Assembly (NCBI RefSeq): GCF_001435755.1
Contig: NZ_AZFI01000002.1
Coordinates: 1-45,255, forward strand
Length of the DNA: 45,255 nucleotides
DNA from: Ligilactobacillus acidipiscis DSM 15836
GTDB lineage: Bacteria > Bacillota > Bacilli > Lactobacillales > Lactobacillaceae
Direction of reading: 5' to 3'
Position numbers and translations under genes: made by a program. The notes beneath the pieces are model-generated. The model had not been told where the DNA came from and ran no database searches. It saw nothing but the letters and a program-made list of their open reading frames with translations. This document shows positions 1-45,255 of the stretch, piece after piece (positions within the stretch are counted from its first letter, which is position 1; each line of letters opens with the position of its first letter).

Positions 1-29
1 TTCATCAGTACCACTTGATAAAGAACCTT

Positions 30-67
30 AAAAAAAGGACTTTGCACGTAGTGGCAAGGCCCTTTTT
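30..67. terminator. Bidirectional intrinsic terminator
   Basis: An imperfect hairpin (arms about 37-45 and 54-62, one mismatch) has an A-run on its left and a T-run on its right. It can therefore stop transcription in both directions. On the minus strand it lies just after the stop of the HAD phosphatase gene. Confidence 0.7.
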
Positions 68-88
68 GCTATAAAAATAAATTTTTAT

Positions 89-730
89 CTAGCTAACAGA
101 ATTTATCAGCTCGCTTAGTGAGTGCACTTTAATTTCAGCATGGATCTTTTGATGAGCCATTAAATTATCAGGATCAAACAATGCGCCGGCAATTTTAGCG
201 TTATGCGCTGCTTTGATATCTAAACGACGATCGCCCACCATTATTGCAGATGCCCGTTCTAACTTGAACTTATCTAGCAAATAGTTCAATGAATCAGGTG
301 CTGGTTTCCGTGGAAAATTATCCCTGCCAGTAATACTTCCTGAAATAAACCTTTTCAGATCATCACGTTTTAATAACTCGACAGCCCCATTTGCACGATG
401 TGTCAATAAAAAGTTTTTTCCGCCTGCGGCTGACACTTGTTTAAGTATTTCAGCTGCTCCAGCAAACCGTTTAACTTCACTAAAATGTTTATTTTCAATG
501 ATCTTATATTGTTCTCTGATTTCAATTAACTTAGAATCAGAAATATTATATTTCGTCTGATGATATATAAAGGCTTGGCTCAGTGACCTCAAGCGCATTA
601 TCTGATAAGCTTCAACTTGAGAAACTTCATATCCAGCATTATGCCACGACTCATGATAAGCAAGCGGCATGATTCGGTAAGTATCATAAAGCGTCCCGTC
701 AAAATCCCAAAAAAAATTGCGGTAATGCAT
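89..730 (-). CDS. HAD superfamily hydrolase, phosphoglycolate phosphatase-like
   Basis: This predicted cytosolic phosphatase belongs to HAD subfamily IA. The nucleophile motif DFDGTLYD lies near the N-terminus (about residues 9-16). Motif II is LLTHR, the conserved lysine lies in PRKPAPDSL, and the acidic motif is VGDRRLD. A helical cap separates motifs I and II. The ATG at 730 is chosen because AAGGAAG lies six bases upstream; a longer in-frame reading to 775 would overlap the next gene. At 213 residues it has the usual length. The substrate cannot be read from sequence; phosphoglycolate or another small phosphate ester is typical of relatives. It is the last gene before a terminator. Confidence 0.85.
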   Translation of the reverse strand: MHYRNFFWDFDGTLYDTYRIMPLAYHESWHNAGYEVSQVEAYQIMRLRSLSQAFIYHQTKYNISDSKLIEIREQYKIIENKHFSEVKRFAGAAEILKQVSAAGGKNFLLTHRANGAVELLKRDDLKRFISGSITGRDNFPRKPAPDSLNYLLDKFKLERASAIMVGDRRLDIKAAHNAKIAGALFDPDNLMAHQKIHAEIKVHSLSELINSVS

Positions 731-753
731 TTGCAGCTTCCTTTCAAGAAAAA

Positions 754-1704
754 TTAAATATAGGGTTTGATCCAATCAACGGCAACATTCATTGCCAGGC
801 GACAAGCATCTGTTTTATCTAACTCATTTTTCAATACGAAATCATGAATTGTTCCTTGAACTCTGATTTGCGCCGTCTTAACGTGAGCATCGCGGATCTT
901 TCTAGCCAAAGCTTCGCCTTCGTCCCGCGCAACATCAGCTTCTGCTGTTATGATCAAGGTTTCCGGTAATGCCGCCATTTCAGCCTGTGTCGCTAACAGA
1001 GGTGAGTTATACTTCGTTTTACCATCGTTATCAGGTCCCAAAAAATTGCCCCAAGCCCACTTCATCTGTTCCCGCGTCAAATAATAGCCGCCCGCAAAAC
1101 TAATATATGAAAACGTATCAAAATTATGATTAACCACTGGATAAAACAAAAACATCTTATAAATTTTAATTTTTTGTACTTGTTGCAAAGCCAAAGAAAC
1201 TGCCAGACCGCCACCGACATCGTCGCCCCCTAGGATCAAACGTCCAAGGTCTAAACCATATTTACCCGCGAAATTGGGCAGTTGCTTGAAAACCGCCAAC
1301 AATTGTCGTTGTTGTACTGGCGCCTGAGCTTCTGGAGCCAAAGTATACTCAGGAAAAATTAAACACACCCGACTTCTAGCCGCTAATTCACTCACTAACT
1401 TATGATAACTTGATTCGTCACCGGCAATAAATTGACCACCGTGAATATAAAAAACTATGGGCAAATGTTCACCTGGCTTTAAATCTGGAGGAAAAAGAAG
1501 ATGGACTTTGATTTGTCCGAGGTCAGATCCCAAATCTAAAATTTCGGAAGTCACATTCACTTTATGCAAATAAACAGGCGTTCGCTGTTCGAAAGCCAGT
1601 CTTTCTCTGATTACATTGATCGTAATCGTTGTAGGAACAAAGTTTTTCGAGCTAGCACGTTCACAAACTTGGCGAGCTTCAGGTTCTAAAGAAATCAATG
1701 CCAT
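754..1704 (-). CDS. Alpha/beta hydrolase of the HSL/acetyl-esterase type with altered nucleophile motif
   Basis: The 316-residue protein has the layout of hormone-sensitive-lipase-type esterases. The oxyanion motif HGG is at residues 88-90. A nucleophile elbow follows near 160-165, a TAEADVARDEG acid motif has its aspartate near 257, and the C-terminal histidine is near 287. The elbow reads GDDVGG instead of GDSAGG, so the usual serine is aspartate 162 (codon GAT). The fold is therefore well supported but normal esterase activity is doubtful. The start has GAGGTGAT just upstream. It lies between the HAD gene and dtd on the same strand. Confidence 0.8.
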   Translation of the reverse strand: MALISLEPEARQVCERASSKNFVPTTITINVIRERLAFEQRTPVYLHKVNVTSEILDLGSDLGQIKVHLLFPPDLKPGEHLPIVFYIHGGQFIAGDESSYHKLVSELAARSRVCLIFPEYTLAPEAQAPVQQRQLLAVFKQLPNFAGKYGLDLGRLILGGDDVGGGLAVSLALQQVQKIKIYKMFLFYPVVNHNFDTFSYISFAGGYYLTREQMKWAWGNFLGPDNDGKTKYNSPLLATQAEMAALPETLIITAEADVARDEGEALARKIRDAHVKTAQIRVQGTIHDFVLKNELDKTDACRLAMNVAVDWIKPYI

Positions 1705-1772
1705 AACATCACCTCTTCATTTTAAAATCAAAATATTGAAACGGGTTTTACTTCTGCATTTATAGATCTGAA

Positions 1773-2219
1773 TTAAAGTTCTGCTGTATCATAAATAATC
1801 GTGACTGGTCCGTCATTTTGTAAGCTGACTTGCATATCAGCCCCAAAAACTCCCGTTTCGACCGTTAAACCAAAATCAGCCAAATATTTATTAAACAAGT
1901 CATAGTTTTGCTCTGCGATTTTTGGATCCTGTGCTTTGGAAAAACCTGGACGATTTCCTTTTCTTGTATCTGCATACAATGTAAATTGTGAAATAGACAA
2001 AATGCTGCCGCCAACTTGAGCCAAACTTTGATTCATCTTTCCATCAGGATCGCTAAAAACTCTTAACTTAGCGATCTTATTAGCACAGTATTTAATTTCA
2101 TCTTCTCCATCGCCTTCTGTAAAACCAACTAAGAGTACAAAACCATGGCTGATTTGCCCGACAACTTTTCCGGCTATTTCAACCTGAGCATCTTTACTTC
2201 TTTGCACAACTACTCGCAA
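1773..2219 (-). CDS. dtd: D-aminoacyl-tRNA deacylase
   Basis: It hydrolyses D-amino acids mischarged onto tRNA and so protects translation. The start [13 protein letters not shown] is characteristic of the family, as are the [17 protein letters not shown] motif and a C-terminal NDGPVTI motif. I place the start at a TTG (2219), because AAAGGA stands about nine bases before it and family members begin at this residue; the ATG at 2228 lies one base from that SD and seems unusable. The length of 148 residues is normal. It follows rel closely, the order seen in many Firmicutes, and is probably co-transcribed with it. Confidence 0.93.
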
Positions 2220-2244
2220 AAATAACATTCCTTTCAAAACAGTA

Positions 2245-4479
2245 TTAATGAATCACTCTTTTAACAACATATACATCCGAAACCCGCTTAATATTATCGA
2301 TCAATCTTTGCAATTCAATGGTGTCACGGACTCCAACTGTAATATTGATGATCGCCATCTTATTATTATCCACTCTGCCATTTACTGAATTAAGATTCTT
2401 AGTTGAATTATTGACCATTTGCAAAATATCATTTAACAGACCTGAACGATTATAACCTTCGATCTCTAAGTCTGTATCATAAAACGGATGTTCTTCAGGA
2501 ATATTATTCCAAGATACATCAATTAACCTAGTTCCATTTTTTTCTTCGTTCTTAACATTTGGACAATCCACACGGTGAACTGAAACTCCGCGTCCCTTGG
2601 TGATATAACCAACGATGTCATCACCAGGAACCGGATTACAACAATGACTCAAGCGGACCAACATATTGTCGATCCCAGCTATAACTACGCTATCTTCTTT
2701 ATTTGTAGTCTTCTTCGCTTTTGGATTGCTTTTATGTTCATTATTGAGTGATTTATGCTCTTCAAGAAGTTCTTTTTCTTGTTGCTGGCGCTTTTTTTCT
2801 TCTTGTTCTTGTCTAATATTTTCAACTAAAACATTAACGACTCCGATCGGAGTAAGTTCGCCAAAACCGATCGCAGCGTATAAATCATCCACCGTTTTAA
2901 AGTGCTTCTTCTCTAAAACGCGAGCAATATTTTTATCATTTAAAACTTCATGTGGATCAAAACCAGCATCCACCAATGAATTTTGTAAAACATCACGACC
3001 GGTATCGATATTTTCGGTCCGATCTCGTTGCTTGAAGAAACGTCTGATTTTATTACGTGCTTTATTAGTATGGACCAAATCAAGCCAGTCTTGGCTCGGG
3101 CCCGCAGAATTTTGTGAAGTCAAAATATCAACGATGTCACCATTTTTGATTTGATAATTCAAGGGAACTATCTTGCCGTTAACTTTGGCTCCTGTGGTAT
3201 GGTGACCAATCTCTGTATGGATCGAATAGGCCATATCCAGCGGAACTGATCCCTTAGGAAGCTCGAGAACATCACCTTTAGGTGTAAAAACATAAACCCG
3301 ATCAGAAAACAGATCCCCTTTGACACTTTCCATAAAATCATTAGCGTCTTCGGACTCATTTTGAAACTCCAAGATCTCTTTGAAAAAGTTTAACTTTTCC
3401 CCAGTATCCGTTGAATTGACAGCGTCCTTTTTTCCTTCTTTATATGCCCAATGAGCAGCAATACCATACTCAGCAACTTGATGCATTTCTTCCGTACGGA
3501 TCTGTACCTCGAAAGGTCGACCTGCCGGGCCCAAAACGGTCGTATGCAACGATTGATACATGTTAGCTTTAGGCATAGCTATATAATCTTTGAAACGCCC
3601 TGGCATTGGCTTCCATCTTGTATGGATCGCGCCTAAAACTGCATAACAATCTTTAATGGATTTTACGACCACACGAATGGCTATCAGATCATAAATTTGC
3701 TCAAATTGTTTGTGCTGATCTCGCATCTTGCGGTAAATCGAATAAATATGCTTTGGCCGACCATAAATTTCGCAGTTCAAATCTAAATCAGCGATCGCTT
3801 TTTTAATTTGCTCGATCACTTGCTCAATGTACTTCAATCGCTCCGTACGCTTAGAATTCATTAAGTGTACTATTCGATAATATTGTTGAGGGTTTAAGTA
3901 TCTCAAAGAAGTATCTTCTAGTTCCCACTTGATTGTACTAATACCTAAACGATCAGCTAATGGTGCATAGATTTCAAGAGTCTCATTGGCGATCCTTCGT
4001 TGCTTATCAGGGCGCAAATGGCTTAGTGTCCGCATATTATGCAGGCGATCAGCAAGTTTAACAATGATCACCCGTAGATCTTGTGACATTGCAAGCAACA
4101 ATTTACGGTGATTTTCTGCTTGGGCTTCTTGATGAGAAATATACTTGATTTTGCTTAACTTGGTCACACCATCAACAATAATTTGTACGTCTTTGCCAAA
4201 AAGTTCACCCACATCACCTAAAGTGACTTCTGTATCTTCAACGACGTCATGCAAAAAGCCAGCACAAACAGTAGCTGGGTCCATCTTTAAGTCTGCCAGA
4301 ATACCAGCAACTTGAATCGAATGAATAATATAAGGTTCCCCTGATTTTCTAACCTGTTCTTTGTGGACATATGTTGCAAAATCACATGCTTTTTGTACCA
4401 AAGCAACATGTTCTTGATTCATATAATCCCTACACATAGAGAGTACATCTTCGGCACTCCAAATTGTTTCTTTTTCCAT
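2245..4479 (-). CDS. rel: Bifunctional (p)ppGpp synthetase/hydrolase Rel
   Basis: This is the long stringent-response enzyme that makes and degrades (p)ppGpp. Domains in order are: an N-terminal HD hydrolase with intact HDVVEDT and [12 protein letters not shown] motifs, a RelA/SpoT synthetase region ending in [13 protein letters not shown], a TGS domain starting [16 protein letters not shown], a conserved cysteine region with [12 protein letters not shown], and a C-terminal ACT domain. Both catalytic halves look intact. The ATG at 4479 is preferred because GGGGTGA lies six bases upstream; the ATG at 4485 abuts it. The length of 744 residues is typical. It is followed by dtd after 25 bases. 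In an uninfected relative it would lie downstream of rsmE and a small membrane-protein gene. Confidence 0.97.
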
Positions 4480-4602
4480 AATCATTCACCCCAAAATAAA
4501 CTTCAAATAAAGGACACTTAAAAGTTAACTCAGTATATCCAATTAACATGATACAAAAAATAGGAAAGTGTTTTTTGCCCCCGCAAGTTAACAACTTTTT
4601 TC

Positions 4603-4647
4603 TTTAAAATAAAAGCACGCATGTCTACTAACGATAAACAAACGTGC
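4603..4647 (-). terminator. Intrinsic terminator after the small membrane-protein gene
   Basis: On the minus strand a nine-pair stem with one mismatch (arms 4639-4647 and 4615-4623) is followed by a T-rich tract. It lies just downstream of the gene ending at 4656 and would separate it from rel. Confidence 0.6.
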
Positions 4648-4655
4648 AACTCCTC

Positions 4656-4982
4656 TTAATCTTTGGTGATCCCATAAGAAAGATAGGTCAGGCCGAGATA
4701 GACTAACGTAAAATATAACGCATAGCCATCAAAAAAATACCTGTATCCAATTAAATACAACACTGGAAAAATTAAAAGTACTAGCCATGAAATATTTTTA
4801 GCCCCTACGAAGAGCCCTAAAATAATCGAGTAGACAATATTTGTGCCTAATAAAATAAATCCTACCTTCATAATATCATTCAAGTCCAACGTTGCGCCAA
4901 TAATTGGAACGATAAATGAAAATACCGCCCCAAATGCAATACACCAAAGTGTTTTCATGGTAAACAGTTCCTTGACATTCAT
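4656..4982 (-). CDS. Small integral membrane protein, function unknown
   Basis: The 108-residue product is almost entirely hydrophobic. About four membrane segments can be seen, for example TLWCIAFGAVFSFIVPIIGA and YSIILGLFVGAKN, with short polar loops and a charged C-terminal TKD. I do not recognise the family. The ATG at 4982 is preferred over an upstream GTG at 4991. It lies outside the prophage, between attL and rel, so it is a host gene that would follow rsmE in an uninfected chromosome. A terminator follows it. Confidence 0.7.
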   Translation of the reverse strand: MNVKELFTMKTLWCIAFGAVFSFIVPIIGATLDLNDIMKVGFILLGTNIVYSIILGLFVGAKNISWLVLLIFPVLYLIGYRYFFDGYALYFTLVYLGLTYLSYGITKD

Positions 4983-5023
4983 AAAAGACACCGCTTTTCA
5001 AAATTTCTTATTTAGTATTCTAC

Positions 5024-5039
5024 TCTAGTTCAAGAACAA
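5024..5039. repeat. attL core (16 bp)
   Basis: TCTAGTTCAAGAACAA occurs here and again at 43384-43399 in the same orientation; the flanking bases then diverge. It marks the phage-host junction on the rel side. Read on the minus strand with the adjoining host bases, it gives the original rsmE ending CTA GAG TAG. Confidence 0.92.
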
Positions 5040-5133
5040 TTACCAGAGTACATTATTTTAATGTAATTAGCTGTAAATAAGCTACTTGTACACTAATACA
5101 ATATAAATAGATAGCACCAAATAACATCTTGTG

Positions 5134-5152
5134 TGGGTCAATTTTTGGGTCA
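5134..5152. repeat. Paired TGGGTCA repeats inside attL, probable integrase arm sites
   Basis: Two direct copies of TGGGTCA (5134-5140 and 5146-5152) are separated by five bases. The same pair, slightly varied, lies just inside the other end at 43312-43331. Sites of this kind at both ends of a prophage are likely arm-type binding sites of the tyrosine integrase. The binding role is an inference. Confidence 0.55.
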
Positions 5153-5185
5153 AAAAAACAAGCCTCGGATTGCTCCGGGGCTTTT
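5153..5185. terminator. Intrinsic terminator after the DUF3037 gene, possibly bidirectional
   Basis: A seven-pair stem (5162-5168 with 5075-type partner arm at 5175-5181) has a loop of six. On the minus strand it runs into TTGTTTTTTT, and on the plus strand into TTTT. It closes the accessory operon before attL. Confidence 0.75.
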
Positions 5186-5192
5186 ATGGCTA

Positions 5193-6029
5193 TTAGGATT
5201 TTTCTAACACTTCGCTAAGCTTTTCAACCTTTATATTAGAGTCAAAGCTTTTATTCATCTCATCAATTCTTTTTTGAAAAACTGAAAATATATTTTTTTG
5301 ACTTTGATCTATATCATAACCATCATTTACCACAACCTTAATTTTTTTAATATCATGATGGCTTAGAGCTGATTGTATGTCATACAAAGAACTTTTCAAT
5401 TCTTTTGATCTTATGCCATTCTTTGCATAGTCAAAAGAAGTTACTTTCACATAATAATCATCCACTTTATAATCGATAATCGATTTATCACCGAAATCTC
5501 CCTCAATTTTAGGTTTAGAGATAGCTTTCTTTCCTTTAAAAGACTTTTGCAAAAGCTTCTTAACTTCATTTGTTGTTATCCTATTATTCTTAGGACGATC
5601 ATAATACAAATATGATTTTTCTAAACTTTCCATATCTTCCAAAACTTCATTTCTATTCGAAACTAAAGTATTTATATTGTTAAATTTAAATTCATTAACC
5701 AAATAATTTGTCTTGCTATACAAATAATCACTTGAATCTTTCTCTAAAAGTGAGTTTTTAGGAAAATCAACATTTAAAGTTTGTTTTTTAAGCTTTCCAG
5801 TAGTTGGCCAATCAATATCTTCGTGTAATGCCTCCATTGAAATATCAAAAAAATCTTTATCCCACTCGTCATCAAAAGCAGCAACTCTCCTTTTATCTCT
5901 TACAGAGACAAATCTAGAACGCTGAAATTTAGGAATATGAAAAGCAATCCCAACGTTTAATGCTTCACCTCTGATTGAACTAGGAATATATTGCAATACA
6001 GAATAATAAATGTTTACTTGTTTGGTCAT
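5193..6029 (-). CDS. DUF3037-family protein, partner of the HipA-like kinase
   Basis: The 278-residue soluble protein begins with a region resembling DUF3037: YYSVLQYIPSSIRGEALNVGIAFHIP, here split by eye rather than by a profile search, then a stretch with RFVSVRDKRRVAAFD. The remainder is lysine-rich and of unknown fold. The ATG at 6029 is chosen because AAAGGGTG lies upstream. It starts 18 bases after the kinase gene stop, so the two are almost certainly one operon. The lower GC content than the phage structural genes fits a separately acquired cassette. A role as regulator, antidote or effector partner of the kinase is inferred from pairing only. Confidence 0.7.
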   Translation of the reverse strand: MTKQVNIYYSVLQYIPSSIRGEALNVGIAFHIPKFQRSRFVSVRDKRRVAAFDDEWDKDFFDISMEALHEDIDWPTTGKLKKQTLNVDFPKNSLLEKDSSDYLYSKTNYLVNEFKFNNINTLVSNRNEVLEDMESLEKSYLYYDRPKNNRITTNEVKKLLQKSFKGKKAISKPKIEGDFGDKSIIDYKVDDYYVKVTSFDYAKNGIRSKELKSSLYDIQSALSHHDIKKIKVVVNDGYDIDQSQKNIFSVFQKRIDEMNKSFDSNIKVEKLSEVLEKS

Positions 6030-6047
6030 TGTTTTCACACCCTTTCT

Positions 6048-6827
6048 TCAAAGTTTAAATTTTTTACTAAGCGAATTAATTATATCTTGGTAATGATCAA
6101 ATTGGAAATAAAGAAATTCTTTTGCTGCTAATAAATCATCGCAGCTTATATTCCAACTTGATGGTATACCCTCAAGAAAGCTTTGCTTTGTTTCATCGGT
6201 GAGATTTTTAACACTTCGTTCAATTTTTGAAAAGGGATAATCGCCTGTAATTTGTGAAACCAAATTCTGATACAACTCCTCATCTAATTCTTTAATTAAA
6301 ACTGGAGGTGTTATCATATCCTGGTTTAAACTAATTTTATCCCAAATTTGTGCAATCCTAAATATATATCCAAAATCAATAAGCGTTATGTTTTTTGTTT
6401 TCTTTTCAAGCAGCCAATTACCACGATTCCCTCCTCTATCAACATTCATAAGCAGCTGATCTAGAAAAAGTATACCAGGAAAGTCTTCTTTATTACTCGC
6501 ACTTCTCATGTGAGCTGGCAGGCCACCTGTAATACCGTCTATCCATTCTGATATAAAACATTCTCCAGGCTCAGCTTTTATAGACATTAAAGCAGGAGTA
6601 CGATCAATTAGCTCTTGGGATAATCTAGCAATTTCAAAATCGGGAGTTGGCAATGAGAGAGCTTTAGCAACTCGGTAGCCCACAAGCTCGTTAAACAATG
6701 ATTTTCCATTTGATCCTTCATTTCGACATTTCATAACAAACAACTTTAATCCACTGTCACAATAAACTTTAAAGGGATTAGTCGTGCCAATTTTTATTTT
6801 GTTTTCGATCGATGTAATCTTTTTCAT
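6048..6827 (-). CDS. HipA-like serine/threonine kinase-fold protein
   Basis: The 259-residue protein resembles the small HipA-like kinases that occur beside DUF3037 genes. Kinase features visible are the ATP-binding lysine in FVMKCRN (K33), a helix-C glutamate in FNELVGYRVAKAL (E47), a hinge FISEWIDG, the catalytic loop NVDRGGNRGN (D130, N134/N137) and a DFG motif in LIDFGYIF (D151). The catalytic set is intact, so an active kinase is expected. It is shorter than classical HipA (about 440 residues) and has no adjacent HipB-type repressor. It lies in the slot between endolysin and attL, where phages carry lysogenic-conversion genes. A toxin, persistence or anti-phage role is an inference. Confidence 0.75.
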   Translation of the reverse strand: MKKITSIENKIKIGTTNPFKVYCDSGLKLFVMKCRNEGSNGKSLFNELVGYRVAKALSLPTPDFEIARLSQELIDRTPALMSIKAEPGECFISEWIDGITGGLPAHMRSASNKEDFPGILFLDQLLMNVDRGGNRGNWLLEKKTKNITLIDFGYIFRIAQIWDKISLNQDMITPPVLIKELDEELYQNLVSQITGDYPFSKIERSVKNLTDETKQSFLEGIPSSWNISCDDLLAAKEFLYFQFDHYQDIINSLSKKFKL

Positions 6828-6869
6828 GAAATGCCCTCATAATTACCCTTTGTTTTATTGATCATACAT

Positions 6870-6912
6870 AAAAAGACCTCTTTGGGCCACATTATTCAAA
6901 AGAATAAGAGGT
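6870..6912 (-). terminator. Attenuator-like hairpin in the leader of the HipA-like gene
   Basis: On the minus strand the outer stem ACCTC/GAGGT encloses a perfect inner hairpin (TTATTC, TTTT loop, GAATAA) and is followed by TTTTT. It lies between the likely promoter (6931-6961) and the start codon at 6827. It could therefore reduce or condition expression of the HipA-like operon. Confidence 0.6.
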
Positions 6913-6930
6913 GCAAGAGGTACCGTTAAG

Positions 6931-6961
6931 GTTATACTATCAGTTTTTTATTGTAAGTCAA
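6931..6961 (-). promoter_or_regulatory. Candidate promoter of the HipA-like/DUF3037 operon
   Basis: On the minus strand TTGACT (6956-6961) is followed by TAGTAT after 16 bases or TATAAC after 19 bases. It is the best sigma-A-like match in the 341-bp gap before the operon. The rest of the gap holds the attenuator hairpin, the late-operon terminator and AT-rich sequence with a GTTAT/ATAAC inverted repeat. Confidence 0.5.
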
Positions 6962-7082
6962 GCATAGTAGAGACCGTCTAAAAACACGAATTATACTTTA
7001 TATAGTGTTATTGTATATAACAAATTAGAAACATAATACTAGATATTGCGCCAAAAATTTTTAGTAAGTTTTTTCAAAAAAT

Positions 7083-7118
7083 TGCAAAAAAATAACGCCC
7101 ACCCGGGAAAGGTGAGCG
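7083..7118 (-). terminator. Late-operon terminator after the endolysin gene
   Basis: An eight-pair stem (CGCTCACC with GGTGGGCG, one T-G pair) is followed on the minus strand by TTATTTTTTT. A second GGCGG/CCGCC hairpin lies between it and the endolysin stop at about 7135-7154, with a short T-run on the plus strand. Confidence 0.85.
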
Positions 7119-7169
7119 CAAAAATCACAACATAGGCGGGACATTGATCCGCCTTTTGTTAGTATATCA

Positions 7170-8228
7170 TTAATAATAAATTTTTTGACCAGGGTAAATC
7201 AAATTAGCATTCTTGATACCATTTTTAGATTGTAGATAACTAGTGGATACACCAAGCCTTTTAGCAATCACTGATAAATTGTCTCCTGATCTAACTACAT
7301 AAACTCGGGTAACAGGTTTAGTTGCATTACTTACTGTTGTTACATATTCTAGGGTATTAGAAGCTGGGCCAGTCACAAAGTAGCCATATCCACCTGATCT
7401 TGGCTGACGTACCCAACGATACCCGCCTTGGATAATAGCACGATCAGTTTTGACGATACTACCAGCTGGTAAAATAGTTAATACACCAGAACTAGTTGAA
7501 GCACCCTTGCGGAGCTTAACAGCCGTTTTAAGCTTATAGGTAACATTGTTAGTTACCCAACTAGCTGGCTTAACTGTTGGTTTAGTAGCAGGCTTGTTAG
7601 CAGTAGATGTAGCTGTCCCTTTAGCTCCACCAGTATAGAAGCCGGTAAAGTCATAAGAAACATCAGTCCGTGAGCCAGCAATCATCATATCGGACGAATA
7701 TTGCCATGCTGCTGCATTGTCAATGCCTGGTTGATTAACACCATATGCGGCACACCAGAACGAACGTGCAATTGTTTTGCTGCGGTCAATGCGAGTATTG
7801 AACCAACTAGTATTAGAGTAGATTGCAATGTTAGGATAGCCTTGCTTGTGTAACTCATCGGTAAAGCTGTTGATATAACTTGTCAGTGCCGCTTTATTAT
7901 GTGTTAAGTTCCCAGCTTCAACATCAATAGCCATAATTGAACTAGCGCCAATACCACGTGCTTTAGCCTGTTGTACATAATAGCGACATTCTCCACGAGC
8001 GTCATTGTCTGACGTTGCTTTCAGGAAATGATAGGTGTGAACAATCAATCCAGCAGCCTTAGCGTTCTTAATTTGGTTAGTTGCTTTCGGGTTGACGTAC
8101 TTTGTACCAGTGCCACCCTCGGTAAGCTTAACGATAACGGCTTTAATTCCCATGTTTTTAGCAGCCTGAAAATACGCTAGAGTGTCTGGCTGATAACTTG
8201 CAACATCGATAAATTTTGGATAGCTCAT
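7170..8228 (-). CDS. Endolysin: GH25 muramidase with SH3b and LysM wall-binding domains
   Basis: It cuts the glycan strands of peptidoglycan at the end of the lytic cycle. The GH25 domain covers about residues 5-195, with active-site aspartate 8 in FIDVASYQ and the paired acids in AIDVEAG. A threonine/alanine/lysine-rich linker follows. An SH3b-type domain spans about 229-295 (YKLKTAVKLRKGASTSSGVL), and a C-terminal LysM domain about 309-352 (YVVRSGDNLSVIAKRLGVS). There is no signal peptide, so export depends on the holin encoded directly upstream. A strong terminator follows. Confidence 0.95.
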   Translation of the reverse strand: MSYPKFIDVASYQPDTLAYFQAAKNMGIKAVIVKLTEGGTGTKYVNPKATNQIKNAKAAGLIVHTYHFLKATSDNDARGECRYYVQQAKARGIGASSIMAIDVEAGNLTHNKAALTSYINSFTDELHKQGYPNIAIYSNTSWFNTRIDRSKTIARSFWCAAYGVNQPGIDNAAAWQYSSDMMIAGSRTDVSYDFTGFYTGGAKGTATSTANKPATKPTVKPASWVTNNVTYKLKTAVKLRKGASTSSGVLTILPAGSIVKTDRAIIQGGYRWVRQPRSGGYGYFVTGPASNTLEYVTTVSNATKPVTRVYVVRSGDNLSVIAKRLGVSTSYLQSKNGIKNANLIYPGQKIYY

Positions 8229-8651
8229 TTATTTGTCATCCTTTCCCTTATCACTGTGATCATAGTCCTTTTGTAGTTTAGCTAATCTATTTTTTAACCA
8301 ACTAGGAATTGGAATCCCTGTTTGTCCTAAGTTTTCTGAAATACTGATTGAATAATTGAGGATATAGAATGCTACAACTATATCAGCATAGCTTTCATAA
8401 CCCATCGCAGTCATCAAAGGATACAAAACTAAAATAATCAAGATTACTAATCCATGTTTGATCAATCCGTTAAGCCCTTTAGTGCTTTGCGTCTTAGCCA
8501 TTGTATCCGCGGCTAGGAATGATTTAGCATAACCAGTGAAAATGTCTAGAATAATCACGATTAGAAAAACGATTATCATTTTGTTATCGACCATACTTCT
8601 CATGTTTTGCAATAATAAATTGTGAAACGGTACTGTTGTTACTGGTGTCAA
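8229..8651 (-). CDS. Phage holin, toxin-secretion/holin family type
   Basis: The roughly 140-residue protein has a hydrophobic N-terminal segment IIVFLIVIILDIFTGYAKSF and a second long hydrophobic stretch LVILIILVLYPLMTAMGY. A polar, lysine-rich C-terminus ends SDKGKDDK. DIFTG followed by a K-S-T-K-G-L-N-G-L-type stretch is typical of holin family 4. I place the start at TTG 8651, where GAAGGA lies upstream; a longer reading to 8690 has no better signal. It directly precedes the endolysin gene with no gap, the usual lysis cassette order. Confidence 0.88.
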   Translation of the reverse strand: MTPVTTVPFHNLLLQNMRSMVDNKMIIVFLIVIILDIFTGYAKSFLAADTMAKTQSTKGLNGLIKHGLVILIILVLYPLMTAMGYESYADIVVAFYILNYSISISENLGQTGIPIPSWLKNRLAKLQKDYDHSDKGKDDK

Positions 8652-8690
8652 TTTAATTCCTTCTTCCTTTTTTCTGCATAAAAATAGCAC

Positions 8691-8774
8691 CTAGCTTGTG
8701 CCAGATGTCTTACTAATGATATTCCGATCCTTGACAAATCGCTGTTTTATTGTCCACGGTTTCTCATATGCCAT
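8691..8774 (-). CDS. Short phage protein of 27 residues
   Basis: MAYEKPWTIKQRFVKDRNII is the start of a small, basic product that ends SKTSGTS. AGAAGGTG lies five bases before the ATG. It occupies the place between the tail genes and the holin where siphoviruses of lactobacilli often carry a tiny gene. I do not recognise its function. Confidence 0.55.
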   Translation of the reverse strand: MAYEKPWTIKQRFVKDRNIISKTSGTS

Positions 8775-8786
8775 ATATACACCTTC

Positions 8787-9344
8787 TTACTCTTTTAGCT
8801 CACTTTCATCAGCGACAGCTTTATCTACTTTAGGGTCGTCGTCTGAATCTACATCTTCGCTATCGTCCCCAGAATCGTCTGTATCGGTTTCTGGTGGGTT
8901 GTCAATAATTAGCGGGTTGTCCTTGTCGTCCTGTTCAACCGTCACCTTACAAGCGTCCAAACTAATACGTCCGCTAAATTCTGGTCTGTTCTGCATATCA
9001 TCAATTTCATTTTGTGTGAATTTCTTTTGATATGCTATCGTGAAGTCATATTTTTCGGTAAAACAAACCTTATTATCTGGATCCAGTGAAACATACATCC
9101 CAGCAAAAACTATCAAATAATAAGTTTCAATCTCGACTGTTATTTGACTTGCGTCCAACCACACCAATGCGAAATTATCCTGATTGGCACAATTATCTTC
9201 AGCGCCAAAGAGATAAAAATAAAGCACTGGATATTGTGCTTCATGCTTGCGTATTTCTGTGATTGCGTCGAACGAACTTAGCTCTGCCTTACGCATGTAA
9301 AGCTTGTCAAACTCATCTTTTTGAGCCTGTGTGAATTTAACCAA
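8787..9344 (-). CDS. Tail-module protein with very acidic C-terminus, function unknown
   Basis: The 185-residue product starts at TTG 9344, seven bases after AGGAGGTGG. The N-terminal two thirds look globular (KFTQAQKDEFDKLYMRKAEL). The last 45 or so residues are almost all Asp, Glu, Ser and Pro and look disordered. It follows the large tail protein after 11 bases and precedes the holin cassette, so it belongs to the end of the tail operon. A baseplate accessory or chaperone role would be a guess. Confidence 0.7.
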   Translation of the reverse strand: MVKFTQAQKDEFDKLYMRKAELSSFDAITEIRKHEAQYPVLYFYLFGAEDNCANQDNFALVWLDASQITVEIETYYLIVFAGMYVSLDPDNKVCFTEKYDFTIAYQKKFTQNEIDDMQNRPEFSGRISLDACKVTVEQDDKDNPLIIDNPPETDTDDSGDDSEDVDSDDDPKVDKAVADESELKE

Positions 9345-9355
9345 TTTGCCACCTC

Positions 9356-11245
9356 CTAAACATGGTAAGTAACATTGCCGGATATCCAACCGTTTGAGCC
9401 TTTGCGTTTATTCCAGTTAAGGCCGACACGCAACTCATCACCGACTACATCAAAGGTTGAGGCAAACACACCGCTATCATCTCTTACATAGCAACCGTTC
9501 CAAAGGTTGTAAGTTGGCACTGCCCAATCGGGTATCTTTGCGAAAGGCGTCCCTTTAGTGTCAATGACACCGCTCGTGTTTAATATGTTGAAGTAAATCA
9601 TAATGACGCCTGGTGACGCCTCTTGTACATAAGACCTGTGATAACCACCGCCATAATTTGCCCAGTGGTTCTGCATATCTAAATCGGCAAAGCGCTTTTC
9701 ACCGCTTAGAGAATTGGTAGTGATAAAGTCAACACCAAGATTTAACAAGCTTTGCCGGTTACTGTCGTCTTTAGTAGTCCACAAGCCAACTTTCAAGCCA
9801 GCTTGATGTGCCTTGATAATATTGTTTCGCGTAACACCTTTACCAGTGTAATTGCTGTCTATGCCACTATTGACGCCCAACTGCTGCGCTTGTGCCATAG
9901 TATCGGCAGTGATATCACTCACTAAATAGCTAACTTCAACTAACGGCATGCGTTTCTTGATTTCCTTCAGGGCGTTGAGATTGAAAGAGATAAACATCAT
10001 TTCATCTTGTATGCCAAAGCGATTGATGATAGTGACCAGCTGATCGTAATTATCTGAAGTGTACTTGTCAGTACTATTGACTTTGATTTCTACCACCGGT
10101 ATCAGCTGGTAGTCCTTACAAATGCTCAAAGCTTCTTCTAAGCTAGGGATAATCAAATCTTTGTCAGCTTGGTTATCTACCCTATTCCCAGCATCAAGTC
10201 TTAATTTTCTGATGTCAGCAAAAGTGAATGAGCTAATTGCACCAGTGGAGTTCATCATGCGATCAACAGTGCCATCATGCATCACTACCCAGCGTCCATC
10301 AGATGTACAGTGGATGTCAATTTCGACGCCAGCATGATTGACAGCCTTTCTGATTGCTGGCAAAGAGTTTTCTGGTGCAATTGATTGTGCGCCTCGATGT
10401 GCAAAGAAACGTGTACCTTTCCTGAAAGCTTGGTGGTGGTGTGAGTCTTCTGGTGCTGGTGACCAGTCGGTAGCTTTAGTGCCTAGTTCGATTTTGGGAC
10501 GACCAAACTTTAAATTGTTTCCCTTGATTCCTTTAGACTTCACTCCAATACTGCCTATGCGGTTAGTCCCTTCAGGTATTGTAATCGTGTTACTGATACG
10601 CCCATGGAAACTATCACCTACTTTAAAAGTTCTACTCCAGCAATTACGCGCGGCAGGCTTTTTATCATCTCTATAGCAACTCATATACAACAACATTCTG
10701 CTCAAACCAGATACTGAGGTTACCTTATCAACATCAAACTGAAAAGACAGCGTGAGGCGCTTACCCACGAAGGCAGCTATATCTATGCTCAAGTCATTAT
10801 TATAAAATTTGATGTCGTCATTTGTCGACCACACGTCCGAATTGGTAAGCAAATTAGTCCCGCCGATTTCCAGGTCATCCACTGCCTGCTGCGGTTTCTT
10901 GTCCATCGCGTCTAGGCGGTCTTTCAATATGTTGTACGTCTTGCCATCTGCCTTGGAGACACGGGCGTCTTTGCTCTCACTGTCCTTGTCCTGACCGTTG
11001 ATTTGGGCGTCGAAACGATTCTGAGTGCCGTTTGCGATTAACTTAGCGCTTTTGCTATTATCATTAGCTTCCGTAGCAATTACACTACTAATATCAACAC
11101 CATCTGCCATTGCCTCACGTATATCACCACCATAACGCGCTGCTTTATAATCACGAATTGCATTACTTCTAATTTGTGTCCGTGAATCAACTTTTTTCTT
11201 ATCATAGTCATTAGGGAATTCTATTTCTCTTTTTAAATTTGTCAC
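9356..11245 (-). CDS. Receptor-side tail protein with carbohydrate-binding-like and glycerophosphodiesterase domains
   Basis: The 629-residue virion protein starts at GTG 11245 behind TAGGAGG. Residues 1-125 look like a helical baseplate-attachment part. Residues about 130-265 form a beta-rich, carbohydrate-binding-like module ending WSPAPED. Residues about 279-520 are a GDPD domain: HRG (H283), APEN, VEIDIH (E308, D310) and VMHD (H323), with VVEIKV further on. The C-terminal part is a small beta-rich domain. A GDPD domain on a virion suggests cleavage of glycerophosphate polymers such as teichoic acid during adsorption, which is an inference. It lies downstream of the tail lysozyme gene. Confidence 0.85.
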   Translation of the reverse strand: MTNLKREIEFPNDYDKKKVDSRTQIRSNAIRDYKAARYGGDIREAMADGVDISSVIATEANDNSKSAKLIANGTQNRFDAQINGQDKDSESKDARVSKADGKTYNILKDRLDAMDKKPQQAVDDLEIGGTNLLTNSDVWSTNDDIKFYNNDLSIDIAAFVGKRLTLSFQFDVDKVTSVSGLSRMLLYMSCYRDDKKPAARNCWSRTFKVGDSFHGRISNTITIPEGTNRIGSIGVKSKGIKGNNLKFGRPKIELGTKATDWSPAPEDSHHHQAFRKGTRFFAHRGAQSIAPENSLPAIRKAVNHAGVEIDIHCTSDGRWVVMHDGTVDRMMNSTGAISSFTFADIRKLRLDAGNRVDNQADKDLIIPSLEEALSICKDYQLIPVVEIKVNSTDKYTSDNYDQLVTIINRFGIQDEMMFISFNLNALKEIKKRMPLVEVSYLVSDITADTMAQAQQLGVNSGIDSNYTGKGVTRNNIIKAHQAGLKVGLWTTKDDSNRQSLLNLGVDFITTNSLSGEKRFADLDMQNHWANYGGGYHRSYVQEASPGVIMIYFNILNTSGVIDTKGTPFAKIPDWAVPTYNLWNGCYVRDDSGVFASTFDVVGDELRVGLNWNKRKGSNGWISGNVTYHV

Positions 11246-11256
11246 TTAAAAACCTC

Positions 11257-13161
11257 CTAAATAAATGCCTCATTGTAGGACTTATCCACATCAAGCGATA
11301 TTCCATTAAACGTGTTGTTATATTGCCAAGCGTCTGCACCTTGTGGCGGTGTAGAAATACCCCAACTAGCTATCCATTTGTACTTAGACTGTGATGTGAA
11401 GCGCGTGCCCATCCACGAGCTTGAGCTATAGTCGGCCGTATTAGTGTAGCCAGCGTCTGACAGCACTTTATTAAACGCTTTAACTTCATTAGTCAGCGCC
11501 GTTGTATCACTGGATAAAGTTCCATCTTCAACATCACACGCCACGATGGTGCTTTTAGAAATGTTGTTTGCTTGAAGTTGCTTAAGATACCATCTAGCTT
11601 CATCTTGCGCATTAGCAACACTGGTTGAAGTGAGATAATGATAAGTTCCAATGAACTTCATGCCTGCGTTGACTGCATAACCTTTTTGGTTGGCAAAATA
11701 CCTATTAACATAAGCAGTCCCACTTTCCGAACCTTGTGTTAGCTTGATAATCACACCTTTAATGCCTTGTGAGTAAAGCGTGTCAAAATTTTGTTGAGTA
11801 AAGGCGCTTTGATAATCTGAGATGTCCATAAATTGCGTGCCGGCTGTCCAACTCCCTTGATTAAGCTTGTCGATCTGATCTTGCAATTTTTTAATGTCTG
11901 TCGATGTTGCCTTGTTCTTGACTTGTTCAGAAACATTGGCAAGCGACCACTGATAAGCCTTCAGCTTATTAAGAAAGTTGCTACTTTCAGCATTACGTTG
12001 TTTGTTCAACATAGCTTCATAAGTGGAACCATTCATCGCATTAGCGCCTAATGTGAGTGATGAATTAGCGACGCTCAAACAATTCAATGTTAGACCAGTT
12101 ATGCGTTGCTCCATGTCGATGCCTTGAAGTTTGTTATTGACATGTACGGTGTCCCCACAATCAAGCATAGAAAATTTGCTGGGTGAGATAAATGCCAAAT
12201 CGACATAACCAACTTGAAGCTGCATGTTAATGTTAGCTTGACTTGCAAGGAACTTTTTGCCTTTAGAAAGTAGAGCACTTGCAGTCGTCACATCGTCCCA
12301 CACCTGCGTGGCTGTTTTCCGTCCAAATTGTGCAATCAATGCTTTATCTTCCAAAAAAAGACTGCCGTTGTTGACACTTGAAATATTCAACCGAGGATAG
12401 GCAACTTCTGCGTTATCTGAACTAGCTTCGCCCTCTGCTGGTTCCCGTGTGGCTCCTAAAGGCTTTAGCACCGTCACAACACTTTGCGCATCAACTGAAC
12501 GAGCTAGTGAGACCATGTTCTGTGTCAAAACAATGCTTTGCTTGTTTGTACTGCCAATTTGAGGCATGTAATCTAAATAGAGCCCATCATTCTCATGGCG
12601 GACTCTGATTTCGCCTCCAAGGCGATCAATTAACTTTTCTTTGATGTTTTCATATGTGTCTTTGGTTTCGTCGATAAAACGATAGACATTATCAGTGCTG
12701 TTCGTGACGGTAATTTTACCCAATTTGATCTGTTTGAAATTTTCTACTTGCTTATTATGCTCATCAATCAGCCACTTTAAAAATTCTTTGATCGTGGTGT
12801 TGTGAAACTCTTTAAATGGTGGCGTGCTATCGTGCAAGAAGCCTTCCAACCCTTCACATGTCACTTCTTTGCTGATTGAGCCTGAGCTATCCATCTGATC
12901 GTTTGAAGTTAAAACACGCCCTTCAAAGATCATAATTTGAGTGTCCGGACGGTAAACTCTCACAAAAGATTGATATGGAAAAATATTTGCATACTCCCGA
13001 TGTGACGGATCCAGTGAAAATGTGAAACTTGGATAACTATCCACACTCTTAGTGACAACTGCCGACATCAGTCTCCGCCCGCTCAATGTGTCTGAATTTA
13101 AAGAAAAATCTTGTTTGGCATTCAACCCTTGCCTTAGTATGATCTGAAAACCACGTGCCAC
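11257..13161 (-). CDS. Tail-associated lysin: prophage-tail (Tal) domain fused to GH25 muramidase
   Basis: The 634-residue protein starts at GTG 13161, overlapping the dit stop (TAGTG). Residues 1-380 match the Tal/prophage-endopeptidase-tail structural domain, which caps the tail tube under Dit. A short coiled coil (about 385-436) precedes a C-terminal GH25 domain with FMDISDYQ (D446) and ACDVEDG acid residues. It would open peptidoglycan locally during DNA entry. The GH25 part is clearly related to the endolysin's own catalytic domain, so the phage carries two copies of this activity. Confidence 0.92.
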   Translation of the reverse strand: MARGFQIILRQGLNAKQDFSLNSDTLSGRRLMSAVVTKSVDSYPSFTFSLDPSHREYANIFPYQSFVRVYRPDTQIMIFEGRVLTSNDQMDSSGSISKEVTCEGLEGFLHDSTPPFKEFHNTTIKEFLKWLIDEHNKQVENFKQIKLGKITVTNSTDNVYRFIDETKDTYENIKEKLIDRLGGEIRVRHENDGLYLDYMPQIGSTNKQSIVLTQNMVSLARSVDAQSVVTVLKPLGATREPAEGEASSDNAEVAYPRLNISSVNNGSLFLEDKALIAQFGRKTATQVWDDVTTASALLSKGKKFLASQANINMQLQVGYVDLAFISPSKFSMLDCGDTVHVNNKLQGIDMEQRITGLTLNCLSVANSSLTLGANAMNGSTYEAMLNKQRNAESSNFLNKLKAYQWSLANVSEQVKNKATSTDIKKLQDQIDKLNQGSWTAGTQFMDISDYQSAFTQQNFDTLYSQGIKGVIIKLTQGSESGTAYVNRYFANQKGYAVNAGMKFIGTYHYLTSTSVANAQDEARWYLKQLQANNISKSTIVACDVEDGTLSSDTTALTNEVKAFNKVLSDAGYTNTADYSSSSWMGTRFTSQSKYKWIASWGISTPPQGADAWQYNNTFNGISLDVDKSYNEAFI

Positions 13162-13883
13162 TAGATCACCTCCTCCGTCCAGTCAAACTTGAGCGTGCCA
13201 TTGCCAGTGATCTTGATGTGATTCTCACCAGGTTGAAGTTGGACGTCCATGTTATCGGTCACGCCTGCTGAAATATGGCAAATGACACCATCAATATTTA
13301 ATCTGAAATCTGAAATAGCATCGCAAATTAAGTTAATTGGTGCTTCACCAGTGTTAACCAGCACAATGCTTTCAGATCCACTTATGTCATATTCAGTTGG
13401 TTGCATGACTCCATTGATAAGGTCAAATGTGTCCCAAAGCTCATTGTATTCATTCGGATGGAACAAGAATGGATAGCACTGAAACACTACTGAAATAGTT
13501 GAGTAAACGGATCCTTCTGTGATCGTAGGTGCGGCCTCAGCTTCGGCTAAATAAAAACGGTAAGGGTCGGCGTCATCAATTAACTTTGTCTTGCCTTTTG
13601 TTCCCATTAGCCAATCGGCAATCACGTGATACATATTTTGTGTTGCCATATAATCAAGTCTGCCTGAATATAATCGGCATGAAACGGTGATTGTTCGCTC
13701 ACCGTACGAGTTGTTACCATATATATCTGATAGATCAATCACACCGTTAGCATACGGTAGTTGAACTGTGACCTTATTTTTAGCAGGCAAAGTAACAGCT
13801 TTATCGGACATGACTTTCAACCCAAAATCTGATGAATGATGCCCATTAAAAGTAAAGCCGTAATCTTTATTAGATGTTGGCAT
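13161..13883 (-). CDS. Distal tail protein (Dit)
   Basis: The 240-residue protein has the Sipho_tail/Dit layout. The N-terminal part begins YGFTFNGHHSSDFGLKVMSD, includes the belt-type stretch with GERTITVSCRL, and a C-terminal galectin-like part ends GNGTLKFDWTEEVI. Dit forms the hexameric hub joining tail tube and baseplate. It lies between the tape measure gene (overlap of 14 bases) and the Tal gene, the canonical order. Confidence 0.93.
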   Translation of the reverse strand: MPTSNKDYGFTFNGHHSSDFGLKVMSDKAVTLPAKNKVTVQLPYANGVIDLSDIYGNNSYGERTITVSCRLYSGRLDYMATQNMYHVIADWLMGTKGKTKLIDDADPYRFYLAEAEAAPTITEGSVYSTISVVFQCYPFLFHPNEYNELWDTFDLINGVMQPTEYDISGSESIVLVNTGEAPINLICDAISDFRLNIDGVICHISAGVTDNMDVQLQPGENHIKITGNGTLKFDWTEEVI

Positions 13884-16800
13884 TGATTGCTAACCCCCTA
13901 TCATTGAATTGTTGGCGTTGGACGCGCTGAACTGATCCATAGTTCTCATATGCTTTTGAAAAACTTTGGCCGTCAACTGTGACACGCTTGTCAACGATAG
14001 CGTCCAACTTCTTGCCGAGACTATCCAGTTTCTCACCATAATCGTGCATGACGATCTCTTGGTTATTTGATTGACTGTTAGAGCCGGTCAGTGTTGGTTG
14101 TACCATTGTTCCGTTGGAAGCTTGTACACTTCTAACCACACCGGCAATCTTGGCACTCAACGAATTAGGTGCAAACGCTGCACGCTCATTCAAGGCATCC
14201 ATCAACAAACCATCAGCGCTGTCTTTTCGTGCATTGACTACATATTCAGGGTTATGTTCAGCAAGTGAGGCAATCTGCGGTTTCTTAACATATCCACCAT
14301 TATCGTAGCCGTGCCCATTGCCTAGAAACGACAGGCTAGAGCCATAACGCTTTTTCGCGTAACGTAAAGCAGCAAGCAAGTTATCATAACCATTAAATAT
14401 ATTATGGTGTCCTTTAAACGCATTGGCGTTAAATGTAGTGCTAATTGTTTGCATCAAGCCTTTAGCAAGGTCACCAGTTTTATTATTCTTATCCCCGATG
14501 TTACCTTGTACGGCTTTTTCGTTCCCACCTGATTCAGTGCGAATCTGACGCAAGACTTTGTTTACCATGCCAGAGCTAGTAGACAAACCGTTGGCTTTCA
14601 AGGCATCTTTTACTTGGCCTTTCCAGCGTTGTACACCAGCGCCTTTTGGTGCATCTTTGTCTTCATCGTGTTTATTCTTCAACTTCTTAAGCATTTTAAC
14701 GAATGTGCCAGAAATACCTTTGACTAAGCCATGACCTAAGGCCGGTGTAACTTTAGTAACCAATTCCGAGCCTCTGATACGTCCCATCGCATTAGTTACG
14801 ACATTGCCCAGCGATTTAATCGGATGCTTGATAAAATTGACGATACCGTCCCATTTATCTTTAACCCAACCAGTCAATGAGCTGAGCCAATTCTTTGAAC
14901 CACCTGCATAATGTGCGATAGATTCACCAAACATCGAGCGGGAGGCCTCATGTGGAACGACTGTTTCGTCGCCTTCCAAATTGACATAAGCATTCTTACC
15001 AGTGACTTTATAAGCTTGGCCACCCTTGAGGATAGCCTCTTCACCGTTACCATCATTAACTTGTGCAATACCACGATAACCAGAACCACCAGTTTTTAAC
15101 TTTCTGATTTTATGAATAGCATGTTTAGAACCACCAAAGGTGTGGATTATTTTGTTAATACCGCCAATACCTTTGTTCAGCCAACCAATAGCGCCGTTAA
15201 TACCATTCTTAACGTGTTTTTTAATAGAATCTTTAATTCCTTTAAAGACATTTTTGACGCCTTTACCAAAGCCACTAAATGCCCTGGTCAGCTTACCCAA
15301 ACCACCGCCGGTAAGTTTATCCAAGCTTCTATACATACCTCGAAAGTGGTCATGTGCACCTTTTTTAATAGAAGATCCTATGCGAGAAATATCTTTGCCT
15401 AAATTCCCCCAATGCCCACTTACAACGTCCTTCATAGTTTTGGTGATGGCCTTGCTAGTGTTAGCTCCATTTTTAAAATCTCTTTTGGCAGTTTTCCACA
15501 TTGATTTAGCTGCACCTGTGGCACGCTTTTTCATGTCGTTGAAGCGATCAGCAACGGCTTTTTTGCCATTATTAGTCCATTTCTTGACATTTCTCCATCC
15601 ATTAGAGAAGTGTTTTTTAGTGCCATTCCAGAGGTTCTTAACGTGTTTAACTGCGCCTTTATACATCTGACCGAACCACTTAGTTACACCTGAGAAAATA
15701 GCTTTAGCCGATTTAACAATGCCATTAACAAATTTTCTGAATTTTTTGTTGTGCTTATATAGTTCGACCAAAATTGCAATAACCGCAGCAATTGCTGACA
15801 CGATCAACACAAACGGATTGGCCTTTAGAAAGTTAAACGCAAGACGTATACCCCTACCAGTTGTTTTAGCAACAGTCACTAAACCACTCATTGCCTTTTT
15901 GGCTGCACTTGTTGCAATGTGAGCTGTAAAACGAAGTGCTTTTTTAGCACCCTTGCCAGCAGTTCTAAAAGCTTTTCCCAAGCCGCGTACCGTTTTTTTA
16001 GCAACTTTTGCGGTAACTTTGGCACTCCATTTCAATGCTTTTTTTATACCACCGCCAGCTCTTTTGACGTATGTGGCAAAGGTTGAAATAGCCTTTCTAG
16101 CTGCCTTTGTCTTTACATTAAGCTTATAAGCAATAGATTTTGGCAATCTTGTTAATGCACCAACTGCCGACGAAACGCCGGACAAGACTTTGCCTGCACC
16201 CTTTAATGCAAAAATGGAAGTACCAATGTATCCAATAGCCTTACCAACTAACATTAAAGCTTTCTGATGTCCGGCCATTTTTTCAAGCACTTTAGCAATG
16301 CTACTGACTGGGCCTTCACTGTCTTTTGCATTATCTTTGAGCGACTTTATACCATCTACCACGTCACCGATAATATCAGCAAACACACTGAATGCACCTT
16401 TTGCAATCGTGCCAATTATTTTTCCAATCGGTGAAATAATTTTACCGAGGTCACTAAACGCACGCTTAACTGGTCCAACCGCTTTAACGATCAACCCAAA
16501 CGCTTTAGAAGCTGCCCCAGCTAGACCGTTAATTGCGCCGGTGATGTTACTTTTGCCGATAGCGTCGATTATGGCTTTCAGGCCATTAACGATCTCAGAT
16601 TTTAAGTGACCAAATGCACCTTCAAACGCAGCAGTCCCTTTGGCATACTTTTTAGCCTTATCAGTCATGCCAAGCTCTTCAATAGCTTTATCGAACTCGC
16701 CAGCACTGATTTTGCCATTTGCCATCGCGTCACGGAAGTCGCCAGTATAGGCACCGTTTTTCTTCATGGCCTTTTGTAATTTGCCAGAAGCGCCTGGGAT

Positions 16801-18012
16801 CGCATCAGTTAACTGATTCCAGTTTTCTGTGGTCAACTTACCAGCACCAGCAGTTTGGGTCATGACTTGAGCGACGGATTTGAAATCATCCTTCGTTCCG
16901 CCAGCAACCGCAGTTAGGTTCCCAGCCGCCTCGGTTAGTTTTTCATAGCCTTTAACGCCGTTCGCAGCTAACTGGGCTGTCGTGCTTGAAACGTCTTTCA
17001 GATCATAAACAGTTGTATCGGCATACTCCTTAACGTCCTTGCCAACTGATTTAATTGTTTTGCTACTTTTGCCGGCTAACTCCATCGTGGCTTGAAAACC
17101 CTGCATAGCATCAGAAGCGTTCATTGCTTCTCCAGCTGTATCCTTTAGGTATCCGCCAATGGCAGATACACCTTGCAAGACTGCACCACCGATAAACGAG
17201 CCCTTGATAATATCCTTTAACCTGCTGAACTTGCCTTTTGTTTCTTCGGCCTCATTCTGAATGTTACGTAAGCCTTCACTTGCGTTGTCATTCAATTCAA
17301 GTTCTGTCAGATATTTAGTCGGTATGGACCGCAAAAGTTTTTCGTAGTCGATTACTTCGTCTTCTTCAGCCATAGCCTCTAACTTGGTGCGTACACTTTT
17401 AGGCAGTTTTTGAAGTAATTTATCGAAGTCAACAATGCCATGTTCTTCGGCATCAGCTTTTAAGTTGGTAGTCTTTTTCTTTGGCACTTCGTCGATCAGT
17501 TCATTAAAGCCAGTGACTTCACCACGTTCGGCATCGGCTAACAGTGCAGTACGTGTCTCTTCGGGTAATGAACTTAAAAGCTCGTCAAAATCGACGACTT
17601 CCCCTTTTTGTGCTTTGGCTAAAAGTTCAGTGATCTCTTCTTCTGGCAAAGCTTCCAACAGCTTGTCAAAGTCGGTAATACCTGCCTCTTCAGCATCTGC
17701 TCTCAGACGCGTTATTTCTTCATCTGGGAGCTTTTCAAGTGAGGTTTTAGCACTAGCGACTTTCTCGCTTAAGTTGCTGTCATCAGCCTCTAGTTTTTGT
17801 TTAACAGGATCTGAAAAATCATCTTGGACTTTCTTAGAAGTTGAGCTTGATTTATCAGATACCTTTTCAGCATTCGCATTGAAATCTTCACTTAACTGAT
17901 CGCCAGTGCCTTGACCGATTGATTCAAGGCGCTTGTCAACTTTGTTAGCCTCTTGCATGGCTTTATCAACGGCCATGTCTATATCAATTCTTATTCTTCC
18001 ATCGCTTGCCAT
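13870..18012 (-). CDS. Tape measure protein with N-terminal 27-residue repeats and C-terminal SLT lysozyme-like domain
   Basis: The 1380-residue protein fixes tail length and is ejected with DNA. After a helical start there are five tandem 27-residue repeats (residues 95-229; consensus LPxExxTxLxADAEExGIxDFDKLL). The tape-measure core follows. The middle is alanine/lysine-rich with a hydrophobic segment near 730-750 (FVLIVSAIAAVIAILVELY). Near 1125-1255 a transglycosylase-type domain shows TESGGNEKAV, GLMQTI and NIFNGYDNL. Start ATG lies behind GGAAGGAGG. A tape of this size predicts a tail of roughly 200 nm by the usual 1.5 angstrom-per-residue rule. Confidence 0.95.
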   Translation of the reverse strand: MASDGRIRIDIDMAVDKAMQEANKVDKRLESIGQGTGDQLSEDFNANAEKVSDKSSSTSKKVQDDFSDPVKQKLEADDSNLSEKVASAKTSLEKLPDEEITRLRADAEEAGITDFDKLLEALPEEEITELLAKAQKGEVVDFDELLSSLPEETRTALLADAERGEVTGFNELIDEVPKKKTTNLKADAEEHGIVDFDKLLQKLPKSVRTKLEAMAEEDEVIDYEKLLRSIPTKYLTELELNDNASEGLRNIQNEAEETKGKFSRLKDIIKGSFIGGAVLQGVSAIGGYLKDTAGEAMNASDAMQGFQATMELAGKSSKTIKSVGKDVKEYADTTVYDLKDVSSTTAQLAANGVKGYEKLTEAAGNLTAVAGGTKDDFKSVAQVMTQTAGAGKLTTENWNQLTDAIPGASGKLQKAMKKNGAYTGDFRDAMANGKISAGEFDKAIEELGMTDKAKKYAKGTAAFEGAFGHLKSEIVNGLKAIIDAIGKSNITGAINGLAGAASKAFGLIVKAVGPVKRAFSDLGKIISPIGKIIGTIAKGAFSVFADIIGDVVDGIKSLKDNAKDSEGPVSSIAKVLEKMAGHQKALMLVGKAIGYIGTSIFALKGAGKVLSGVSSAVGALTRLPKSIAYKLNVKTKAARKAISTFATYVKRAGGGIKKALKWSAKVTAKVAKKTVRGLGKAFRTAGKGAKKALRFTAHIATSAAKKAMSGLVTVAKTTGRGIRLAFNFLKANPFVLIVSAIAAVIAILVELYKHNKKFRKFVNGIVKSAKAIFSGVTKWFGQMYKGAVKHVKNLWNGTKKHFSNGWRNVKKWTNNGKKAVADRFNDMKKRATGAAKSMWKTAKRDFKNGANTSKAITKTMKDVVSGHWGNLGKDISRIGSSIKKGAHDHFRGMYRSLDKLTGGGLGKLTRAFSGFGKGVKNVFKGIKDSIKKHVKNGINGAIGWLNKGIGGINKIIHTFGGSKHAIHKIRKLKTGGSGYRGIAQVNDGNGEEAILKGGQAYKVTGKNAYVNLEGDETVVPHEASRSMFGESIAHYAGGSKNWLSSLTGWVKDKWDGIVNFIKHPIKSLGNVVTNAMGRIRGSELVTKVTPALGHGLVKGISGTFVKMLKKLKNKHDEDKDAPKGAGVQRWKGQVKDALKANGLSTSSGMVNKVLRQIRTESGGNEKAVQGNIGDKNNKTGDLAKGLMQTISTTFNANAFKGHHNIFNGYDNLLAALRYAKKRYGSSLSFLGNGHGYDNGGYVKKPQIASLAEHNPEYVVNARKDSADGLLMDALNERAAFAPNSLSAKIAGVVRSVQASNGTMVQPTLTGSNSQSNNQEIVMHDYGEKLDSLGKKLDAIVDKRVTVDGQSFSKAYENYGSVQRVQRQQFNDRGLAINANI
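17326..17730 (-). repeat. Five tandem 81-bp coding repeats in the tape measure gene
   Basis: Translated, this stretch gives five units of exactly 27 residues, each starting LP (VP in unit four) and ending near DFDKLL. A degenerate sixth unit follows (IPTKYLTELEL). DNA identity between units is low, so the duplication is old or the units are under protein-level selection. Confidence 0.85.
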
Positions 18013-18014
18013 GT

Positions 18015-18641
18015 CTAACCTCCTTCCACTGCACCAACAATACCGGCAAATATATCATCTTGTGATTGTGCTTGGTCTTCAACGGACATGCCTTCGGTTA
18101 ACGCATAATAATCTTGTAATTCACGTATGTGCTGAACCTCTTTTTGATCTTCAATATCGTTTGTTTCTGTTTCACGAATCTGAATGATTTGCTTGAACAA
18201 TGTCTTATCTGTCAAACCATGCAATAATGCCTTAAATTTGTCCCAGTGCATTTTGCCCTGTTCTTCAACTAAATCAATACCATACTGTTGCATAAAACCC
18301 GCATAGATCATTTCAGCGTCCTGTATATAAGAAAAAGACCGGTTAGGTGTATCGCTACCCGCCCCGGTCTGAAATTGTCCGTATGGATCCTCATTAATGT
18401 AATCAGTCACAATCTGCACCGCTTCAATTAAAAAGTCAGTATCTTCATTATCAACCACATGTTCAAGCGCTTCTTGCCCATAGAAAGACTTAAAAGCAAA
18501 CAGCACTTTGTCCGATTGACTTACATCATCATCGTCCATTAACTTATAAAATTGTAGGACATTATCGAAACACAGGTTAGGCACATACACATGACCGTTA
18601 TGTTTGATCTCATCTTGCGAATTGTCTGTTAAGCTTAGCAC
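18015..18641 (-). CDS. Tail assembly chaperone, Gp15 family
   Basis: The 208-residue soluble acidic protein resembles the Gp15 family found between major tail and tape measure genes of lactobacillus and listeria phages. It has the LCFDNVLQFYKLMDDDD and MHWDKFKALLHGL stretches typical of that family. It starts at GTG 18641, five bases after the stop of the upstream chaperone. A stop codon immediately before the GTG in this frame argues against a frameshift fusion with that gene. It presumably coats the tape measure protein during tail assembly. Confidence 0.85.
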   Translation of the reverse strand: MLSLTDNSQDEIKHNGHVYVPNLCFDNVLQFYKLMDDDDVSQSDKVLFAFKSFYGQEALEHVVDNEDTDFLIEAVQIVTDYINEDPYGQFQTGAGSDTPNRSFSYIQDAEMIYAGFMQQYGIDLVEEQGKMHWDKFKALLHGLTDKTLFKQIIQIRETETNDIEDQKEVQHIRELQDYYALTEGMSVEDQAQSQDDIFAGIVGAVEGG

Positions 18642-18646
18642 TTACA

Positions 18647-19111
18647 TCACCGCTTACTTTTAACTTTACCGTTTTTCGTGTATTCTTTCTCTTTGGCACG
18701 ACGAGTTTCGCGATTATCATTTGCCAACAATTCATCTGCCTGATCGCGTAAGATACCGATAGCTTTCATGATTGCCATGGTGTCTGAATGGTAATGTTCA
18801 AATATCTGCTGACCCGAGCCTTCACCTAAATAACGGTCAAAGAAAGCGATCGCACAATCACGCATTGGAGCCATCATGCCGTTATATTTATTTTTTTGCT
18901 CGTCAACTGAAAGATCATTAAATTTAGAATTGCCGTCCTTGTCTTCCTTCATCAGCTCATCAACATCTTTCAAAATTTCATTAATCTGAGCTAACGTTTC
19001 GATTGCTGCTTCACGAAATTCATCGTTAAAAGCAACCGTACGGTTTTGACCTGCAATAGTAATCTCGGCTTCATTTTGAATCTGCTCGTCAATGTTAAGT
19101 TTTAAAACCAT
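18647..19111 (-). CDS. Tail assembly chaperone, gp14-like
   Basis: The 154-residue acidic, helical protein has a lysine-rich C-terminal tail (YTKNGKVKSKR). It lies directly after the major tail gene and before the Gp15-type gene, the position of the G-type chaperone. AGGAGATC precedes the ATG. Its name rests on size, charge and position more than on a distinct motif. Confidence 0.75.
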   Translation of the reverse strand: MVLKLNIDEQIQNEAEITIAGQNRTVAFNDEFREAAIETLAQINEILKDVDELMKEDKDGNSKFNDLSVDEQKNKYNGMMAPMRDCAIAFFDRYLGEGSGQQIFEHYHSDTMAIMKAIGILRDQADELLANDNRETRRAKEKEYTKNGKVKSKR

Positions 19112-19165
19112 TATTTTGATCTCCTTTTTCGTCTCACTTCTACTCGTCTCTGTTTTTTAATTAAA

Positions 19166-19228
19166 TTACTTTTCTAGCTTGGTCTCCCCGACCGCGCCTT
19201 GGTCGACGATCGGGGTTGTTATTTTCCC
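19166..19228 (-). promoter_or_regulatory. Programmed -1 frameshift signal and C-terminal extension of the major tail protein
   Basis: The zero-frame end reads TCG GGA AAA TAA. GGGAAAA (19222-19228) fits X XXY YYZ exactly. Six bases on, an eight-pair stem starts (CCCCGATC with GGTCGGGG, loop of 14). A -1 slip would bypass the stop and add ITTPIVDQGAVGETKLEK, ending at 19166. The same arrangement occurs at the major capsid gene. Confidence 0.75.
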
Positions 19229-19710
19229 GAGTTATCGTCCGGGTGTTTGACATCTGGCTTTCCGTCAAAATCGGCGTTAAACGAGAATGTCTGTTTTGCA
19301 CCTGGTGCACCACCAGAAGGTACAATCGCAGACATGTTAATAACACTAGTCAATACTGTACCGTCTGTTGCAGTCCAGCGGAACAACGTCTTCAAATCAG
19401 GACCGATTGAATATTGCTTAGACACAACATAATCTTGACCTTCATCGCCTTGTTTGCGGTGTCCTGCAAATTGCAATTGCAAACGCTTAGCGGTAACGTC
19501 AGTTGTTTGCCAACCTTCCCCGTCGTAGTATTCATCATTACTAGATGTTTCATTGTACGAAGGTGTAACATTATTAACACCACCAGCAATAGGAACGAAC
19601 TTTGCTTCCTCGACATCATCTAGTGTCTTGTGGGAAAGAACGTCAATTTCATATCTGTTTTCATGGTTTAAAGTAAATCCACCAATGTTTTTAGGCATTT
19701 CTTCAGCCAT
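19219..19710 (-). CDS. Major tail tube protein
   Basis: The 163-residue protein has an N-terminal stretch MAEEMPKNIGGFTLNHENRY and a beta-rich body. It lies immediately upstream of two tail chaperone genes and the tape measure gene, the invariant position of the tube protein. GAGGAATAA lies before the ATG. The zero-frame product ends NSGK; a predicted minor fraction would carry an 18-residue extension by -1 frameshifting. The sequence is compatible with the phage tail tube families of A118-type phages. Confidence 0.88.
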   Translation of the reverse strand: MAEEMPKNIGGFTLNHENRYEIDVLSHKTLDDVEEAKFVPIAGGVNNVTPSYNETSSNDEYYDGEGWQTTDVTAKRLQLQFAGHRKQGDEGQDYVVSKQYSIGPDLKTLFRWTATDGTVLTSVINMSAIVPSGGAPGAKQTFSFNADFDGKPDVKHPDDNSGK

Positions 19711-19712
19711 AT

Positions 19713-20144
19713 TTATTCCTCATTTCTATATTTGTTTTTTATGATCGTGACCCCAATTTCAAGGCCACATCTTACGTTTTGAATATCAATTGTTAGCTCG
19801 GCAGGTTCGGATTGGACTTCAATACCCACAAATTGAAAGTCTGTGGGTTGAGGTTGCCCTTTTAATGCCAAGTTGTCCAAGTCATCTAAATAGTTACTAA
19901 TTCTGATAAGTTGATTTTGTGCTTCTTGCAAGGCGCTATAATCACCCACAGGAACCTGTCTAATGATCTCGAAGTTATAAAGAACCTCTTGTGTGCCTTC
20001 ATAGTCTTCATCAACTATATGTGAGCCTGGTAGACGCGTTAATACCAACTGGGAGCTGTTTTGTGGATCAAGAAAGCCAGCAACTAATTGAAACCCCAAA
20101 TTCTGTTGAATTTTTTTAGCTAATTGTTCTCTTAGATCTGTCAT
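19713..20144 (-). CDS. Minor capsid/tail terminator protein, Minor_capsid_3-like
   Basis: The 143-residue protein is the last of three small head-completion genes before the tail tube gene. The start ATG overlaps the previous stop (TAATG), and GGGTGG precedes it. The sequence MTDLREQLAKKIQQNLGFQL and the region around YNFEIIRQ fit the minor capsid protein family placed here in A118-like phages. Members correspond in position to tail completion proteins that cap the tail tube. Confidence 0.82.
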   Translation of the reverse strand: MTDLREQLAKKIQQNLGFQLVAGFLDPQNSSQLVLTRLPGSHIVDEDYEGTQEVLYNFEIIRQVPVGDYSALQEAQNQLIRISNYLDDLDNLALKGQPQPTDFQFVGIEVQSEPAELTIDIQNVRCGLEIGVTIIKNKYRNEE

Positions 20145-20497
20145 TACTTCCACCCCGCTCCACTAATAAACGCCTCATTGCATTTCTGCATTAAGTCTTT
20201 ACGTGCTTTTAATCTTAGATCCCATCGCTTGCTTGTTCCTGGTGTCGTATAATTATGAACCATATGCCCACTAACAACGCCATAAAACTGTGCTTTGGCG
20301 TACGGCATTACATAATCAATATATGAGCCATCTGATGCCATGACTGAGCTTTTGCGCAAGTTACCTTCTAACCTGGGTACAAACTGCTCCATCGCTTGAT
20401 GTGCGTTATTCATATAGGCTTTACGCCCTCTAATAAGTGCCTGTCGGCTTAATTTACGATGCAAGCCGGTTAGGTCTACATGTACCTCAATAGCCAT
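20144..20497 (-). CDS. Minor capsid protein, Minor_capsid_2-like (head-tail joining)
   Basis: The 117-residue basic protein includes SVMASDGSYIDYVMPYAKAQFYG and TTPGTSKRWD, a pattern well known in the Minor_capsid_2 family of lactobacillus and listeria phages. It sits between the other two minor capsid genes, with start and stop codons nearly touching. It probably takes part in head-tail joining, equivalent by position to HK97-gp10-type proteins. Confidence 0.88.
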   Translation of the reverse strand: MAIEVHVDLTGLHRKLSRQALIRGRKAYMNNAHQAMEQFVPRLEGNLRKSSVMASDGSYIDYVMPYAKAQFYGVVSGHMVHNYTTPGTSKRWDLRLKARKDLMQKCNEAFISGAGWK

Positions 20498-20848
20498 TTA
20501 AAGCACCTCCAGCTCATACGACCATAGTTCGTTACTAAACGGATTGCGATTATCCACGATCTTCTGTACGGTGTATTCGTCGCCTTCAAATGTGATCTTA
20601 GAACCAATGTTTGCCTTCGATAATTTAGGGATCGGTTGAGAGATGTTTTTGTATAAAAAAACAACGGCATTGGCAACTATCTGCCTGTCGTTGTTCGTCC
20701 CTGTATATATTGTTTGTGGTTGAAAGACTACGCTTTGAATGGTGATCGGATCATCGTACGTCGGTTTGGGATAGACTCCACCTGATTGGCCTGTAAACCG
20801 TCTTAATATTATCTGCTGTTTGGCCATACTTTCCGGTATCAATAGCAT
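20498..20848 (-). CDS. Minor capsid protein, Minor_capsid_1-like (stopper position)
   Basis: The 116-residue protein shows VFQPQTIYTGTNNDRQIVANAVVFLY and EGDEYTVQKIVDNRNPFS, typical of the Minor_capsid_1 family. By position it corresponds to the head-closure or stopper protein. It overlaps the upstream connector gene by ten bases and has GAGGTG before its ATG. Confidence 0.87.
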   Translation of the reverse strand: MLLIPESMAKQQIILRRFTGQSGGVYPKPTYDDPITIQSVVFQPQTIYTGTNNDRQIVANAVVFLYKNISQPIPKLSKANIGSKITFEGDEYTVQKIVDNRNPFSNELWSYELEVL

Positions 20849-21240
20849 GAACTAACACCTCGATACATAAGCCCTGTTTGAGCTAGTAAAGTGTATGCCA
20901 CTCCATAAATACCCAAACGACCCACAGTGGACTTTGCAGCATCTCCACCCTCTACAGTAGTCCGACCGATAGAAACACGCTGTACACTGCTTTGAGACAC
21001 TTCGTAAGGCGTTGTTAATCCCGTATAGTTTGAAAAGTTAACTTGCTGAGCGAGCGCGTGCTTAAATAAGTCTTTGCGCCACTTAGCATCGCTTTCCAGA
21101 TCGTTCATACGGTAAAAGCTTTTGGTCGCAATGTCAAATAATGATTCGGCAGCAGCCTCTGATTTATTGAATTTATCTTCAGTTAGATCATCAGCAATAG
21201 AACCTAACGCTTGATATTCTTCAAATGTTAAATAAGCCAT
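20839..21240 (-). CDS. Head-tail connector (adaptor) protein
   Basis: The 133-residue helical protein begins MAYLTFEEYQALGS. It has the N-terminal helix and two-helix layout of Gp6/gp15-type adaptors that dock onto the portal. It lies first in the block of four head-completion genes. AGGAGGTG precedes the ATG. Confidence 0.85.
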   Translation of the reverse strand: MAYLTFEEYQALGSIADDLTEDKFNKSEAAAESLFDIATKSFYRMNDLESDAKWRKDLFKHALAQQVNFSNYTGLTTPYEVSQSSVQRVSIGRTTVEGGDAAKSTVGRLGIYGVAYTLLAQTGLMYRGVSSCY

Positions 21241-21348
21241 TCGGCACCTCCTCGAAACCGCCAGAACTAGGCGTCCTCATTGTTCATTTTGTGGGCGATC
21301 GTACGTTTAAGCTACTGAAACGCACTTGGAATACGCCTCATAGCACTG

Positions 21349-21525
21349 TTATTTAGTAGCTTTATTAACAGAAAAGTCCACGGTTGTGTTATCGGTGAAA
21401 GTAACCTTTGCACCAGTAACTACACCGTTCTTATCTTCGTTGATAACACCGGCAGCATCGGTAAACCAATTTTCATATTTCGTTAATCCTGCTAATTTAA
21501 TGCGTCTTCTGGTGCCGGTGTCCAT
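21349..21525 (-). CDS. Small ORF overlapping the end of the fibre-like gene; possible C-terminal remnant
   Basis: A 58-codon frame from ATG 21525 ends in KVTFTDNTTVDFSVNKATK. It overlaps the last 34 bases of the 189-residue gene in the -1 frame. There is no clear ribosome binding site before the ATG. The first residues read like noise, but from KLAGLTKYENWF onward it looks like real phage protein. It may be the tail of a head-fibre gene whose 5' part was replaced by the two inserted genes upstream. Confidence 0.45.
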   Translation of the reverse strand: MDTGTRRRIKLAGLTKYENWFTDAAGVINEDKNGVVTGAKVTFTDNTTVDFSVNKATK

Positions 21526-22061
21526 GGGGTAGCAACACTGCCCTTTTCCAGCTTCAACTTACCGAATTTCAAATATGTTCCTGTGCTTAAATCAAAAGCG
21601 GAACTCGATCCTCCGATGTCAAACAATCGTACATTGTTATATGTTTTACCCGGCCACGTGTATGTTGATACAAGCTTATAGCTATTTTGTCCTAGCTTTT
21701 GAACCCTCGCTGGTTGATAATCATGCCCTGCCCCGGTATGCCATGTAATTTGAGCCTCACTCAGGTCTTTGACAGTTGCATCAGTCTCAAACCATATTGT
21801 TTGAGTATAAGTCGTCCCTTTAGTAAGCATATACCAAAAGGAATGTGGATCTTGTGGAAGAATTTCACCAGCAGTATTTAATGGTAATTTCAAGTAAGCA
21901 TAGCCGTCTTGCCAGACAGTATTAGGGATGCCATAACCCATCACGTATTCCTGATTAGTACCAGAAGCTAGATTCTTACCATATACTTGCTCGCCATTGC
22001 TGAAAACCTTGTCCACCGGCTTACCATCAACAACACACGCTTTACCGTTGATTATTGACAT
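21492..22061 (-). CDS. Fibre/carbohydrate-binding-like protein inside the head module
   Basis: The 189-residue protein starts MSIINGKACVVDGKPVDKVF, has a beta-rich body with many aromatic residues, and ends LKLEKGSVATPWTPAPEDALN. The ending matches the end of the carbohydrate-binding-like module of the GDPD tail protein (LKFGxxKxExGxxATxWxPAPED). GGGGTGATTAA precedes the ATG. It lies between the BppU-like gene and the connector gene, where a head decoration or fibre gene may stand. A virion surface protein that binds wall sugars is a reasonable inference. Confidence 0.65.
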   Translation of the reverse strand: MSIINGKACVVDGKPVDKVFSNGEQVYGKNLASGTNQEYVMGYGIPNTVWQDGYAYLKLPLNTAGEILPQDPHSFWYMLTKGTTYTQTIWFETDATVKDLSEAQITWHTGAGHDYQPARVQKLGQNSYKLVSTYTWPGKTYNNVRLFDIGGSSSAFDLSTGTYLKFGKLKLEKGSVATPWTPAPEDALN

Positions 22062-22065
22062 TTAA

Positions 22066-22599
22066 TCACCCCTCAATGAAGTAGACGCCGGACTTGTCAG
22101 TCAACGCGTCATACTCTGCTTGTGAGACGATATTGATAACGGCATCATCACCCTTATCGCCTTTCAGACCATCACCAACAGCATCTGATACTTCTCTTTT
22201 TAGTTGTTGGCTTAGGTCGCTGAACTGCTGAATAAAGTCGTCAACCGTGATGCTGCTGACTAGATCCCCAGAAATTCCAGTGACGTTCTCGTTGATTTTA
22301 AGTGCTAAAAATCCATCACTAGGATAGATTGCAGTGCCACCATTTACGGTGTCCCACAACTCAAGCAGATAGCTTCCAACTGGCAATTGAGCCAATTGTC
22401 CGCTAGTGATGGTTGCCTGATATCCCGCGATACTGGCACTGATTCCCAACAGATATCCGGAATCGTTTTTAATTCTGACCTTTGCATCTACTGATAGGTT
22501 TGCTGCACCACCATCATCGAACGCATTCAAATATATTTCAGTTGTGGTATCGGCAAATTTAAACTGTTTATTGCCGTTGTCAAGATATAGCTTCCTAAT
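22066..22599 (-). CDS. BppU-like (baseplate upper protein N-terminal domain) protein with abnormal start
   Basis: The translated frame from about 22596 reads RKLYLDNGNKQFKFADTTTE and continues with NAFDDGGAANLSVDAKVRIKN, typical of the BppU N-terminal domain. A short collagen-like GLKGDKGDD piece and a small C-terminal domain follow. No ATG, GTG or TTG opens the domain. The frame begins after a TGA at about 22606, and the only codon behind the AGGAG is ATT at 22599. The nearest ATG (22609) is one frame out. Either ATT is used, a one-base shift has broken the start, or an internal TTG at 22530 gives a shortened protein. Confidence 0.6.
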   Translation of the reverse strand: MRKLYLDNGNKQFKFADTTTEIYLNAFDDGGAANLSVDAKVRIKNDSGYLLGISASIAGYQATITSGQLAQLPVGSYLLELWDTVNGGTAIYPSDGFLALKINENVTGISGDLVSSITVDDFIQQFSDLSQQLKREVSDAVGDGLKGDKGDDAVINIVSQAEYDALTDKSGVYFIEG

Positions 22600-22702
22600 A
22601 AAGAATCATCTCCTCGCGCTAATCATATTCATCATCGTTATCTCATTAAGCTGTGGTATCAGTACCCGTTGATTCAGCCATATATATTCACTCTTTTTCT
22701 TA

Positions 22703-22762
22703 TTATGTTAATCTGGCAGCGCCGACCTTAACCTTGCCGACTGTCGGCGGTGTTATTTTCCC
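22703..22762 (-). promoter_or_regulatory. Programmed -1 frameshift signal and C-terminal extension of the major capsid protein
   Basis: The zero frame ends TCG GGA AAA TAA. GGGAAAA (22756-22762) is followed after six bases by CGCCGAC, which pairs perfectly with GTCGGCG (7 bp); a smaller GCCGA/TCGGC alternative exists. A -1 slip adds [17 protein letters not shown], ending at 22703. The arrangement copies the one at the major tail gene. Confidence 0.75.
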
Positions 22763-23631
22763 GAGCCACCATCACTTTTTGGTGTGATACCTGTATAGAT
22801 ACCAGCTTTGGCATTATCTAATACGATTGCATCATAGTAGGATAAGCCTTTGATTGTGTACCGGTAACCGCTGCGGTCTGTTTCTGGTGAAATAACTGAA
22901 ACGTCATCATATTTTACAATCGGTGCAATAGCAGTTAATGGAGTTAAGGCAAAGTTAACTGTGCCCCCGATGTCCAAACCACTAATGCGATCTTTAGCCA
23001 CGCGCAAAATCGGAACACCGCCGTCAAGCTGTGCAACACTCCGATCAATGCCGTTGATGTTTTGTGTATTTACAGAAAATGAACGGGCGATGTCCTTTGC
23101 ATTTTTCAAGGCTTTATAGAAGCCAGCAGATGCAAATAAGACATATCCGCCTGGGATCTCATGATCAAGCATATATGCTTCAATATCGTCGTATACATCC
23201 AACACATTTTTAGCCGTGACAGTATCAGTAACGTTTTTACCAGCATTATCGGCTAAGACCTGCATTGCCACCTTGTCACGGCGTGGGATAGTTACCCGGC
23301 GTTGATGTTCAGAAACAACATTGGCAACTTGGTATGCACCGTTTTCAGATGTGTCCAACTCATCAAGATCGTATCCAATCCAGTCTTCATGTGTAAGTTT
23401 GACTGTTTCTTTAGTCATGTTTACCTTAGACCGAGCATTATCTCCATTGCGAACATATTCTTTCGGTTGCATTAAGCCGTCCATTTTGTTGATCCGTACT
23501 TCATTGACACCCACAAAATCAGCAGCAGTAACGCTCTTAGCGCCTGCCATTAGTGGTTGCCAGATTTGAGATTCGGCAGCAAACTCCTGATCAATTTGCG
23601 CCATATCTTTACTATCTAAAACAATACTCAT
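22753..23631 (-). CDS. Major capsid protein
   Basis: The 292-residue protein follows the scaffold gene and has the look of a HK97-fold capsid protein of the A118/SPP1 group. Features are an N-terminal [20 protein letters not shown], then [24 protein letters not shown], a [13 protein letters not shown] helix, and a C-terminal [34 protein letters not shown] precedes the ATG. There is no long N-terminal delta domain, in keeping with the separate scaffold gene. A -1 frameshift signal at the end predicts a minor form longer by 17 residues. Confidence 0.9.
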
Positions 23632-23648
23632 AGTTTAATTCCCTCTTT

Positions 23649-24233
23649 CTATTTTTCTCCGCTCATACGTTGAGCAATCTTCTGAACCATAGTCGGTTCA
23701 TTGCCACCATTGCCACCGCTGGGATTACCTAAAGAAGTAACCTGAACACCTTTAGGCCCATCAGCTTCCTGGTTGCTTTTGGTATCGAACAAATATGAAT
23801 CGTTTTTCTGCACTTCTTCTAACTGGTCATTAAAGTTTTCAAGCTTACCGTCTTTACCCACTGTGACTTTGTCCAAGTCTAGTAAGCCAAGCACGGCTTT
23901 CGGGTTACGCGCTTTTGAGTCACGTAATGCTTCGTTGATTTTGAAATCTCTGCTTTGATCAGCCAGTTTCTGTTGCCACTCTTCATCTTTGTTCTTGTTT
24001 GCTTCTTGGAGCTGGGCTAGTTGATCTTGAAGCTCTTTGTTATCCTTAGACGACTTCTTAAGGTCCTCTAATTGGCTGTTATGGTCTGCAAGTTGTTCTT
24101 TTAAGCCGTCACGTTCAGTTGTTAGGCTTTCAACTTGGTTGTTAGCGTCTTGAACGTCCTTGCCATGTTCGGCCATGATCTTATCAATCGCTTCACCTTC
24201 AATGCCTAGATCCTTTAGAAACTCTCTTTTCAT
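23649..24233 (-). CDS. Capsid scaffolding protein, GP20 family
   Basis: The 194-residue protein is strongly charged and coiled-coil rich (VESLTTERDGLKEQLADHNS through KSSKDNKELQDQLAQLQEAN). A flexible glycine-rich stretch and a C-terminal VQKIAQRMSGEK helix follow. This matches phage minor structural protein GP20, the scaffold of SPP1/A118-type phages. The ATG at 24233 follows GGAGG at a good distance. It lies just before the major capsid gene. Confidence 0.92.
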   Translation of the reverse strand: MKREFLKDLGIEGEAIDKIMAEHGKDVQDANNQVESLTTERDGLKEQLADHNSQLEDLKKSSKDNKELQDQLAQLQEANKNKDEEWQQKLADQSRDFKINEALRDSKARNPKAVLGLLDLDKVTVGKDGKLENFNDQLEEVQKNDSYLFDTKSNQEADGPKGVQVTSLGNPSGGNGGNEPTMVQKIAQRMSGEK

Positions 24234-24329
24234 GTGTATAACCTCCATACGTTTTTATTTCCCAGCAACGACTGGGTTTTGGTTGCATGAAAAATAGACA
24301 GTTTAACGACATATCCAGGTCGAATATAT

Positions 24330-25478
24330 TTATTTTGCTACGATCCTCTCACGCCCATATTGACGTGCTAGAAAATCGTTATCTTTGACAATATCTCTTA
24401 ACTTGCTCTGATAACCGCGAATACTTGTCTTTAGTTTACGTTGAGCCTTCTCATCACCCAATTTATTTGCCATTTTTAGCTTTTCCTTTTGGTGGCGAAC
24501 AGAGCGCTCATAATAGCGTTGTTTCTGCTGTATGTCTGCATTCTTGCGGGCTTTACGTGGATCATAATGCTTTTGAAAATTATGACTCACACCCTCAACA
24601 TAGGGATATAGATCATGCCGACAATTAATACCCAGTGTCTCGCTAGGCTGACCATATCCATAGTTATATATCGAATCATAACGCGGGTTATATGATTCGT
24701 GTGTAGGGGGTACGATATTTACCACCTTACCTTGAATATGCGAACACGCTTCACGTGCGGCAGGGTGACTTGTCATAGTAGCGAGTACGCTGTCGAACTC
24801 TTTCATCGATTGAATACGTGTATCATTAAATGTCCTTGATGCAGTAGAGGTAAGTACCGTACGGGTGTAACCCTCTAAGCTCCATTGATGCCCGCCTTTG
24901 TCAATTAAAGATGTTTTCATACCTTTGTCCTGCCATTGCATAATATTGTCTGTAAGGGCACGCTGTGGTGTTTTACGTCCTGTCTGTATATCCAAGGTAG
25001 TACGATTAACAATATCTTGGAACGTCCGCATTGCTGCATTCTCGCCATAATTAGTAGTGAGTAGTGTTTGATTAACATTATTATCAATATCAAGAAAAGC
25101 TTGATGTGCATAACTCTTAATAATCTGCCGTTGAGTTGAACTGATTGGCTTATTTTTTCGTTGCAGCATAGTGGCCAATTGACTGTTCATTTGTTGAGCA
25201 ACTTTCAAACCATTATCTTCGATTAAACTTTTAATTTGTTGCTCGCTCATATTAGCCGTTTTAGCAACCATACGGACGACTTCTTCAGTAATCCCACCCA
25301 TTTTCTGTAACATAGCAAAACGCCACGCTAAGGGGTGCTCTCTGTCCATTAACAACGAACGTGTGTCTTTAGTTGCATCAATTAACAGATAGAACAACTC
25401 TTGCTGTAATCTGGTGTAATTATCAGCTATCTTGTTGGCCTGATGATTCATCTGGTTCATCGTTATCTTCTTCGTCAT
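24330..25478 (-). CDS. Minor capsid protein, phage_min_cap2 family
   Basis: The 382-residue protein begins MTKKITMNQMNHQANKIADN (ATG 25478, GGAGGTGG upstream) and overlaps the portal gene by 56 bases. The conserved C-terminal half has GYTRTVLTSTASRTFNDTRI, SHPAAREACSHIQG and GINCRHDLYPYVEG, hallmarks of the minor capsid protein 2/Mu-F-like family. A basic, coiled-coil C-terminus follows. A few copies probably sit inside the head near the portal and may take part in DNA ejection. Confidence 0.9.
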   Translation of the reverse strand: MTKKITMNQMNHQANKIADNYTRLQQELFYLLIDATKDTRSLLMDREHPLAWRFAMLQKMGGITEEVVRMVAKTANMSEQQIKSLIEDNGLKVAQQMNSQLATMLQRKNKPISSTQRQIIKSYAHQAFLDIDNNVNQTLLTTNYGENAAMRTFQDIVNRTTLDIQTGRKTPQRALTDNIMQWQDKGMKTSLIDKGGHQWSLEGYTRTVLTSTASRTFNDTRIQSMKEFDSVLATMTSHPAAREACSHIQGKVVNIVPPTHESYNPRYDSIYNYGYGQPSETLGINCRHDLYPYVEGVSHNFQKHYDPRKARKNADIQQKQRYYERSVRHQKEKLKMANKLGDEKAQRKLKTSIRGYQSKLRDIVKDNDFLARQYGRERIVAK

Positions 25479-27075
25479 CAGTACCACCTCCACCAAATAA
25501 CGCGCCTTCTTGCAATGCAGCAGGAGTTCTGTCAGCTGATTCTTCTTGAGATTTCTGGATCCAATCCTCGGCTGTCGTCTCATTAATACCATAATTACGA
25601 ACCAAGAATTGAACGCGTGGCATCATACCATCATCGACGGCTTGCATGTCTTTATTAAATTGTGCCTCCTGGTCTACAAATACACCGTCGTTGAAATCAA
25701 CAATTGTTTCGGTGCTGTCCACATCACCATTCCATAAAGGAATGCCATTGCTGAATAAAGCACCATTGCTTGCTGTATATAAGATAGCTCGCACTAGTGC
25801 TTTAATTTGCTTATCGACCTGAGTTAAGTAAGAAGAACGCGTCTGATAGGTCATAGAGTTATTAGATACAACCTCAGTAGCTGTCTTAACGCCCTCACCA
25901 TCAGCAGTAAATGTGCCTTGTGATAAGCCTGTTTCATTTTCAAACTCACGCATAAAGAAACTCATTGTTGATTGGTATTGCGCATTGCGGATAGGCTGTG
26001 TCAAGTCAGTGATCTTCATTTGTGGATCACCATACATTGCCTCATAAATATCTGTGCTCTTATCGAACATCGGTGGGTGCATCTCTTGCTGACCATTTCC
26101 GCTTGCCATTGGTCCGCCCGGCCTTAACATCTCGGAAGGCACTGCAATACGACGCTTGCCAATTTCTACTTCGTGTACAAACTGATCGTGAGTCATATTA
26201 ACTGCGTCAACGGTATGCTTAGCATTGTCAATAATGCCCAAACCTAACGGACTTTCGGGGGAAATATTATTAGCTCCCGGTGTTTTAAAGTATGCAAATA
26301 GAGGTGTTTCTAGGCCAGATAGTACACTAATTGGCTGTAAGCCCTTATACTTCGGTAACTTATCTAACGGGACATTAACGCCAATTTGTCCTTTATCCTC
26401 GGACTCATACAGCTCGTTAGTGATCTGATAGTTGTAGCCACCTTCTTTTGCAGGTATCCATTGGTGAAACTCTAACAACGTGTAATAAAGATTCTTGTTG
26501 CCATCTTGTACGGTCGTTTTATCCGCAATCGCTGCTTCATTGATCTCGGTGACATTCGATTGCAATGGATAGAATTGATCGGCTTTAATCCATGATAATT
26601 TGATCTTATCATTTTCCACATATGGGCGGATAGCAAAACCACCTAATGCAATACCTTGTTCTAGCTGTTCTTCATATGTTGTATAGAAGTCGTTATCAGC
26701 CAGCACTTCATCAATCAATTCATGTGCTTTATTGTCCTTAATAGCAGTGGCATCATCACCGTTAGCAACACTCTCTTTGTTATTAACTGCCACTGAACAT
26801 TGCTCGTTAAAGATAACTGAAGCTAAGCGTCTAGCAGCCATCTTAGTAATGTTCAGGCTAGATAAACGGCGCTCACATTCATGACCGTAACTATTGCGGT
26901 ACTCCACTTTTGGAAAGTCGTTGCGATAGTATCGCTTAGCCTCGGCTATCCTAGTATACTCATCTGGTGAGATAGATATACGGCCATCGTCCGTTATGTT
27001 AGTCAGTGTTTTAATTACACCCACCTTAGCGCCTCCTTTTCGAAATAGATTTTTAATGCTGTCAATTAACGACAT
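25423..27075 (-). CDS. Portal protein, SPP1 Gp6/A118 type
   Basis: The 550-residue protein forms the dodecameric DNA channel. Visible family features are MSLIDSIKNLFRKGGAKVGV, YRNSYGHECERRLSSLNITK, LEQGIALGGFAIRPYVEN, a central PGANNISPESPLGLGIIDNAKHT, and the acidic C-terminus ending DEPDESSGQQDS. It follows the terminase after 10 bases. The length is usual for the A118 subgroup. Confidence 0.95.
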   Translation of the reverse strand: MSLIDSIKNLFRKGGAKVGVIKTLTNITDDGRISISPDEYTRIAEAKRYYRNDFPKVEYRNSYGHECERRLSSLNITKMAARRLASVIFNEQCSVAVNNKESVANGDDATAIKDNKAHELIDEVLADNDFYTTYEEQLEQGIALGGFAIRPYVENDKIKLSWIKADQFYPLQSNVTEINEAAIADKTTVQDGNKNLYYTLLEFHQWIPAKEGGYNYQITNELYESEDKGQIGVNVPLDKLPKYKGLQPISVLSGLETPLFAYFKTPGANNISPESPLGLGIIDNAKHTVDAVNMTHDQFVHEVEIGKRRIAVPSEMLRPGGPMASGNGQQEMHPPMFDKSTDIYEAMYGDPQMKITDLTQPIRNAQYQSTMSFFMREFENETGLSQGTFTADGEGVKTATEVVSNNSMTYQTRSSYLTQVDKQIKALVRAILYTASNGALFSNGIPLWNGDVDSTETIVDFNDGVFVDQEAQFNKDMQAVDDGMMPRVQFLVRNYGINETTAEDWIQKSQEESADRTPAALQEGALFGGGGTDDEEDNDEPDESSGQQDS

Positions 27076-27085
27076 AGTCCACCTC

Positions 27086-28396
27086 CTACCATCTCAAGCC
27101 AAGATCACGTTCAGCATCACGCACAAAGTATTGGAACTGATCCGCACAATGATCGTTTTCTTTTATGACTTTAGGATCATCGCTTTGCAGTGTCTTCTCG
27201 TCCCATTGGTATCGCTTGTTTTCTTCGTAGAATATTTTATTAGCTTCTTTTTTGAGCATAAAAAAACGACCATGAGCTAATAAGTCCTGCACACGATCGA
27301 CCATGTCAACCTTTTTAAGTTTGTTCACTTTGTGCCAATGGATAGCATACTTAGCATAGAACTCATTATCCAAGGCACCTTCAGCTGAGTCCATTGTCAT
27401 TCTCATAGGCGTCATACCATATTCTCGGCCGTTACGATCAATGAACGCTTTTAAATCTTCAGCTAACTGAGTAGGCGATTTCTTATAAGCTTTACCAGCA
27501 GGAGAATAGTAATAATTATCCAGTAGTATCACGTTGCCTTTAGCAGTTAAGCCGTAACAACCGCACGTAGTAGCAGATGTCTCGTGCCCTGTATCGACTG
27601 AATAATATAAGCCTAGTAAACGGTCATCACTGGGAAACTCATCTATGACATGAAATAAATCAATATTATAAACGTTAGTCCCTAAGCCGACTACTTCACC
27701 CAGATACATCCACCGATAATAGTCAGGATCATTTTGTTTAACTGTCTCTATTTCTTGAAGATAGCTCTTAGCTAGAATATTAGGCAGTGTCACATCTTTA
27801 TATGTTGAATGATCAACGTACCAATCAGGCGTGTTTCTTCTGCTTTCGACAAACTCATTGATCCAATCATACGGGTTCTTAGGTGGGTTATAGCTGTAAT
27901 ACGTTTCAACCTTTAGGTCATTTGGCAGTTGCTTACGTGTGAATGAAGCTCGCACTGTGTCGACTTCTTCCCAGCTATTGAATTCTGCCAGTTCCTCAAA
28001 CCACAGCCAACGAACGTAACCTTTTGCGATGATAAACGACTTTAATTTCTGTGGATCATCAACACCACTAAAATAAATTGCCGTCCCTGTATCTTTATGG
28101 ATAATCTTGTAAGGCGATTTCTTAAACTCAAACTGATTATTAACACGTAGCATATATATCGCCCATTTAATCTGTTCATAAACTGACATGTTAATTGTGT
28201 TAGCAACCTTGCGCATTACTAAGGCATTAGCATATGGGTCTTGCAGAAACTTATAAACAATATCCAAACTAATTGCAGACGACTTAGTAGAGCCACGACC
28301 GCCTTCTAACACCTTATTAGAGGCCTTGGAAAACAGCACGTTGTTAAAATGGGGATTGATCATTGCATCAACATCCACATCAATTACTGTTGTCAT
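27086..28396 (-). CDS. terL: Terminase large subunit, PBSX/SPP1 type
   Basis: The 436-residue packaging motor has an ATPase half with Walker A EGGRGSTKSS and Walker B WLWFEELAEF. The nuclease half has acidic residues in YYSVDTGHETSA, MDSAEGALDNEF and ENDHCADQFQYF. The ATG at 28396 follows TGGGAGGAAC; it overlaps the end of terS. TerL of this family usually works with headful (pac) packaging. No frameshift or lost motif was seen. Confidence 0.96.
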   Translation of the reverse strand: MTTVIDVDVDAMINPHFNNVLFSKASNKVLEGGRGSTKSSAISLDIVYKFLQDPYANALVMRKVANTINMSVYEQIKWAIYMLRVNNQFEFKKSPYKIIHKDTGTAIYFSGVDDPQKLKSFIIAKGYVRWLWFEELAEFNSWEEVDTVRASFTRKQLPNDLKVETYYSYNPPKNPYDWINEFVESRRNTPDWYVDHSTYKDVTLPNILAKSYLQEIETVKQNDPDYYRWMYLGEVVGLGTNVYNIDLFHVIDEFPSDDRLLGLYYSVDTGHETSATTCGCYGLTAKGNVILLDNYYYSPAGKAYKKSPTQLAEDLKAFIDRNGREYGMTPMRMTMDSAEGALDNEFYAKYAIHWHKVNKLKKVDMVDRVQDLLAHGRFFMLKKEANKIFYEENKRYQWDEKTLQSDDPKVIKENDHCADQFQYFVRDAERDLGLRW

Positions 28397-28892
28397 CCGT
28401 GTTCCTCCCATCAGTTCGGTTAAAGTTCATAATAATGTTATCCTGCGCATCGCCATCGGCTTCACGTTTGGCTTTCAGCTCAGCTAAATCAGCATCAGCT
28501 TTAAGCTTACGTATCTGCTCGGCCGTCATCGGGTCCATTGCTGGATAACGTTTCATCAGCTCTTTACCAGCACTTAGCCGAGTTTTTAGATCAGCCGGAG
28601 TTTCTACCACTTCCACGCCTTTAGGAGTGGCGACAGCACTTTTTTCACTTTCTTCACCACGCAAGATACGAGAATACAATTGAAGTACCTCTTCAGCTTT
28701 AGCTATCTTAGCATCTTCAAGTTTCTTCATTTTTTTCTCAATGGCTCTTTTTATGTCAGGTTTGGTCAAGTTTTCACTGCCTACTGACCGAGCAGTTTTT
28801 TTAGAATAACCTGCTTTGATTGCGGCTTGAGTGGCATTGCCAAGTTCAATATAGTAATCAACAAACCTGTTTTGCTTTTCCGTTAGTTTCAT
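28380..28892 (-). CDS. terS: Terminase small subunit
   Basis: The 170-residue protein starts MKLTEKQNRFVDYYIELGNA and continues with a helix-turn-helix typical of Terminase_2 (TQAAIKAGYSKKTARSVGSENLTKP). A charged coiled-coil region and a C-terminal tail follow. It recognises the packaging start site and feeds DNA to TerL. I prefer the ATG at 28892; three in-frame GTG codons at 28904-28910 overlap the GGTGGTGG ribosome binding region and could also serve. Confidence 0.92.
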   Translation of the reverse strand: MKLTEKQNRFVDYYIELGNATQAAIKAGYSKKTARSVGSENLTKPDIKRAIEKKMKKLEDAKIAKAEEVLQLYSRILRGEESEKSAVATPKGVEVVETPADLKTRLSAGKELMKRYPAMDPMTAEQIRKLKADADLAELKAKREADGDAQDNIIMNFNRTDGRNTDDNSN

Positions 28893-28927
28893 GGCATTTG
28901 CCACCACCACCTTTCAATTATGTATTT

Positions 28928-29041
28928 CTACAACACGCACCTAATAACCAACCACGCCATCAGCAGTCCACCATAGAACATTGCCGTGAACAATGCTATG
29001 AGTGCCAATGACAACCCTATGTATTTGAATAAGCTTTTCAT
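28928..29041 (-). CDS. Very small membrane protein (37 residues)
   Basis: MKSLFKYIGLSLALIALFTA opens a product that is one hydrophobic segment with a positive N-terminus. AGGAGAGG lies six bases before the ATG. It is the first gene after the structured noncoding stretch and lies directly upstream of terS. Function unknown. Confidence 0.6.
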   Translation of the reverse strand: MKSLFKYIGLSLALIALFTAMFYGGLLMAWLVIRCVL

Positions 29042-29080
29042 AGCAACCTCTCCTGTTTTCTGTTACAATGACGTCAAAGG

Positions 29081-29109
29081 ACAATAACATGTACATTGCT
29101 AACGATCAA
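29081..29109 (-). promoter_or_regulatory. Candidate late promoter upstream of the terminase genes
   Basis: On the minus strand TTGATC (29104-29109) and TATTGT (29081-29086) are spaced by 17 bases, and TG stands at the extended -10 position. It lies after the minus-strand terminator at 29171-29197 and before the packaging genes, where a late promoter activated by the upstream RinA/ArpU-like protein would be expected. Confidence 0.4.
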
Positions 29110-29132
29110 CGTTTAACTCCTAGGTCCTTTTG

Positions 29133-29161
29133 CCATTGACTTAACTGGTCAATGGTTTTTT
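29133..29161 (+). terminator. Strong plus-strand intrinsic terminator with no plus-strand gene
   Basis: CCATTGAC and GTCAATGG form a perfect eight-pair stem with a loop of seven, followed by TTTTTT. There is no plus-strand coding gene upstream. It could end a short RNA starting near 29075, where TGTTACAAT (29061-29069) is an extended -10 match; AAAGGAC/GTCCTTT (29076-29082, 29124-29130) would give that RNA a closed stem. Confidence 0.6.
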
Positions 29162-29170
29162 ATGTGCATT

Positions 29171-29197
29171 AAAAAAGACAGTCACAATGGACTGCCT
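29171..29197 (-). terminator. Minus-strand terminator closing the early transcript
   Basis: AGGCAGT and ACTGTCT pair (seven pairs, one G-T) with a loop of eight, followed by TTTTTT on the minus strand. It faces the plus-strand terminator ten bases away. It would stop early transcription before the terminase genes. Confidence 0.7.
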
Positions 29198-29252
29198 AAA
29201 ATATTATGTATGTCCCCGGTCAGGGACTAGCCTCTAACCCAGCTAACGGATA

Positions 29253-29350
29253 TAACAGTAGGTGGAATCGAACCGCCTGTGATAATCAGTTATAAGTTAA
29301 TGAGTCATATCAATGTCTGTCTATGTGCTCACGCCTACCAGGCACTGTTA
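29253..29350 (-). ncRNA. tRNA-like element, probably degenerate
   Basis: On the minus strand TAACAGTG and TACTGTTA form an eight-pair acceptor-like stem. Its 3' arm is preceded by GGCGG TTCGATT CCACC, a T-arm with one mismatch. A possible anticodon-type loop CTTATAA stands at the right distance from the T-arm, but its stem is imperfect. The part where the D-arm should be is about 22 bases too long. Other hairpins flank it (29352-29369 and 29212-29227). I would not call it a working tRNA. The 417 bases between 29042 and 29459 hold this element, the two terminators and the candidate promoter. Confidence 0.35.
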
Positions 29351-29459
29351 CGGTTAGATCATGCTAACCACACTAACGAATTTTCGTAGGAGGAAAATTT
29401 CGTGTTCTTACAAAAGGACTTAATTAAGCCTTTTTGTATATTACAAATATACAACACTT

Positions 29460-29921
29460 TTACGGGGTGTTCGTCCCGCTTTTGTCTCGCTTCGACAATT
29501 CTTTTTGAACGGCCTTGATAAAAGCATCTCTTCGTGCATACACCCTACTGCGAGATAGGCTCAAATGTTTGCCCAACCCTACTGCATCATAATGCCTGTT
29601 ATTTGCAAAGAAGAATTCATAAATTATTTCGTATGTTGCACGGTCTAATAAAGTTCGTACAGGCTTGTCCACACATTGGCTTAGAACGCTCTCTACGGCA
29701 TTTTTATTTCGCTCTAGTTCAATTAGCTTATGGTCAGATAAAACTCGGCTAACCTCATTCTCAAGTGATTCATCGCGTACATTCTGAGCACGTCCGCCAC
29801 CGATATTTTCATCTGAGTAAGCATCAAACGGGTATCTGAGTTCTAGCTCACGTCTGCGTTTATCGCGTTCATAATCTGGATATCTCTTGATTACTTGAAT
29901 CGCTTCATCTCTTGTTGCCAA
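29460..29921 (-). CDS. Phage late-transcription regulator, RinA/ArpU/DUF722-like
   Basis: The 153-residue protein starts at TTG 29921 behind GGGAGG. It has a charged N-terminal half (DYERDKRRRELELRYPFDAY) and a C-terminal sigma-like helix-turn-helix with DAVGLGKHLSLSRSRVYARRDAF. Small regulators of this form are the last early gene before the packaging genes in many Gram-positive siphoviruses. They switch on late transcription. The target here is likely the promoter near 29081-29109. Confidence 0.75.
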   Translation of the reverse strand: MATRDEAIQVIKRYPDYERDKRRRELELRYPFDAYSDENIGGGRAQNVRDESLENEVSRVLSDHKLIELERNKNAVESVLSQCVDKPVRTLLDRATYEIIYEFFFANNRHYDAVGLGKHLSLSRSRVYARRDAFIKAVQKELSKRDKSGTNTP

Positions 29922-29933
29922 TATATTTCCTCC

Positions 29934-30032
29934 CTAAAATATTCTAACTCTGCGTTGTACTTTAGTCTGATATAGCATTGGTCCGATTCTGTGATAGACT
30001 ATTTTGCCTCGCAGAAACTTAAATATCCTCAT
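29934..30032 (-). CDS. Very small basic protein (32 residues)
   Basis: MRIFKFLRGKIVYHRIGPML opens a product with about ten Arg and Lys residues. The ATG overlaps the end of the upstream gene by 14 bases, suggesting translational coupling; its own ribosome binding site is weak. It ends just before the TTG of the late regulator. Function unknown. Confidence 0.4.
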   Translation of the reverse strand: MRIFKFLRGKIVYHRIGPMLYQTKVQRRVRIF

Positions 30033-30744
30033 CACGTGTTTCATACCTCTCTTCCCATGTCATAATTCTGAACGGTGGGTGCTTAACATTTTTCTGATTT
30101 AAAGCAGTCGCTTTTGTCATGCCTACATGCCTTGCTAATTCGCCTAAGTTATGAAATGCAATCGTCTTTCCATCTTTGATCAAATAACGCATCTCTCGGC
30201 GCTGTCTCATGCCGTCTATTTCTTCTTGCATCTTATGAGCTTTCATGAATGATTGAATCGTTTTGCGATTTAGCTTGACTCCGTAATCTCTTGCCAAAAT
30301 ACCAGCCATATACTCATACCCAATACTTTTCTTTGAAACTTCACGTATTAAATCCTCTGATATGCTCGAATTAGCATGATGCTTAACTTTGTGATAATCG
30401 AGTTCCAGCCTGTCAATGACTTCATAAATCGGTTGTGGTCCTGAATAATCTAAATCATTAGCAATCTCCCATGGCTTTTTGCCTTGTTCGATTTGCTCCC
30501 TGATATAACTATCTTTCTGTTCTCTTGTCATAATTTTAAAGGCTCGTGTTTCATCGATTGGCAGTCGGCTTTTTCTGGCACGATTCTTTACACCTTTACT
30601 ATTCCACAATTTACGGAACTCAATAATTTTAGGGTCTTTCTCGACTTCATCATCAGTAGCCCAATTATGAAAGCCATATGTTGTATCTAGGTACTTTACA
30701 ATGCCAGCTGTAGCATTTCTCAACTGTTGTTTAGTTGCTGTCAT
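30019..30744 (-). CDS. DNA-binding-like phage protein with several HTH-type segments
   Basis: The 241-residue protein begins MTATKQQLRNATAGIVKYLD at ATG 30744, behind AAAGGAGAGAG; a longer frame to 30819 runs through the hairpin leader and is not credible. Three stretches resemble helix-turn-helix units: EQGKKPWEIANDLDYSG, ARDYGVKLNRKTIQSFMKAH and HNLGELARHVGMTKATALNQ. It is basic overall. Its position just before the late regulator suggests a regulatory role. I do not recognise the family. Confidence 0.65.
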   Translation of the reverse strand: MTATKQQLRNATAGIVKYLDTTYGFHNWATDDEVEKDPKIIEFRKLWNSKGVKNRARKSRLPIDETRAFKIMTREQKDSYIREQIEQGKKPWEIANDLDYSGPQPIYEVIDRLELDYHKVKHHANSSISEDLIREVSKKSIGYEYMAGILARDYGVKLNRKTIQSFMKAHKMQEEIDGMRQRREMRYLIKDGKTIAFHNLGELARHVGMTKATALNQKNVKHPPFRIMTWEERYETRDEDI

Positions 30745-30778
30745 GGTTCTCTCTCCTTTGCTTATTATTTTCCGGAAT

Positions 30779-30822
30779 GCCTTGCCTTGAGGCTCGAACT
30801 CAAGCATGTACCGTTGCAAGGC
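30779..30822. other. Two-helix inverted repeat in the leader of the 241-residue gene
   Basis: The outer arms GCCTTGC and GCAAGGC are seven perfect pairs. They enclose a hairpin TTGAG/CTCAA which, on the minus strand, has the T-arm-like loop TTCGAGC. It lies 35 bases upstream of the start at 30744. Confidence 0.6.
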
Positions 30823-30839
30823 TTGCTAGTTTGGATGCA

Positions 30840-31246
30840 AGAATTAGATATAATTGAGGTTTATTCACATCCTTGTTAGATTTCCGCCCTAGCTATGGCT
30901 TACAGACTTCTGACAGTCTGCAAGTCTAATTTTGATTAACGTGACCTCTGATTTGCGCTACAAATTGTGAGTATCTAGCACTTTCAGATTGGCGTGTAAA
31001 CTCTTATCATCTTCCTTCTTTCAGCCAACCTTTATTGTTGTCTCGATTGTCGGTTCGAGTGATTATGCAAAATACTTGTTGGCTGTTGCTGGCTTAGCCG
31101 TTATCATAAGCTGAGCTGCGGTCGGAGCTTGAGAAATAATAGGATTAGGATCTTGCGTGTAAATTTAATTTGCTCCGACAACGGCCGAGAGAGTTTTGAA
31201 GCTCAAACGGTCTATAATGCTTATCTCTCTTTTTTCCTTTGCTTGA
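30840..31246. other. Noncoding stretch rich in long inverted repeats
   Basis: No open frame with a ribosome binding site is seen here on either strand. Stems include CAGACT/AGTCTG (30903-30920), CAGCCAAC/GTTGGCTG (31022-31085, with an inner CTCGA/TCGAG hairpin) and GTCGGAGC/GCTCCGAC (31121-31179). Possible roles are a structured RNA, an antitermination or regulatory leader, or an origin; the sequence does not decide. Confidence 0.6.
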
Positions 31247-31330
31247 TCATTGCTCCATATCTGCTTTCTCAAAATATTTCATCAGCCAGTCCCATTGCTC
31301 TGGCGTGCGTACTCGGTAATATTTAGTCAT
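31247..31330 (-). CDS. Short phage protein (27 residues), possibly truncated
   Basis: MTKYYRVRTPEQWDWLMKYF is the start of a product that ends after EKADMEQ. An excellent AAGGAGG lies seven bases before the ATG. The opening looks like the N-terminus of a longer small phage protein, so the early TGA may mark a truncation next to the structured noncoding stretch. Confidence 0.5.
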   Translation of the reverse strand: MTKYYRVRTPEQWDWLMKYFEKADMEQ

Positions 31331-31342
31331 TAGTCGTCCTCC

Positions 31343-31546
31343 TTAAAATAGTTCATCATGCCAGCGCTCAATAATTGCTTGATAGATGGCTTGGTCCTTC
31401 TCTTTTTCAGTCAGCCTATCTCTGGATTTTATGGTTTCAAAATCTGCACATGCGTCCATATCATAATATATGTCAATTACAGACATTGCCTCTAATTGGC
31501 TATTAAGCACTAACCAGTCATACAGTTTCTTTTGATCTTTATTCAT
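31343..31546 (-). CDS. Small acidic phage protein, function unknown
   Basis: The 67-residue protein MNKDQKKLYDWLVLNSQLEA... has no clear domain; most of it is predicted helical. Its ATG overlaps the rusA stop (ATGA), so it is translated as part of the replication operon. Confidence 0.7.
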   Translation of the reverse strand: MNKDQKKLYDWLVLNSQLEAMSVIDIYYDMDACADFETIKSRDRLTEKEKDQAIYQAIIERWHDELF

Positions 31547-31950
31547 TGAAATTCCTCCAGTTCAATCTCAATTCGTGGGTTGTCCGAATAAAACTTGTGC
31601 GCAGTTAGATCCACAATCTGTGAATCATCACGCCATAGAATGCCATTTAAGGCGTCCAACGTGCTTTTGATATAATTATCGGTATCAGGATTAACTGTTG
31701 GTCTAACCTGCCCTGTCGTCCTTCTGAGGTGCTCTTTCTTACTGATAGACTTCTGCACTGCACGGTAGAACCAGATTTCAGCCTTAATGCCTCTTGGGTA
31801 GAAACAACATGTTTTTATTTCCGCCAACAAATGTAGCTGCTTCTTGAAGTCTGCCGTTTTCTTTGGGTCATACATTCGCAGACTTCTTCCCATCCGTACC
31901 GCTCGTGGTCTTGCTTGTGCGACTGGCTCGATTTCAAAAACTAGTCTCAT
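31543..31950 (-). CDS. rusA: RusA-family Holliday junction resolvase
   Basis: The 135-residue endonuclease resolves branched DNA formed during phage recombination and replication. Family features are the N-terminal IEPVAQARPRAVRMG, a basic strand with the DPKKT segment, and the metal-binding core NPDTDNYIKSTLDALNG followed by WRDDSQIVDL. All these acids (D, D and D) are present. The start overlaps the preceding stop (ATGA). Confidence 0.93.
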   Translation of the reverse strand: MRLVFEIEPVAQARPRAVRMGRSLRMYDPKKTADFKKQLHLLAEIKTCCFYPRGIKAEIWFYRAVQKSISKKEHLRRTTGQVRPTVNPDTDNYIKSTLDALNGILWRDDSQIVDLTAHKFYSDNPRIEIELEEFQ

Positions 31951-32147
31951 ATCATCGACCCTTTTCGCTGTACTCTGTCATCCACAAAAGCATGACTGTT
32001 CCAACCTCGTCGTCTGGGCTTGGGGTCAACTGCGGTAGTTTTATAGACTGGCCCTAGATCGTACGGCTCGACACTTGATCTAATTAATGTGTGTGTTTTC
32101 GGGTTCCAGTGGATAATTCTTTGATTTGGTCTGATTTTTCTTGGCAT
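31947..32147 (-). CDS. Small basic phage protein, function unknown
   Basis: The 66-residue protein begins MPRKIRPNQRIIHWNPKTHT and is strongly basic, which fits nucleic-acid contact. AAGGAGG precedes the ATG. It lies between the helicase loader and rusA genes. No family recognised. Confidence 0.65.
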   Translation of the reverse strand: MPRKIRPNQRIIHWNPKTHTLIRSSVEPYDLGPVYKTTAVDPKPRRRGWNSHAFVDDRVQRKGSMI

Positions 32148-32150
32148 GGG

Positions 32151-33083
32151 TTAGCCTCCTTGTCTATAATCTGCTACGTCATCGAACTTAATCAATGCGC
32201 TGTGTGCTTGAATCCTTGAAACCGTTCGCTCGTCGTATTTTTCCGTTAGTTCTTCAAAGCTTTCGTTAGTTGTAACAATCAAGGGCATGTCTTCCCTAAT
32301 CTGCATTAAATTGTCAATCTGTTCGAAGTTGAAGTCTGTATCACGTTCAGCGCCTAGATCATCAACCACAGCGATATCTGCGGTCTGTAATGCTGAAACA
32401 GTTCGATCGGTTGCCTTTTTTATCTGATCGTCATTGAAACCGTCCTTAATCTGTTTCATCAACAATGGCCACGAGCAGAAAACTATTTCGATATTGCGAT
32501 AGGCGTCCGCTGATTCATTCGTGCCTTTTTGACGCTTACGATACTTAACTCGATATTTAGTTTGCTTGAAAATTTCTTGAATCGCTGCAAAAGCTAAGTG
32601 TGTTTTGCCAGAACCTGTATGCCCCTGCAAAATCATATGAGTGCTTTCGCCCTCGCTAAGGTGCATAGCACCCTTATAGACATACCTCGCAACTTTCAGA
32701 CGATCATCATTATCTTTTGCAAAATTATCAAAGGTACAATTCGTTATATCTTTGGCAAAAATTGACGTTGAAGTGAGATAACCAATTGCTCCATGTTTTA
32801 GACTGTTCTCGGTAGCTATCTGAGCAGTTCGCTGTTCTAATTCATCTTTAGTGACTGGCTTAGTTCCACCGTCCAAAGTCGAATATCCACATACAGGACA
32901 GAATGCTGCTTTCTTGACGCCTTTATGAACATGCTTGACTCCGTTGTCATAAGTTATCTTGTCGCCCTTAGGTCTGAACATGGCTGTTTCATTACCTCGC
33001 TCCAAACACTCCGGACAAAACTCTTTTTCTTCGTCAGAGTATCTTCTGATGTAATCCAGAACGATCTCATTTATTCCCTGCAT
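32151..33083 (-). CDS. DnaC-like helicase loader, AAA+ ATPase
   Basis: The 310-residue protein has an N-terminal zinc-binding part (C23, C26, C62, C65) and an AAA+ domain. Walker A is GHTGSGKTH at 154-162 and Walker B is AVVDDLGAERD; the sensor region is LIVTTNESFEEL. It would load the host replicative helicase on the phage origin. GTAGGAG precedes the ATG. It follows the replication initiator gene after nine bases, the standard pair in lactobacillus phages. Confidence 0.92.
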   Translation of the reverse strand: MQGINEIVLDYIRRYSDEEKEFCPECLERGNETAMFRPKGDKITYDNGVKHVHKGVKKAAFCPVCGYSTLDGGTKPVTKDELEQRTAQIATENSLKHGAIGYLTSTSIFAKDITNCTFDNFAKDNDDRLKVARYVYKGAMHLSEGESTHMILQGHTGSGKTHLAFAAIQEIFKQTKYRVKYRKRQKGTNESADAYRNIEIVFCSWPLLMKQIKDGFNDDQIKKATDRTVSALQTADIAVVDDLGAERDTDFNFEQIDNLMQIREDMPLIVTTNESFEELTEKYDERTVSRIQAHSALIKFDDVADYRQGG

Positions 33084-33092
33084 AATTTTCTC

Positions 33093-33989
33093 CTACCATG
33101 GCATATCATCCTCACTCAATCCCATCGCAGCCATTTCTTTTTCTTCGTCAGCCTTGAACATTGGCTTAATGTTGGGACGGTCCATGATAGTGTCAAGATT
33201 GACAGGCACTTCACCATACTTAGTGAGGTACTCTTGCTTGAGTTTCTCTTTGCGTTGGTGTTCTTTTTCCCACGTTTCTTTAATGCTGTGATGTTTCGCC
33301 TTATTAGAACGCTTATAGCCACTGTTTCTAGCTTTGTTTTTTTCTATCCAAGCTTTTTCAATCTTCTCTGCCTTTTCAACCGTAGTGACATTACCAGTTT
33401 CATACCCATCAAGGATTTGTCTTAGATAATTAAAATTAGGTTTTGTAGCATGTTGATCCATATAATTGATAGCATGTGAGACGATTTCATCACTCAATCG
33501 CTGCTCATAGTCCATCAGAACCAGCATGTTATTGTTGCTCAATGTTGCTCCAGTCATCTGGTAGTCAGTGAAGATGTCAGGAGCCCTTTTACTACTACTA
33601 CTAATTCTCTTTGTATTATTAATACTTGTATTATTACCTTCAGCATTTTCTAAATACCCCCCTTTAATATTCTTAATAGGGGTATTTAATTTATTAACTA
33701 CCCTAAGGGTTCGCTTTTTGATTTGTTTTCCTTCTCTGTCGTACTTAACAGATAAGTAACCTTTATCAACTAAACCATTGATAATTTGCGAACATCTTCC
33801 AGCAGTTAAACCAAAGAATTCAGAAAAATATTTGTTTGATGCAAAGCAGCCCTGATCGTTGTCTAAGCTGTTTATTTCTGTTAGAAAAACAACTTCAACG
33901 ATTTTCAGTTCTTCATCTAGCCAATATTTAGCTGGTATCCAAACACCTTGAAATTTTCTGTCTTGTTTTGTAACTTTTCTAACTGCCAT
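33093..33989 (-). CDS. Replication initiation protein, winged-helix plus DnaD-like region
   Basis: The 298-residue protein starts MAVRKVTKQDRKFQGVWIPA at ATG 33989 behind GAGAGGAGG; a longer frame to 34022 lacks a ribosome binding site. The N-terminal third is a helix-turn-helix with SNKYFSEFFGLTAGRCSQIINGLVDKG. After a polar, serine/asparagine linker comes a DnaD/DnaB2-like part (IVSHAINYMDQHATKPNFNYLRQILDGY). A long basic helix and an acidic tail follow. It probably binds the phage origin and recruits the helicase loader encoded next. Confidence 0.85.
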   Translation of the reverse strand: MAVRKVTKQDRKFQGVWIPAKYWLDEELKIVEVVFLTEINSLDNDQGCFASNKYFSEFFGLTAGRCSQIINGLVDKGYLSVKYDREGKQIKKRTLRVVNKLNTPIKNIKGGYLENAEGNNTSINNTKRISSSSKRAPDIFTDYQMTGATLSNNNMLVLMDYEQRLSDEIVSHAINYMDQHATKPNFNYLRQILDGYETGNVTTVEKAEKIEKAWIEKNKARNSGYKRSNKAKHHSIKETWEKEHQRKEKLKQEYLTKYGEVPVNLDTIMDRPNIKPMFKADEEKEMAAMGLSEDDMPW

Positions 33990-34686
33990 GCTGTTCCTCC
34001 TCTCGATAATCTCCCTTAACACCTATCTTCTTGAGCGTTTCAACATCTAATTTGATTCCGTTCAGCGGCATATGGTACTTGTTGCTAAATTGCTTATTGC
34101 CTATCTGGTGGCGTTCTGAATGATGAACCCGACATAATGCAATTACATGTCTTTTGCTATGGTCCACATGATTACGATTTAAACCTGAACCAATTTCATC
34201 AATGTGATCAATATCTGCATGTTTGCCACAGATAACGCACTTTCGATGCTTACAACACTGATATAGAAAGTAATTTTCATCTCGTGGAAGTAGCTCATAG
34301 CTGTCGTTGATCGGCACGTTATACTGAAAGATAAACTCAACAACTAGGTCTAAAAGTTTGTTAGCGTCTGATACTGAATTAGTTGTATCGGCTGCTAGGC
34401 TTATCTCTTTTCCCTCTGTTTCAATCGAATATGCTGTATAAAAGTAATCCTTTAAGAATTCTTTCATTGGTGCTCCTGACCATGATTGAATCTCATTTAA
34501 GAGACTGAAAAAGAGAGCTCGCTGTTTTGGTCTGACCTTTCTCGGGTCAACGATATTCAATTCAGCATATACATGGCTCAAGTCACCGTCATACATTGTC
34601 TTGAGATGCTCAATATTTAATGGGCTTTCCAACTTTGAAGTAATCTCATCGGGTGTTATTTTCCTGACCAAAACAGGTTCACTCAT
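33979..34686 (-). CDS. Putative HNHc nuclease
   Basis: The 235-residue protein has an unremarkable N-terminal part and a C-terminal HNH-type domain: CCKHRKCVICGKHADIDHID, then NRNHVDHSKRHVIALCRVHH. Cys pairs and the HH residues look complete for a beta-beta-alpha metal fold. Proteins of this type sit between recombination and replication genes of lactobacillus and streptococcus phages. The exact substrate is unknown; a DNA junction or single-strand role is possible. Confidence 0.85.
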   Translation of the reverse strand: MSEPVLVRKITPDEITSKLESPLNIEHLKTMYDGDLSHVYAELNIVDPRKVRPKQRALFFSLLNEIQSWSGAPMKEFLKDYFYTAYSIETEGKEISLAADTTNSVSDANKLLDLVVEFIFQYNVPINDSYELLPRDENYFLYQCCKHRKCVICGKHADIDHIDEIGSGLNRNHVDHSKRHVIALCRVHHSERHQIGNKQFSNKYHMPLNGIKLDVETLKKIGVKGDYREEEQHGS

Positions 34687-35505
34687 CTAATCCACCTCGA
34701 TCTCGCTTGCGTGCGTAAAATTTTCGATCATATTCGTCATGCGGCAGTATTCGCATTTACCACATCTCTTCGGCTTAATTTCGCCATTCATGACATCCCA
34801 CACTCGTTTTTGGTTGTCCTTGATGAATTCAAGTGCTCCATCTAATTCATAGCCATCGTCAACAGAATTAAAGTCAATCGCCATCTTATCGGGTGGGTCT
34901 TGCTTACTAACGGCAAAGATAAACGGCTGACACTCAACTCCAAACTGTTGCTTGATGAGCTCTTGATACACCGCCATCTGCATGTAATAGCCGTATGCTT
35001 TAACAAATGGCACTCTGTGTCTAACTTCTGGGTCATAGATGCCTTTGTGGATATCAGCAGTTGTCTTCAAGTCGCAGAAGTAACCATGATCTAAGACAAG
35101 GCTGTCAATTTTGCCCTTCCACGGATAACCGTCAATTTTGCCAGTCACAATAACTTCTTTCTGACCTGGTTCATAAACGTTCGTAAAGGCTTCATCGTGT
35201 TTCAGCACTGAAATCATGCTGTCAGCTTGCTTGTACTGCGATTTGATACCTTTGTCTGAATTGCCATACTTGTAAATAAACTTGGCATTGTCTGATTTGA
35301 ATTTGTCATGCGCTTCTTGACTTTCGAAAAAGCTATGAAGCCAGTTACCAACCAACAAAGCAGTATTATCTCGATTTGGTTGCCAGTCTTCTTTCAGCAT
35401 TGCTAAAGTCGCAGCTTCACACTTCATGAAGTCCTTGAAGATCGATACAGACATATATTTGAAGTCCGTATCATGTTCGTAGTAATTAGCCTGAGTAAGC
35501 TCCAT
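34687..35505 (-). CDS. PD-(D/E)XK exonuclease of the phage recombination pair (DUF3799/RecE-like)
   Basis: The 272-residue nuclease has SVSIFKDFMKCEAATLAML near the N-terminus, a LLVGNWLHSFFES motif and a catalytic core VTGKIDGYPWKGKID followed by YFCDLKTTADI (D and K of PD-(D/E)XK). C-terminal cysteines CGKCEYCRM, with C29 in MKCEAA, could bind an iron-sulfur cluster. It would digest double-strand ends to yield single strands for the annealing protein encoded just upstream. Start and stop codons overlap (TAATG). Confidence 0.88.
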   Translation of the reverse strand: MELTQANYYEHDTDFKYMSVSIFKDFMKCEAATLAMLKEDWQPNRDNTALLVGNWLHSFFESQEAHDKFKSDNAKFIYKYGNSDKGIKSQYKQADSMISVLKHDEAFTNVYEPGQKEVIVTGKIDGYPWKGKIDSLVLDHGYFCDLKTTADIHKGIYDPEVRHRVPFVKAYGYYMQMAVYQELIKQQFGVECQPFIFAVSKQDPPDKMAIDFNSVDDGYELDGALEFIKDNQKRVWDVMNGEIKPKRCGKCEYCRMTNMIENFTHASEIEVD

Positions 35506-36401
35506 TACTGCTCATCTGCCTTTGGTTGTCCTGTGATGTCGTCTAACAATTCAGTCTGTTCTTCCTGATCGTTGTCTTTTGATTTGTCGTAGTCTTGAAT
35601 GATTTCAGTTATTTCATCGCTAGGTTTCTCATCTTGCTGTTTAACGTCCTTTTCAGCCTGTTCTGGCTCGGGTACGTTGCTTTGAGTATCATTAGACGTT
35701 TGAACGTCATCGTTGCTTGTAGCACCCTTTAAGATTGAATTAGCCTGCTGCTCTCTTTCAGTAGCTTCGACTTCTTTAACTTCTTGAGATGGCTCATTTG
35801 GGTTCTTATCATCTTCGGTATACATACCGCCCAAAGCTTCAGGAAATGCCTCACGTAATGCGTTAACAATTGCCGTCTTACGAATCATCGTTGCAGGCAT
35901 TGACTTCCAAGTTGAGTTAAGTTCTTTCTGATGTGTCTTGTAGTCGTATCTTTCTTTCTTAAATTCATCAAAACTAATTTCAACATGATGTGGTTCTTTT
36001 CGATCGTTGCGATAGACATCAGCCCAGCCACCGACTAATTGGTCAGTCGGCAATATAAAAGCCCCATTGCTATATACAATTTCTTCATTACGGACAACGA
36101 TTACACCCGCTTTAATACCTGCATACTGCTCATTGTTTTCAGCGCGCTTCATAAATGCCTCTTTGGAAGTGATAAGCTGTGCAGGGCTTCCTTTGAACTT
36201 GATAATGTACGCTTCTTTTAAGAAAGGATTAAGGTGCTGGTACTTGCAAAGGTTGATAAACATTACAATCTCTTGGGTTGTGATAGGTTCTTTGCTATCA
36301 ACCAAATAATTACGGACTGTGTTTGGTGATAATGTGATATCTTCACCGTTAACATCAAACGTTACTGACTGTTCTTGTTTTGTTGCTATTTCATTACTCA
36401 T
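35505..36401 (-). CDS. bet: Single-strand annealing protein, phage Bet/RecT type
   Basis: The 298-residue protein shows the Bet-family features NTVRNYLVDSKEPITTQEIVMFINLCKYQHLNPF, then KEAYIIKFKGSPAQLITSKEAF and MIRKTAIVNALREAFPEALGGMYTEDD, here noted by their key residues. The last 90 or so residues are acidic, low-complexity and probably flexible, a common place for contact with a single-strand binding protein. GGGAGGATA precedes the ATG. With the exonuclease it forms a two-component recombination system. Confidence 0.93.
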   Translation of the reverse strand: MSNEIATKQEQSVTFDVNGEDITLSPNTVRNYLVDSKEPITTQEIVMFINLCKYQHLNPFLKEAYIIKFKGSPAQLITSKEAFMKRAENNEQYAGIKAGVIVVRNEEIVYSNGAFILPTDQLVGGWADVYRNDRKEPHHVEISFDEFKKERYDYKTHQKELNSTWKSMPATMIRKTAIVNALREAFPEALGGMYTEDDKNPNEPSQEVKEVEATEREQQANSILKGATSNDDVQTSNDTQSNVPEPEQAEKDVKQQDEKPSDEITEIIQDYDKSKDNDQEEQTELLDDITGQPKADEQ

Positions 36402-36672
36402 ATTGATATCCTCCCATTTCTTCCACTGTTTCGATTGCCATATCTACATCACAAATTCGTGCGTCACACTTGTATTTGCAATATGCAACTAACTGGCTCA
36501 TAGGGACTAATCCATCATCGGTCATCCAGACTTCATCTTCAGTGATTAAGTCGCCATTCAAGTCGTGTAATTCTTTAGGTGCTCGTGGCATATTGTATTG
36601 TACAAATTGGCGTTGCCACTCATCTGAGTGGGTGTCCATATCATCAGCCATGCGGTCAAAATTATATTGCAT
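36394..36672 (-). CDS. Phage protein of 92 residues, function unknown
   Basis: MQYNFDRMADDMDTHSDEWQ begins an acidic protein with a LNGDLITEDEVWMTDDGLVP stretch and cysteines near YCKYKCDARICDVD. I take the ATG at 36672; a TTG at 36681 overlaps the previous stop. The ribosome binding site is weak, so coupling to the upstream gene is likely. It directly precedes bet. Confidence 0.65.
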   Translation of the reverse strand: MQYNFDRMADDMDTHSDEWQRQFVQYNMPRAPKELHDLNGDLITEDEVWMTDDGLVPMSQLVAYCKYKCDARICDVDMAIETVEEMGGYQYE

Positions 36673-36677
36673 TAAAA

Positions 36678-36875
36678 TCAACTTCTTTTCATTTCTTCAA
36701 GCTGCTCTTGCCACATGTCGAATGCACTACAATAGATATATTGTTGTAACTCATCAGTCATATCATCATTTTCTTTTTCGATTTTTTGGCAAAGTAGCAT
36801 GAAATTATCTTGGGTCATAGTTTGTTTTGCAAAATTTAAAAATCTAACGATTGCATCTGCTTCTTTAGTTTCCAT
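36678..36875 (-). CDS. Small phage protein, function unknown
   Basis: The 65-residue acidic, helical product begins METKEADAIVRFLNFAKQTM. CAGGAGGCAC precedes the ATG. It overlaps the upstream gene by 11 bases, so it belongs to the early operon. No family recognised. Confidence 0.65.
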   Translation of the reverse strand: METKEADAIVRFLNFAKQTMTQDNFMLLCQKIEKENDDMTDELQQYIYCSAFDMWQEQLEEMKRS

Positions 36876-37056
36876 GCTGTGCCTCCTGTTCTCTCAATAG
36901 ATCAATGTGATGCTGTAATAGTCGGATCTCTGAATCAGTCAACTGATCACGTTTCACATTGATAATCATTGTCAGATAGCTAATGCGTTCTTGCGGTGTT
37001 GATTTAACTGCTATCGTTTGTAAAGCATCATGGTGGGCTTTAGATTGTGGTGTCAT
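36865..37056 (-). CDS. Small phage protein, function unknown
   Basis: The 63-residue product begins MTPQSKAHHDALQTIAVKST. The ATG at 37056 is chosen because GGAG lies six bases upstream; an upstream TTG at 37068 includes this site. It is rich in helix-forming residues with no visible motif. Confidence 0.6.
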   Translation of the reverse strand: MTPQSKAHHDALQTIAVKSTPQERISYLTMIINVKRDQLTDSEIRLLQHHIDLLREQEAQHGN

Positions 37057-37108
37057 AATTTGCTCCAATCTGTGCTATAATAGGCACGTGATATATTTTT
37101 GTTGAATG

Positions 37109-37285
37109 TTAGTCACGACTGCCATCGTGGCTTTTTTCTTGCTTTAAAAACTTGTACATTTGGTGTGTTCCCATCAGCGCTAAAGTGAATACCGTTACGG
37201 CTAATAAAGCTGTGTAACTAGCTCCTAGCCTGATCATCACCATCAAGATGACGAGGTTGATAATTTCGATTCCCGATGCTGTCAT
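37109..37285 (-). CDS. Small membrane protein, function unknown
   Basis: From ATG 37285 the frame gives MTASGIEIINLVILMVMIRL and a second hydrophobic segment LLAVTVFTLALMGTHQMYKF, then a charged tail. GGGTGAG lies before the ATG. An in-frame ATG at 37327 would add 14 polar residues inside the overlapping upstream small gene; I consider it less likely. Confidence 0.5.
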   Translation of the reverse strand: MTASGIEIINLVILMVMIRLGASYTALLAVTVFTLALMGTHQMYKFLKQEKSHDGSRD

Positions 37286-37376
37286 GCTGCTCACCCATTT
37301 TCTGTTTCCATTTGTAATCAACATCATCGAATATAATCACCAACAGGACAATTAGAAGTATGATTATGATGCTCAT
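37218..37376 (-). CDS. Very small membrane-anchored protein (52 residues)
   Basis: MSIIIILLIVLLVIIFDDVD is one membrane segment, followed by a polar tail ending DGDDQARS. AGAGGAGG stands eight bases before the ATG, and the ATG overlaps the upstream TGA. It overlaps the next small gene by 68 bases in another frame. Confidence 0.5.
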   Translation of the reverse strand: MSIIIILLIVLLVIIFDDVDYKWKQKMGEQHDSIGNRNYQPRHLDGDDQARS

Positions 37377-37465
37377 TTATTAATCCTCCTCTTTATCATT
37401 GCCACGATCATCGCAATAACGATATACCCGACTATTGCAACGACCGTTCCTTCCCCTGGTGTCAT
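37373..37465 (-). CDS. Very small membrane protein (30 residues)
   Basis: MTPGEGTVVAIVGYIVIAMI with a KRRINK end forms a single membrane segment. Its ATG overlaps the stop of the excisionase-like gene (ATGA), and its TGA overlaps the next start. The tight overlaps suggest real coupled genes. Confidence 0.5.
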   Translation of the reverse strand: MTPGEGTVVAIVGYIVIAMIVAMIKRRINK

Positions 37466-37728
37466 GTAACCGCCCCCAGTAAATAATTGTCCCTGATCCA
37501 TTCGTTAAATTCGTCCACTGGATAGCGGACTAAGCCGTCAATAACTACTGTGGGCGGTGCAAGTGGCATGATCTTGTCATGAAACGTTCTGGGTGTAATG
37601 CTGAGATAATCAGCCATTTGTGCTTGATTGAGATAACCGATTGATTGCTTGTCACTGGTTTGTTCGTCCAGTTTGTGCTGAACCAGCTTAGCTATTTTAG
37701 TAGCGATCAATTCTTCTAGTTCTGCCAT
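37462..37728 (-). CDS. Excisionase-like/MerR-type helix-turn-helix protein
   Basis: The 88-residue protein has an N-terminal helix and a DNA-binding unit GYLNQAQMADYLSITPRTFHDKI, followed by a wing ending RYPVDEFNEWIRDNYL. This is the layout of phage excisionase-family DNA binders. AAAGGAGGCTG precedes the ATG. It lies in the early operon rather than beside the integrase, so a regulatory role is as likely as excision. Confidence 0.75.
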   Translation of the reverse strand: MAELEELIATKIAKLVQHKLDEQTSDKQSIGYLNQAQMADYLSITPRTFHDKIMPLAPPTVVIDGLVRYPVDEFNEWIRDNYLLGAVT

Positions 37729-37813
37729 TGGATCAGCCTCCTTTCTATTTAAATTAATTGATTAGCTTACGATTTAACTTTCCTTATATAATTGATATAA
37801 GGAGGTGATTTAA

Positions 37814-38041
37814 TTGAAAGAAAAAGAATTTAATAGCAAATTTCAAAGTGTACTGGACGATTTTTCAGCAGAACATTGGTCAAAAGATGCAGTTCTTGAA
37901 TCAATGAAAAGATACGCAGATCAAAACGGCAATTTAAAGCTTGAAGATGCGCTTATATTTGCACTTAACGAGTCCAGAGAATACACTGAAAAATTCACTT
38001 ATTTAGTTCTCTCTGCTCTATTTGTTGATAAGGACCAATAA
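37814..38041 (+). CDS. Small plus-strand protein opposite the early operon, function unknown
   Basis: The 75-residue soluble product starts at TTG 37814 behind a strong GGAGGTGAT: MKEKEFNSKFQSVLDDFSAE. It is acidic and helical and has no motif I know. Upstream TATAATTGA followed by ATATAAGG is shared with the next plus-strand gene (38222), suggesting the same kind of promoter. Its direction is against the surrounding early genes, which suggests expression in the lysogen. Confidence 0.65.
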   Translation: MKEKEFNSKFQSVLDDFSAEHWSKDAVLESMKRYADQNGNLKLEDALIFALNESREYTEKFTYLVLSALFVDKDQ

Positions 38042-38151
38042 ATTTCAGCGAGTTTATCCGCATTAATTTTCACTCCGTGTTCCTCGCTACTTCCGATAGC
38101 TTGGAGCACGTTTTTTATTTCTTCTGTGGTTCCTTCTACTGTTAATTTCAT
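37999..38151 (-). CDS. Small phage protein (50 residues)
   Basis: MKLTVEGTTEEIKNVLQAIG starts a frame ending NRAERTK. GAAAGGAAG stands seven bases before the ATG. Its 3' end overlaps the 3' end of the plus-strand gene at 37814-38041 by 43 bases. Short proteins beginning M-K-x-x-V/I-E-G-T are common in phages of this group. Function unknown. Confidence 0.55.
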   Translation of the reverse strand: MKLTVEGTTEEIKNVLQAIGSSEEHGVKINADKLAEIYWSLSTNRAERTK

Positions 38152-38221
38152 TTAAATCTTCCTTTCTATAAAAACGATTAATCGTATAATTGAGTTATCT
38201 CAATATAAGGTGGTGATAAAC

Positions 38222-38449
38222 ATGTCGGGCAAAAATCAGCACGTCGTACCCAACAAAAATGGTGGTTGGAACGTTAAGGGCGAGGGAAATTCGAAATCTA
38301 CTCTACACACAGACACAAAAGCAGAAGCCGTTAAAGCAGGTCGTGAATTTTCGATAAATCAACATTCTGAATTAGTTATTCATGGTAGAAACGGACAAAT
38401 CCAGAACAAAGACAGTCATGGCCATGATCCACATCCACCAAAGGGCTAA
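38222..38449 (+). CDS. DUF2188-like small protein
   Basis: The 75-residue product starts MSGKNQHVVPNKNGGWNVKG and continues with ATKAEAVKAGREFS-type sequence (here TKAEAVKAGREFSINQHSEL) and VIHGRNGQIQNKDSHG, the signature of DUF2188. Family members are short and widespread, with unknown role. The ATG at 38222 follows AAGGTGGTGAT; a GTG at 38210 would lie inside that site. Upstream is TATAATTGAG and a TTGAG/CTCAA inverted repeat. It runs opposite to the early operon. Confidence 0.75.
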   Translation: MSGKNQHVVPNKNGGWNVKGEGNSKSTLHTDTKAEAVKAGREFSINQHSELVIHGRNGQIQNKDSHGHDPHPPKG

Positions 38450-38598
38450 TTGTATTTAGGTGTTAACCTGATACGATAACCGTCAGCAGGAGTTATATCC
38501 GTTAATGTAACTTCTGCTATTTTTTTGCCTTCTTCGGTTTCAACAACCAACTTGCTATAAAAATCTTCATTAAGAACGCGAACTTTTTCTTCACTCAT
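38446..38598 (-). CDS. Small phage protein (50 residues)
   Basis: MSEEKVRVLNEDFYSKLVVE begins a product ending IRLTPKYN. GAGGAGG stands six bases before the ATG. It starts right after the 63-residue gene and overlaps the end of the plus-strand DUF2188 gene by four bases. Function unknown. Confidence 0.6.
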   Translation of the reverse strand: MSEEKVRVLNEDFYSKLVVETEEGKKIAEVTLTDITPADGYRIRLTPKYN

Positions 38599-38600
38599 TT

Positions 38601-38792
38601 TTAAGCCTCCTCGTTGTCTTCAATAGTTGGTAAATATAAATCGCTCATGCCTAAGGTGTCAGCAATCCAAAATAGTGTTTCTAAATTGAAATCTTGTGCA
38701 TCTTCAACCGTTTTAAAAGTTTCAGGATTTAAGTTCTTGTCATTCACTGACAGTAATGTTTCTATTGCGTCTCTTACTGATTCATATTCCAT
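38601..38792 (-). CDS. Small acidic phage protein, function unknown
   Basis: The 63-residue product MEYESVRDAIETLLSVNDKN... ends in NEEA and is strongly acidic. TTAGGAGG precedes the ATG. It lies between the ORF6C-like gene and the next small early gene. Confidence 0.65.
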   Translation of the reverse strand: MEYESVRDAIETLLSVNDKNLNPETFKTVEDAQDFNLETLFWIADTLGMSDLYLPTIEDNEEA

Positions 38793-38804
38793 TATTTATT
38801 CCTC

Positions 38805-39398
38805 CTAATCTTTTGGTTCAGTTGCTTTATATCCGTGGCTTATTTCCCAGACATTCAAGGTTTGCAGTTGAGCTTCCGTAATACGTAACGTTCTTTCTGG
38901 CAAGTCATAGATGTTTAACTGCTTGGCATAATTGATTGCATCTTCATAATTTGCGTGCAGAATAGTTGTATACTTGATCGCATTGAAATGTTTCTTAACA
39001 ATTGAGTAAAAGGCACCGATAATGTGTCCATATTTCTTAGAGTAAAAATTTGATCCACCGTAGTTTTTGTCCCCAAATGTTTGTCCGATCCATTCAAGCG
39101 TCGTGATGTTGGCACGCTGTGAAATAATGCTTTTAAGATTTGTTGCCTCTCCGTCGTTTAATGGAATTGTCTTTTTTACATCTTCAATGGCATCATCTAC
39201 AAATGCGTGCATTTCTTCTTCTGTGCTTTTAACAGCCCTTGAAATTTCATCTTTGAAATCAGCAGTCATTTTACTTTTAACCTGTTGCAAGTCATTCTTA
39301 TTAGCCTCACGGACTTTCTTAATAATCACTGCGTTGTTTAATTGTTGCTCGATTAATTTATCGATCATTTCGTTATTTTGTTTTTCTTGTGGCATCAT
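38805..39398 (-). CDS. ORF6C-domain phage regulatory protein
   Basis: The 197-residue protein has an N-terminal coiled-coil-like part and a C-terminal ORF6C-type domain: VKKTIPLNDGEATNLKSIIS, SKKYGHIIGAFYSIVKKHFN, then INYAKQLNIYDLPERTLRIT. This domain is usually the C-terminal half of phage antirepressors; here no Bro/KilA/ORF6N domain precedes it. It overlaps the upstream gene by four bases and probably modulates the lysogeny switch or early expression. Confidence 0.7.
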   Translation of the reverse strand: MMPQEKQNNEMIDKLIEQQLNNAVIIKKVREANKNDLQQVKSKMTADFKDEISRAVKSTEEEMHAFVDDAIEDVKKTIPLNDGEATNLKSIISQRANITTLEWIGQTFGDKNYGGSNFYSKKYGHIIGAFYSIVKKHFNAIKYTTILHANYEDAINYAKQLNIYDLPERTLRITEAQLQTLNVWEISHGYKATEPKD

Positions 39399-40303
39399 TC
39401 TGAAAACTTCCCTTCTACTATTCTTCTGCCTTCAATAATTTGGTTTACGTTGTCAACGAATCTTTGGAGACCATCAGTTGCTTCTTGCAAATCAGATTTA
39501 GACCTATTATCTAAATCATTAATTTTGGATATATCAGTCAGCACATTTTCTTCTCGTAAGAATTTTTGAATGTCCCTTATCAATGAATAAATGCTAATTG
39601 ATGTTTGAACTTTCAAAGACCTAAGCTCATGTTCTTGTTGCTCATCAAACTTGTCATTCGCTTCATCGTTTTTTCTGATCCGTTCGTAAGCCTGAACTTC
39701 CCTCTGATAAAATTCGAGATCCTCTTGAGCTTTTTTCAATTGAGCTTGAGCATCAGACGCTTGTTGTTTAAGTTGCTCATAATCATCGGGTACTTTCTCA
39801 ATTTCTTTTTCAACGATCTCTGGCGCCGGTTTGTTCTTAACTTGTTCTTCTAATGCAGTAATCGTTTTTGACTTGTCATCAATCACACCGTTCAATGTTT
39901 GGCGAGCGTCCTCGGACTGTTTGAGCTTGTGGTTAAGCTCTTGAATTTCTCGCCTGGTCATATCAACCGGCTTTTTGGTTTCACCAGAATCTAATTGTTG
40001 TGGTTCATTGCGCATTTCAGTGGGAATTTTGGTTAGTTCATAAAGAACACTGACGCCTAAATGTTGCACTGGTTCATCATTTAACCATTTTTCTGAAGAA
40101 ACCTTGATAAACCTTGATGCCATTGTTCTATCCATATTGATTGATTCAAGCCATTTAAGATATTGTCCATGCGCCAAGTCTTCTTCTTTGACCTTCTTCA
40201 ACCGTCTACCAATCTCAAATATTGCTTGTCCACCGATTGACTGGTAAGTTTTGATCTCGGTAGTTAGTTGAGTTAGATCATTACTTAATGCAACTTCTTG
40301 CAA
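39395..40303 (-). CDS. DUF3102-like coiled-coil early protein
   Basis: The 302-residue protein begins at TTG 40303, seven bases behind GGAGGTG. The N-terminal 110 residues (IKTYQSIGGQAIFEIGRRLK, YLKWLESINMDRTMASRFIK) match the DUF3102 type, a DNA-binding-like fold. A long coiled coil spans about residues 120-225, and a helical C-terminus follows. It is the first gene after cro in the early operon. The precise role is not known. Confidence 0.7.
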   Translation of the reverse strand: MQEVALSNDLTQLTTEIKTYQSIGGQAIFEIGRRLKKVKEEDLAHGQYLKWLESINMDRTMASRFIKVSSEKWLNDEPVQHLGVSVLYELTKIPTEMRNEPQQLDSGETKKPVDMTRREIQELNHKLKQSEDARQTLNGVIDDKSKTITALEEQVKNKPAPEIVEKEIEKVPDDYEQLKQQASDAQAQLKKAQEDLEFYQREVQAYERIRKNDEANDKFDEQQEHELRSLKVQTSISIYSLIRDIQKFLREENVLTDISKINDLDNRSKSDLQEATDGLQRFVDNVNQIIEGRRIVEGKFSE

Positions 40304-40317
40304 TTTGTTCACCTCCT

Positions 40318-40542
40318 CTATTCTTTAATTAAATTACGGTTAAACCGTAAGTTACGGTAAAAAATAAGATCGTTGTAATTAGCGCCAAAATACTTTTCGA
40401 TGTTATCGAGTGTCTTTTTATTAGGAAAAGTTTTTGCCCGTTCATAATTACTCCACGTATCTGGACTCACGCCAACGATCTTTGCCATTTCTGTTTGAGT
40501 TAATCCATAATTAACTCGCAACGCTTTTAATGTCAGTTTCAT
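40318..40542 (-). CDS. cro: Cro-like XRE repressor
   Basis: The 74-residue protein is a single helix-turn-helix domain: KALRVNYGLTQTEMAKIVGV followed by SPDTWSNYERAKTFPNKKTL. The ATG at 40542 has AAGGAAG upstream; the longer frame reads through the promoter. It is the first gene of the minus-strand early operon and is divergent from cI. An operator palindrome is repeated inside its last codons (40334-40350). Confidence 0.9.
   Translation of the reverse strand: MKLTLKALRVNYGLTQTEMAKIVGVSPDTWSNYERAKTFPNKKTLDNIEKYFGANYNDLIFYRNLRFNRNLIKE
40334..40358. promoter_or_regulatory. Operator-like palindrome inside the 3' end of cro
   Basis: TTACGGTTAAACCGTAA (40334-40350) is a 17-base palindrome. Its core ACGGTTAAACCGT is identical to the one in the cro promoter. 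A half-site TTACGGT follows at 40352-40358. Confidence 0.6.
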
Positions 40543-40567
40543 GTGTTCACTTCCTTTCGACATACTA

Positions 40568-40596
40568 ATCATATAACGGTTAAACCGTACTGTCAA
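40568..40596 (-). promoter_or_regulatory. Promoter of cro/early operon with operator in the spacer
   Basis: On the minus strand TTGACA (40591-40596) and TATGAT (40568-40573) are spaced by 17 bases. The operator palindrome ACGGTTAAACCGT (40576-40588) fills the spacer. Repressor bound there would block RNA polymerase. Confidence 0.85.
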
Positions 40597-40637
40597 GAAC
40601 AAAACACGAAAAAACCGTAATTTATTAAAAATAATTA

Positions 40638-40666
40638 TTGCAATACATACGATATTGCCGTAATAT
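40638..40666 (+). promoter_or_regulatory. Promoter of the cI-like repressor
   Basis: TTGCAA (40638-40643), 17 bases, TAATAT (40661-40666). Half-sites AACCGTAA (40613-40620) and GCCGTAA (about 40657-40663) flank or enter it, so the repressor or Cro may regulate it. Confidence 0.75.
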
Positions 40667-40697
40667 AGTAATTGTAGAAAGGAAGTGAACAAAATAG

Positions 40698-41330
40698 ATG
40701 AATGGTTTAGGCAATAAAGAAGTCATGTCAGCCAATATAAAGAAGTATATGGATAGAAATGGGATTGATCGAAGTAAATTAGCTAGTGATCTTGGACAAG
40801 CATATACAACTGTTTCTGATTGGGTCAATGGAAAAACATACCCAAGAATTGATAAAATTGAAATGCTCGCCGATTATTTCCATATTGAAAAAGCTGATTT
40901 AGTAGAAGAAAATAAGCCTGACAATTTAAAGGAAGTCCCAACCAAAACTAAAAAAGTTCCTATATTAGGTACAATAGCCTGCGGTGATCCAATAACTGCT
41001 GATGAGAATATTGAGAGCTATCGTGAAACGGTTGCCGATCTTCTACCGAATGGAACAGTCTTTTATCTCAAGGCAAAAGGCAGATCAATGGAGCCGACAA
41101 TACCAAATGGTTCGTACGTGCTGATTAGGGAACAACCAACTGTGGAAGACGGCGAGATCGCAGCGGTGCTAGTTGATAATGACAGCGAGGCCACATTAAA
41201 GCGAGTCAAGCACCAAGGCAACATCGTCATGTTGATGCCAGATAACCACGAGTACGATCCGATAATTTTATCAGACGATTATACTGGCAGGATAATTGGC
41301 AAGGCAGTTCGGTTTGTAGCCGATCTATAA
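40698..41330 (+). CDS. cI: CI-like repressor with S24 self-cleavage domain
   Basis: The 210-residue lysogeny repressor has an N-terminal HTH (about 12-60, SKLASDLGQAYTTVSDWVNG) and a LexA/S24 C-terminal domain. The predicted cleavage site is GTIACGDP, C95-G96, the Cys-Gly form. The catalytic pair is S130 in KGRSMEPTI and K168 in EATLKRV. RecA-stimulated self-cleavage and SOS induction are expected. It diverges from cro; operators lie between. A hairpin with GCxCTAGCC arms follows at about 41336-41370. Confidence 0.93.
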   Translation: MNGLGNKEVMSANIKKYMDRNGIDRSKLASDLGQAYTTVSDWVNGKTYPRIDKIEMLADYFHIEKADLVEENKPDNLKEVPTKTKKVPILGTIACGDPITADENIESYRETVADLLPNGTVFYLKAKGRSMEPTIPNGSYVLIREQPTVEDGEIAAVLVDNDSEATLKRVKHQGNIVMLMPDNHEYDPIILSDDYTGRIIGKAVRFVADL

Positions 41331-41498
41331 AAAATGCCCTAGCCAGAATTTAGGGTAACCGGCTAGAGCATGAGAATATGTGTTTGACTAGATTATAACA
41401 TCTAGCCGAGCACATTACATATTTAATTAAAATAATACATAGTCCGCACCTCGTGGACGTTAAAAACCGAGGAAATATTATATTTGGAGGAATTACAA

Positions 41499-42014
41499 AT
41501 GGCAAAGAAGAAGATTACAGGACAAAATGGGAAAGAGTATACAGTTAAGGAAAAGAAACCATTTTATAAAAAGATTTGGTTTTGGCTGCTGATTCTCGTA
41601 GTAGTGTTTATGTTTGCTAGTGTTGTCGGCAGTGATGATGATGAAAGCACAGCAAGCGACGCAAAGACTGGACAAAAGCAATCGTCGAGTAAAAAGAAAG
41701 ACAATGTACCGGCTGAATACAGAGCAGCTCAACGAAAGGGACAAACTTACGCCGACACCATGAATATGTCAAAAGCAGGTATTTATGATCAGCTAACTTC
41801 TGATGCAGGCGAAGGTTTCCCACAAAAAGCTGCACAATATGCAGTAGACCACATCAAAGTCAACTATAATAAGAATGCCTTAGAAAAAGCCAAAGATTAT
41901 CGCGAAGAGCAAGATATGTCCAATGATTCAATACATGAACAATTAACTTCAGAAGCCGGCGAACAATTTACATCGCAGGAAGCTGATTATGCAATTCAAC
42001 ATATAGATGATTAA
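41499..42014 (+). CDS. Ltp-like membrane protein, probable superinfection exclusion factor
   Basis: The 171-residue protein has a basic N-terminus, one membrane segment FWLLILVVVFMFASVVGSDD, a polar linker, then two copies of a 45-50-residue helical repeat (MSKAGIYDQLTSDAGEGF and MSNDSIHEQLTSEAGEQF, each ending in YA.xHI). This is the repeat of the Ltp family; streptococcal phage TP-J34 Ltp blocks DNA entry by acting on the tape measure protein. Unlike Ltp it has no lipobox cysteine and would be held by the membrane segment. TGGAGGAAT precedes the ATG. Its place between cI and int is the usual slot for lysogen-expressed exclusion genes. Confidence 0.8.
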   Translation: MAKKKITGQNGKEYTVKEKKPFYKKIWFWLLILVVVFMFASVVGSDDDESTASDAKTGQKQSSSKKKDNVPAEYRAAQRKGQTYADTMNMSKAGIYDQLTSDAGEGFPQKAAQYAVDHIKVNYNKNALEKAKDYREEQDMSNDSIHEQLTSEAGEQFTSQEADYAIQHIDD

Positions 42015-42066
42015 TAAAAAACACATCTCGCCCCGACCAGAGTTTGAGATGTGCCTATACACTATA

Positions 42067-42093
42067 AAGGGGTGCGGTGCACCCTTCTTTTTT
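42067..42093 (+). terminator. Intrinsic terminator between the Ltp-like gene and the integrase gene
   Basis: AAGGGGTGC and GCACCCTT pair with one bulged G and are followed by CTTTTTT. Another hairpin, CACATCTC/GAGATGTG, lies just upstream at about 42024-42056. Confidence 0.75.
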
Positions 42094-42156
42094 ATCTTAT
42101 CACAAAAAGGAGGCGGTGCCTACCCTGCTTTGACCCACACACAAAGGAGGATAATC

Positions 42157-43308
42157 ATGCGGAATAAAAATATTAAATCATATAAAAAGAAAAACGGCAC
42201 GACTGCATATAGATTTAAAGCGTATCTCGGCACTGATCCAGTGACGGGCAAACGGATAGAAACTACTCGGCGTGGTTTTAAATCAGCCAGAGAGGCGCAG
42301 AGAGCGCTTGATAGATTGAGAGTGGATTATGACACTAACGGATGGCACAGACGCAATGGCGGACAAATTAGAACGTTTGGCGAACTATTCAGTGCATGGC
42401 ATAAGGTTCATGCTCAAACTATTAAAATCTCTACTGCTGGACAACAGAAAAAGTTGTATGAAGCCGATCTAAAAAATGACTTTGACAATATCAAGCTAGA
42501 TAAACTGACACCTCAATATATTCAGAACTTCTTTAACGGTTTTGCAAAAACTCATTCAACGATCAAGAATTGTGCCGTTCTACTCAAAATGCCCCTACAA
42601 TATGCAGTTAAAATGGAGATCATCGATAATAACCCCTTTGATAAGGTAGTGCTCCCTAAAGGACAGAAATCACAGTTTGAGGGAACTGTTAATTTTTATA
42701 CTCGCGAAGAACTAACCTATTTTCTGAAGCGTGCTGAAAAAGTAGATCAAAAGCTATATACCTATTTTTGGTTGCTTGCCTATACGGGAGCTAGAAAAAG
42801 TGAGGCTTTGGCTTTAAATTGGGACGACATCAACTTTGACAAAAAGGCTTTAAGAATCGACAAAACATTGGCATACAATCCGATAAACCGAGATCTATTA
42901 GTACAGGATACCAAAACGAAGTCATCGGTTAGGACTATCTCATTGGATCAGCAAACAATTCAAGTTCTGAAACAGTGGCACTTGAATCTTCAGAAGCGAA
43001 ACTTTAAGCTAGGTCTTGGCAATACTGACATTGTTTTTCCTAACAAATTTAATCGGTATACCACGACTTCAGTGCCTCAACAATGGCTTGAAAGAATATA
43101 CGGGCACTTTCCACAGAAACGAATAAGAGTGCATGGCTTCAGACATACACATGCTTCGTTGCTGTTCGAAGCTGGTGCATCTATCAAAGAAGTTCAGATC
43201 AGACTAGGGCATGGCAATGCTGGTACGACAATGGACGTCTATGCGCATGTGCTAAAGTCGAGGTCAAATGAAACTGGGGAACGGTTTGCCAAATACATGG
43301 ATAATTGA
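42157..43308 (+). CDS. int: Tyrosine-type integrase
   Basis: The 383-residue recombinase has an arm-binding AP2-like N-terminal part (KSYKKKNGTTAYRFKAYLGT), a core-binding SAM-like domain (TFGELFSAWHKVHAQTIKIS), and the catalytic domain. Active-site residues visible are the Arg in YTGARKSEALAL, HxxR in HGFRHTHASLL, the His in RLGHGN, and the Tyr in TMDVYAHVL. The ATG at 42157 follows AAAGGAGG; the long frame upstream runs through a terminator. It ends 75 bases before the attR core and is responsible for integration at rsmE. Confidence 0.96.
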   Translation: MRNKNIKSYKKKNGTTAYRFKAYLGTDPVTGKRIETTRRGFKSAREAQRALDRLRVDYDTNGWHRRNGGQIRTFGELFSAWHKVHAQTIKISTAGQQKKLYEADLKNDFDNIKLDKLTPQYIQNFFNGFAKTHSTIKNCAVLLKMPLQYAVKMEIIDNNPFDKVVLPKGQKSQFEGTVNFYTREELTYFLKRAEKVDQKLYTYFWLLAYTGARKSEALALNWDDINFDKKALRIDKTLAYNPINRDLLVQDTKTKSSVRTISLDQQTIQVLKQWHLNLQKRNFKLGLGNTDIVFPNKFNRYTTTSVPQQWLERIYGHFPQKRIRVHGFRHTHASLLFEAGASIKEVQIRLGHGNAGTTMDVYAHVLKSRSNETGERFAKYMDN

Positions 43309-43311
43309 GTT

Positions 43312-43331
43312 TGGGTCATTTTTGGGGTCAA
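43312..43331. repeat. Paired TGGGTCA-type repeats inside attR, probable integrase arm sites
   Basis: TGGGTCA (43312-43318) and TGGGGTCA (43323-43330) lie between the integrase stop and attR, similar to the pair at 5134-5152 at the other end and in the same orientation. Confidence 0.55.
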
Positions 43332-43379
43332 TATATTTTGAACGTCTTGCAACGCTGATATATCAACGTTTAGATAACA

Positions 43380-44153
43380 TTATTCTAGTTCAAGAACAAA
43401 AGAAAGTGCTGCTAACAGATATAAGGGAGCAGTTTCTGCTCTCATGATCCTTGGACCCAATCCAACCGCAGAAACATTTTGCTGCTTAAAAAATTTAATT
43501 TCTTTTGGTGAAAAGCCACCCTCTGGTCCAAAAAAAGCGGACAGAGCCAGTGTTTCGCCGTTTTGCTGCTTTTTGCTCTCCTTGCGAACTACTTGCAAGA
43601 TACGTGCTAACTGGCTAGTCTCACCTTGTTTGGCAGATTCTTCATAAGCTACTACTTGATGATCTGCCTGCCAGGTTTCTTTAAAAACAGCCGTTATATT
43701 TTGGCAAAATAAGACCTCAGGGATGACTGTCCGATGTGATTGCTCAGCAGCCCCCTGAGATATTTTTTTCAATCTCACTAATTTTTTCGTGGCTTTTTTG
43801 TCATTCCACTGAGCAACAGATCGTTCTGAATTATAAAAAATAAAGCGGTTTGCTCCCAGTTCAGTACCTTTTTGTACAATTTTTTCAGTTTTGTCACCTT
43901 TAGAGATCCCACATACGATCGTCGTTTGAACGGGTAATTCTGGATCATGGACAATAGTCTGGATAATTTGGCCCTTAGCATGACTATGGTCAATTGAAAG
44001 CAATTTAACAACTTGAACTTGCCGATCAGGCCCAATGATCTCAAAGCGGTCGCCTACCTTATCACGCATAACATCAATTGCGTGGTGGAAGATCTCTGGT
44101 GGTAAGAAGAATTCTTGGTCAGTAATATTTTCTTTAACAAAATAACGTTGCAT
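43380..44153 (-). CDS. rsmE: 16S rRNA (uracil-1498-N3)-methyltransferase
   Basis: The 257-residue SPOUT methyltransferase modifies U1498 of 16S rRNA. Seen are the N-terminal PUA-like part (QRYFVKENITDQEFFLPPEI), the SPOUT motifs GISKGDKTEKIVQKGTELGA, FFGPEGGFSPKEI and LGPRIMRAETAPLYLLAAL. The last codons lie inside the attR core. The phage supplies CTA GAA TAA in place of the host CTA GAG TAG, so the product is unchanged. It follows prmA after 16 bases on the same strand, a well-known pair. Confidence 0.96.
   Translation of the reverse strand: MQRYFVKENITDQEFFLPPEIFHHAIDVMRDKVGDRFEIIGPDRQVQVVKLLSIDHSHAKGQIIQTIVHDPELPVQTTIVCGISKGDKTEKIVQKGTELGANRFIFYNSERSVAQWNDKKATKKLVRLKKISQGAAEQSHRTVIPEVLFCQNITAVFKETWQADHQVVAYEESAKQGETSQLARILQVVRKESKKQQNGETLALSAFFGPEGGFSPKEIKFFKQQNVSAVGLGPRIMRAETAPLYLLAALSFVLELE
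43384..43399. repeat. attR core (16 bp)
   Basis: TCTAGTTCAAGAACAA is identical to 5024-5039. It overlaps the last codons of rsmE; the bases outside the core differ from those at attL. Confidence 0.92.
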
Positions 44154-44169
44154 ACTTGTCTCCTACTAC

Positions 44170-45054
44170 TTATTTATCTTGCGGTATAACGGCAATAACG
44201 CCATACCAATCTTTCATTTTTAGTGTTTCCTTAACAACAAAGCCATTATCTTGTAACGTTTTCTCGATCAATGGTAATTTATCTGCAATAATGCCAGACA
44301 AGATCAACGTGCCTTGGTCTTGTAAATGAGTTGCAGCTTGCGGGATCAATGGGACTATGATCTCAGCTAAAATATTAGCTACGATCAGCTCTACTTGACC
44401 AGTAACACCATCAAGCAAACTATTTTTCTTTAAAGTAATATCTTTAGAAGGTGGATTTAAATTAAAATTTTCTTGAGCTGCTTTGATAGATTCATCATCA
44501 ACATCGTAAGCATTAACCTGCTCTACCCCTAAATATTTAGCAGCTATGCTTAAAACTCCTGAACCCGTGCCCACATCGATCATTTTTTCCTGTCCATGCA
44601 CACTTGCTTCCAAAGCATGCAATGCAAGGATCGTTGTTGGATGAGTTCCTGTTCCAAATGACTTTCCAGGATCCAAACGGATGACCTTGGTCTGATCATC
44701 AAAGTCCTGAATGCTCTCCCAACTTGGAGCGATCGCTAGGTAGCGACTGATTCGTTGCGCATGATAATATTTTTTCCACTCATTAGACCACTGACTATCA
44801 TCTAGGTTCTCTGTTCCAATTTGATATGTGCCAGGATCTAAGCCATATTCTTTCAATCTTTCAAGCGCAGAAGTCAATTTCTCTATCAAAGGTGCAGTTA
44901 CTTCATCATTGTCAAAGTATGTCGCTAAAACGATCTGTTGAGTGGTCGGTGCATCATCAATTTGAATACCGCCAGCACCATTTTCCAATAATAAATTACT
45001 AACAGCTTCCTGTGCTTGAAGGCTGCAACGAACATAAAGCTTTGTCCATTTCAA
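44170..45054 (-). CDS. prmA: Ribosomal protein L11 methyltransferase
   Basis: The 294-residue enzyme methylates ribosomal protein L11 using S-adenosylmethionine. Motifs are VIRLDPGKSFGTGTHPTTIL, the SAM-binding MIDVGTGSGVLSIAAKYLGV, and VANILAEIIVPLIP. It starts at TTG 45054 behind AAGGAGAATG. It is the first gene of the prmA-rsmE run. The 200 bases upstream to the window end show AT-rich sequence and no gene I can support. Confidence 0.96.
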   Translation of the reverse strand: MKWTKLYVRCSLQAQEAVSNLLLENGAGGIQIDDAPTTQQIVLATYFDNDEVTAPLIEKLTSALERLKEYGLDPGTYQIGTENLDDSQWSNEWKKYYHAQRISRYLAIAPSWESIQDFDDQTKVIRLDPGKSFGTGTHPTTILALHALEASVHGQEKMIDVGTGSGVLSIAAKYLGVEQVNAYDVDDESIKAAQENFNLNPPSKDITLKKNSLLDGVTGQVELIVANILAEIIVPLIPQAATHLQDQGTLILSGIIADKLPLIEKTLQDNGFVVKETLKMKDWYGVIAVIPQDK

Positions 45055-45255
45055 ATTACATTCTCCTTATCAATATTAATTTCATAGTCAGGATAAATAG
45101 TTCCGTACATTATTCTACAGGAACATCAGCGTTTTTGCACAAATAACTATTGAATTTTGCCGCTTGCAATTAATTTTGTAATATTTACGCAAATATTATT
45201 AGACTTTAGTTTATTTATCTTAATGATTGGAGAGTATAAAATAGTTTGTGTAAAT

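Follow-up and report, generated by a model that had tools for sequence, protein, structure and literature searches.

Short recoded tags paired on the major capsid and major tail proteins of Firmicutes phages may dock a shared decoration protein

When phage structural genes are recoded, the usual interpretation is that whole Ig-like domains are being added, the purpose of which is unclear. In phage A2, a -1 frameshift in both the major head and the major tail gene adds Ig-like extensions, and the recoding of T3 and of the Listeria phages A118, A500 and PSA is reviewed beside it (in the available part of PMC5009743). In SPP1, a frameshift gives part of the tail subunits an FN3 domain (gp17.1 and gp17.1*, ratio 3:1) that is dispensable, according to the accessible text of PMC8718954. 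A different arrangement is described for phi29, whose head fibre is seated on a BIG2 insertion domain of the coat protein; the available portion of PMC7602432 does not mention a recoded tag.

Here we analysed a stretch of 45,255 nucleotides from Ligilactobacillus acidipiscis DSM 15836 (the window). As in A2, the genes concerned are those for the major capsid protein (MCP) and the major tail protein (MTP), and the -1 slip site stands just ahead of the stop codon (Table 1). Unlike A2, which adds 84-89 Ig-like residues, the window adds 17-18 after GGGAAAA, and these extensions of 17 and 18 residues are not complete Ig-like domains. The window is a case of the described kind of recoding with unusually short extensions, which we call tags. 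Listeria phage PSA resembles it in that both structural genes (cps and tsh) are recoded, but in the +1 direction (record annotation and the available part of PMC5009743). We rejected PSA as a tag carrier, since by our own reading its +1 extensions run 47 and 24 residues past the stops and do not belong to this tag family. We propose, with a rough probability of 0.6, that a single decoration protein attaches to both head and tail by way of recoded docking tags, a reading in which shift and docking are predicted from the sequences.

Table 1. Positions of the recoded genes, their candidate signals and the neighbouring open reading frames in the window
Feature	Positions	Strand	Evidence or remark
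MTP gene, 0 frame, 163 aa	19219..19710	-	ORF; major tail protein family phrog_820, 9e-46
MTP slippery heptamer GGGAAAA, stop TAA directly next	19222..19228	-	heptamer scan
MTP stem-loop, candidate frameshift stimulator, 6 nt past heptamer	19186..19215	-	-19.4 kcal/mol
MTP -1 frame tag ITTPIVDQGAVGETKLEK and stop codon	19166..19222	-	-1 frame reading; tag family
MCP gene, 0 frame, 292 aa	22753..23631	-	ORF; major head protein family phrog_422, 1.5e-69
MCP slippery heptamer GGGAAAA, stop TAA directly next	22756..22762	-	heptamer scan
MCP -1 frame tag (17 residues) and stop codon	22703..22756	-	-1 frame reading
Probable left-over start of partner (head fibre), MAESTGTDTTA then stop	22646..22681	-	L005 and L097 have MAEAVEWK.. 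here
Tail-fibre-like ORF with short collagen-like stretch, in partner's place	22066..22530	-	phrog_4440, 3.5e-57
189-aa ORF in partner's place	21492..22061	-	weak matches to virion adsorption and tail protein families
58-aa ORF	21349..21525	-	C-terminal 34 residues 97% identical to C-terminus of L005 partner

Both genes end in G GGA AAA TAA, an X XXY YYZ heptamer in the -1 slip phase with the stop immediately behind it. Past the slip, the -1 frame stays open for 18 codons in the MTP and 17 in the MCP, and the -1 reading of the MTP end is GK-ITTPIVDQGAVGETKLEK. The preliminary description of this DNA held that an identical string closes the two genes, and TCGGGAAAATAACA does occur in two exact copies (19217-19230 and 22751-22764, minus strand), both in slippery phase. 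At up to two mismatches it has 5 matches in the window against 0.45 expected, a number reached in 0 of 100 shuffles. Among the 45 ORFs of at least 100 aa (overlaps above 60 nt removed, heptamer sought within 16 nt of the stop), three have an X XXY YYZ heptamer near the stop, and the extension exceeds 3 codons only for the MCP and MTP. The six-base spacer and stem first described for the MTP are also present, the stem as a strong hairpin of 9 outer pairs (z -2.3 and -2.8 against dinucleotide shuffles). That of the MCP is weaker, and the controls leave it ambiguous: dinucleotide shuffles give z of -0.4 and -1.1, mononucleotide shuffles -2.3. At the slip-signal region, Rfam gave no family at gathering scores, and an E-value search of 401 bases returned a chance match only.

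Are these signals kept in relatives? Loss of the string from close relatives had been named as evidence against the design; a close relative (locus L005 in our own numbering; 93% in the MTP, 99% in the MCP) keeps both strings. Relatives more distant than L005 have tags with other slip sites, or no tags. The host genome holds one further copy of GGGAAAATAACAAC, on contig C13. Because the host has one match to the MTP and one to the MCP, this copy does not lie at such a gene, and we rejected it as a third signal of the kind, judging it a chance occurrence.

We then surveyed loci from IMG/VR (among the matches listed), GTDB contigs, further genomes and named phages. Across the 1070 distinct gene ends of the first set of relatives, 66 X XXY YYZ heptamers lie between -13 and -4. 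Seven of these ends carry GGGAAAA at -7; all seven are MCP or MTP, and two are the window's own. CCCAAAA at -10 was found at 31, likewise all MCP or MTP (N-termini read by eye), and the remaining heptamers were found at other genes too. A larger scan of 3109 genes gave GGGAAAA at -7 in 8 and CCCAAAA at -10 in 74, with gene identity checked for part of them. Phage A2 (L132) was recovered as a positive control, with CCCAAAA at -10 in both genes and extensions of 89 and 84 residues counted from the slip.

Two other features were seen in the course of this survey. The MCPs of L021-L025, L074, L107, L108, L110, L095 and L096 have -1 extensions of 44-72 residues after CCCAAAA, which by eye look HeH/LEM-like. 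Separately, an element GAGACGAG-N-(G/A)TGAGACG lies between the window's tail gene and the next gene (19130-19152, minus strand). It occurs within 400 nt downstream in 27 of 168 distinct rows of the MTP set (some of them non-MTP) versus 0 of 235 MCP rows. There are 57 redundant matches to it in 3.76 Mb and 0 in 120 mononucleotide-shuffled sequences, and an Rfam search found no family for it.

To what extent do tags on the two genes go together? A profile search of 389 sequences (among the matches listed) gave 605 rows, or 397 distinct gene-end contexts, from which 150 distinct MCP-MTP pairs were formed (among the matches listed). Nine were dropped because the MTP profile had drifted into Ig domains, placing the 'MTP' row within 300 nt of the MCP, which left 141 usable pairs. 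With a tag called as a slip motif plus an extension of 14-28 residues, and among the matches listed, 17 of the 141 pairs have tags on both genes and 14 have long extensions on both; mixed pairs (tag with long or mid-length extension) number 0 of 141, and one pair (L167) has a tag on the MTP only. By our own grouping, the 17 doubly tagged pairs represent 8 lineages and two MCP profile families without common matches. Seven further loci (L085, L093, L094, L234, L247, L267 and L290) show an MCP tag together with the partner ORF discussed below, their MTP row being false and the pair dropped. The idea of matching -1 signals in two structural genes thus extends to several lineages, and the pairing, with the likeness of tags within a phage, lends support to the earlier suggestion of a common surface tag.

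Tagged genes have a characteristic neighbour. In the downstream reading, an ORF begins about 2-24 nt past the stop codon that closes one of the tags (in some named phages the gap reaches about 70 nt). Most lineages have this partner ORF behind the MCP; in L222, L224, L351 and L352 it follows the MTP, and it is never behind both where both genes are in view. Defined as a profile match or fibre motif within 400 nt of the tagged gene, a partner was found near 16 of 17 tag/tag pairs versus 0 of 124 other usable pairs (among the matches listed), with a profile and motif that were built from tagged phages and would miss other kinds of partner beside untagged genes. The linkage gives a Fisher value of 3.5e-20 with relatedness ignored. 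The 16 include L005, where the ORF is interrupted, L165, where the profile match starts within the domain, and L223, cut by the contig end. The exception, L004, shares both genes with the window at 100% identity, and we take it to be the same phage.

In most lineages, the first 55-70 residues of the partner look like FN3 strands C-G. An FN3-part profile made from 10 partner ORFs was run on 52413 open segments, and its matches adjoin tagged genes. Matches in L290, L083 and L088 are untagged by the slip rule, yet have a tag-like peptide, which either follows a degenerate slip site or is read in the +1 frame (the latter by eye). Searches for partner homologues at E 0.01 matched 350 and 593 phage records, the majority from Staphylococcus and Enterococcus. 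Three of four FN3-type partners searched match PHROG_341, 'major tail protein' (6.8e-14 to 1.1e-18); for these partners the label appears to be a misnomer, each being a small ORF of its own behind the MCP or MTP and not the tube protein.

Several partners show features of their own. Behind the MCP gene of L083, the +1 frame encodes the tag-like peptide SPQIKAVTTTGTTATIEMEE (by eye); the partner that comes next carries an additional FN3-like repeat, and L088 is similar. A segment like the HeH/LEM-like extensions closes the L231 and L236 partners, with a Pfam HeH match only at E 0.042 (L231). The L148 partner ORF itself ends in a tag-like peptide, EAAIDVTATPIDNGAKVAAE (6239-6298, plus strand), which might permit head-to-tail chaining. 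The large Staphylococcus phage phiIBB-SEP1 (L392) has a partner-like ORF at 3513-3791 (plus strand), and the 7.2 kb around it hold no capsid gene and no recognised tube gene.

We also judged 13 further partner-bearing phages, picked from match lists and not at random. Both MCP and MTP are tagged in 12 of them: phiEf11, SANTOR1, PLE3, phiSP119-2, TMW 1.46 P1, EV3, BtpYZU02, PLE2, phiRg519T2, L400 (genes by our own reading), EFAP-1 and VEsP-2. IME-EFm5 is the exception. The tag reading is weakest for phiSP119-2, and the PLE2 record annotates a joined (shifted) tail protein.

What might tag and partner form together? The tags of one group, class B, follow a pattern defined here as P..V..V.PT..GA.V on both MCP and MTP. 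The window's tags differ from it, and the FN3 C-G partner of this class has no profile match within the window. For two loci we joined the tag, a short native linker and the partner, with the stop codon read as Q, so that the models comprise tag and partner only, both tethered. AlphaFold2 gave a mean pLDDT of 88.1 for the L148 MCP tag with its partner and 90.7 for the L222 MTP tag with its partner. In both, the tag (first 20 residues) is predicted as two strands with pLDDT 86-93, and the linker block is poorly defined (61 and 67). FN3 domains, by title, head both Foldseek lists against the PDB, mostly at probability 1.00, with other Ig-type folds in the top 50; the best E-values are 1.3e-3 and 2.4e-3, none below 0.001. 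In these two tethered predictions, it looks as if the tag supplies the first two FN3 strands that the partner lacks, docking in trans being a proposal that goes beyond the tethered chains. Pfam gave no FN3 match for tag or partner. A sub-threshold FlgD_ig match improved on joining the tag to the partner in one lineage (0.0064 to 0.0013 and 0.0015) and in none of four others searched. The idea that the tags are stubs of a lost Ig-like domain is therefore only partly apt: in most tagged lineages the tag is like the first two strands of such a domain, the remainder being encoded separately close behind one of the two tags, and the evidence does not extend to the window's own subtype. A Pfam search of ten tags gave no match.

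The window belongs to a different subtype, class A, with a tag pattern of roughly P-x6-VG-x3-L (grouping by eye). The window, L005 and L098 have such tags on both genes, the L097 MCP tag lacks the P, and L399 and L400 are similar. Class-A-like tags were found in Ligilactobacillus pobuzihii (L097/L103) and Lacticaseibacillus songhuajiangensis (L098/L105). In L097 and L098, a collagen-like gene that starts with a W.D.DVITA.KLN motif follows the MCP tag, and among the loci then scanned, 3 of 3 distinct ORFs with a VIT(A/S)EKLN-type motif lie behind class-A-tagged MCPs. The fibre motif also led to Ruminococcus phage phiRg519T2, where the tags read IIPSDDVALVGRGKVGKAKVGKTK and IAPPEDLALVGRGEIGKAKVGKAK and a head fibre is annotated; this phage and L400 repeat the pattern of class-A tag plus fibre. 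The C-terminus of the phiRg519T2 partner, whose gene lies behind the MCP, matches PF11133 (3.4e-9), and a PF11133 search of the L097 and L098 partners gave no match.

The head-fibre ORF behind the tagged MCP is intact in L097, L098 and L399 and not in the window or L005. In L005 it is broken by a one-base frame change (by eye). The window keeps only the start of the head fibre and its last 34 residues (21352-21453), with fibre-like ORFs between them; for one of these (22066..22530), the N-terminus appears to be encoded ahead of the first common start codon (by eye). The window phage thus keeps both tags, while its partner gene has been remodelled.

Within a phage, the tags on MCP and MTP resemble each other. 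Over the 8 lineages, this likeness has a p of about 1e-4 over all 40320 permutations. For 18 lineages including +1 and in-frame tags, some of them fairly close (such as L137 with TMW 1.46 P1, and SANTOR1 with EFAP-1), the within-phage mean score is 57.6 versus 20.4 permuted (sd 3.7, maximum 40.4), and a score as high was reached in 0 of 200000 permutations. The own MTP tag is the best match for 13 of 18 MCP tags and not first for 5; the window's own ranks 5th. Codon use also points to constraint on the peptide. Over 16 homologous tag pairs, in which some sequences are used twice and two pairs of unequal length were compared without gaps, pN/pS is 0.51 in the tag frame versus 1.11 and 1.23 in the two alternative frames. 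In 13 pairs with each sequence used once, 67 of 125 substitutions fall at the third positions of tag-frame codons (p 2.5e-6, overstated by treating substitutions as independent). The single tag substitution seen in the window's own lineage is non-synonymous.

Taken as a mechanism, our reading runs as follows. Ribosomes would slip by -1 at G GGA AAA, aided by the hairpin and the stop codon, and a minority of tail and capsid subunits would gain a short C-terminal docking tag. The partner would be a decoration or fibre protein with a single gene, located shortly after one of the tags, and the tags of one phage would be alike because they serve this one partner. In most lineages, the tag would provide strands A-B and the partner strands C-G, so that docking completes a split FN3 fold; in the window's subtype, the partner would be a collagen-like head fibre. 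That the shift occurs, that tags reach virions and that the partner binds the tag are steps that we infer. The wider statement for tailed phages of Firmicutes, in which a recoded or in-frame A-B hairpin tag on part of the capsid and tail-tube subunits completes an FN3 fold in trans or binds a class-A head fibre, and head and tail are both decorated by one adaptor whose cargo is Ig-like, HeH-like or collagen-like, we hold a little less firmly, at slightly better than even odds.

Could the RNA alone matter, with the slip site and hairpin tuning ribosome flow to downstream genes and the peptide irrelevant? The stem arms do encode tag residues (TP from ACCCCG, VG from GTCGGGG), and of the 34 tag regions in the 17 pairs, many of which are related, 28 fold at z below -1 against mononucleotide shuffles. 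Since these arms overlap the P and G codons, part of the tag likeness may be driven by RNA. However, the constraint falls in codons of the tag frame, and like-looking tags are encoded in frame (both genes of EV3, the phiEf11 MTP) or in +1 (SANTOR1, EFAP-1, VEsP-2), all of which make an RNA-only function very unlikely. The RNA arms bear as well on the earlier proposal of an ancestral duplicated module, which the likeness does not require: fit to one partner explains the likeness of the two tags equally well, and the arms explain part of it.

It is also conceivable that both genes once had full Ig-like domains as in A2 and that deletions left the first strands as a decaying stub. Long Ig-like extensions do occupy the same place in A2, L010, L045 and Enterococcus L112-L115, and both the window and L005 have a damaged partner gene. 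Decay sits poorly, though, with paired tags kept with a linked partner over many lineages and over MCP families without common profile matches, and with the lack, among the matches listed, of any pair combining a tag with a long extension; we regard it as unlikely. Alternatively, the tag itself might bind surfaces or stabilise the virion, the neighbouring gene being merely co-inherited. The window phage, L167 (an MTP tag without a partner) and IME-EFm5 (a partner and an MCP tag, with an untagged MTP) break a strict pairing of tag and partner, as would be expected if the tag acted alone. Against this stand the absence of the partner from all 124 pairs without two tags (among the matches listed), its position behind either gene, and the AlphaFold2 predictions, which place the tag as strands of the partner's fold. 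We consider this possibility distinctly unlikely, and favour docking of a shared partner.

If the short tags are docking halves, recoding would set the number of attachment points per virion, and a single partner gene would account for the joint recoding of head and tail. A testable function would also fall to a protein family that several hundred phage records contain, in many cases under the label 'major tail protein'. In the open PubMed Central literature (titles and the starts of abstracts, subscription papers lying outside), we found none on paired short tags or a split FN3 shared by head and tail. Double recoding of MCP and MTP is already known, and it seems that the new part is what the short tags are. 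Among described systems, the phi29 head fibre gp8.5 (PF11133) shares its family with the phiRg519T2 partner. SPP1 gp17.1*, like the tail Ig domains of lambda and T5, carries a whole domain in cis and on the tail only; the tags described here, unlike that of SPP1, would each be half a domain or a docking peptide, and would sit on both head and tail.
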